From Bacteroidales bacterium (GTDB lineage Bacteria > Bacteroidota > Bacteroidia > Bacteroidales > UBA932): DNA of 42,366 bases. Positions 1 through 42,366 of this stretch are shown piece by piece (the stretch's first letter is position 1; each line of letters begins with the position of its first letter). Both the position numbers and the translations under genes were made by a program. The stretch is taken from positions 1 through 42,366 of the forward strand of contig JAEEUZ010000003.1 in the NCBI GenBank assembly GCA_016290725.1, in the 5' to 3' direction. Under the pieces are notes generated by a model that worked only from the letters and a program-made list of their open reading frames with translations, was not told the DNA's origin and ran no database searches.

Positions 1-1
1 C

Positions 2-88
2 CTTCGCCCCTGCAAGGCCCAGACCGGCATCCCCCCCACCGAGTGGAAACAAAAGGAAGGAATCGAAGACAATCAAAACAAAACGTGA
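2..88 (+). CDS. C-terminal fragment, probable AraC-type helix-turn-helix regulator (truncated by window edge)
   Basis: Frame 2 reads LRPCKAQTGIPPTEWKQKEGIEDNQNKT*; TGxxPTEW resembles the end of AraC-family HTH domains; stop at 86-88. Confidence 0.4.
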   Translation, partial: LRPCKAQTGIPPTEWKQKEGIEDNQNKT

Positions 89-89
89 T

Positions 90-3000
90 ATGAAAAAGTA
101 CTTGTCCATTCTTGCAGCTTTAGCAATGCTCTGCTCCTGTCAGGAAGAGCCGGTTATCGACGACGGAGGCGGAGATGGCCCCGGCGGCGGAGGAGGCAAT
201 AACAACCAGCCCGGCGTGGAACTCACCCTGTCGGCCTCCAAGATGGCCTTCTCGTCTTTCTGTGGCGAACAGGTAGTAGAAGTGTCCACAAATCAGCAGA
301 GCTGGACGGCCGATGTCGCCCAGGAAAGCAGCGAATGGCTGAGCATCGACACGGAAGACAAAACCATCAAGGTCTCGGTTACTGATAATCCAGGAGCATC
401 GGAGCGCCAGGGAGTAGTTTTGGTCAAGGCCGGAGGGAATACGGTTACTCTCACGGTAACTCAGGACGGCTTGGGCGAGGATGCTGCAAACGGACAAGGA
501 ACGACCATTGAATATGCTCTGGCAGAAGGTACTACAATTGCGCCCAAGTCTCTTTCGCAGTATATTACATCCGTCAATACAAACGAACAAACCTTCTATA
601 TCAGCAAGGACGTTCCGGAAGAGTTAATACCCACAAAAGGAAAACTCATCATCAACACACCCACAAAAGTGCTGCCGCAGGGTCTCCTCGCCAATGTCAT
701 CTCTGTTACTGAAACTGCCGACGGATATAAAGCGATATACACTCCCCTGGGTCTGACGGATGTTTTCCAAAGCCTGAATGTCAATATTGAAGACCTGGAT
801 ATGGGAGAATATGTTACAGGTATTGAAGATGAGTACGGCAATCCCATTCAGTATTCTGTCACGAAGGCATACGCATCCAAAAACTTCCATATAGACATTC
901 CCGAGGTCCAGTGGGAAATCGCCAAGGGGTTCTTTGTTACGCCCCAGATGGGAGCCGACATATTGCTCAAGTTGCAGTTGAACGTGGATGACTACGTGCT
1001 TTCTACCCTGAATGTAAAGGCCGATGCGACAATAGTATGGGGGGCGGATTTTGAATTGGCCGCAGACGTCACTATGAGCTGGAGGAAAAAGATAATGAGT
1101 TTTTATCTGGCAGCTATCCCCGTGGGGCCCATTCTGCTCACACCATCGGTCGATGTCTTTGCCATCGCTGATGTGGGTGGAAAAATAAGCCTCACTGCCC
1201 AGGTAAGAACAACTGTTTCTTCATCGGCATGGTTGCAATATGATTGTATAAATGGCACAAACAGCTATTCCAACACCTCCAAACCGGAAGTGGGGCCAAC
1301 CACATGTGAGGTAGGAACCTCAGCAGAGGTAAGCGCCAGCGCCGGCATCAGTATCGGTGTTGGAATCGGCATATTCACTGATATTTTCAAAGCGGGCGTT
1401 TCCATTGATGCCGTCGTAAACCTTGCCCTTAGCACCTCTATCGATCTGGACACATGGCGCACCTGTGATCCCGGGAATTGGATTGGCGCAGCCGTTTCAG
1501 AGGCAAAAGTTACAGCTACCTTAAAGGTTTACGGCTCACTGTATTATTCTTATCCCGGCCTGGGAGACGGTGGCATAGGTAATTACGACTCGGTTCAAAT
1601 ATCTCCTACTTACAATCGCAAGTTGGCTGAATGGAATATATTCCCAAAACTCAACAAGGATCTTGAATGCGTTCAGGATGGCGGCGATGTGTTCACAGTC
1701 AGAACTTATGTGGAAGCCCCTTCTCTTTTCTCCGGAGTCCCGGGGTCCAAGTTCGGCGAACTGGTTCTGGCCTACAAGGATGAGGGCAATGCTCTCGCAG
1801 AGCATAAAATCATTCCATTCGATCTAACGGAAGCCAAGGCCGCCGCGTTATGGGAAAATCCGGACCGGCCTCAACTGATTGAGGCCAAAGCAGACGGGCT
1901 CGTGGCCAACCGTTTTTATGATTTTGACGTTTGCTGGAAGATCGGCACCGGATTAATCCCTCTGAATTCGGTCTACCATGTCAGGACCATGAGAAGCCAG
2001 GACTATAACGCACTGCGCTCGATTCTTGGCGCCATTCAATCATGTTCATCAGGTTATTGGGAAGAATGCAACTGGGGAGAAGAAGGAATTTTCGTAGAAC
2101 GATATAAGAATGTCTGGTTTGGCTTGGATTCTGACATAGAATCGGGTGATTTGGACATAGATATTACAATCCCCAAGGAATGGCAACTGGGCAGTAATCT
2201 TACCATAGGCAATTATTCCCCGTCCAATCATTTCAAATGGAATTTGATTCTGGAGGGCGAGCGAAGCTTTAATACCATCGACATTGAGGATAAGAAGTGT
2301 TCATTAAACCTTAGTAAAAAACTTGAAACGAAGAACTTTATATTCAGGGGTATGTATGTTTATGACGGTTATCCCAGTAGTTATCTTAATGTGACAGATA
2401 AGTTTGATATCAGCAATTCTGAAATCAACGACATCATTGTTTTCGGCGAGGGGGCTGACGGAGGATACATTTGTCCGTCCGAGATTATTCTGGATAATTG
2501 CCCTAATGTTGGCGGACTTGAAATTAGCGTTCCCAAGGGAAAGGAGTTGAAAACTTTGTCGGCCAAGAACACCGGAATGGACAAGAACACCAACGTATAC
2601 AGTTCGTTCAGTATAAATGTACATGGAAAAATCTCGGATAACGCTATCAAGGGAATGGGCGACATTAAGCGCCCTAATAGGTATTTATACATATGTGATG
2701 ATTCCAATATGGGCTCTTTATCATTAGGCCCCGGTCCCACTATCGTTCATCTGTATTCTCCGAATGTCAGATCCGTGTCAGCTACCGGTGCCTCTGACCT
2801 GAAAAGCCTGTATCTTGAATGGGGCCATCGGGCAACTTCCCTGACTGTTTCCGATTGTCCGAAATTAGAGACCCTGGATGTCAGCACAGATTATGACTAC
2901 GATGGCAGTTTGAGCGTATTCAGCATCTCTAATGTGCCTGCCATAAGCAAATTACACATTTGCGGCCAAAAAGGATTGGGAGGAGAATTACCATCCGTTC

Positions 3001-3314
3001 TTGCCCAAATGGAGAAAAACGGGAAAGATGTTGCGTACGATGTTCGTTATTCTTACTATTATCAGGATAGGTATCAAGCCGGGCAGGATTATGATGATTG
3101 GGAAACGACAAATAAGAATCCCTTCCCGGATTATGTTCCACGTCTCACTTATGTAAAGAGTCTGAAGTGGTGGGATGAAGAAGGGCACAGATGGTGGACT
3201 GATTACAAAATATGGTATCAAAACTTTGGTTTTGGTTACTACTATTCAGGAGAGCCATCTCAGGGGTATCATCGTAGCAAAAGCGAACTGCCTGGAGAGT
3301 ATGGTAAAAACTGA
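90..3314 (+). CDS. Secreted lipoprotein with BACON domain; large C-terminal beta-rich/LRR-like region
   Basis: 1074 aa ORF; lipobox signal MKKYLSILAALAMLCSC; Gly/Asn linker; BACON-like segment (LTLSASKMAFSSFCGEQVVEVSTNQQSWTA...VTVTQDG). Confidence 0.8.
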   Translation: MKKYLSILAALAMLCSCQEEPVIDDGGGDGPGGGGGNNNQPGVELTLSASKMAFSSFCGEQVVEVSTNQQSWTADVAQESSEWLSIDTEDKTIKVSVTDNPGASERQGVVLVKAGGNTVTLTVTQDGLGEDAANGQGTTIEYALAEGTTIAPKSLSQYITSVNTNEQTFYISKDVPEELIPTKGKLIINTPTKVLPQGLLANVISVTETADGYKAIYTPLGLTDVFQSLNVNIEDLDMGEYVTGIEDEYGNPIQYSVTKAYASKNFHIDIPEVQWEIAKGFFVTPQMGADILLKLQLNVDDYVLSTLNVKADATIVWGADFELAADVTMSWRKKIMSFYLAAIPVGPILLTPSVDVFAIADVGGKISLTAQVRTTVSSSAWLQYDCINGTNSYSNTSKPEVGPTTCEVGTSAEVSASAGISIGVGIGIFTDIFKAGVSIDAVVNLALSTSIDLDTWRTCDPGNWIGAAVSEAKVTATLKVYGSLYYSYPGLGDGGIGNYDSVQISPTYNRKLAEWNIFPKLNKDLECVQDGGDVFTVRTYVEAPSLFSGVPGSKFGELVLAYKDEGNALAEHKIIPFDLTEAKAAALWENPDRPQLIEAKADGLVANRFYDFDVCWKIGTGLIPLNSVYHVRTMRSQDYNALRSILGAIQSCSSGYWEECNWGEEGIFVERYKNVWFGLDSDIESGDLDIDITIPKEWQLGSNLTIGNYSPSNHFKWNLILEGERSFNTIDIEDKKCSLNLSKKLETKNFIFRGMYVYDGYPSSYLNVTDKFDISNSEINDIIVFGEGADGGYICPSEIILDNCPNVGGLEISVPKGKELKTLSAKNTGMDKNTNVYSSFSINVHGKISDNAIKGMGDIKRPNRYLYICDDSNMGSLSLGPGPTIVHLYSPNVRSVSATGASDLKSLYLEWGHRATSLTVSDCPKLETLDVSTDYDYDGSLSVFSISNVPAISKLHICGQKGLGGELPSVLAQMEKNGKDVAYDVRYSYYYQDRYQAGQDYDDWETTNKNPFPDYVPRLTYVKSLKWWDEEGHRWWTDYKIWYQNFGFGYYYSGEPSQGYHRSKSELPGEYGKN

Positions 3315-3329
3315 TAACTTTGCATAGTT

Positions 3330-3965
3330 ATGAGGAAGAAGTATCCTAAAACCACCACTCGTGTGGAACTTGGCGAGGACGGGAAGTACCGCTGGACTTA
3401 TGCGCTGAATATGTATAAGAACCCGGCCATACTGCTTACGGTTCTGAAGATTATCGTCATATTGTTCAGTATTCCGCTCATTTTCGTTCTTGTGCGCACT
3501 GCTATCAGCAATGACTGGGCGAATGCCTGGGGGGAGAAGATGTGGGACAGCAGCATTAAGATACTGCTTTTTGTGCTGGTGCTGTTCATCGGCATAACCC
3601 TGCTGGCATATCTGATTGTGGCGGGGATGTATGGGGGAAAGTACATCGTCCATTTCACCATGGACGAGAAAACCCTCGTGCACGCCACCGACGGGGCGCA
3701 ATCCAAGAAGGCCCGCAGGATGGGCCTGGTTACGATAGGAGCCGGGGTGCTGTCCGGTCGCGCCGGTACCATCAGTGCCGGTATGGCGGCAACCCGTACC
3801 ACGTCCACAACGGACCTGTCCAGTGTGCGCCGCATCAAGGTTCGTCGCGGAATCAACCTCATCAAACTGAACGAAACCCTGAACCACAATCAGGTGTATG
3901 TTCCGGCAGAGGACTTTGACCTGGTACTTGACTTTTTACGCAAACACTGCCCCAAGGCAAAATGA
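3330..3965 (+). CDS. Hypothetical membrane protein
   Basis: 211 aa ORF with two strong hydrophobic segments. Confidence 0.75.
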   Translation: MRKKYPKTTTRVELGEDGKYRWTYALNMYKNPAILLTVLKIIVILFSIPLIFVLVRTAISNDWANAWGEKMWDSSIKILLFVLVLFIGITLLAYLIVAGMYGGKYIVHFTMDEKTLVHATDGAQSKKARRMGLVTIGAGVLSGRAGTISAGMAATRTTSTTDLSSVRRIKVRRGINLIKLNETLNHNQVYVPAEDFDLVLDFLRKHCPKAK

Positions 3966-3968
3966 GAG

Positions 3969-4075
3969 CGTGAAATGTAACTCTCTGATTATCAGACAAT
4001 AACGCAATTTAAGGTGGGAAAATTTCCCACCTTAAATCATATAACTCGTTATCCATCAACGATTTACATTTCACG
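3969..4075. repeat. Nested inverted-repeat element, copy E1
   Basis: Outer arms CGTGAAATGTAA (3969-3980) / TTACATTTCACG (4064-4075); mid arms ATAACG (3999-4004) / CGTTAT (4047-4052); inner 15-bp arms 4007-4021 / 4023-4037. Confidence 0.85.
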
Positions 4076-4083
4076 GCTTGTGT

Positions 4084-4120
4084 GAGATTTCTCCACGCGC
4101 TTCGCTTGGTCGAAATGACA
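4084..4120 (+). repeat. Dispersed repeat copy R1 (GAGATTTCTC...TCGAAATGACA family)
   Basis: GAGATTTCTCCACGCGCTTCGCTTGGTCGAAATGACA; related to copies near 4642, 6389-6488 and 16060. Confidence 0.75.
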
Positions 4121-4142
4121 AAGGCGAACCGGAACAGGTTAA

Positions 4143-4174
4143 TTTGCATATTAAACAATAATGTAGTATCTTTG
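4143..4174 (+). promoter_or_regulatory. Bacteroidetes-type promoter for rimP-nusA-infB
   Basis: TTTG (4143-4146) - 20 nt - TATCTTTG (4167-4174), matching TTTG-N19-21-TAnnTTTG. Confidence 0.75.
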
Positions 4175-4188
4175 CACCCGTGTTTGAG

Positions 4189-4220
4189 ATAGAGGCCGCG
4201 AGGTCCTCTATTTTTATTTA
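4189..4220 (+). terminator. Leader hairpin plus U-tract (candidate attenuator)
   Basis: ATAGAGGCC-GCGA-GGTCCTCTAT followed by TTTTATTTA, between the promoter and the rimP start. Confidence 0.6.
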
Positions 4221-4229
4221 TAAATAGGT

Positions 4230-4643
4230 ATGGATAAAATCGCTATTGCAAAGGCCATTGAAGGCACATTGGAGGAGAGGCGCTGCTTCCTGGTGGAAGT
4301 GAGCCTTAACGCGTACAACGACATCGAGATCGTTATCGAGAAGGCCGATGGAGCCGTGGACTGGGACGACTGCGCGGCAATCGACCATAAAGTGCACGAG
4401 TGCTTCAATCAGGACGAAGAGGACTACTCCCTCACCGTATCGTCGGCCGGGCTGGACAGGCCTTTCAAGGTGCTGCCCCAGTACCTCAAGGCCTTGGGAA
4501 CCATGGTGGAAGTGAAGCTCAAGGACGGAAAGAAATTCATCGGCAAGCTGGAAGGAGCAAGTGAGAACGAGATCACCGTTAACGAGGAACAGTACCCCAT
4601 GGCGGAAGTGCACAGCGTGAAACCCCACATTGATTTTAAATAG
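4230..4643 (+). CDS. rimP: Ribosome maturation factor RimP
   Basis: 137 aa; DWDDCAAIDHKVHECF...VSSAGLDRPFK; directly upstream of nusA. Confidence 0.9.
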   Translation: MDKIAIAKAIEGTLEERRCFLVEVSLNAYNDIEIVIEKADGAVDWDDCAAIDHKVHECFNQDEEDYSLTVSSAGLDRPFKVLPQYLKALGTMVEVKLKDGKKFIGKLEGASENEITVNEEQYPMAEVHSVKPHIDFK

Positions 4644-4671
4644 ATTTCTCGACTACGCTCGAAATGACAAA
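4642..4671 (+). repeat. Dispersed repeat copy R2, overlapping the end of the rimP stop codon
   Basis: AGATTTCTCGACTACGCTCGAAATGACAAA; near-identical to the 16061 copy. Confidence 0.75.
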
Positions 4672-4689
4672 AGAATAAAACAATATACA

Positions 4690-5958
4690 ATGGCAAAAGA
4701 AAAAGAAAAGGAAATCACCTTGATTGACGCATTCAAGGATTTCAAGGAAGAGAAAAGCATCGACCGTCCGGTGATGCTCGGTGTTCTGAAGGACGTGTTC
4801 CTCACCCAGCTCGCAAAGACCTACGGCAGTTCCGACAACTTCGACGTTATCATCAACGTGGACAAGGGAGACTGCGAAATCTACCAGAACTTCGAGGTTG
4901 TGGAAGAGGTTGAGAATCCTGCAACGGAGATTACCGTGGATGAAATCGCCGCTGAAACCGGCGACGACGACTACGAGATCGGCGACACCTACACCCGTAA
5001 ACTCTCCCTCGCATCCTTCGGCCGCCGCGGCATCCTGAACATCCGTCAGAACCTGCAGGGCCGCATCATGGATATCGAGAAGGCAAACGTGTACAAGCGT
5101 TATTCCGAGAGAGTGGGCGAAATCTTCACGGGCGAGGTTTACCAGACCTGGAAGAACGAGGTGCTCATCCTGGACGAGGAAGGCAACGAACTCCGTATGC
5201 CCCGCCCCGAGCAGATTCCCGGCGAGCGCTTCAAGAAGGGCGACAACATCCGCGCTATCATCAAGAGCGTGGAGATGCGCAACAACACCACTCCGTACAT
5301 CACCCTTTCCCGCACCAGCAACGAGTTCCTGGAGAAACTCTTCGAGATGGAAGTGCCCGAAATCTACGACGGCCTCATCACCATCAAGAAGGTTGTGCGT
5401 ATCCCCGGTGAGCGCGCGAAGGTGGCCGTTGAGTCCTATGACGACCGCATCGACCCCATCGGCGCCTGCATCGGCGTAAAGGGTTCCCGCATCATGGGTA
5501 TCGTCCGCGAGCTCCGCAACGAGAACATCGACGTGCTGCAGTGGACCACCAACACCCAGCTCCTCATCCAGAGGGCGCTGAACCCGGCTCACATCTCCAA
5601 TATCGACCTTGGACAGAGCCCTGAAGACAAGATCAAGGTCTACATGCACTCCGACGAGGTGAAGAAAGGTATCGGCAAGGGCGGCGTTAACATCAAGCTC
5701 GCCGGCATGCTGGTGGGCCGCGAAATCGAGGTCTGGAGAGAAAGCGGAAAGGACGAGGAAATGGAGGAGGAAGACGTGCTCCTGAAGGATTTCGAGAACG
5801 AAATCGACCCTTGGATCATCGAAAGGCTGCAGGCTATCGGCTGCGACACCGCAAAGAGCGTTCTTGCCCTGAGTGCCGACGATATCGCCAATCGCGCAGA
5901 TCTGGAAGACGAGACCGTGGAAGAGGTTCTCTCGATCCTGCGTGCAGAATTTGAATAA
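4690..5958 (+). CDS. nusA: Transcription termination/antitermination factor NusA
   Basis: Start at MAKEKEKEITLIDAFKDF (ORF extends to 4630 through the repeat); S1/KH segments (DPIGACIGVKGSRIMGIVRELRNENIDV). Confidence 0.95.
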   Translation: MAKEKEKEITLIDAFKDFKEEKSIDRPVMLGVLKDVFLTQLAKTYGSSDNFDVIINVDKGDCEIYQNFEVVEEVENPATEITVDEIAAETGDDDYEIGDTYTRKLSLASFGRRGILNIRQNLQGRIMDIEKANVYKRYSERVGEIFTGEVYQTWKNEVLILDEEGNELRMPRPEQIPGERFKKGDNIRAIIKSVEMRNNTTPYITLSRTSNEFLEKLFEMEVPEIYDGLITIKKVVRIPGERAKVAVESYDDRIDPIGACIGVKGSRIMGIVRELRNENIDVLQWTTNTQLLIQRALNPAHISNIDLGQSPEDKIKVYMHSDEVKKGIGKGGVNIKLAGMLVGREIEVWRESGKDEEMEEEDVLLKDFENEIDPWIIERLQAIGCDTAKSVLALSADDIANRADLEDETVEEVLSILRAEFE

Positions 5959-5980
5959 TTAAAAGTATAGGGGGTTATAT

Positions 5981-8791
5981 ATGGCAGAAATCAGATTATC
6001 GAAACTTATAAAGCAGTTCAATATCGGACTGGACACTCTTGTCGATTTCCTCAACTCGAAGGGAGCCGGCATCGACTCGCCCAATCCCAACCTGAAGATT
6101 TCGGACGAGTACCTGGACGTGCTGCACAAGCAGTTCGGAAAGGATCTGGAGCTGAAGGAGCAGGCAGAGAAGGTGGACGTGAAGCTCACCGAAATCCTGG
6201 ACAAGGCATCCAGCCGCAAGGATGAGGCCGATGACGACTACGAGCCCGAGAAGGTGACGGTTATCAAGAGCAACAACTTCACCCACGAGGCCCGCAAGAA
6301 GAAGGCGGAGCCTGCGCCGGTGGAGGAAGAGCCCGCACCTGTGGAACCGGAGCCCGTGATTGAACCGGAACCGGTTGCCAAGGAAGAGGAGATCTCTCCG
6401 CGCGCTACGCTTGGTCGAGATGACAAGAATGGCGCTACGCTTGGTCGAGATGACAATTCTGTCATTCCGAGCGAAGTCGAGGAATCTCCTGTGGAAGAGC
6501 CTGAAGTCGTGGAAGAAGTGCCTGAAGAGGTGGCTGAAGAGCCGGAAATTTCCGCAGAAACCCCGGCGGAACCGGAAGAAGAAGCCCCTCAGGAGGAAGA
6601 GGAAGAAGAGGCTCCCGCCCCTGAGAAACCCGCAGCTCCGGAACTTAAGGTTCTTGGCAAAATCGACCTTTCCCAGTTCGATCCCAAGAAATCCAAGACC
6701 AAGCGCGAGCGTATCAAGAGCGGTTCTCAGAAGGTGGACGTGAATAAGATCCAGGCCGACAAGCAGCAGCCCCGCAAGAAGGAAGAACTCAAGGGCCAAG
6801 GCAAGAAGGCCGATGCCGGAAAGGGCCGCAAGAAGGGCCAGGACCGCTTCAAACCCGCAATGACGGAGGCCGAGCAGGAAGAACTGCAGAAGGAAATCCA
6901 GAAGCAGGTGAAGGAAACCTATGCGAAGATGAACGAGAGCACCCGCAACACCTTCGGCGCAAAGCACCGCAAGGACAAGAGGGAGCTCGCGGCACTCCGC
7001 AGCCAGGAAGAGATGGAAGCGGCTGCAGCGGAGAACAAGGTGCTGAAAGTCACCGAGTTCGTTACCGTGAACGACCTCGCCACCCTCATGAACAACACCC
7101 CCGTTGTGAAGGTTATCGGCGCATGCATGTCGCTTGGTATGATGGTGTCCATCAACCAGAGGCTAGATGCAGAAACGCTGGTTCTGGTTGCAGAGGAATT
7201 CGGCTACAAGGTGGAATTCGTCACTGCCGAGCTCAGCGAGGAAATCGCCCAGCAGGAGCCGGACAAGGAGGAAGATCTCGTGGAGCGTCCTCCGGTGATT
7301 ACCGTCATGGGTCACGTAGACCACGGTAAAACTTCCCTCCTGGATAATATCCGCAACACCAACGTCATCGCCGGTGAGGCCGGCGGCATTACCCAGCACA
7401 TCGGCGCATACAGCGTGAAGCTGGACAGCGGCCGCCGCATCACCTTCCTGGACACCCCTGGTCATGAGGCCTTCACGGCCATGCGTGCCCGAGGCGCCCA
7501 GATGACGGACCTTGCGATTATCATCGTTGCGGCCGACGACGCCGTGATGCCCCAGACCAAGGAAGCAATCGCCCACGCACAGGCTGCGGGTGTTCCTATG
7601 GTGTTCGCAATCAACAAGATAGATAAGCCCGGCGCAAATCCAGATACTATCCGCCGTCAGCTCTCCGAGATGAACATCCTGGTGGAAGACTGGGGCGGTA
7701 AGTACCAGTGCCAGGAGATATCGGCAAAGAAGGGAATCAACGTGGACAAACTCCTTGAGAAAGTTCTCTTCGAGACCGACCTTCTTGAGCTCAAGGCCAA
7801 TCCAAACAAGCTGGGAAGCGGCGCGGTTATCGAATCTTCGCTGGACAAGGGCCGCGGCTACCTGGCCACCATTCTGGTCCAGGACGGCACCGTGAAGGTT
7901 GGCGACGTTATCATTTCCGGAAGCTACTATGGACGCGTAAAGGCTATGTTCAACGAGCGCGGCCAGAAAGTGGACGAGGCCGGTCCTTCAACCCCCGTTT
8001 CACTTCTTGGCCTCAACGGCGCTCCTGCCGCGGGTGAAAAGTTCAATGTTATGGCCGATGAAAAAGAGGCCAAGAGCATTGCCAACCGCCGCGAGCAGCT
8101 CATCCGCATCCAGGGCATCAAGACGCAGAAGCACCTTACACTGGAAGAGATCGGACGCCGCATAGCCATCGGCAACTTCAAGGAACTGAACGTGATTGTG
8201 AAGGGCGATGTGGACGGCTCCGTGGAAGCCCTGTCGGATTCTCTCATCAAGCTTTCCACCGAGGAAGTGAGGGTGAACGTGATCCACAAGGCCGTGGGTG
8301 CCATCTCAGAGAGCGATGTCCTTCTGGCAGAAGCCTCCGACGCCGTTATCATCGGCTTCCAGGTGCGTCCTTCCTCCGAGGCCCGCAAGGCTGCGGAGAA
8401 GGAGGGTATCGAAATCCGCCTCTACTCGGTTATCTACGACTGTATCAACGAGGTGAAGGAAGGTATCGAGGGTATGCTGGAGCCGGAGAAGAAGGAAGAG
8501 GTAACCGCTACTGCAGAGGTGAAGCAGACCTTCAAGATCTCCAAGGTGGGCACCGTTGCAGGCTGCCAGGTGAAGGAAGGAAAGCTCACCCAGAAGGCAC
8601 AGGTTCGCCTTATCCGCGACGGTATCGTGGTGTACACCGGCGCTCTTGCATCCCTGCAGAGAGGCAAGGACGACGCCAAGGAGGTTGCATCGGGATTCGA
8701 GTGCGGCTGCTCGCTGGAGCGCTTCAACGACATCCACATCGGCGATGTTATCGAAGCCTTCCAGGTGGTTGAAATCAAGCGTACCTTATAG
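5981..8791 (+). CDS. infB: Translation initiation factor IF-2
   Basis: 936 aa; [43 protein letters not shown]. Confidence 0.97.
6389..6488 (+). repeat. Composite dispersed repeat R3 inserted in frame in infB (two direct copies, one inverted)
   Basis: GAGATCTCTCCGCGCGCTACGCTTGGTCGAGATGACAAGAATG / GCGCTACGCTTGGTCGAGATGACAATTCT / GTCATTCCGAGCGAAGTCGAGGAATCTC (inverted). Confidence 0.85.
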
Positions 8792-9964
8792 GAATATAAG
8801 TACAGCGAGAAGATAAAGTGCGAAGCCCTCGGCCCTTATCCGGCCGGGGGTTACGCTTTTTATCTGGGTGTCGGTGACATCGGCCCGGGAAATCCGGTTC
8901 AGTTTCTGGATTGAAGGGAAATCCGCAGGGCGCCATTTGCGGGCGATTTCCCCATCGGCAAGGAAGGTGGCTCCACCGTTGGCCCTGTTCAGGGTAATCA
9001 GGGTTTTATAATCGGCATAGAAAAAGGCCACGTTGGAGGGGATGTAGATGTTGCTTCCCGGAGCGATGTTGATGAGGATAAGAGGGCGGATATCCGTCTC
9101 CGACAAAGTGTTGAGCATCACGTTCAGACGCATCCAATCGCATTTTTCGGGATTATACACCGATATGAGCATAACCTTGCCGATGACGGCGTCTTCGTCC
9201 CGGTAATTGCCTTCTTCGTCCGTGAAAGAGAGGATGGGGGCGGGCCTGTCCAGAGGAGTGGAGTTGCGGTATACGGTATCCACTTTCACGAAGGTCCAGG
9301 TGCTGTCCGGAAGGCGGTCCAGCGTGAAGGAGCCCCTTTGGCCGTCTTTTTCGTAGATATATGCGGCGTAGAATCCGTCCATGGCCTGATAGTCATTGTC
9401 CAGCGAAGCATAGAGCTGGGCGCCGGGACGGAAGTCCGTGAAATCCACCGCGGGGAGATGGGTGGCGCTGTAGATTGAGGCAAAAACTATTGACGCCGCG
9501 CCTATCCAGAATGCCACTTTCCTGTGGTTTTTGGGCTCTCCGAACTCCTTGAAAGGCAGGAACGCCAGGAGGCACAACAACAGCAGTACGATGTTCTTGA
9601 GGAAACTCTGAAGGTGGGTAAGATGTACCGCTTCCCCGAAGCAGCCGCAGTCCATCTGAGGATTCTTAATCAGAAGGATCAGGGTGATGACGGTGAATCC
9701 CAGCGTGAGGGCCGATGTAACGATGGCCGTGAGCTTCCGGAAAACACCCGTTAGCAGAGCCGCTCCGGTGAGGGTTTCCACGAGGCAGAGGATAACTGCC
9801 GATGCCTTGGAAATGCCGACAAGACCGCCCAGATGGAAGAATTTGAAGTATTCGCTAACGATTAAGCCCGTGCCCGTTACATCCAGCATCTTCAGGAGGC
9901 CGGAGGCTACGAAAACAAGGCCGATGAGGGAAGCGGCGGTGCGGCGCAGTGCGTTGTGTTTCAT
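8786..9964 (-). CDS. DoxX/MauE-type integral membrane protein with C-terminal extracytoplasmic domain
   Basis: 392 aa; N-terminal TM bundle with [13 protein letters not shown] and [13 protein letters not shown]. Confidence 0.75.
8820..8863 (+). terminator. Candidate intrinsic terminator for infB, within the convergent gene
   Basis: GCGAAGCCCTCGGCC / GGCCGGGGGTTACGC, 7-nt loop, followed by TTTTTAT. Confidence 0.55.
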
Positions 9965-10641
9965 TTCAGATACAGGTCTACGATGCTGCGGATACGGCCG
10001 AAGATGCGGTCCGGCGGAAGCATGTTGCCGCTCGTGTCTGAGCAGTCCACGCGAAGGAAGGAGGGATCCCTCTCGGTTTCCGCGAGATACAGGCTGCGAA
10101 CCGTTTTCTGGAAGAGGATGCTGCCTTCGTGAATGTCGCTTGAGCCGCCAAGATATGAGCGGTCTTCTCCTTTGCGGCTATGGCTGAGGTTCTTTTCCAC
10201 GAAGGAGATTGGGACGTCCAGATACAGGTTAAGATCCGGCTTGGGAAGGCCGAAGGGGCCGTATTCGGTTTCGAATATCCAGTTCCGGAGGGCCTCCCGC
10301 TCCGCCTCGTCCTTGAGTTTGGAGCACTGATATGCTATGTTGGAATATACATATCGGTCCAGAAGCACGGTTTTACCTTCTTCCAGGGCTTTGTGAAGTT
10401 GCGGGGCAGCGCCGTGACGGTCTTCCGCGAAAAGAAGGGCCACGAGCTGAGGATGAACCATGTCGATGGCGCCGAACTCTCCCCTTAGAAAACGGCTTAT
10501 GAGGGAGCCGTACACAGGAGCCTCATATCTTGGGAAATGGATGTATTCCAAACTGGAGCACTGCTGCTGGAGGTACTCCCGGAGCATCTTTACCTGGGTG
10601 GACTTCCCTGCCCCGTCCAGGCCTTCGAGCACTATAAGCAT
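9961..10641 (-). CDS. tmk: Thymidylate kinase
   Basis: MLIVLEGLDGAGKSTQVKML, LLDRYVYSNIAYQ; 4-nt overlap with the 9964 start. Confidence 0.93.
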   Translation of the reverse strand: MLIVLEGLDGAGKSTQVKMLREYLQQQCSSLEYIHFPRYEAPVYGSLISRFLRGEFGAIDMVHPQLVALLFAEDRHGAAPQLHKALEEGKTVLLDRYVYSNIAYQCSKLKDEAEREALRNWIFETEYGPFGLPKPDLNLYLDVPISFVEKNLSHSRKGEDRSYLGGSSDIHEGSILFQKTVRSLYLAETERDPSFLRVDCSDTSGNMLPPDRIFGRIRSIVDLYLK

Positions 10642-10644
10642 AAG

Positions 10645-10959
10645 CTACTGAATCACGTAAACATCGTCCCCGGGAGCGGCCAGATGGAAGTTTTCCCGGC
10701 CGAACTTCTCCAGAGAATCCTGATTTGCCTCAAGAGCGGCTATTTCCTCGTCCATCTGCCGGATTTCCGTCTCATAGCGGTTGATGAGTTTCTCCTGGCG
10801 CGACTTTTCCGCGGCCCCTTTCACCCAGTTCACAACACTGCTCTTGGAGAGGAAAACCACCCACAGAAGCACCAGCGCGGTGACCACGATCACGAACGGG
10901 AGGAAATAGTTGTTGTCTTTCCTCTTGAGTGCGGCCCATCTGTTTTTCTTCTCCTCCAT
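10645..10959 (-). CDS. FtsB/DivIC-like septum formation initiator protein
   Basis: 104 aa; single TM plus coiled coil, ending LEKFGRENFHLAAPGDDVYVIQ. Confidence 0.8.
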   Translation of the reverse strand: MEEKKNRWAALKRKDNNYFLPFVIVVTALVLLWVVFLSKSSVVNWVKGAAEKSRQEKLINRYETEIRQMDEEIAALEANQDSLEKFGRENFHLAAPGDDVYVIQ

Positions 10960-11031
10960 TTTGGTGTTTCTTATTTGGTGCGAATTTACTAAATTTGCAA
11001 AACAAAACGAAAACTATTTATCCAATTTATT

Positions 11032-11967
11032 ATGAAACCTACACTTCTTGTTCTTGCAGCCGGAATGGGCAGCCGCTACGGCGGTCTCAAGCAGATGGAC
11101 GGCCTGGGCCCCAACGGGGAAACCATCATCGACTATTCCATCCACGACGCGGTTGAAGCCGGATTCGGCAAAGTAGTTTATATCGTCCGCGAATATTTCA
11201 AGGCCGATATGGAAAAACACGTCAAGGCCCGCTACGGCAACGTGAAAACAATCGACGGCAAACCCCTGGAGTTCGTTTTCGTAACCCAGGAGCTGAACAA
11301 GATTCCCGCAGGCTTCAACGTGAATCCGGACAGGGAGAAACCCTGGGGCACCGCCCACGCCATGCTCATGGCAAAGGACGTGATCCACGAGCCGTTTGCA
11401 GTTATCAATGGAGACGACTATTATGGCAAGGAATCCTTCAAAATCCTTGGCGACTGGTGCCGCGCCCACGAAAACACCAAGGGCCAGTACTGCATCATCG
11501 GCTTTGAACTGGAGAACACCCTCTCCGAGAACGGCAGCGTCTCCCGCGGTATCTGCAGCTACGATGCAAAGGGTATCCTCAAGGATGTTACGGAGCACCT
11601 GAACATCGCCAAGGAGGCCGATGGAAAAGTTTACGGAGACAATTCCGCAAACGGTGAAAAGCACGTTGAGCTGGCCGCCAAGGCTCTCTGCTCCATGAAC
11701 ATGTGGGGCTTCACTCCGGATTATTTCGCCCTCAGCGAAGAATCCTTCCGCATCTTCCTGGGAGAGTACGGCATGGAACTCAAGAAAGAATTCTACATCC
11801 CCTACGCAGTAGACAACATCGTCAAGGGCGGAAAGGGAATGTGCGAGGTTCTCTCCACCCCGTCCAAGTGGTTCGGCGTAACTTATAAGGAAGACCGTCC
11901 CGGCGTGGTTGAAAAATTCGCCAAACTGGTTGCTGATGGCGTTTATCCCAGCCCCCTTTATGCATAA
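11032..11967 (+). CDS. Sugar-phosphate nucleotidyltransferase family protein
   Basis: MKPTLLVLAAGMGSRYGGLKQMDGLGPNGETIIDYSI; AVINGDDYYG. Confidence 0.9.
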   Translation: MKPTLLVLAAGMGSRYGGLKQMDGLGPNGETIIDYSIHDAVEAGFGKVVYIVREYFKADMEKHVKARYGNVKTIDGKPLEFVFVTQELNKIPAGFNVNPDREKPWGTAHAMLMAKDVIHEPFAVINGDDYYGKESFKILGDWCRAHENTKGQYCIIGFELENTLSENGSVSRGICSYDAKGILKDVTEHLNIAKEADGKVYGDNSANGEKHVELAAKALCSMNMWGFTPDYFALSEESFRIFLGEYGMELKKEFYIPYAVDNIVKGGKGMCEVLSTPSKWFGVTYKEDRPGVVEKFAKLVADGVYPSPLYA

Positions 11968-12874
11968 AGTCAAGAATTACGACCTCTTTTCCACTCACGC
12001 CTGGTATGTGCCGGGCGTGAGCGGCATGTTTGCCCTTCTTGGATTCTTCATCCTGGGTGCTATTCTCAGCGGTATCTTCATGGCCATCATGATGCTCTTC
12101 ATGACGCAGCAGGAGATTGCCGACTATGGGATGATCGTCATGTATCCCGTGCAGTTCCTTCCTGCCATGATGTATGCCGCAGCAAAGAGCCGGAAGAACG
12201 CTCTTTTCGATCCCGGCTATTCTCTGTCCAGCAAGCATTTCGGTGCTTTGGGCGTTGGAGGGGCTGTTTTGCTCACGGTTGTATTTACGTATTCCGTTAT
12301 GCTTGCGGCAGACCTTCCGAACTATCTGAATGCAAAATTAACGGAAAGCATTCCCTGGCTAAAGAAGTTGTACGACATGGTGATGGAAACCATGAAGCAG
12401 ATGACAGGAGGCCCCCTGTGGTCGTCGTTCCTGGTAACTGCACTCATGGCCCCGTTCTTTGAGGAATGGCTGTGCAGGGGCATGATTCTGCGAGGCCTTC
12501 TGGCCGGAAGGAAGATGAAGCCGGTTTGGGCAATTGTGATATCGGCACTGTTCTTTGCCCTTATTCACATGAATCCCTGGCAGGCGCTCAACGCCTTTAT
12601 CCTGGGTCTTCTTATGGGCTGGATCTATTACCGGACCGGGAGTCTTTGGCTCACGATGCTCATCCATTTCGTGAATAACGGCACGGCGGTAATCCTTGGC
12701 CAGATAGACTCTTTGAAGGATTACGAGTACTGGATCGACATGCTGGGCAACACCTGGTACTACGTTGCCTTTGCGGTGGCGCTGGTCGTCATCGTGGGCT
12801 GTATCGCCCTGGTGAAAAAGATACCCGTGGAGCATCCCTGGGGTAATATAGACCCTGTGGAGCCGCAGGTATGA
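11960..12874 (+). CDS. CPBP-family intramembrane metalloprotease
   Basis: APFFEEWLCRGMILRGLLAG, ALIHMNPWQALNAFILGLLMGWIYYRTGSLWLTMLIHFVNN; start chosen at 11960 (ATGCATAA overlap). Confidence 0.88.
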   Translation: MHKVKNYDLFSTHAWYVPGVSGMFALLGFFILGAILSGIFMAIMMLFMTQQEIADYGMIVMYPVQFLPAMMYAAAKSRKNALFDPGYSLSSKHFGALGVGGAVLLTVVFTYSVMLAADLPNYLNAKLTESIPWLKKLYDMVMETMKQMTGGPLWSSFLVTALMAPFFEEWLCRGMILRGLLAGRKMKPVWAIVISALFFALIHMNPWQALNAFILGLLMGWIYYRTGSLWLTMLIHFVNNGTAVILGQIDSLKDYEYWIDMLGNTWYYVAFAVALVVIVGCIALVKKIPVEHPWGNIDPVEPQV

Positions 12875-13638
12875 TCCGCATCCTTGGCATTCTGAACCTC
12901 ACCCCGGATTCGTTCTACGCACCTTCGCGGACGGCTCCGGGGGATGTTGTATCGGTTGCCCGGGGGATGCTTGCCGATGGCGCATGGGGCGTTGATTTGG
13001 GTGCCGTGTCCACCCGGCCCGGGAGCACACCGGTTACCCTTGAGGAAGAATGGGCACGGCTGCGGCCCGCCCTTGAGGCGCTTCGGGATTTGGGCTGCGT
13101 ACTTTCCGTGGACACGTTCAGAAGTGAAATCGTTTCCCGCGTGTACGACACCGTGGGGCAGTTTATCGTGAACGACATCACGGCAGGGGCCTATGATCCC
13201 GGGATGCTTTCTGTTGTGGGCCGGCTCGGTCTTCCGTACATTGCAATGCACATGCACGGGAGCCCTTTTGCGCCCTCGGAGACGCCCGGTGACATTGTGG
13301 AAGACGTGCTGGCGTATTTTCAGGAGTTTTCCTTACGCGCTTCTTATGCAGGCATTTCACAGTGGTACCTGGACCCGGGCTTCGGCTTCTCCAAAACCCT
13401 GGACCAGAACTGGGAGCTCCTGCACCAGCTTTCCGAACTTCAATGCTTTGGGAGGCCTGTTCTCGTGGGCATCTCGCGCAAGAGCATGCTCTGGAAGCGC
13501 TTCGGCATAACCCCAGAGGAGGCGCTCCCCGCCACATCGGCCGCACATATAATCGCCCTTCAGCAGGGCGCCTCCGTTCTCCGCGTCCACGACGTAGCCG
13601 AAGCCTCCCGCACCGTCGCAATCTTCAACGGCCTATGA
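12871..13638 (+). CDS. folP: Dihydropteroate synthase
   Basis: MIRILGILNLTPDSFY, VDLGAVSTRPGS, YLDPGFGFSKTLDQN, GISRKSMLWK. Confidence 0.93.
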   Translation: MIRILGILNLTPDSFYAPSRTAPGDVVSVARGMLADGAWGVDLGAVSTRPGSTPVTLEEEWARLRPALEALRDLGCVLSVDTFRSEIVSRVYDTVGQFIVNDITAGAYDPGMLSVVGRLGLPYIAMHMHGSPFAPSETPGDIVEDVLAYFQEFSLRASYAGISQWYLDPGFGFSKTLDQNWELLHQLSELQCFGRPVLVGISRKSMLWKRFGITPEEALPATSAAHIIALQQGASVLRVHDVAEASRTVAIFNGL

Positions 13639-13640
13639 GC

Positions 13641-13748
13641 CGTAAAGTGCAACTTGGTGACTTTCAGAGGTTTACCGATTTTGCCTGGGGCGTTTTTGCT
13701 CCAGGCACTTTGTATATTCCGCAGATTATCAGCGCATTACACTTTACG
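13641..13748. repeat. Nested inverted-repeat element, copy E2
   Basis: Arms CGTAAAGTGCAA / TTACACTTTACG; inner hairpin GCCTGGGGC-gttttt-GCTCCAGGC (13683-13706); the reverse complement aligns with E1. Confidence 0.85.
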
Positions 13749-14459
13749 GGCGAGCTCCAGGGATTCGGGTTTGCCCACGTCTAGGAGGTTAAGGCCGGGG
13801 AAGACGGCGGCGCGGATGGGGTAATCGGCGCAGGCGCGGAGGTAGAAGTCCATAATGGAGAAGCGCTCGGGGAAACCATAGCGGTCGAAGGCGGCGAAGA
13901 TGCCTTGGGAGATGTAGTGTATGCCGCTGAATGCCAGCATCCGGTATTTCGATGGGTCGATAGCGCCGAGGGGACTCCGCACCTCACCCGTAGCGATGTT
14001 TGTCCAGCCTCGGAGAAGGCCGTCGTTATCAAAAAGGAGGTAGCGCTGGGTTTTGCGCTCGCTTACGAGCAGCGTGGCCAGAGAGTCCGGACGATGCTGC
14101 CCCCGGAACCACTTCAGATCCAGATTACTAAAGATATCCACGTTGTGCACCAGGAAGGGTTCGGTGCCCTGGAGAAGCGGTTTGGCGAACTTGATTCCGC
14201 CGCCGGTTTCACGGAGGAGGTCCCGCTCGTCGGAGATGCTAACGCGGGCGCCGAAGTCATTATCGGCCAGATACTTTATTATCTGATCAGGAAAGTGGTG
14301 CACATTCACCACAATGTCGTCGTAGCCTGCTCCCACCAACTTCTCCATCACATGGGCCAGCAGCGGCTTGTCCCCGACGGGGACCAGCGCCTTGGGCATC
14401 GTGTCGGTAAGAGGTTTGAGGCGGGTGCCAAGGCCCGCGGCGAATATCATTGCTTTCAT
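13737..14459 (-). CDS. MurU-like sugar-1-phosphate nucleotidyltransferase
   Basis: MKAMIFAAGLGTRLKPLTDTMPKALVPVGDKPLLAHVMEKL; start at 14459 overlaps the upstream stop. Confidence 0.88.
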   Translation of the reverse strand: MKAMIFAAGLGTRLKPLTDTMPKALVPVGDKPLLAHVMEKLVGAGYDDIVVNVHHFPDQIIKYLADNDFGARVSISDERDLLRETGGGIKFAKPLLQGTEPFLVHNVDIFSNLDLKWFRGQHRPDSLATLLVSERKTQRYLLFDNDGLLRGWTNIATGEVRSPLGAIDPSKYRMLAFSGIHYISQGIFAAFDRYGFPERFSIMDFYLRACADYPIRAAVFPGLNLLDVGKPESLELARKV

Positions 14460-14857
14460 AGCCACTTGTCGATGCCCCTTTCGCGGTGAACCAGATGCAC
14501 TTTCACGCCTGGAACCGCCGCGAGACGCGCTGCCAGATGCTCCGCGCAATAAACGGAACGGTGCTGCCCGCCGGTGCAGCCGAAACTCACCTGAAGATTG
14601 GTGAAATCCCTTTCCAGAAAGCGCTGCACATGATGATCCACAAGCGCATCCACATGCTCCAGAAAGGTAAGGATCTCCCCGTCCTGCTCCAGGAACTCAA
14701 TCACCGGCGCGTCCATACCCGTATAGGGTTTGAAGCGCTCGTACTTGCCGGGATTGTGGGTGCTGCGGCAGTCGAACACGTATCCGCCGCCGTTACCGGA
14801 AGTGTCCTCCGGGATACCTTTCTTGAAGGAGAAACTGTATATGGTTACCGTAAGCAT
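14456..14857 (-). CDS. Stand-alone RapZ C-terminal domain protein
   Basis: 133 aa; YVFDCRSTHNPGKYERFKPYTGMDAPVIEFLE...VSFGCTGGQHRSVYCAEHLA; no P-loop kinase domain. Confidence 0.88.
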   Translation of the reverse strand: MLTVTIYSFSFKKGIPEDTSGNGGGYVFDCRSTHNPGKYERFKPYTGMDAPVIEFLEQDGEILTFLEHVDALVDHHVQRFLERDFTNLQVSFGCTGGQHRSVYCAEHLAARLAAVPGVKVHLVHRERGIDKWL

Positions 14858-15795
14858 GACAACACTTGGCTAAGGTAAGGATAATCTGTTAGCGGCAACA
14901 GGGAGCGCACGTTTTCAAGCGCCAGGGGAATACTGTCCTTGAACGATTGCTTACCCTCCCACATACCGCGGAAACCATAGCATCCCAAAACCTGCAACTG
15001 GCGGAACAGCACAAACAGGCGCAATCTCTCGCGGAACCGGACTTCATCGACATCCTTGTATTGGCTGAGGGCCTCCAGATACTTGCCGATGAGTTCCTGC
15101 CGAAGCTCTTCCGGGAACCGGGCCCGAGCCTGCCATAGGAAAGAAGCGACGTCGTAGTACACGGGGCCGCGACGCCCGCCCTGGAAGTCGATGAACCAGG
15201 GTTCGCCGCCATGAACCATCACATTCCGGGCATTGAAATCGCGGTACAGGAAGGTATCGGCACTCTCGGCGAGCAAATCCGCCTTGAGGTGGTCGAAATC
15301 GTCCTGCAAACGCGCCTCGTTGAATTCCGCACCGGTGAGTTTCAGATAATCGTACTTGAAATAGTTAAGGTCGAAATCCACCATTCGGCCGTCGAACGAT
15401 TCCTGCGGATAGCAGACCTCCCAGGGAAGCCCTTTGGCTCCTTCCACCTGAATCTTTGCCAGTGCCTGCAGAGTGCGCCCGAGCAGGTCTTTATCGAATT
15501 GCCCACCGGCAACTGCCACATCGTACAGCACCGTGTTCCCAAGATCCTGCTGCAGATAGCAAAGGCCATCAGAAGCATACACCTCCGGGACATTTATGCC
15601 TTTGGATTTGAAGTGAGCCGCCAACGTTATGAAAGCGCGATTCTCATCTTCATCCGTCCCCTCCACGCCAATGGCACTGCACCCACCGCCACTCAAACGG
15701 AAGTAACGCCTATGGCTGGCAGAACCGCTCATGGGCTCCACCCGCTCCGGCGCCGCGCCGAACACCTGCTGAAACAACTCTCTCAACACATCCAT
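14845..15795 (-). CDS. Aminoglycoside phosphotransferase-fold kinase (AmgK-like sugar kinase)
   Basis: Start MDVLRELFQQVFG; RRYFRLSGGGCSAIGVEGTDEDENRAF, FLYRDFNARNVMVHGGEPWFIDFQGGRRGPVYYDVASFLW. Confidence 0.88.
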   Translation of the reverse strand: MDVLRELFQQVFGAAPERVEPMSGSASHRRYFRLSGGGCSAIGVEGTDEDENRAFITLAAHFKSKGINVPEVYASDGLCYLQQDLGNTVLYDVAVAGGQFDKDLLGRTLQALAKIQVEGAKGLPWEVCYPQESFDGRMVDFDLNYFKYDYLKLTGAEFNEARLQDDFDHLKADLLAESADTFLYRDFNARNVMVHGGEPWFIDFQGGRRGPVYYDVASFLWQARARFPEELRQELIGKYLEALSQYKDVDEVRFRERLRLFVLFRQLQVLGCYGFRGMWEGKQSFKDSIPLALENVRSLLPLTDYPYLSQVLSCLR

Positions 15796-15799
15796 ACCC

Positions 15800-15831
15800 C
15801 AAAAGTACGAAAAAATCAGTTCTTTCCCAAA
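15800..15831 (-). promoter_or_regulatory. Bacteroidetes-type promoter for the kinase/RapZ-CTD/MurU-like operon
   Basis: Minus strand TTTG (15831-15828) - 20 nt - TACTTTTG (15807-15800), 4 nt before the ATG at 15795. Confidence 0.7.
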
Positions 15832-15848
15832 TTGCCCGTTTTGCACAC

Positions 15849-15937
15849 TGCGCCTAACCATCCATCGCCCGGCACCTTTAGGCGCAAAAACGGCCCATTT
15901 TGCGCCCAACCATCCACACCCGAGCACGGTTAGGCGC
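15849..15937. repeat. Two diverged 36-nt hairpin repeats in tandem (52-nt period)
   Basis: GCGCCTAACCATCCATCGCCCGGCACCTTTAGGCGC (15850-15885) and GCGCCCAACCATCCACACCCGAGCACGGTTAGGCGC (15902-15937); 28/36 identical, each with complementary ends. Confidence 0.75.
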
Positions 15938-15984
15938 CCTGCGGCGGGAAAATAGTGCGGTGGCCAGTGGCGTGGGCCAAAAAA

Positions 15985-16034
15985 GAAGGGAGAACTCTTT
16001 TTCGAGAGCCCGCAGAAAAAGAGTTACTCCCTTC
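15985..16034. repeat. 19-bp inverted repeat (one bulge), 11-nt loop
   Basis: GAAGGGAGAACTCTTTTTC (15985-16003) / GAAAAAGAGTTACTCCCTTC (16015-16034). Confidence 0.85.
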
Positions 16035-16156
16035 GCAATAAAGACCATGGATAGTAGAAAGATTTCTCGACTACGCTCGAAATGACATAAGAGGAAAACC
16101 CGAAATGTCAACAGGGGTGGGGACGCAGAAAAAGAGTTAGGCCCGTAGCAATAAAG
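16011..16156 (+). repeat. 33-nt direct repeats (16011-16043 and 16124-16156)
   Basis: CGCAGAAAAAGAGTTACTCCCTTCGCAATAAAG vs CGCAGAAAAAGAGTTAGGCCCGTAGCAATAAAG, 29/33 identical. Confidence 0.8.
16060..16087 (+). repeat. Dispersed repeat copy R4
   Basis: AGATTTCTCGACTACGCTCGAAATGACA, same as R2 over 28 nt. Confidence 0.75.
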
Positions 16157-16182
16157 TTATTTTTCGTATATTTGTAGGCTAT

Positions 16183-18858
16183 ATGAAGAGCGTATGGAGT
16201 GAAATACTGGTGCCGGCCGTGATTGTGGGGGCCACACTTGCGCAGACCCTGGGCGTTGAAGCCTACAGGGCCGGCGAGCGTGCGGAAGTGTTTGCAGGAA
16301 AGCGCTCGGAGGCTGTCGAAAGCCAGTGCACAGGGGCTTCCGCGGGCTATCGTGCAGAGTCCCCCAGGGACACAATCATGACGGGAGACAGCGGGTACAC
16401 TGCCGACGACGACTTCCTTTTCGGCGAATTCATGCCGGAAGACACCATGCCCAAAATCACGGCAAGGGATACGATGAAGGTGCCGGACAGCCTCAAGACT
16501 ACGGACCCTTTCCTGTACCAGTGGTACGTCGCCGTGAAAGACTCCCTCACCCACAGGATCGTGGTGGACTCCCTTAGGGAAGCAGGCGACAGCATCATGT
16601 GGCCGGTGATCGACTCCCTGTATCTGGCAGACTCCACAAGGATAGCCAAAGAGAAGTTCGACCTCTGGTGGGCAGGCCTCACAAAAGCGGAGCGCAAGCG
16701 CTGGGAGTATGAGCAGAAACTGCCCGCAATACTTCACAGGCAGGATTCCATACTGCACCGCAAAGACAGCCTGAAGCACAGGCGCGACAGCATCATCCAG
16801 AACACGCCCCGTATCCTGGAAACCCCGTACCTGCCGGATTCACTGTACTACCAACGGCTGGTAGTCTGGAAGCACAATCAGGAATTCAACGAAATGGAAA
16901 TCTTCCCCTGGGATACCACATTCAACTACCATTTCGAAGACTATCCCTACATGCGGGAGGATCTGGGAGGAAGCTTCCTGGGCGTGGCCGGATCAGCAGT
17001 GCAGACATACAACTTCTTCAAACGAGACGAAGGGCGGAGCTCGGTGAGTTTCTATCGGCCTATAGAAAGCTGGACATACTCGCCGGAGAGCATACCCATG
17101 TTCAACACCAAGACGCCGTACACGGAGCTGGAGTACAATGGTACGCAGTTCGCCACGGCATCCAAGGAGTCGGACAACATAAGGCTGTTCACCACGCAGA
17201 ACATACTTCCGGCGCTGAACATTGCCCTGGAATTCAAGCGCTACGGAGGCGAGGGTATCCTTCAGCACGAGAAAACCATCAACAAGACTTCCTATGTGGC
17301 GGGAAACTGGCTTGGAAAGCGTTACCTGGCACATTTCGGCTTCATCCATAATGCTTCCACAAGGGAAGAGAACGGCGGTCTCACAGACCTCACTATGATC
17401 AGGGATACCACCGTGGAGGTGCGTGAAATCTCCGTCGTGCTTAGCGATGCCGCTAACAAATACAAGAAGAACACCCTATTCCTGGACCAGACTCTCCGTA
17501 TCCCCTTCACTTTCATCGAAAGAATTAAGCACCGGGGCGACAGCACTTATGTCCCCACAGGCGAAGACGTAACAACCGCGTTCATCGGCTCGTCCCATGA
17601 ATATACGGTTTGGAGCAAATACTACACGGATGCCGTTTCCTCATCCAACGCTACTGGAAACGCTTTCTACGGAGGGCACTACTACATCAATCCGTCCAAG
17701 AGCGCGGATTCCCTTCGCATGGCACAGCTGGACAACAAAGTCTTCATCCGCCTGCAGCCGTGGAAGGAGGATTTCTTCATCTCCAGGGTGGAGGGTGGTC
17801 TCGGCGACCGATTCCGCAGCCACTACATGATGCAGCCCGGAGATTATCTGAGGGCATCGGCAAGTAGTAACTGGAACACAGTTTATGCCTATGCCGGAGC
17901 GGAAGGACGCATCAACCGTTACTTCCAGTGGGATGCGCTGGGACAGTTCGATTTCGCAGGTACCGAAGCCGGAGACTTCACAATCAATGCCAACGGAAAG
18001 CTGAGCCTGTTCCCCTTCAGGCGCCATCCGAACAGTCCCCTGTCGCTCACCGCGCGTTTCGAGCAGACGCTCCTGGAGCCGGACTATTTCCAGCAGAACT
18101 TCTTCTCCAACCACTATCGCTGGAGCAACGATTTCTCCAAGATTTCAACAACCAAGTTGGAGGCTCAGCTGGATATCCCGCGCTGGAGGCTGCAGGCATC
18201 GGCCTCGTATGGCCTGCTTGCCGGCAATATCTGGTACGACACCAATGGCATTGCCCAGCAGAACACCACACCCATGAGCGTGGCTTCGGTGTATCTGAGG
18301 AAGGATTTCGTATTCGCATCGGACCTGGTGCATCTGGAGAACCGCTTCCTGCTGCAGTACAGCTCGGACCAGACCGTGGTGCCGCTGCCGCTTCTGGCCG
18401 CGAACCTGCGCTACTACATCCAGTTCCCCATCGTGAGTGCGGATGTGATGAAGATGCAGATCGGCGTGAACACGCATTACAATACGGCATGGTACGCACC
18501 TGCATATAATCCTGTTGCAGGTGTGTTCATGAACCAGGATACTTACCAATATGGCAACTGCCCGCGCTTCGACGCCTTCGTGAACATGCAGTGGAAGACG
18601 GCATGCGTGTTCCTGAAGTTTGAGAATGTGGGTCAGGGCTGGCCAATGGAAAGGCACGACTACTTCAGTGCTGCCAATTATATCCACACAACCCGTTCGT
18701 TCAAGATCGGCATCTACTGGCCGTTCCATCCTCCGCTCAGCGGCGTGAACAGGACTCTGTCCGACAGGGCCGGCTCCGGAATGGGCGGCGACAGCGGTGG
18801 CGGTCTTGGCGGTGGCCTGGGCGGAGCACTTGGCGGCCTAAGGGGAGGTAACCGATGA
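16183..18858 (+). CDS. Putative Bacteroidetes outer-membrane porin with long N-terminal helical region and Gly-rich tail
   Basis: 891 aa; FYRPIESWTYSPESIPMFNTKTPYTELEYNGT and many amphipathic beta-strands. Confidence 0.8.
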   Translation: MKSVWSEILVPAVIVGATLAQTLGVEAYRAGERAEVFAGKRSEAVESQCTGASAGYRAESPRDTIMTGDSGYTADDDFLFGEFMPEDTMPKITARDTMKVPDSLKTTDPFLYQWYVAVKDSLTHRIVVDSLREAGDSIMWPVIDSLYLADSTRIAKEKFDLWWAGLTKAERKRWEYEQKLPAILHRQDSILHRKDSLKHRRDSIIQNTPRILETPYLPDSLYYQRLVVWKHNQEFNEMEIFPWDTTFNYHFEDYPYMREDLGGSFLGVAGSAVQTYNFFKRDEGRSSVSFYRPIESWTYSPESIPMFNTKTPYTELEYNGTQFATASKESDNIRLFTTQNILPALNIALEFKRYGGEGILQHEKTINKTSYVAGNWLGKRYLAHFGFIHNASTREENGGLTDLTMIRDTTVEVREISVVLSDAANKYKKNTLFLDQTLRIPFTFIERIKHRGDSTYVPTGEDVTTAFIGSSHEYTVWSKYYTDAVSSSNATGNAFYGGHYYINPSKSADSLRMAQLDNKVFIRLQPWKEDFFISRVEGGLGDRFRSHYMMQPGDYLRASASSNWNTVYAYAGAEGRINRYFQWDALGQFDFAGTEAGDFTINANGKLSLFPFRRHPNSPLSLTARFEQTLLEPDYFQQNFFSNHYRWSNDFSKISTTKLEAQLDIPRWRLQASASYGLLAGNIWYDTNGIAQQNTTPMSVASVYLRKDFVFASDLVHLENRFLLQYSSDQTVVPLPLLAANLRYYIQFPIVSADVMKMQIGVNTHYNTAWYAPAYNPVAGVFMNQDTYQYGNCPRFDAFVNMQWKTACVFLKFENVGQGWPMERHDYFSAANYIHTTRSFKIGIYWPFHPPLSGVNRTLSDRAGSGMGGDSGGGLGGGLGGALGGLRGGNR

Positions 18859-19799
18859 AACTGAAGCACATACTTCCGTACATTATCCTAGCGGCGGCAG
18901 CGCTTATGCTGACGCCGTCGGCGCCATACAGGGAGACCGAGGATCCGGAAATCGGCAAGGTGCTTCGCTGCGCAATCTACCCGGAATGCCACTACACCCT
19001 GAACCGTGCCCTGCTTCAGAAATTTGCCGATGACATATCGGTGGATGCCCGGATTGTTCCCGTGGACAAGAATGGCAATTATCTGGATTCCCTGCGGGAA
19101 GGAAGCGTGGACCTGGTGGTTCTCAAATACAACGACTCCCTGGAATGGGGCGGCGGAGTGATGGCATCGCGCCTTTTCATGGACAGCACGGCATGGCTTG
19201 CCCGCAGCGACAAGCCATACAACATGCAAACGGTTAATTTGTGGATAAACGACCTGGAAGGCTCCTCATACTACGACCGCACCCGGAAAGCCCTTATGAG
19301 GGGAATGGGCGGAAAATCGATAAGCCCGTACGACTATCTCATCAAGAAAAACGCAGCCAGGATAGGCTGGGACTGGAAACTGGTGTCGGCCATCATCGCC
19401 TGCGAATCCAATTTCCACGAGTGGGCGCAGTCGTCGGCAGGAGCTACCGGCCTGATGCAGGTTAAACCCGGCGAATACAGCGCGGACACCCTCTGGGACC
19501 CGGCCGTGAACATTGCCGTGGGAACGTTCAAACTGTACAATTACCAGCGCACCTACATCGAACTGGGGGCGGATTCCCTGGACTGCATAAAAATGACTCT
19601 GGCCGCGTATAACGGGGGCCAGGGCCGTCTGAAACAATGCATCGAATACGCCGAGCAGAACGACATCGACCCCACCAAATGGGACAATATCGCCACGATT
19701 CTGCCTCAAGTGACTTTCCATGCAGGAGAACAAATGGTGAAATACGTGGACAAGGTGCTGGCCAAGTACGGGGAATATCAGATCCTGTACAACGATTAG
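18855..19799 (+). CDS. Lytic transglycosylase (SLT domain, MltF-like)
   Basis: SAIIACESNFHEWAQSSAGATGLMQVKP, AAYNGGQGRLKQC; ATGA overlap with the porin gene. Confidence 0.9.
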   Translation: MKLKHILPYIILAAAALMLTPSAPYRETEDPEIGKVLRCAIYPECHYTLNRALLQKFADDISVDARIVPVDKNGNYLDSLREGSVDLVVLKYNDSLEWGGGVMASRLFMDSTAWLARSDKPYNMQTVNLWINDLEGSSYYDRTRKALMRGMGGKSISPYDYLIKKNAARIGWDWKLVSAIIACESNFHEWAQSSAGATGLMQVKPGEYSADTLWDPAVNIAVGTFKLYNYQRTYIELGADSLDCIKMTLAAYNGGQGRLKQCIEYAEQNDIDPTKWDNIATILPQVTFHAGEQMVKYVDKVLAKYGEYQILYND

Positions 19800-20959
19800 T
19801 CGGCCTTTACGGTGAGGGCGGGATCCACCCGCGAGATGAATCTCACCGACAGCATTAGCATAGCCATCATCGCCAGATAGGCGATAATATCGGCCCCGAT
19901 GATAAGGGGCAGATTCACGTGCACGGGCACGAAGGAGACGAAATAATTCGCCGGATCCAGCTTAATCAGATGCGTGCTTCCCTGAATAGCGCAGAAAAGA
20001 AGCGCCAGGGCGTTGCCGATAGCCATTCCCAGCAGAACGGCGCGGGAGGAAACCCTTAGAAACACCCTCACGATGCTCCTGTCCGCCATACCCATGGTTT
20101 TCAGCGTGCCGATGACGGGGATGTTCCTAAGAAGATGGATGAGCACCCCGGAGAGCATATTGAAGCCCGCCACAACCGTCATCAGGATAAGGATCACCAC
20201 CACATTGAAATCCAGAAGGCGCAGCCAGTCGAACACCTGCGCATATTTCCGGGCCGATGAAAACGCCACCAGATCCTCTTCCTCCTCATACGGGCTGCCC
20301 ATGATAATTGAGCCGATGTGGCCGGCAATCTCCCCCATCGCCGCATCGGAAGTAATTGCAGGAGAAATTGTTATGTCGATTGCCGATGCCTGCCCCTCAT
20401 TCCAGCCCTGCAGGCGCTGCATATCGGCAAGAGGAGCATACACAAGAAGGTTGTTGTCCATCTCCATGATGTCCGTATGGACCTCGGTGATATGGAACTT
20501 GCGAACCTTAACTTTTTCGCCCACGAAATAGGTGGGCATGTCGTCGCCAACCCCCAGCCCGGTGATGGCCGACAGCCTCTTCGGGATGGAAACGCAAAGC
20601 GACGAATCCGGGGCCTGGGAGCAGCCCTTTACCATTACGCCGTGGATGATGTCTCCGTTACGGACGATGCCCGCACGCTCAACCACCGGCTCCATCCCTG
20701 CAACTCCGGGGATGGCAAGAATATCCTTTCCCGAGGGAAGCGGAAGGCTGATGGGCTCCGCTTCCCCGGAAAAGTTATAGGCCTGCGGAATAATCCGCAC
20801 GTCGCCCGTAATGGAGCGAACGCCGGAGCGGATACTGCTTCTGAATCCCGCTGAAATGCACACGGCAAGTATCATCACAAGGAAGCTCACGGCAACCGAA
20901 GCCACCGTGATGCCTCCCCTGAAACGTAGTTTGCGGGATATGAAGCGTTCGCCGCTCAT
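19796..20959 (-). CDS. FtsX-like/LolE-type ABC transporter permease
   Basis: 387 aa; N-terminal TM, periplasmic domain, VVAGFNMLSGVLIHLLRNIPVIGTLKTMGM. Confidence 0.88.
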   Translation of the reverse strand: MSGERFISRKLRFRGGITVASVAVSFLVMILAVCISAGFRSSIRSGVRSITGDVRIIPQAYNFSGEAEPISLPLPSGKDILAIPGVAGMEPVVERAGIVRNGDIIHGVMVKGCSQAPDSSLCVSIPKRLSAITGLGVGDDMPTYFVGEKVKVRKFHITEVHTDIMEMDNNLLVYAPLADMQRLQGWNEGQASAIDITISPAITSDAAMGEIAGHIGSIIMGSPYEEEEDLVAFSSARKYAQVFDWLRLLDFNVVVILILMTVVAGFNMLSGVLIHLLRNIPVIGTLKTMGMADRSIVRVFLRVSSRAVLLGMAIGNALALLFCAIQGSTHLIKLDPANYFVSFVPVHVNLPLIIGADIIAYLAMMAMLMLSVRFISRVDPALTVKAD

Positions 20960-22969
20960 TTACCAGATGTGGACGCGCTCCTCTACGGGACGGAACATCG
21001 GGTCTCCCTCGTGGATGTCGAAGGCATCGAAGAAGGACTGGAAGTTGCGGATTGTTACATTAACCCTGTTCACTGCAAGGGAATGGGGATCCATGTTGGT
21101 GAGGCGGGCCTTCTCCTGGTCGGTGATGTTCTGAGCCCAGATTGCGCCGAAGGACAGATAGAAGCGCTGGGCGGGAGTGAAGCCGTCGATAAGTTTAACC
21201 TTCTGTCCCGCAATTGCGTTCTGCATAGCGCTGAAAGCGATGGAGACTCCGCCGTGGTCGCCGATATTCTCACCCAGGGTGTAACGGCCGTTTGCGTGTA
21301 CGCCGGGGAGGACCTCCATCTCGTCGTACTGGGCCACGAGTTTGTCGCCCAGAGCGTCGAAGCGGGCCTTATCTTCTGCGGTCCACCAGTTCACCATATT
21401 GCCTTTCGCATCGAACATGGAACCCTGGTCGTCGAAACCGTGGGACATCTCATGGCCGATGACAACGCCGATACCGCCGTAGTTCACGGGATCATCGGCA
21501 TCCGGGTCGAAGAACGGCTTCTGCAGGATGGCTGCGGGGAAGCAGATTTCGTTGGTGGTGGGGTCATAGTAGGCGTTCACCGTCTGGGGGGTCATGCCCC
21601 ATTCGGTCTTGTCCGTGGGCTTACCCAGCTTGGACAGATTGTCGGCCACATACCATGCGCTGGCGTTGCGAAGGTTCTCATAATAAGTATTGGCCGGGTT
21701 GATATCCATGGTGCTGTAGTCTTTCCACTTGTCCGGATAGCCAATCTTCACTGTAAACGAGGCAAGTTTCTCGCGGGCCATGACCTTGGTTGTGTCACTC
21801 ATCCATTCCAGCGAGTCGATGTGCTGGCCGAGGGCGGTGCGAAGGTTCTCCACAAGGGTAACCATCTTGCGCTTGGAAGACTCCGGGAAATAGCGCTCCA
21901 CATACATCTTGCCCACGGCCTCGCCAAGGATGCCGTTGGGAACCTCCATAGCCCTCTTCCAGCGGGGCCTCTGTTCCTGGGCACCGGCCATCTGATGGGA
22001 GAAGAACTCCCACTGGGCGGTATAGAAATCGTCGCTGAGGGCGCCTGCGCTGCTGCTTACGAACTGGCAGACAAGATACGCCTTGAGGGTTTCGATATCG
22101 GTCTTCTGAAGAAGATCGCTCAGGGCCTTGAAGTATGAAGGCTGCTGGACGACGACCTTTTCCTGGGGAGCCACGCCGGCTTCCTCGCAGATGAGTTCGA
22201 AGCACAGGCCGGGATATTCCGCCTTGATCTGTTCGGAACTCATGGGATTGTAGATGGCCTGCATGTCGCGGTTCTTCTCGCGGGTCCATGAAGCGGCGGC
22301 AAGTGCATCCTCAACCTCCATATCCTTTGCGGCAAGTTCTTCCGCATTCTCCAGACCGCTGAGCTGCAGCACCTTCTGAAGATATGCCACGTAGCCTGCC
22401 TTGAGCTCTTTATTGGTTTCGAGCAGATAGTAATCGCGGTCTCCCATGCCAAGGCCGCCCTGGCCGATGTACAGTATCTGGGAGTCGCTGTCAAGGAAGT
22501 CTGCGGTCACATAACTGCCGAAGAAGCCGCCTTCGCCGTAACGGTTCATGCGGCCAAGCAGGCGTGCAAGGCCTTCAAGGTCTTCCACCTCCTGAATCTC
22601 GGCGATGTACTTCTGGATAGGCTGCGCGCCCAGCTCATTGCGGGTGGTGGAATCCAGGGCCATCTTGTAAAGGTCCGATATCTTCTGCTCCACGCTGCCG
22701 GGTGCGGCTTTCATGGTGGTCATGCTCTCGAAAAGGGCGTTCAGGTTCTCCTGGGTGCGCTCGCGGATTGCATCGAAACTGCCATAGCGGGAGAATTCGG
22801 GTCTGAGGGGATTGTTTTTCTGCCAGCCGCCGGTGGAATATGCATAGAAATCCACCTTGGGGCTGACTGTCGTGTCCAGATAACCGAGATCCAGTGCGGG
22901 AACCCGGGGACTTTGGTTACATGCTGCAAAAGTGAGCAGTGAAATCATGATGATACCTAGCTTTTTCAT
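20960..22969 (-). CDS. M13-family metallopeptidase (PepO/neprilysin-like) lipoprotein
   Basis: VVIGHEMSHGFDDQG (HExxH), NAYYDPTTNEICFPAAILQKPFFD, GENIGDHGG. Confidence 0.94.
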   Translation of the reverse strand: MKKLGIIMISLLTFAACNQSPRVPALDLGYLDTTVSPKVDFYAYSTGGWQKNNPLRPEFSRYGSFDAIRERTQENLNALFESMTTMKAAPGSVEQKISDLYKMALDSTTRNELGAQPIQKYIAEIQEVEDLEGLARLLGRMNRYGEGGFFGSYVTADFLDSDSQILYIGQGGLGMGDRDYYLLETNKELKAGYVAYLQKVLQLSGLENAEELAAKDMEVEDALAAASWTREKNRDMQAIYNPMSSEQIKAEYPGLCFELICEEAGVAPQEKVVVQQPSYFKALSDLLQKTDIETLKAYLVCQFVSSSAGALSDDFYTAQWEFFSHQMAGAQEQRPRWKRAMEVPNGILGEAVGKMYVERYFPESSKRKMVTLVENLRTALGQHIDSLEWMSDTTKVMAREKLASFTVKIGYPDKWKDYSTMDINPANTYYENLRNASAWYVADNLSKLGKPTDKTEWGMTPQTVNAYYDPTTNEICFPAAILQKPFFDPDADDPVNYGGIGVVIGHEMSHGFDDQGSMFDAKGNMVNWWTAEDKARFDALGDKLVAQYDEMEVLPGVHANGRYTLGENIGDHGGVSIAFSAMQNAIAGQKVKLIDGFTPAQRFYLSFGAIWAQNITDQEKARLTNMDPHSLAVNRVNVTIRNFQSFFDAFDIHEGDPMFRPVEERVHIW

Positions 22970-23008
22970 ATTGTTTTATAGATATTTGGATGCAAAGTTA
23001 ATCTTTTT

Positions 23009-23620
23009 TCAGATACGGGCCTCACGGAACACCTCAACTATTGAAGGGTAGGTATTCTTGAGGAATGGAGGGAGCGAGGATTTGGCCACCCATGCGGCCT
23101 TGGTGATATCCTCTTCCCTCTGGGGAGTGAGGTTGGTGGGATCAGTGTACAGCATGTCGTACCACCAGGTGTGCTTGAGGTGCCAGATGTTGTTACGCAG
23201 ATATACATGGTCCGTGATGCAGATGAGGCGGCGCACTTCCAACTGGTCCACGCCGGTTTCTTCCTGCACCTCACGAAGGGCGCACACTTCGATATCCTCC
23301 CCCGCTTCCTGATGGCCTTTCGGAAGGTCCCACAGGCCAAGGCGGTTAATCAGCAGATAGTCTCCCCTTCGGTTCGACACCAGCCCCCCGGCGGCATTCA
23401 CCTCCAGGAACTCCGCGCAGATGCGGCGGTAGGTCTTTTCTATATCGGCCGATGGAATATATATCCGCTGGAGGGTATCCTGGACCTCGAACATACGGAC
23501 CAGGGCGCTTATGTCCAGCACTTCTCCAACATGGAATTCCACGGAATTTGGATCCGACAGCATCTCTTCCTGCGGCGAGCAGATGATGATGCAGCGCTTC
23601 CCGAAATAGATCTTGTGCAT
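23009..23620 (-). CDS. NUDIX hydrolase
   Basis: WDLPKGHQEAGEDIEVCALREVQEETGV Nudix box. Confidence 0.92.
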   Translation of the reverse strand: MHKIYFGKRCIIICSPQEEMLSDPNSVEFHVGEVLDISALVRMFEVQDTLQRIYIPSADIEKTYRRICAEFLEVNAAGGLVSNRRGDYLLINRLGLWDLPKGHQEAGEDIEVCALREVQEETGVDQLEVRRLICITDHVYLRNNIWHLKHTWWYDMLYTDPTNLTPQREEDITKAAWVAKSSLPPFLKNTYPSIVEVFREARI

Positions 23621-23658
23621 AAAAAATTATTATATTTGCAGCACAAAGATACACTATT

Positions 23659-24111
23659 ATGACCGAATTCGAAAGCAAACACGGAATAGTTTCCCGCCAG
23701 CCCCACGAATTATACATGGCCTTCACGGACCTCAGCAATTTCAAGAAGATGCTTCCCCCCGACAAACAGGCCATGGTGGAGGCGGATTTCGACACACTCA
23801 CCGCCACGGTCCAGGGTTTCAACATAGGGGTAAAGGTGCATGAGAGAGTTCCCTACAGCCGCATTGAACTGGTGGACTACGGCGCCCCTCTCGCCTTCCA
23901 TGTGGTGGTTTATTTCGATGCCGCGGCCGAAGATCCCTTCAAGACGGATTTTCACATCCACGTGGATGCAGACCTCAACATCATGATGCGCATGATGATA
24001 GGCGGCAAGGTGAAAGATGTCCTGGACAAGATTGTGGACGGCCTTGTGGACGCCTCCAACGGCAAGATGCCTGAAGGCTTCGATCCATCGGCATTCGGGA
24101 TGAATGTTTGA
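23659..24111 (+). CDS. SRPBCC-fold protein
   Basis: 150 aa; polyketide-cyclase-like alpha/beta pattern. Confidence 0.6.
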   Translation: MTEFESKHGIVSRQPHELYMAFTDLSNFKKMLPPDKQAMVEADFDTLTATVQGFNIGVKVHERVPYSRIELVDYGAPLAFHVVVYFDAAAEDPFKTDFHIHVDADLNIMMRMMIGGKVKDVLDKIVDGLVDASNGKMPEGFDPSAFGMNV

Positions 24112-25249
24112 TCCCGCATTCATAAAGTTATTGGAGGAATCGGTGGGGCCGGAGCGCTCCGCCGCCCTGCTTGACGCCCTGGAAAAAGATGCGTCCGTAT
24201 CGGTGAGGCTCAATCCCTCAAAACTTCAGGAGTGCCCGTTCCCGGATGCCGTCCCGGTTCCATGGAGTCCTTACGGATATATATTAAAGGAAAGGCCGGC
24301 CTTCATAATGGACCCGCTCATGCACGCCGGGTGCTATTATGTGCAGGATTCGTCGGCCATGTTCCCCGGTGAAGTTTTCCGCCGCATGCTGGACGGATTC
24401 GGCGAAGGCGTGCAGGTGCTGGACCTCTGCGCCGCCCCGGGAGGCAAAACCACGGACCTTAGTGCATCCCTGAGGGAGCGCTTCTCAGACAAGTTCCGGC
24501 TAATAGCCAACGAAGTGGTGCGAAAGCGCTTCCAGGTGCTCCGAAGCAATGTGGAAACCTGGGGAGAGCCCCGCACCGCCGTGGTGTCTATGGATCCGTC
24601 GCAGTTCGGGGCCCGCGAACTCTTCGATATCATACTTGCCGATGTCCCCTGCTCCGGCGAGGGCATGTTCCGCAAAGACAGCGTGGCCCGGGACGAATGG
24701 TCACCCGAGAATGTGGAATTCTGCGCCTCCAGGCAGAGGAAGATTCTGGCCGATATCTGGCCTTCGCTGCGGCCGGGCGGCGTTTTGATATACTCCACCT
24801 GCACTTTCAACCATCTGGAAAACGACGACAATCTCCAGTGGGCGGCCCGCGAATTCGGGGCGGAGATCGTAGATATCGGCCCTGTGCCGGAAGGTGTGCT
24901 CAAGAGCCGGTGCGGTTATGCGCTTCTTCCCGGATTCGTTCCCGGAGAGGGCCAGTGGGTTGGAGTCCTCCGTAAAGACGGCCCCAGAAGCGCGGTTCCT
25001 GCCCCCGATGCAGCAAGGATCCTACACGCGGAATTCCCCTTCATCGGCATACCGGATTATCCGAAGGTCGATGTGGACAGGCCCACGGCTCTGGCATACC
25101 TCCACGGCGAAGCGCTGAGGCTCACTGGGGCTCCCATCGGCCTTGTGAATATCTGCTATCAGGGCCATCCGCTCGGGGCTGCGAAAAGTATCGGCACCCG
25201 CTGCAACAATCTTTTCCCGAAAGAAAGGCGTATCCGGAAGGATGTTTGA
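24104..25249 (+). CDS. RsmF/NOL1-NOP2-sun-type rRNA m5C methyltransferase
   Basis: YVQDSSAMFPGEVF, VLDLCAAPGGKTTDLSA, DVPCSGEGMFRKD, YSTCTFNHLENDD. Confidence 0.92.
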   Translation: MFDPAFIKLLEESVGPERSAALLDALEKDASVSVRLNPSKLQECPFPDAVPVPWSPYGYILKERPAFIMDPLMHAGCYYVQDSSAMFPGEVFRRMLDGFGEGVQVLDLCAAPGGKTTDLSASLRERFSDKFRLIANEVVRKRFQVLRSNVETWGEPRTAVVSMDPSQFGARELFDIILADVPCSGEGMFRKDSVARDEWSPENVEFCASRQRKILADIWPSLRPGGVLIYSTCTFNHLENDDNLQWAAREFGAEIVDIGPVPEGVLKSRCGYALLPGFVPGEGQWVGVLRKDGPRSAVPAPDAARILHAEFPFIGIPDYPKVDVDRPTALAYLHGEALRLTGAPIGLVNICYQGHPLGAAKSIGTRCNNLFPKERRIRKDV

Positions 25250-25313
25250 AACTTTTTTCCTCCGGCGGGCGTATTGTTAGAGTATCGGCCAAACGCAGGA
25301 TACCCTATTTTAG

Positions 25314-26363
25314 ATGAAACTATCACAATTTGCATTCGAACTTCCCCAGGAGAAGATAGCCCAAACCCCCGCATACTGGCGTGACGAGGCTAAACTCATG
25401 GTTCTCCACAAAGACACAGGCGAGATTGAGCACCGCCTTTTCAAGGATATCGTAGACTATTTCGGCAAAGGGGACATTTTCGTTCTCAACGACACCAAGG
25501 TCTTTCCCGCGCGCATGTATGGTAAGAAGGAAAAGACAGGGGCCGACATCATGGTGTTCCTGCTTCGCGAACTCAACCGCGAGCAGAGGCTGTGGGACGT
25601 AATCGTGGATCCCGCCCGTAAGATAAGGATAGGCAACAAGCTCTACTTCGGTGAAGATGATTCGCTGGTGGCGGAAGTTATCGACAATACAACCTCCCGC
25701 GGGCGAACCCTGCGTTTCCTGTACGACGGCCCGTACGAGGATTTCAAAAAGGCCCTCTTCGCTCTTGGCGAAACTCCCGTTCCCGGATGGGTGAAAGATA
25801 AGGTCACGCCCCAGGACGCGGAAGATTTCCAGACGATTTTCGCCGCGCACGAAGGTGCCGTATCCGCTCCCGCTGCAGGCCTCCACTTCAGCCGCGAGCT
25901 GTTCAACAGGATGATTCTCAAGGATATCCAGAAGACTTTCATCACCGTTCACATGGGCATCGGCCACTTCCGCCGCGTGGATGTGGAAGACCTTTCCAAG
26001 CACAGGATGGACTCCGAACGCCTGATTATTTCGGAGCAGGCAGCCAATGACATCAACCGCGCAAAACGCGGCGGCAAGAAGGTCGTGGCGGTTGGCATCA
26101 CCGTGATGAGGGGCCTGGAAACCTATGTTACCACCACCAACGAGGTGAATCCCTACGACGGCTGGACCAACAAGTTCATCTTCCCTCCCTACCAGTATTC
26201 GGTTCCGGATGCTGCCGTTTCCAACTTCCACCTCCCCCAGTCCACCATGCTCATGTGCGTGGCGGCCTTCGGCGGATATGAGAAGGTGATGAACGCCTAC
26301 AAGACGGCTCTGGAGATGGATTACCGCTTCGGCCCCTACGGCGACGCCCTCCTGATCCTGTAA
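25314..26363 (+). CDS. queA: S-adenosylmethionine:tRNA ribosyltransferase-isomerase
   Basis: MKLSQFAFELPQEKIAQTP, LNDTKVFPAR, AAGLHFS, TVHMGIGHFRRV. Confidence 0.95.
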   Translation: MKLSQFAFELPQEKIAQTPAYWRDEAKLMVLHKDTGEIEHRLFKDIVDYFGKGDIFVLNDTKVFPARMYGKKEKTGADIMVFLLRELNREQRLWDVIVDPARKIRIGNKLYFGEDDSLVAEVIDNTTSRGRTLRFLYDGPYEDFKKALFALGETPVPGWVKDKVTPQDAEDFQTIFAAHEGAVSAPAAGLHFSRELFNRMILKDIQKTFITVHMGIGHFRRVDVEDLSKHRMDSERLIISEQAANDINRAKRGGKKVVAVGITVMRGLETYVTTTNEVNPYDGWTNKFIFPPYQYSVPDAAVSNFHLPQSTMLMCVAAFGGYEKVMNAYKTALEMDYRFGPYGDALLIL

Positions 26364-26436
26364 ATTATTTTTTAATAAAATTAAGAAAAATCGCGGGTTT
26401 TATTAAAAAACAAAAATAGTTTTTCCCGATTCGAGT

Positions 26437-26474
26437 AAAAATGGTGTCTCTCTCAGATGCCATTTTTATTTTTG
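26437..26474 (+). terminator. Strong intrinsic terminator after queA, overlapping the dprA -7 box
   Basis: AAAAATGGTGTC-TCTCTCA-GATGCCATTTTT (12 bp, 2 GU) followed by ATTTTTG. Confidence 0.75.
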
Positions 26475-26487
26475 TGGCAAAAACGGC

Positions 26488-27627
26488 ATGATTGATTTTG
26501 ACGAAAACGTGTGCCTTTGCGCACTCAACAGGGTGTTCGGGAACTGGCCCATGGAGGGGCGGGGGCTTGTTGAACGGTTTGGCAGTGCTTCGGCCGTGTT
26601 CGGCGCCACTGAGGCGGAACTTCGGGAAGCGCTGGGAAGCAGGGAGGAACTTGCCCCTGCCATCGGCCTAAAAGTATTGGAGGAAAGTGCGGCGGAACTC
26701 CGAAGGCTTGAAGGCAAGGGAGGCCGATTCCTGGGATACTTGGACGAAGACTACCCGTCCTTGCTTCTGGAATGCCCGGACTATCCGCTGGGCATATATA
26801 TTAAATGTGGCGGCCCGCCCGCGGGAATCTTTGAAATGAGGCCATGCGTTGCCGTGGTTGGAACCAGGGATATTTCCGCATACGGAAGGGAATGGTGCGT
26901 GAGGCTAGTAAGGGCTATGGCAAACACCAAAACGCCGCCGGTGATTGTGAGCGGCCTGGCCCTTGGAACGGACGGGGTAGCTCATGCCACGGCCCTTGAA
27001 TGCGGTTTGGGAACCGTTGGGGTGATGGCAACAGGGCCGGAAAAAGTATACCCGTATTCCCACAAGGCCCTGGCGGACCGGATTGTAGCGGACCCCCGCG
27101 GGGCGCTTGTAACAGACTATCCGTCGGGAACTTCGCCGGTGGCGCTGAATTTCATCCGAAGGAACAGAATCATCGCCGGGCTGTGCAGGGCAACCATCGT
27201 GATTGAATCCAAGCGCAAAGGCGGGTCCCTTCTAACAGCCAGGTACGCCACCGACTATAACCGGGATCTTTTCGCCCTGCCGGGGCGAATAGACGATCCT
27301 CGCTCGGCCGGATGCAACTCACTTATCGCCAGCGGAATGGCAAGCATTATCGCAGATCCCGACGAGCTTGTGGATAAACTGGGACTCGGCGGAATCAAAG
27401 CCATGAAAAGGCAGAATCTCGGCTCTTTTCTGGCCTCGAAATACGGCTCTGGATCCGCCCCTGCTGTCATCGGCATGCTCATAAAACAAAACCGCGGCAT
27501 CGACTATGAGACTCTGGCCGCCATGTCCGGCCTTTCCTGGAGCGAAGTCACATCGGCCACAGCCACCCTCGAGACCGACGGAATTATTATCACCGATTTC
27601 CTCCAGCGTTGCAGCATCAAGCCATGA
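26488..27627 (+). CDS. dprA: DNA processing protein DprA
   Basis: VAVVGTRDISAYGREWC, IVSGLALGTDGVAHATALE, RNRIIAGLCRATIVIESKRKGGSLLTARYA. Confidence 0.95.
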   Translation: MIDFDENVCLCALNRVFGNWPMEGRGLVERFGSASAVFGATEAELREALGSREELAPAIGLKVLEESAAELRRLEGKGGRFLGYLDEDYPSLLLECPDYPLGIYIKCGGPPAGIFEMRPCVAVVGTRDISAYGREWCVRLVRAMANTKTPPVIVSGLALGTDGVAHATALECGLGTVGVMATGPEKVYPYSHKALADRIVADPRGALVTDYPSGTSPVALNFIRRNRIIAGLCRATIVIESKRKGGSLLTARYATDYNRDLFALPGRIDDPRSAGCNSLIASGMASIIADPDELVDKLGLGGIKAMKRQNLGSFLASKYGSGSAPAVIGMLIKQNRGIDYETLAAMSGLSWSEVTSATATLETDGIIITDFLQRCSIKP

Positions 27628-27648
27628 TTTTTTGTATATTTGTGAGTT

Positions 27649-28416
27649 ATGTTTGTGGACACTCATACGCACTTTAACGACGAGGCGCTGATTGCGGAGG
27701 CGGAGCCGGCCATAGCGCGTGCTCTGGAGGCCGGAGTGGGCAAAATGATTCAGGCCGATGTGGACAGCACCGAGCGGGATTCCATGTGGAAGGTGTGCGA
27801 CGCCCACCCGGGCGTGGTGTATGGGATGATAGGCCTGTATCCCGGAAGCGTAACTGATACGTGGAGAGATGAAATAGACAGGATGCTTCCCTTTAAAGAG
27901 AAGGGCCCCGTGGCAGTGGGAGAGATTGGGCTGGACTATCATGAGGGGAAGGAATTCGAGAAAGAGCAGAAAGAGGCACTGCGCCTCCAGCTGGAACTCG
28001 CCGCCCAGTGGGACATGCCAGTGAACATACACCTGAGGGATGCCTGGGGGGATTTCCTTGCGGTTCTTAAAGACTGCGCCCACCTGCACTTAAGGGGAAA
28101 CCTTCACTGCTTTTCCGGCAGCATTGAGACCTATAACGAGGCAAATCGATACGGGGATTTCCTTATCGGGGTTGGAGGCGTTGTCACCTTCAAGAATGCC
28201 GGCCTGCAGGACGTTGTGGCCCGGCTTCCCCTGGAGCGGATAGTCCTGGAAACGGACGCCCCGTACCTGGCTCCGGTCCCGTACCGCGGCAAACGGAATG
28301 AAAGTTCATATATACCTTTAATAGCGGAAAAGGTTGCACAGATCAAAGGCATTTCCACAGAGGAAGTGGAAACCGCAACCACCGCAAACGCACTAAACCT
28401 GTTCTCACTGAAATGA
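27649..28416 (+). CDS. TatD-family hydrolase
   Basis: MFVDTHTHFND, GEIGLDYH, HCFSGS, ETDAPYLAP. Confidence 0.95.
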   Translation: MFVDTHTHFNDEALIAEAEPAIARALEAGVGKMIQADVDSTERDSMWKVCDAHPGVVYGMIGLYPGSVTDTWRDEIDRMLPFKEKGPVAVGEIGLDYHEGKEFEKEQKEALRLQLELAAQWDMPVNIHLRDAWGDFLAVLKDCAHLHLRGNLHCFSGSIETYNEANRYGDFLIGVGGVVTFKNAGLQDVVARLPLERIVLETDAPYLAPVPYRGKRNESSYIPLIAEKVAQIKGISTEEVETATTANALNLFSLK

Positions 28417-29444
28417 ACGCAAACATCCTTGTGATTTACACCGGTGGCACCATCGGCATGAAAGAGGATCCGCTGGACCTTACCCTCAAGCCCTTCGACT
28501 TCAGCCAGATACTGGAAGAAGTCCCCGAACTGAGGAAGTTCAAGGTGCAGCTGGATACGTACACATTCGACCCGCTTATCGACTCGTCGGACGTGGAACC
28601 CGGCATGTGGATACGCCTGGCGGAGCTTATCCGGGAAAAGTATCCCTTCTACGACGGCTTCGTGGTGCTGCACGGCACGGATACCATGGCGTATTCGGCA
28701 TCGGCCCTGTCCTTCATGCTGGAAGGGCTGGCAAAACCGGTGATTTTCACGGGGAGCCAGCTTCCCATCGGCACGCCCCGCACCGACGGAAAGGAGAATT
28801 TCGTTTCGGCAGTGGAAATCGCCGCGGCGAAAAATCCCGTCGGCGGGCCGATGGTGCCGGAAGTGGCCGTTTACTTCGATTCGAAGCTCCTGAGGGGATG
28901 CCGCGCAATCAAGGTGAGCGCAGAACAGTTCAGCGCTTTCCGCTCCCCCAACTGCCCTCCCCTGGCCCAGGCCGGAATCCTCATCCGCTACGACACCGAT
29001 GTTATCCGGAGGCCGATGGGCGATGGCGTCTCTATCGGCGTACAAACCCATCTGGATACAAGGGTATCCATCCTGAAAGTGCACCCGGGAATTACCGAGC
29101 AGGTTATGCGAGCCGTCCTTTGCGGCCCTGAAACCCGCGCCGTGATAATGGAAACCTATGGCTCCGGCAACGCACCCTCCAGCCCCTGGTTCCTGGACAT
29201 CGTGAAGGAGGCAGACCACATGGGCAAGATCCTGGTGAACGTTACCCAGTGCAACGAGGGCTCCGTGAACATGGACCTGTACGCCACTGGCAAGGCCCTG
29301 AAGAAATCCGGCGTGGTTTCCGGATACGACTCCACAACGGAAGCCATGCTTGCCAAGTTGTTCGTTCTCATGGGCAAAAGCGACAACAACGCCTGGGTGA
29401 AAAAGGTTCTCGAAGAGAACATGCGAGGAGAAATAAGTAAATAA
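28413..29444 (+). CDS. ansA: Type I asparaginase
   Basis: ILVIYTGGTIGM, VLHGTDTMAYSASALSFML, TGSQLPIG. Confidence 0.93.
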   Translation: MNANILVIYTGGTIGMKEDPLDLTLKPFDFSQILEEVPELRKFKVQLDTYTFDPLIDSSDVEPGMWIRLAELIREKYPFYDGFVVLHGTDTMAYSASALSFMLEGLAKPVIFTGSQLPIGTPRTDGKENFVSAVEIAAAKNPVGGPMVPEVAVYFDSKLLRGCRAIKVSAEQFSAFRSPNCPPLAQAGILIRYDTDVIRRPMGDGVSIGVQTHLDTRVSILKVHPGITEQVMRAVLCGPETRAVIMETYGSGNAPSSPWFLDIVKEADHMGKILVNVTQCNEGSVNMDLYATGKALKKSGVVSGYDSTTEAMLAKLFVLMGKSDNNAWVKKVLEENMRGEISK

Positions 29445-29539
29445 ACCTTGCGCTTTTGAATTATTATTGCTATATTGCACGACAAAACTGAAATTATTTA
29501 CTAATTCAACAAATTTTTATAACCAACACAAAAACTACT

Positions 29540-30352
29540 ATGAAAAAGTTTTTCATGTTTTTGGCAGTAGCAGGCCTTATGACCCTCTCTGCAAATCTCG
29601 CTTACGCACAGGAGGAAGGCGCAGCAGCTCCGGATGCAGCTCCCGCTGAGGAAGTTGTAGCCGAAGATCAAGCCGCAGCAGAACCTTCTCCCCAGGATCT
29701 GTTCGCCGGCTCAGGTGAGGAAGTTCCCCTCCACCAGGCCCTCAAGACCAAATTCATCGAAGGTGGTGCAGGCTTCATGAGCCTCGTTCTCATCTGCCTC
29801 ATCCTCGGTCTTGCACTTTCCATCGAGCGTATCCTCTATCTGCTCTTCTCAAGGACCAACACCCAGAAGCTTCTTGCAAAGGTGGAGAAAGCCCTCGAGG
29901 AAGGCGGCGTGGAGAAAGCCAAAGAGGTTTGCCGCAATACACGCGGTCCTGTGGCCAGCATCTTCTATCAGGGTCTCCTCCGCATGGACCAGGGAGTGGA
30001 CGTGGTTGAAAAGACCATCGTTTCCTATGGCAGCGTGCAGATGAGCCTCATGGAAAAAGGCCTCAGCTGGATTTCCCTGTTCATCGCCCTGGCCCCTTCA
30101 CTGGGATTCCTTGGAACCGTTATCGGTATGATCCAGGCATTCGATGCTATCCAGGCGGCAGGTGATATCTCCCCGAACGTTGTTGCTGGCGGTATGAAGG
30201 TTGCCCTTATCACCACCGTGGGCGGTCTCATTGTCGCTATGATTCTCCAGGTGTTCTACAACTACATCCTCAACAAGATCGACACCATCACCATCGACAT
30301 GGAAGACGCTTCGATCCGCTTCGTAGACGCCATCACCAAGTACAACAAGTAA
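29540..30352 (+). CDS. exbB: MotA/TolQ/ExbB proton channel family protein
   Basis: IAPSLGFLGTVIGMIQAFDAIQ-like motif (LAPSLGFLGTVIGMIQAF); signal-like N-terminus. Confidence 0.93.
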   Translation: MKKFFMFLAVAGLMTLSANLAYAQEEGAAAPDAAPAEEVVAEDQAAAEPSPQDLFAGSGEEVPLHQALKTKFIEGGAGFMSLVLICLILGLALSIERILYLLFSRTNTQKLLAKVEKALEEGGVEKAKEVCRNTRGPVASIFYQGLLRMDQGVDVVEKTIVSYGSVQMSLMEKGLSWISLFIALAPSLGFLGTVIGMIQAFDAIQAAGDISPNVVAGGMKVALITTVGGLIVAMILQVFYNYILNKIDTITIDMEDASIRFVDAITKYNK

Positions 30353-30381
30353 GATCCAGGACCCTGTAATCCTTTTTCTAA

Positions 30382-30831
30382 ATGAAAGAACAATTATACG
30401 CCAAGATATTCAAGTGGGCATCCATCCTGCTCTTGGTTACGAGTGTGGTTCTGCTCCTGGTCTCCTTCCCGAAATTCAACGGACCGGGTGAAGATGGAGC
30501 AGTTGCCCTGTTGCTCAACTGGGCGTACATCATGCTGGGCCTCGCCCTCGTGAGCGTACTCCTCGTTGGCCTCGTGATTACGGCTTTCAACAGCCCCAAG
30601 AGCCTTATCAAGATCCTGCTTGTGGCAGTAGGCGTGGCCATTGTCGTGGGTGTAGCATACCTGCTCGCCCCCGGCCAGCAGCCCATTGCCTACAACGGTC
30701 CGGCGGTCAGTCCAAAGGATCTCGCACTCACTGAAACGGTTATCAACCTTGCATACATCCTCGGCGGTGCTGCAGTCCTTTCCATCATTGTGGCAGAGGT
30801 CGCAGGCATCTTCCGCGGTAAAAAAGCGTAA
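30382..30831 (+). CDS. Small membrane protein, about 4 TM
   Basis: 149 aa hydrophobic ORF between exbB and exbD. Confidence 0.8.
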   Translation: MKEQLYAKIFKWASILLLVTSVVLLLVSFPKFNGPGEDGAVALLLNWAYIMLGLALVSVLLVGLVITAFNSPKSLIKILLVAVGVAIVVGVAYLLAPGQQPIAYNGPAVSPKDLALTETVINLAYILGGAAVLSIIVAEVAGIFRGKKA

Positions 30832-30834
30832 ACC

Positions 30835-31410
30835 ATGGCAAAGAAAAAAACACCGGAAATCAATTCGAGTTCAACTGCGGACATCGCGTTCCTGCTGTTG
30901 TGCTACTTCCTGATGACCACCACTATGGGTGATCAGTCAGGTCTGCAGCGCCGTCTCCCCCCGATTCCCGACAAAGACCAGAAGGTGGAAAACCAGAAGG
31001 CCAACCGTCGTAACATCGTGATTGTGAGAATCAACTCTGCAGATAAGCTGTTTGCCGGTAGTGAGCCCATGGATATTTCCCTCCTCAAGGATAAGATGAA
31101 GGAGTTCCTCGCAAACCCCGCAGATGATCCCAACCTTCCTGAAAAGGAACCCAAGGACATCGAAGGCAAGACCTATATGGTCTCCAAGGGTATCATCTCC
31201 CTTCAGAACGACCGTGGTACAAGCTATCAGGCTTATATCGCCGTTCAGAACGAGCTGGTGAAAGCGGTGAACGAACTCCGTGACGAATTCTCCATGCGGG
31301 AATTCGGCCGCAAATTCGCCTTCCTTTCGGAGGATCAGCAGGAAATTGTCAAGAAAGCCGTGCCTCAGAACATTTCGGAGGCAGAGCCTAAAGACACAGG
31401 AAAAAAGTAG
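30835..31410 (+). CDS. exbD: ExbD/TolR-family transport protein (1)
   Basis: SSTADIAFLLLCYFLMTTTM. Confidence 0.9.
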   Translation: MAKKKTPEINSSSTADIAFLLLCYFLMTTTMGDQSGLQRRLPPIPDKDQKVENQKANRRNIVIVRINSADKLFAGSEPMDISLLKDKMKEFLANPADDPNLPEKEPKDIEGKTYMVSKGIISLQNDRGTSYQAYIAVQNELVKAVNELRDEFSMREFGRKFAFLSEDQQEIVKKAVPQNISEAEPKDTGKK

Positions 31411-31422
31411 GAGAATAGAATT

Positions 31423-31896
31423 ATGTCAAAATTCGGAGGTTCAAACAACAAGAAGAACGTTCCCGGCATTTCCTCGGGTTCGCTTTCCGATATCGTGTTC
31501 ATGCTTCTGTTCTTCTTCATGGTTACCACCCAGCTCCGCGAAACGGAGAACAAGGTTATCGTGAAACTTCCTGAAGCATCCGAGTCTGCAAAGCTTGAAA
31601 GAAAAGACCTTTCGGCAAACATCAACATCGGTACTCCCGTACGTCACCTTCAGAGCATGTACGGAACCGATGCCCGTATCCAGCTGAACGACTCTTTCAA
31701 GACCATCGCAGATATCCGTGACTTCATCGCCGCAGAGCGCGACGCCATGTCGGAGGCCGAAAGGTCCCTGATGACGGTTAACCTGCGCGTAGACGAAGAC
31801 GTACGTATGGGTATCGTATCCGATGTGAAGCAGGAACTCAGGCGCTGTTCCGCGCTTAAGATCATGTACGCATCAAGAAAACCGGGCGGAGATTAA
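31423..31896 (+). CDS. exbD: ExbD/TolR-family transport protein (2)
   Basis: SSGSLSDIVFMLLFFFMVTTQLRE; CSALKIMYASRK. Confidence 0.9.
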   Translation: MSKFGGSNNKKNVPGISSGSLSDIVFMLLFFFMVTTQLRETENKVIVKLPEASESAKLERKDLSANINIGTPVRHLQSMYGTDARIQLNDSFKTIADIRDFIAAERDAMSEAERSLMTVNLRVDEDVRMGIVSDVKQELRRCSALKIMYASRKPGGD

Positions 31897-31919
31897 TCTC
31901 TGCAAACATCACTCAACTC

Positions 31920-31947
31920 AAAAGCAGCCTCTCGGGGCTGCTTTTTT
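31920..31947 (+). terminator. Intrinsic terminator of the exb cluster
   Basis: AAAAGCAGCC-TCTCGG-GGCTGCTTTTTT. Confidence 0.9.
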
Positions 31948-32009
31948 GTGGCCCCGGCGCTGCGAAAGTGGAAAAAAAGTGTTATTTTTGTATGATTTAG
32001 TGCATACTT

Positions 32010-33416
32010 ATGGAAACTACTGTTAAAAGAACTAAGATCAAGGCCCTCCTTGCCATGGCTCCGGGCGCCCAGGTGCTGGTGAAAGGCTGGGTGAGGACCA
32101 AACGTGGAAACAAACAGGTAAAATTCATCGCCCTCAACGACGGCTCAACCATCAATAACGTACAGATTGTGGCGGAGGCGGAGCAGTTCAGCGAAGAACT
32201 GCTCAAGAACGTCACAACTGGCGCATCCCTGGCAGTGAGAGGCCTTCTAGTGCCCTCCATCGGCAGCGGCCAGGCCGTTGAAATCAAGGCGGAAGAAATA
32301 GAAGTGCTGGGAGAATGCGACCCCATGCGCTATCCCCTGCAGAAGAAGGACACCACGATGGAGTACCTTCGCACCATCGCCCATCTGAGGCCCCGCACCA
32401 ATACCTTCGGTGCCGTGCTGAGGATCCGTCACGCCATGGCCTTCGCAATCCACAAGTTCTTTAACGACAAGGGCTTTGTGTATCTGCACACCCCGCTCAT
32501 CACGGAATCGGATGCAGAGGGCGCTGGAGACATGTTCCAGGTTACAACTCTGGACCTTAAGAACATCCCTCTGGACAAGAAAGGCAACGTGGATTTCAGC
32601 CGCGATTTCTTCGGCAAGAAGACTTCCCTCACGGTATCCGGCCAGTTGGAAGGCGAACTGGGAGCAACTGCGGTTGGCGAAATCTACACCTTCGGCCCCA
32701 CCTTCAGGGCGGAAAACTCCAACACTCCCCGCCACCTCGCAGAGTTCTGGATGATAGAGCCGGAAATGGCCTTCTACGATATCCAGGACAATATGGACCT
32801 TGCGGAAGAGTTCGTGAAATACCTTGTGCAGTACGCCCTTGACAATTGCATGGACGACCTTCAGTTCCTTAACAGCAAATACGATGAAGGCCTAATCGAC
32901 CGCCTTCGCAGCGTACTTGGAATAGAGTTCGAGAGAGTCACCTACACCCGTGCCGTTGAAATTCTGGAGGCCGCAGTCGCAGGCGGTCACAAGTTCGAGT
33001 TCCCCGTACATTGGGGCACGGACTTCCAAAGCGAGCACGAACGCTATCTGGTGGAGAAATTCTTCAACAAGCCCGTTATCCTCACAGATTTCCCCAAGGA
33101 TATCAAGGCCTTCTATATGAAGCAGAACGAAGACGGCCGCACGGTTCGCGGCATGGACGTCCTCTTCCCGAAGATTGGAGAAATCATCGGCGGAAGCGAG
33201 CGTGAGGCATCCCTGGAGAAACTGGAGCAGAGGATTTCCGAGCTGGGAATGTCCCGCAAGAACCTCGAATGGTATATCGACACAAGGCGCTTCGGCACTG
33301 TTCCCCACAGCGGCTTCGGCCTGGGCTTCGAGCGCCTTCTTCTGTTCGTTACCGGCATGCAGAACATCCGTGACGTCATTCCTTTCCCCAGAACACCCAA
33401 AAACGCAGAATTCTAA
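32010..33416 (+). CDS. asnS: Asparaginyl-tRNA synthetase
   Basis: [74 protein letters not shown]. Confidence 0.97.
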
Positions 33417-33419
33417 GAT

Positions 33420-34070
33420 ATGCTAGTTATCGGTATCGCCGGAGGATCCGGTTCAGGCAAGACCACAGTAGTAAGGGCTATCACCGAGCAACTTAACGGC
33501 AAGGTGGTGGTTATTCCCCAGGACTCGTATTACAAAGACTCCAGCCATGTGCCGCCGGAGGAGCGCAAGAACATCAACTTCGACCATCCGGACGCCATCG
33601 ACTGGAAACTCATGTGCCAGCAAATCCGCGAACTCAAGGCAGGAAAAACCATCGAGCAGCCTGTGTATTCTTATATCACTTGCTCCCGCTCCACAACGGA
33701 AACCGTAACCGTGGAACCTGCGGAAGTGATTATCATCGAGGGCATTCTCATCTTCACCTGCAAAGAGCTCCGGGACCAGATGAACATCAAGATCTTCGTT
33801 GATGCCGATGACGACGACCGTGTTCTCCGCATCATCGTCCGCGACGTCGCAGAGCGCGGCCGCACCATCCAGACGGCCATCGAACACTACTGCGAAACCG
33901 TGAAGCCCATGCACCTCCAGTTCATCGAACCTTCGAAGAGGTATGCCGATATAATCGTCCCCCAGGGCGGCCACAACAAGGTTGCAATCGACGTTCTCAC
34001 CACAACGGTGCAGGAAGCGCTCAAAAAGCGCAGGCGCGTGGGGCGGAAAAAGGTTGTCCAGGCTCAGTAA
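33420..34070 (+). CDS. udk: Uridine kinase
   Basis: GIAGGSGSGKTTVVRAI, QDSYYKD, NFDHPDAIDW. Confidence 0.95.
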   Translation: MLVIGIAGGSGSGKTTVVRAITEQLNGKVVVIPQDSYYKDSSHVPPEERKNINFDHPDAIDWKLMCQQIRELKAGKTIEQPVYSYITCSRSTTETVTVEPAEVIIIEGILIFTCKELRDQMNIKIFVDADDDDRVLRIIVRDVAERGRTIQTAIEHYCETVKPMHLQFIEPSKRYADIIVPQGGHNKVAIDVLTTTVQEALKKRRRVGRKKVVQAQ

Positions 34071-34073
34071 ACA

Positions 34074-34811
34074 ATGAAGCTCAAATCCGAGAAGATAGCA
34101 GGGATAGTTGTCACCGTATCTATCCATTTTGCGGTGGCTATCCCGGTGCTTGCATTGCAGCTCGGATATGAGATTCAGAGGGAACAGTCCTTCGTCCTGG
34201 ACTTCACCAAGCAGGAAGAGATGGAAAGGCTGCAGGAAGAGGAACAGGAACGTCAGGAGCAGCAGGAGCTCACCCGCAGCGCAGCCCAGAAGCTGAACGA
34301 AATGATCGCCGCCTCCGGCGTGCCAGTGAGGAACATCGCGGTTAACCGCAGCCAGCTCAAAGACGACAGGAACACAGACGCAGACCAGCTGTACCGCGAC
34401 GCCCAGCGCCTTGCGGATGAACTCCGCGCAGGCCAGCAGCAAACCCCGCCGGAAAAGGACGATTTCGCGTCCATGACAGATCCATCCGCACAGAGCGATC
34501 CCGGCCCCTCCGCCCCACCACAGGCATACTCCGGAGCCACAGTGCTTTCATGGCAGCTGGACGGCCGCAAAGCCACGCACCTTCCCGTTCCCGCATATCG
34601 CTGCTACGGCTCAGGTGAAGTTACCGTAATCATTACGGTGGACAATGCTGGAAGGGTTGTGAACGCGAAAGTGGACGACGGCTCCTCCTCCGGCGACAGT
34701 TGCCTTCGCAACCATGCAGTAAGGGCAGCGCGGTCGTCAAGGTTCAACGCCTCTCAGACCGCGCCGGCAAAACAGATGGGAACCATCACCTACCAGTTCA
34801 TAGCCCAGTAG
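34074..34811 (+). CDS. TonB-like energy transducer
   Basis: N-terminal TM, charged coiled-coil linker, C-terminal TonB-like domain (GEVTVIITVDNAGRVVNAKVDDGSSSGDSCLRNHAVRAARSSRF). Confidence 0.8.
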   Translation: MKLKSEKIAGIVVTVSIHFAVAIPVLALQLGYEIQREQSFVLDFTKQEEMERLQEEEQERQEQQELTRSAAQKLNEMIAASGVPVRNIAVNRSQLKDDRNTDADQLYRDAQRLADELRAGQQQTPPEKDDFASMTDPSAQSDPGPSAPPQAYSGATVLSWQLDGRKATHLPVPAYRCYGSGEVTVIITVDNAGRVVNAKVDDGSSSGDSCLRNHAVRAARSSRFNASQTAPAKQMGTITYQFIAQ

Positions 34812-36399
34812 GATCGAACGGCGCTTTCAGCGCCTCTTCCACCATATCATCCACAGGAAGATAGTACTTGTAGAATGCGTTTTCTCCAAGCAGGGAATAT
34901 CGCGCGGTGAGTGCGCGGATCTGCGGGGCGAGATACGGCAGGGTTTCCCGCCATTCCGCCTCGGATTCCGGCTTAATGCCGTCCACGGAGCCCGCATAGG
35001 AGCGGAAGCGGTTGTCTATTCCTATCCTTGCGAAGAAGGCGTCCATGGCCTTGTAACTGTCTATGGCGCGGATCTCACGCGAATAATTGTCGAAAAGGTA
35101 CGATGCAAAACGCATCATCGTGGCTTTGCGGTTGCAAGCCGTGAAGTACTTGGTGGCCAGGGTTGAATCCATCGGCACATAGACATCCGGCATTATTCCG
35201 CCACCGCCAAAGACGGTTCTGCCGCCGCGGGTGGTGTGGACATCGGAAGAATCCAGCTTCACGGCATCGGCGGAGAAGATTTCGCCATCCATGTAGCGGT
35301 TATAGATGTCGTACTCGTAATCGGCGTATGGCTTCTGGATGCATCGGCCCGCAGGAGTGTAATAGCGGGCTACGGTGAGCCGGAGGCCGGAGCCGTCACG
35401 GAAGGGGAAATCCTCCTGGACGAGGCCCTTGCCGTAGGAGCGGCGCCCCACCAGCACTCCCCTGTCGTTGTCCTGGATTGCTCCGGCGAAGATTTCGCTG
35501 GAGGATGCGGAATTCTCGCTTATCAGAACACTTAGGCCGATATCCTGCAGCTTGCCGTGGCCATCCGCCCTATACACCTCACGGGAGCGGGAACGCCCTT
35601 CCATATATACTATGGTATCGCCTCGCTGAAGGAATTCGTTGGTGAGATACAGCGCCTGGTCCAGATAGCCGCCGGAATTGTCTCTGAGGTCGAAAACGAG
35701 CCTTGTCATGCCTTCCTGAAGCAGTTTTGCCGATGCCTCCTTCACCTCTTCGTATGTGGTACGGGAGAACTTTGAAAGGCGGATATAGCCAGTGGTATCG
35801 TCCAGCATGAACCATGCGTCCACGCTGTGGAGTGGAATCTTTGCGCGGATTATTTCGAAGGGGATGATTTCCTTGCCACGCTTAACCGTGATGAGCACTT
35901 TCGTGCCTGCGGGGCCCTTGATATGAGCAACGATGCTGTCCTGCGGGAAGTTCACGCCCGCGATCACCACGTCATCGACCTTCAGAATGCGATCCCCAAT
36001 CTGGAGGCCCACTTTTTCCGAAGGCCCGCCGGCGATAACTTCCAGCACGATGGCTGTATCGGCAGGGACATTGAACTGGATGCCGATTCCCTCGAAATTT
36101 CCGGCTAGTTCCTGGACCGAAGCCTCGTGGTCCACCGGAGGAAGATACATCGAATGAGGGTCCAACTGCGCCAGGGCGGCCGTTACGGCGGCATCCGTCA
36201 TACCCGTGCGGTTGAGCGTATCCACGTAATTCTCCTCAATCATGTTAAGGATTACGTTCAGTTTGGCCCAGTCCTGATAACGGGTTCTGATGAGTTTGTT
36301 GTTCTCCCGGACACGGATTACGGTGAGGGTTCCCAGCACGCCGATGAGCAGTGCCAGAAGCAGTTGGATAATCTGATGGACGTATTTGTTCTGCATCAC
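34798..36399 (-). CDS. S41-family C-terminal processing peptidase (PDZ domain)
   Basis: LVFDLRDNSGGYLDQALYLTNEFL, ISENSASSSEIFAGAIQDNDRGVLVGRRSYGKGLVQ. Confidence 0.93.
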   Translation of the reverse strand: MMQNKYVHQIIQLLLALLIGVLGTLTVIRVRENNKLIRTRYQDWAKLNVILNMIEENYVDTLNRTGMTDAAVTAALAQLDPHSMYLPPVDHEASVQELAGNFEGIGIQFNVPADTAIVLEVIAGGPSEKVGLQIGDRILKVDDVVIAGVNFPQDSIVAHIKGPAGTKVLITVKRGKEIIPFEIIRAKIPLHSVDAWFMLDDTTGYIRLSKFSRTTYEEVKEASAKLLQEGMTRLVFDLRDNSGGYLDQALYLTNEFLQRGDTIVYMEGRSRSREVYRADGHGKLQDIGLSVLISENSASSSEIFAGAIQDNDRGVLVGRRSYGKGLVQEDFPFRDGSGLRLTVARYYTPAGRCIQKPYADYEYDIYNRYMDGEIFSADAVKLDSSDVHTTRGGRTVFGGGGIMPDVYVPMDSTLATKYFTACNRKATMMRFASYLFDNYSREIRAIDSYKAMDAFFARIGIDNRFRSYAGSVDGIKPESEAEWRETLPYLAPQIRALTARYSLLGENAFYKYYLPVDDMVEEALKAPFDPTGL

Positions 36400-36803
36400 T
36401 GTTCCACCTGTTCAACCTCGATGCCTGCGCGGCGAAGAAGGTCTATTCCGTCCGTGAGCCTGTATGCATCCCTGAAAACAACGCGGCGGATGCCGGACTG
36501 GATTATGAGTTTAGAGCACTCCAGGCAGGGAGATGCCGTTACATATAGCGTTGAACCTTCCGAACTGTTGCCGCTCTTGGCAACTTTGGTTATGGCATTG
36601 GCTTCAGCGTGAAGGACATACGGCTTTGTGACGCCGTTTTCATCCTCGCAGATGTTCTCGAAGCCGGAAGGGGTGCCGTTGTATCCGTCGGAAATGATCA
36701 TCTTGTCCCTCACGATGAGCGCGCCCACCTGGAGGCGCTTGCAATAGGAATTGCGGGCCCAAACGGAGGCCATTTCCATATAACTCTTGTCGTACTTATC
36801 CAT
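36396..36803 (-). CDS. dCMP deaminase family protein
   Basis: VLHAEANAITK, VTASPCLECSKLII zinc motifs. Confidence 0.92.
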   Translation of the reverse strand: MDKYDKSYMEMASVWARNSYCKRLQVGALIVRDKMIISDGYNGTPSGFENICEDENGVTKPYVLHAEANAITKVAKSGNSSEGSTLYVTASPCLECSKLIIQSGIRRVVFRDAYRLTDGIDLLRRAGIEVEQVEQ

Positions 36804-38458
36804 TACGTTCTCTGGTAGAGATATCTCTTGATGCTCTTCTTGGGAGTGCGCTCGAAGTCTTCGGGCATGAACTCCAGTTTCTTGATCTGGGCGTAGTTGG
36901 GGATTTCCTTGTTGATTGAAGGAAGAGCTTCGCGGATGCGCTGCTCAAGGGCTTCGCGGTTCATTCCGTCCAGTTCGCCCTGGTGCCAGTCCGGATAAAT
37001 GAGGGCGGTGAGGCCGCCGTCGTCCTCTATCACCAGTGAATCCACAACGTAATTGTAGTTGTTGATTACGGCTTCCAACTCTTCCGGATAGATGTTCTGA
37101 CCGGAAGGGCCGAGGACCATGCACTTTGAGCGGCCCTTGAGGAAGAGGTATCCGTCATTGTCGATGATACCCATGTCGCCGGAGCGGAACCAGCCGTCTT
37201 CAGTGAAGGATGCGTTTGTAGCTTCCTCGTTCTTATAATAGCCCAGGCACACATTGGGGCCGGAAATCTGCACTTCGCCGGGAATGCGGTGGGGATCCGG
37301 GGAGTCTATCCTGATCTTCATGTTCAGGGCGGCTCGGCCGGCCGAGCCAACCTTCACCTTATCCCAATGGGCATAGCCGATGATGGGGGCGCACTCGGTC
37401 ATGCCATAGCCAACCGTGTAATGGAAGCCGATCTTGTGCAGGAAGCGCTCCACCTCCGGGTTGAAGGCGGCACCGCCCAGAATGACTTCCTCGAACTTTC
37501 CTCCGAAAGCTTCCGTGAGTTCGCGGTTAATACGATTGGCTATCACGTTGTTAAGGATAGGAATGCGCATGTAGTACTTGGTGCGGTCCACCACGGGTTT
37601 AAGCTTGGTCTTGTACACTTTTTCGATTACCAGAGGCACGGCGATGATGATATCCGGATGGATGTCGCCGAAGGCCTTCATGATGATCTTGGGGCTGGGG
37701 ACACGGGTGAGGAAGTGCACGTGCATGCCGATTGTCATCTCGAAGAGGAACTCGAACATCATGCCGTACATGTGGGCCGTGGGCAGCATGGAAACCACGC
37801 TCATGCCCGCCTTAAGCATGGGGCAGGCGTCCTTTGCCGCGAACTCGATATTGGAATACAGGGCCCTGTAGGGAATCATTACGCCCTTGGAGAAACCGGA
37901 TGTTCCGGAGGTGTAGTTGATGAGGGCAAGGTCTTCCGGGCCGTCTTCCCAGTAGTCCAGGTCTTCCGGATCCACTTCGTTGGGGTACTTCTTGCCGTAG
38001 GACTCGTTCAGGTGCGCGCGAACATCGGCATAGGCGTCCTTCGAGGTGTAGAGGAACTTGAAGGTGTTGATTTGCACCACAACCGCCAGGCCGGGCATTT
38101 CATCGGCACTGAGGCCTTCCCAGATTACGTCGTCCACGAAAAGCACGCGGGCTTCCGAGTGATTCACCAGCCAGTGGATGCTGCCGGCTTTGAACTCGTG
38201 AAGGATGGGAACTGCAACCGCGCCATAGGTGATGGCGGCCAGGAAGCTCACGCCCCAGTTCGCCTGGTTGCGGGAACAGATGGCCACTTTGTCGCCTTTG
38301 TGCAGGCCGCACTGCTCAAATGCAATATGCAGTTTGGCTATGCGGCGGGCCACATCCCGGTAACAAAGGGTTACTCCCTGATAGTTGGACAGGGCGGGAC
38401 GGTCCCAGTTCTCGGCGATGCTCTTTTGTAGAATCTTGTTTACAGATTTGAATTCCAT
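36803..38458 (-). CDS. AMP-binding long-chain acyl-CoA synthetase
   Basis: LINYTSGTSGFSKGVMIPYRA, YGMTECAPIIGYAH, WFRSGDMGIIDNDGYLFLKGRSKCMVLGPSGQNIYPEELE. Confidence 0.92.
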   Translation of the reverse strand: MEFKSVNKILQKSIAENWDRPALSNYQGVTLCYRDVARRIAKLHIAFEQCGLHKGDKVAICSRNQANWGVSFLAAITYGAVAVPILHEFKAGSIHWLVNHSEARVLFVDDVIWEGLSADEMPGLAVVVQINTFKFLYTSKDAYADVRAHLNESYGKKYPNEVDPEDLDYWEDGPEDLALINYTSGTSGFSKGVMIPYRALYSNIEFAAKDACPMLKAGMSVVSMLPTAHMYGMMFEFLFEMTIGMHVHFLTRVPSPKIIMKAFGDIHPDIIIAVPLVIEKVYKTKLKPVVDRTKYYMRIPILNNVIANRINRELTEAFGGKFEEVILGGAAFNPEVERFLHKIGFHYTVGYGMTECAPIIGYAHWDKVKVGSAGRAALNMKIRIDSPDPHRIPGEVQISGPNVCLGYYKNEEATNASFTEDGWFRSGDMGIIDNDGYLFLKGRSKCMVLGPSGQNIYPEELEAVINNYNYVVDSLVIEDDGGLTALIYPDWHQGELDGMNREALEQRIREALPSINKEIPNYAQIKKLEFMPEDFERTPKKSIKRYLYQRT

Positions 38459-38466
38459 ATATCGTG

Positions 38467-40506
38467 TTATTTTCTTTTCAGCAGTTTTTCGGTTTCCCTT
38501 CTGGTGAGGGGCTCTCCCCCGTTGAATGGATACACGGCGGTTGTTCCGGAGGTGGTAACTATCCAGTAGCGCTTGCCTTCATGCTCATAGAGTTCCGGCA
38601 GGGCGCGGATCTTTTCTTCAGGGGCGATGCCCTTCCAATCTTTAGGTTTCTGGCCATGCAGGTTGTACATCTGCAGGGTGTTGTTCTTATGCAGAACCAT
38701 AACGGTGTAGCCGCCTGCGCCGGTGAAGTCATAGGCGGCGGGGCCAAGGCGCACATCGCGGCCAAGGTCCACGGGGAAGCCCTGTACGAACCGGCCTTTC
38801 ACATCCAGAAGGTATAGCGACGAGCCGGCGGCGAACAGGAATTGCTTGCGGCCGTTATTGTAGTAGTCGATGCATTCCACCCTGCCACAGATCTTCTCCT
38901 TGAAGGGAATTCCCCAAACGCCCTTGCCTTTTTCGTCGTTAAGGCAAATTGCCAGATTCTTGTTCTGGTACAGGCTGTTGGTTTTGCCGGTTGTGAAGTT
39001 TTCCACGTCATAGGGGCCGGTGGGAACAACCACGGTGGTATCCTTGAGGAAACTGCCGCCCCTATTGGCCTGGGCCTCCATGCGGCGGCTTAGCGTTATG
39101 CAGAGTTCCGGCTTCGTGCCGGGTTTGAGTGATGCGAAAAGCGGGGCATACGAGGCGCCTGTGGTGTAAAGGAGCACGGCCTTTGAAGGGATCTCTTGCA
39201 GATATCGTGAGACCAGTTCCGGCGCATCTCCCAGCGAAGCGTATGCCAGCATGCCGGCGGGAACCTGCAATCCAGCCTCTCCCAGACGGTCTTTGAGCGT
39301 ATAGGTGAGGAATTCCGGATCCGTGAACATATCCAAAGCCTCTTTGCAGCCATAGGCGCGCCAGCCGCCGCCAAGGTGCAGGCACAGAGAGTCATCGGTC
39401 TTGAATTCCGTTCCCAGAACACGTGCGGGATAGCCGGCGTATTTGTTTGCCTCTATGGTGCCTTTCTTTCCGCCATCCTGGGCGCAGCGAAGCATGAGCA
39501 CCTTGAAAACGGTGCTACCGCTGCGGAAACCGGCAAGTGCGATTTCCTTCAGATTGAGGGAATTGTACCACTTGAGGGGGTTAATGTCGTGGCCCTTGCC
39601 GTTTTCAATGTCGGCATCATATGCGCGGAGAGTGCCTTCGCTGTCGCGGAAATCGCGGTAGCGGGAAAGGTAGTCTTCCGCATCGGCCACGGGAATAGCC
39701 AGGACCGAAGCCACCGAGCCGGGAAGTATACTCGCAAAGGTGGTGGTTCCACCCTGATATCCGGAGAAGGCGGTGAGATATCCGGCAGTGCGAGGAAGCA
39801 CGGTTGCCGTGCCTTTGAGGGCTATCTGCTCCGGGCCGGATTCCATGCGGAAGGCGGTCCAATCGGCAAAACGGCGTACGAACCCGCTCTTGGGGGCCAC
39901 CGCCGCTCCGCCGTATGTCTGCATGAGTTTCGATGCCTGGGAGTTATTCAGGAACACCAGCGCGGGGCCCGATATGGACGCGCATGCCTCCTTCATTCCG
40001 GGGGCCGACAAAACGCTGAGCCCGCTCTCCAGATGCCTAACAGACGCAGCCAGAAGGGTTTCTGAACGGGAAGCCAGCACAAGGCCTTCCGTGAACTCGA
40101 GTTTGAAGGATGCGTTCCTGGCAAGGGCCTCCAATTGCGAGCGGCTCAGGGAATCCTGCTTTGCCTCTTCCGCAATAATGAGCGGCACCAGCGCACCGCT
40201 GTTGTGCAGGGAAATAACGGTCTTACGGCCGCCCACAGCAGAGAGATACTCCATGAAAGGACCTTTCTGCAGGAACGAGGTGAGAACCCCGCAAGAATCC
40301 GCAATCACGTTGCGCGCTTCCCTTGAACCGTCGAACACGAACACGGCAGCCGCATCCGAAGGCACAGCCTTTAGAAGCGAATAGTCGCTCTTTACGGGAA
40401 TCTCCGCCCCCTGTGGCTTGCTGTACAGCCTGTACACGGCCCACGCTATGCCCGCAAGCATAAGCGCAATGGCCACTACTGCCACTATGACGGATTTCTT
40501 GTTCAT
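38467..40506 (-). CDS. Hypothetical membrane-anchored extracytoplasmic protein (DUF3352-like, beta-propeller-like C-terminus)
   Basis: 679 aa; N-terminal TM; YSLLKAVPSDAAAVFVFDGS. Confidence 0.65.
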   Translation of the reverse strand: MNKKSVIVAVVAIALMLAGIAWAVYRLYSKPQGAEIPVKSDYSLLKAVPSDAAAVFVFDGSREARNVIADSCGVLTSFLQKGPFMEYLSAVGGRKTVISLHNSGALVPLIIAEEAKQDSLSRSQLEALARNASFKLEFTEGLVLASRSETLLAASVRHLESGLSVLSAPGMKEACASISGPALVFLNNSQASKLMQTYGGAAVAPKSGFVRRFADWTAFRMESGPEQIALKGTATVLPRTAGYLTAFSGYQGGTTTFASILPGSVASVLAIPVADAEDYLSRYRDFRDSEGTLRAYDADIENGKGHDINPLKWYNSLNLKEIALAGFRSGSTVFKVLMLRCAQDGGKKGTIEANKYAGYPARVLGTEFKTDDSLCLHLGGGWRAYGCKEALDMFTDPEFLTYTLKDRLGEAGLQVPAGMLAYASLGDAPELVSRYLQEIPSKAVLLYTTGASYAPLFASLKPGTKPELCITLSRRMEAQANRGGSFLKDTTVVVPTGPYDVENFTTGKTNSLYQNKNLAICLNDEKGKGVWGIPFKEKICGRVECIDYYNNGRKQFLFAAGSSLYLLDVKGRFVQGFPVDLGRDVRLGPAAYDFTGAGGYTVMVLHKNNTLQMYNLHGQKPKDWKGIAPEEKIRALPELYEHEGKRYWIVTTSGTTAVYPFNGGEPLTRRETEKLLKRK

Positions 40507-40539
40507 TGCAGGTTCAGGTTCGCTGTTCTATACAACTTA

Positions 40540-40570
40540 CAAATATAGTGATTATCTCCGAATAATGAAA
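40540..40570 (-). promoter_or_regulatory. Near-consensus promoter for the 38467-40506 gene
   Basis: Minus strand TTTC - 19 nt - TATATTTG. Confidence 0.5.
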
Positions 40571-40601
40571 CACGGCCTTGCAGCCCGGCGGCCCCCTCCT
40601 G

Positions 40602-40839
40602 CCGGATATCCAGCAAATCGGCCTTCCAGTGGGCTCTGTGTGGATATCCGGTTGCGATTTTGGCAGTGGGTGCCGTTTCCCCTGCGCCTGGGCGGCGTTT
40701 CCCCTGCCGGATATCCAACAAATCGGCCTCCCAGTGCGGTCTGCGCGGATATCCGGTAGCGTTTTTGGCAGTGGGCGCCGTTTCCACTGCCGGATATCCA
40801 ACAAATCGGCCTCCCAGTGCGGTCTGCGTGGATATCCGG
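40602..40839. repeat. Three tandem 50-bp units bounded by CCGGATATCC / GGATATCCGG
   Basis: Units 40602-40651, 40707-40756 and 40790-40839; spacers 55 and 33 nt, homologous to each other. Confidence 0.9.
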
Positions 40840-40854
40840 CAGAGCCAAAAAAGA

Positions 40855-40886
40855 TTTGGATATTCGTGCAAACGTTTGTAAATTTG
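40855..40886 (+). promoter_or_regulatory. Bacteroidetes-type promoter for kduD-kduI
   Basis: TTTG (40855-40858) - 20 nt - TAAATTTG (40879-40886). Confidence 0.75.
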
Positions 40887-40915
40887 TACTTGGACAAAAC
40901 TTAAACTTCTATAAT

Positions 40916-41719
40916 ATGGCAAATCTATTCTCGCTGGAAGGCAAAAACGCATGGATTACCGGAGCGTCTTACGGTATCGGCTTCAACATTGCCAAGGCAT
41001 TCGTTGCCGCGGGCATCAAGAACATCATTTTCAACGACATCAATGAGGCAGCGCTTCAGAGAGGTCTGGATAATTACAAGGAAGCCGGAATCACTAACGT
41101 GCACGGCTATGTGTGCGATGTAACAAATGAAGTCGCCGTAAAGGAACTGGTGCAGAAGATCCACGCGGAAGTTGGCCAGATTGACATTTTGGTGAACAAC
41201 GCCGGCATCATCAAGCGCATCCCCATGCACGAGATGGAGCGCAAGGAGTTCCAGCAGGTGATCGACGTGGACCTGGTGGCACCGTTCATCGTGTCATCGG
41301 CCGTGCTTCCGGAGATGATGGAGCGCCGCGAGGGCAAGATCATCAATATCTGCTCGATGATGAGCGAGCTCGGGCGCGAGACCGTATCGGCCTATGCCGC
41401 GGCAAAGGGCGGCCTGAAGATGCTCACCCGCAACATCTGCTCGGAGTACGGCGAGTACAATATCCAGTGCAACGGAATCGGCCCCGGCTATATCGCAACG
41501 CCCCAGACCGCTCCACTACGCGAAAAGCAGCCGGACGGCTCCCGTCATCCCTTCGACAGCTTCATCTGCGCAAAGACTCCAGCCGGCCGCTGGCTTGAAC
41601 CCGAAGAGCTCGGTGGCCCCGCAGTGTTCCTGGCTTCCCACGCATCGGACGCCGTGAACGGACATATCCTCTATGTCGATGGCGGTATCCTCGCCTATAT
41701 CGGAAAACAACCCAAATAA
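40916..41719 (+). CDS. kduD: SDR-family oxidoreductase (gluconate 5-dehydrogenase / 2-deoxy-D-gluconate 3-dehydrogenase, KduD-like)
   Basis: Start MANLFSLEGKNAWITGASYGIGFNIAKAF; SxxYAAAKGG; adjacent to kduI. Confidence 0.85.
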   Translation: MANLFSLEGKNAWITGASYGIGFNIAKAFVAAGIKNIIFNDINEAALQRGLDNYKEAGITNVHGYVCDVTNEVAVKELVQKIHAEVGQIDILVNNAGIIKRIPMHEMERKEFQQVIDVDLVAPFIVSSAVLPEMMERREGKIINICSMMSELGRETVSAYAAAKGGLKMLTRNICSEYGEYNIQCNGIGPGYIATPQTAPLREKQPDGSRHPFDSFICAKTPAGRWLEPEELGGPAVFLASHASDAVNGHILYVDGGILAYIGKQPK

Positions 41720-41720
41720 T

Positions 41721-42356
41721 ATGGCAAAAATCAATTGCACAGTGCGTCAGGCGTCCAGCAATGTAGACGCCAAGCATTACGATACAGAACGTATCCGTAA
41801 AGAGTATCTTGTTGAAAATGTGATGGTTCCCGGCGAAATCAACATGGTGTATTCCATGTTCGACCGCATCATCGCCGGAGGCGCCGTTCCGCTTAAAGAG
41901 GAACTTGTCCTTGAGGCCCCGGAGATTTTGAGGGCCGATTATTTCACCCAGCGCCGCGAGCTTGGAATCATCAACGTGGGCGGCACCGGTTATGTGAAGG
42001 TGGGGGACGATGAATACGAGATTCCCTACAAGGAAGCCATCTATGTTGGCCGAGGCAACCGCCATGTCAGTTTCCGCAGCGCAGACCCTTCCAAGCCCGC
42101 ACATTTCTACTTCAATTCCGCAACTGCCCACAGTGAAACGGGCGTTAAGAAAGTGAGCAAGAAGGATGCGGTTGTGATGCATTTGGGCTCGCTGGAGGAA
42201 AGCAACGAGCGCACAATCAACCGTCTGCTGGTGAAGGAAGTTGTGCCTTGCTGCCAGCTCCAGATGGGTATGACGGAACTTGCCCCGGGCAGCACCTGGA
42301 ACACCATGCCAGCCCACACGCACGACCGTCGCATGGAAGTGTACTTCTACTTCTAG
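41721..42356 (+). pseudogene. kduI: 5-dehydro-4-deoxy-D-glucuronate isomerase, apparently truncated by an in-frame TAG
   Basis: 211 aa with KduI sequence up to AHTHDRRMEVYFYF*; the frame reads LPE after the stop, as expected for the family motif YFYFE-[VL]PE. Confidence 0.7.
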
Positions 42357-42366
42357 CTTCCTGAGG

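Follow-up and report, generated by a model that had tools for sequence, protein, structure and literature searches.

The window, i.e. the whole 42,366-nt stretch of Bacteroidales DNA analysed here, contains a plus-strand host gene (3330–3965) for a 211-aa protein without Pfam match, and a 107-bp element, termed E1 (3969–4075), begins 3 nt past its TGA stop codon (3963–3965). Downstream of E1 lies rimP (4230–4643, plus strand); both genes are given as context only. E1, to which as to E2 below no strand is assigned, has the anatomy of a complete REPIN-like element with arms CGTGAAATG and consists of a left outer arm CGTGAAATGTAA (3969–3980), a left dyad box (3977–4003; family consensus GTAACTCGCTGAnnnTCAGCGAnTTAC), a central hairpin designated type A (AAGGTGGG/CCCACCTT, 4007–4037), a right dyad box that repeats the left one in inverted orientation (4041–4067), and a right outer arm TTACATTTCACG (4064–4075). 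The second copy in the window, E2 (13641–13748, 108 bp), carries arms CGTAAAGTG and a central hairpin of type B (GCCTGGGGC...GCTCCAGGC, 13683–13706), lies immediately 3' of folP (Pterin_bind), and supplies with its right end the stop codon of a converging nucleotidyltransferase gene. An earlier note on this DNA had described for E1 outer 12-bp arms, a 6-bp stem and an inner 15-bp hairpin with a 1-nt centre, all of which were found, the 6-bp stem reading ATAACG/CGTTAT. Its claims of homology and of compensatory changes stood as well, as the reverse complement of E2 agrees with the 25 nt at the start of E1 in 19/25 positions, both elements fall into one covariance-model family, and in the outer stem positions 4 and 7 are changed as pairs while position 10 becomes a G-T pair. 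Folding against dinucleotide shuffles gave z = −8.8 for E1 and z = −4.7 to −5.7 for E2, and these scores, together with the 37 covariance-model copies described below, confirmed that E1 and E2 are real and non-random.

Several other repeats were noted in the window. A dispersed repeat containing CGCTACGCTTGGTCGAGATGACAA adjoins E1 at 4084–4121 and recurs at 6389–6456, where it lies in frame within the variable N-terminal part of IF-2, resembling protein-coding palindromes. Another dispersed repeat, containing GATTTCTCGACTACGCTCGAAATGACA and belonging to a family other than that of E1, occurs at 4628–4681 and 16046–16099 (85% identity over 54 bp), and three near-tandem 88-nt direct repeats at 40598–40873 (89% and 63% identity to the reference repeat) are located inside a minus-strand ORF listed at 40503–40952.

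The earlier note had proposed to look for further copies, for covariation once more copies are aligned, and for matches to Rfam and attC models. First further copies were obtained by a DNA search of the own genome, and a covariance model built from 18 copies yielded 37 confident distinct copies in the 2.4-Mb genome with E-values down to 1.7e-17, all of them 107 or 108 bp long. The own genome carries no fewer than 37 copies and, in addition, 7 elements of another subfamily with CTGGCGG arms. Application of the covariance model to 60 relatives and the own genome gave hits in 26 of the 37 genomes from the same genus, counting the own one, whereas the 24 genomes that represent other families of the order had no hit. 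E1 is thus one member of a genus-wide family, and the view of E1 and E2 as a special pair had to be given up. When 84,980 species genomes were searched with a fixed-length arm pattern, 50 stretches matched, most of these by far located in MAGs titled Bacteroidales, Bacteroidia or Rikenellaceae, several being rumen isolates by title, and one record being titled Bacillota; the same pattern had 0 matches among 2.9 million viral contigs, which ruled out a phage origin of the elements. No Rfam covariance model matched anywhere in the window at the gathering score, and at the elements merely sub-threshold miRNA chance hits were obtained. According to crude ORF calls, nearly all 37 own-genome copies lie outside predicted genes, about 24 of them no more than 50 nt away from the 3' end of a gene and several between convergent genes. 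Like REPINs, the elements are therefore dispersed, multi-copy and extragenic.

Both halves of the element follow one profile in opposite orientation, in which CGTRAAATG leads to the dyad box, then to GCAAAT and finally to the centre, so that three modules can be distinguished: an outer stem (positions 1–10), two conserved dyad boxes and a central hairpin. While the sequence of the outer stem differs between subfamilies, its complementarity is kept, and the central hairpin, of which four main types occur in the own genome, varies completely in sequence and yet pairs. Arm-to-arm covariation among the own-genome copies is confined to position 4 and the central hairpin. In a wider set of 38 subfamily representatives from many genomes, covariation was significant against shuffles: positions 1–10, including those of the E1 arms, pair much more often than expected and show as many as four pair types per position, positions 11–35 mostly lack covariation (exceptions are 18, 33, 34 and, weakly, 25), which includes both E1 boxes with their conserved sequence and small covariation, and the central hairpin forms a long perfect stem in most representatives and an interrupted stem in the rest. 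As pairing is seen at positions 1–10 and in the centre and little of it at positions 11–35, a constraint on pairing acts on the outer and central stems, and the boxes resemble sites that are recognised by their sequence. Of the nested stems proposed earlier, the outer arm and the central hairpin thus covary, but the "mid" 6-bp stem is not conserved and most of the stretch in between is without covariation. A cloverleaf fold with hairpins inside the boxes was ruled out by the absence of within-box covariation, although the box consensus is palindromic.

This architecture of inverted REP-like ends around a hairpin-forming spacer with covarying stem, constrained to a total of 107/108 bp, corresponds to that of REPINs. 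A GTAG or GT[AG]G head next to a palindrome was not found, as the ends read CGT..., CTGG... and variants thereof. Immediately beyond the element ends C or G predominates, and no target-site duplication was obvious by eye. Deviating forms were also encountered. In a MAG titled Rikenellaceae (JAAZIW, loci L089–L137), a 107-bp variant keeps the same arms and boxes but shows no obvious central hairpin, and it is flanked by cgag/ctcg, in most cases symmetrically. Locus L142 contains at 5180–5254 (G063:C107:5679–5753) a 75-bp derivative with intact arms and boxes that lacks the central hairpin. Two elements of one genome (L136 2660–2766 and L112 7392–7498) have identical right and different left halves, which suggests a half-element exchange at the central hairpin.

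In one relative, the block between two elements encodes a protein with the Y1/HUH signature MPDHIHMAV. A Pfam Y1_Tnp search of the relatives retrieved 40 loci, which were scanned on structure using complementary arms, spacing, a central hairpin and a loose box score, with no arm or hairpin sequence used. The strict scan gave 19 matches in 23.7 kb beside Y1 genes, 5 in 140.6 kb further off and 0 in 405 kb of shuffled sequence. One full-length subfamily comprises 23 of the 40 Y1 genes (>100 bits; next score 47), and an element flanks 14 of these 23 RAYT genes (13 strict, one relaxed), compared to 0 of the remaining 17 Y1-like genes; the subfamily profile derives mostly from element-linked members, so that the 23/17 split is not wholly independent, yet the score gap is wide. 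Nine of the 23 have no nearby element under the thresholds used. Typically, the 5' copy is located about 90–160 bp upstream of the RAYT gene and the 3' copy overlaps its stop codon. Each RAYT is accompanied by a distinct element, as expected for REPINs with one adjacent cognate RAYT per family, and genome G028 alone holds four RAYTs with four different arm/hairpin types. Arm-sequence and RAYT-sequence similarity show a weak correlation (Mantel r 0.34, p 0.013). Two individual arrangements may be added: in JAAZIW, the 107-bp variant occurs together with a RAYT of the same subfamily (L116 3164–5613; gene at about 4239–5219, minus strand), and at L200 3341–3713 three tandem elements with 134-bp spacing occupy the end of a RAYT gene and the sequence downstream of it.

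The own genome encodes three subfamily RAYTs. The gene on contig C163 has a type-B element, sharing its hairpin type with E2, 87 bp upstream, and the gene on C111 a type-C element about 60–90 bp upstream, depending on the start codon. The element of the third RAYT, on C199, has CTGGCGG arms, from which a third dispersed subfamily was to be expected; when the own genome was searched for this pattern, seven such elements with the same hairpin were indeed recovered, whereas a reversed control pattern returned 0, and an eighth match without hairpin was taken as chance. No RAYT adjacent to a type-A hairpin was found in the own draft genome, and E1 could therefore be an orphan copy. As types A and C have the same arms, the C111 RAYT is the likeliest candidate to serve E1.

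Pfam Y1_Tnp was detected in 16/16 RAYT proteins, whose alignment spans about 310 aa and in which HxH, Tyr, NN and some other residues are invariant. The HUH motif and the single tyrosine of the Y1 fold, which are the predicted catalytic residues, are thus present; the tyrosine motif reads YxxNN[P/S], and in every case in which the motif scan was successful HuH and Tyr are 58 aa apart, the tyrosine of L199 being assigned to Y118 from the alignment. The predicted fold (pLDDT 92) is closest, among PDB entries, to 4er8, the structure of a RAYT in complex with a REP hairpin (E 3.5e-5, TM 0.72 on target), followed by IS200/IS605 transposases, and a C-terminal extension of about 150 residues lies beyond the domain matching 4er8. 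Scores against NCBIfam REP_Tyr_transpos NF047646 (36.6, 31.9 and 31.5 bits) did not reach the curated cut-off of 80 bits, and the RAYTs described here are members of the same superfamily but not of that equivalog.

Presence of the elements differs between genomes. None of 29 relatives has an element beside rimP, which ruled out a conserved rimP regulatory element, and the gene upstream of E1 is not syntenic at rimP of the relatives. Within the close pair G061 and G063, an element separates two convergent genes in G061 while two bases do so in G063, with flanks that are 85–87% identical; 11 and about 5 flanking bases differ as well at the empty G063 site, so that the exact insertion point is not marked. 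For an element on G061:C33, the empty-site search found the flanks to be absent from relatives.

Beyond the family, its modules, the linkage and specificity of its RAYTs and the presence/absence differences observed here, we consider it highly probable that E1 is a REPIN-like non-autonomous mobile element, from a set of families that each have their own cognate RAYT acting on them as a Y1/HUH single-strand endonuclease. Its two inverted REP-like halves, each composed of outer arm and dyad box, enclose the central hairpin within a nearly fixed length, and in a single-stranded DNA stage the outer arms and the central hairpin would pair. The RAYT would then recognise the paired arms and hairpin together with the boxes, cleave at the element ends by means of its tyrosine and join the element copy elsewhere. 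Copies by gene 3' ends, such as E1, may have survived because insertion there is least harmful, and any effect on termination or mRNA would be secondary.

The positional bias could also be read as the sign of a structured RNA or of a bidirectional terminator or mRNA-stabilising element at gene 3' ends under selection for host expression. With about two thirds of the own-genome copies near such ends by the crude ORF caller, some between convergent genes, a strong and covarying central hairpin and a terminator-like match on one strand of E1, this explanation has points in its favour, yet we regard it as very improbable: purifying selection on insertions predicts the same 3'-end bias, E1 is not kept at the orthologous site, arms and hairpin type track the transposase and not the neighbouring gene, and the terminator scan was passed by the minus strand of E1 only, which ruled out an intrinsic bidirectional terminator as the main role. 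Among the roles put forward in the earlier note, the folded recombination or transposition site is best supported; neither a dedicated non-coding RNA nor a conserved 3'-processing element was borne out, given the absence of E1 at rimP of the relatives, subfamilies that follow the transposase and the small pairing constraint in the middle of the structure.

A conservative recombination site of attC- or dif-like type, serving programmed inversion or cassette exchange with mobility as a secondary trait, would fit rearrangements observed in five close species (G061–G064 and CAMYWP), where modules lying between elements are either missing or inverted, in place or as a unit. Modules W and Q, the latter holding a RAYT gene, are inverted in place between G061 and G063, CAMYWP has modules inverted as a unit, and module W is missing in G064. 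The boundaries lie at elements or within about 75 bp of them, and element halves have apparently been exchanged between loci; the loci concerned (L151 5135–14000, L156, L162, L163, L143 and L132) were chosen for having elements and give no measure of breakpoint enrichment. Homologous recombination between the near-identical cores, inverted repeats with about 30 near-identical bp in common, suffices to explain the inversions without a dedicated recombinase. Moreover, no integrase-linked cassette array was seen, and attC sites of integrons were excluded on anatomy, since the boxes lack between-arm covariation and RYYYAAC/GTTRRRY are absent by inspection, which leaves this explanation with a very small probability. 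A bolder proposal holds that elements and RAYT form an active genome-rearranging system, in which the HUH enzyme inverts, deletes or exchanges DNA between element pairs, its own gene included, modules flip between close species, and specificity is encoded modularly by the outer arm together with the central hairpin; we consider this unlikely, albeit conceivable. An ordinary MITE of a DDE insertion sequence with common terminal repeats would share the inverted ends, small size and dispersal, but is hardly credible, as the transposase beside the elements is of Y1/HUH and not DDE type, the one empty site shows no obvious target duplication, and a regular covarying central hairpin is no MITE feature.

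The preferred reading, a mobile element served by a RAYT, can be compared with known systems. REPINs are inverted REP doublets of about 100 bp with fixed spacing, an adjacent cognate RAYT and several families per genome, and their middle is constrained for length and hairpin formation with compensatory changes (Bertels and Rainey 2011, PMC3116915). All of these traits recur here, and by analogy of anatomy, dispersal and cognate transposase the elements probably work like a REPIN-RAYT system (PMC3116915, PMC8266576). In contrast to those REPINs, there is no GTAG-type head, the outer arm is a covarying 10-bp stem, subfamilies differ in arm and hairpin but have conserved boxes in common, the hosts are Bacteroidales and the RAYT has about 310 aa. 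TnpA_REP-like subclass 2.6, or RAYT group 5, of Bacteroidetes has genes flanked by "atypical secondary structures" with further genomic copies and no GT[AG]G (PMC6006769), as observed here, but its median length of 179 aa, its motif YIH[QN]NP and its HuH-to-Tyr distance of 82 aa do not agree with our proteins; in length, tyrosine motif and spacing, the latter differ from every RAYT subclass tabulated by Quentin et al. 2018 (PMC6006769), including 2.6. TIRtrons/TIRYTs (PMC3733652; mostly subclass 2.1 of PMC6006769) likewise carry a RAYT-type gene between inverted repeats unrelated to GTAG REPs, but here each flank is a complete element of about 107 bp with a central hairpin that is also dispersed alone, and the TIR consensus GGGG[AT][CG]A[CG] was not seen in the arms. 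With IS200/IS605 elements (IS608, ISDra2) the system shares the Y1/HUH catalytic fold and structured DNA ends, whereas the dispersed elements here are gene-free and the protein has a long C-terminal extension. ERIC, Correia and similar sequences are imperfect intergenic palindromes of roughly 100–150 bp; the present elements resemble them as imperfect palindromes between genes but differ in that a linked transposase and subfamily-specific covariation point to a likely mobiliser. As the GT[AG]G head is lacking, E1 is most suitably described as a REPIN-like element and assigned to a divergent RAYT subclass: REPIN/RAYT systems are already known, mainly from Proteobacteria, and what is new is this unusual Bacteroidales version.

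Few transposase-derived systems persist for long in bacteria, and REPIN/RAYT pairs are one of them; their role is unsettled and most work has been devoted to Gammaproteobacteria. A single genus with many co-resident RAYT-element pairs, which have fixed boxes but differing arms and hairpins, offers a natural data set on which part of the DNA sets RAYT specificity, and within one element the parts that covary as stems can be separated from those that do not. In addition, the family accounts for one type of intergenic palindrome that has gone unannotated in uncultured Bacteroidales.
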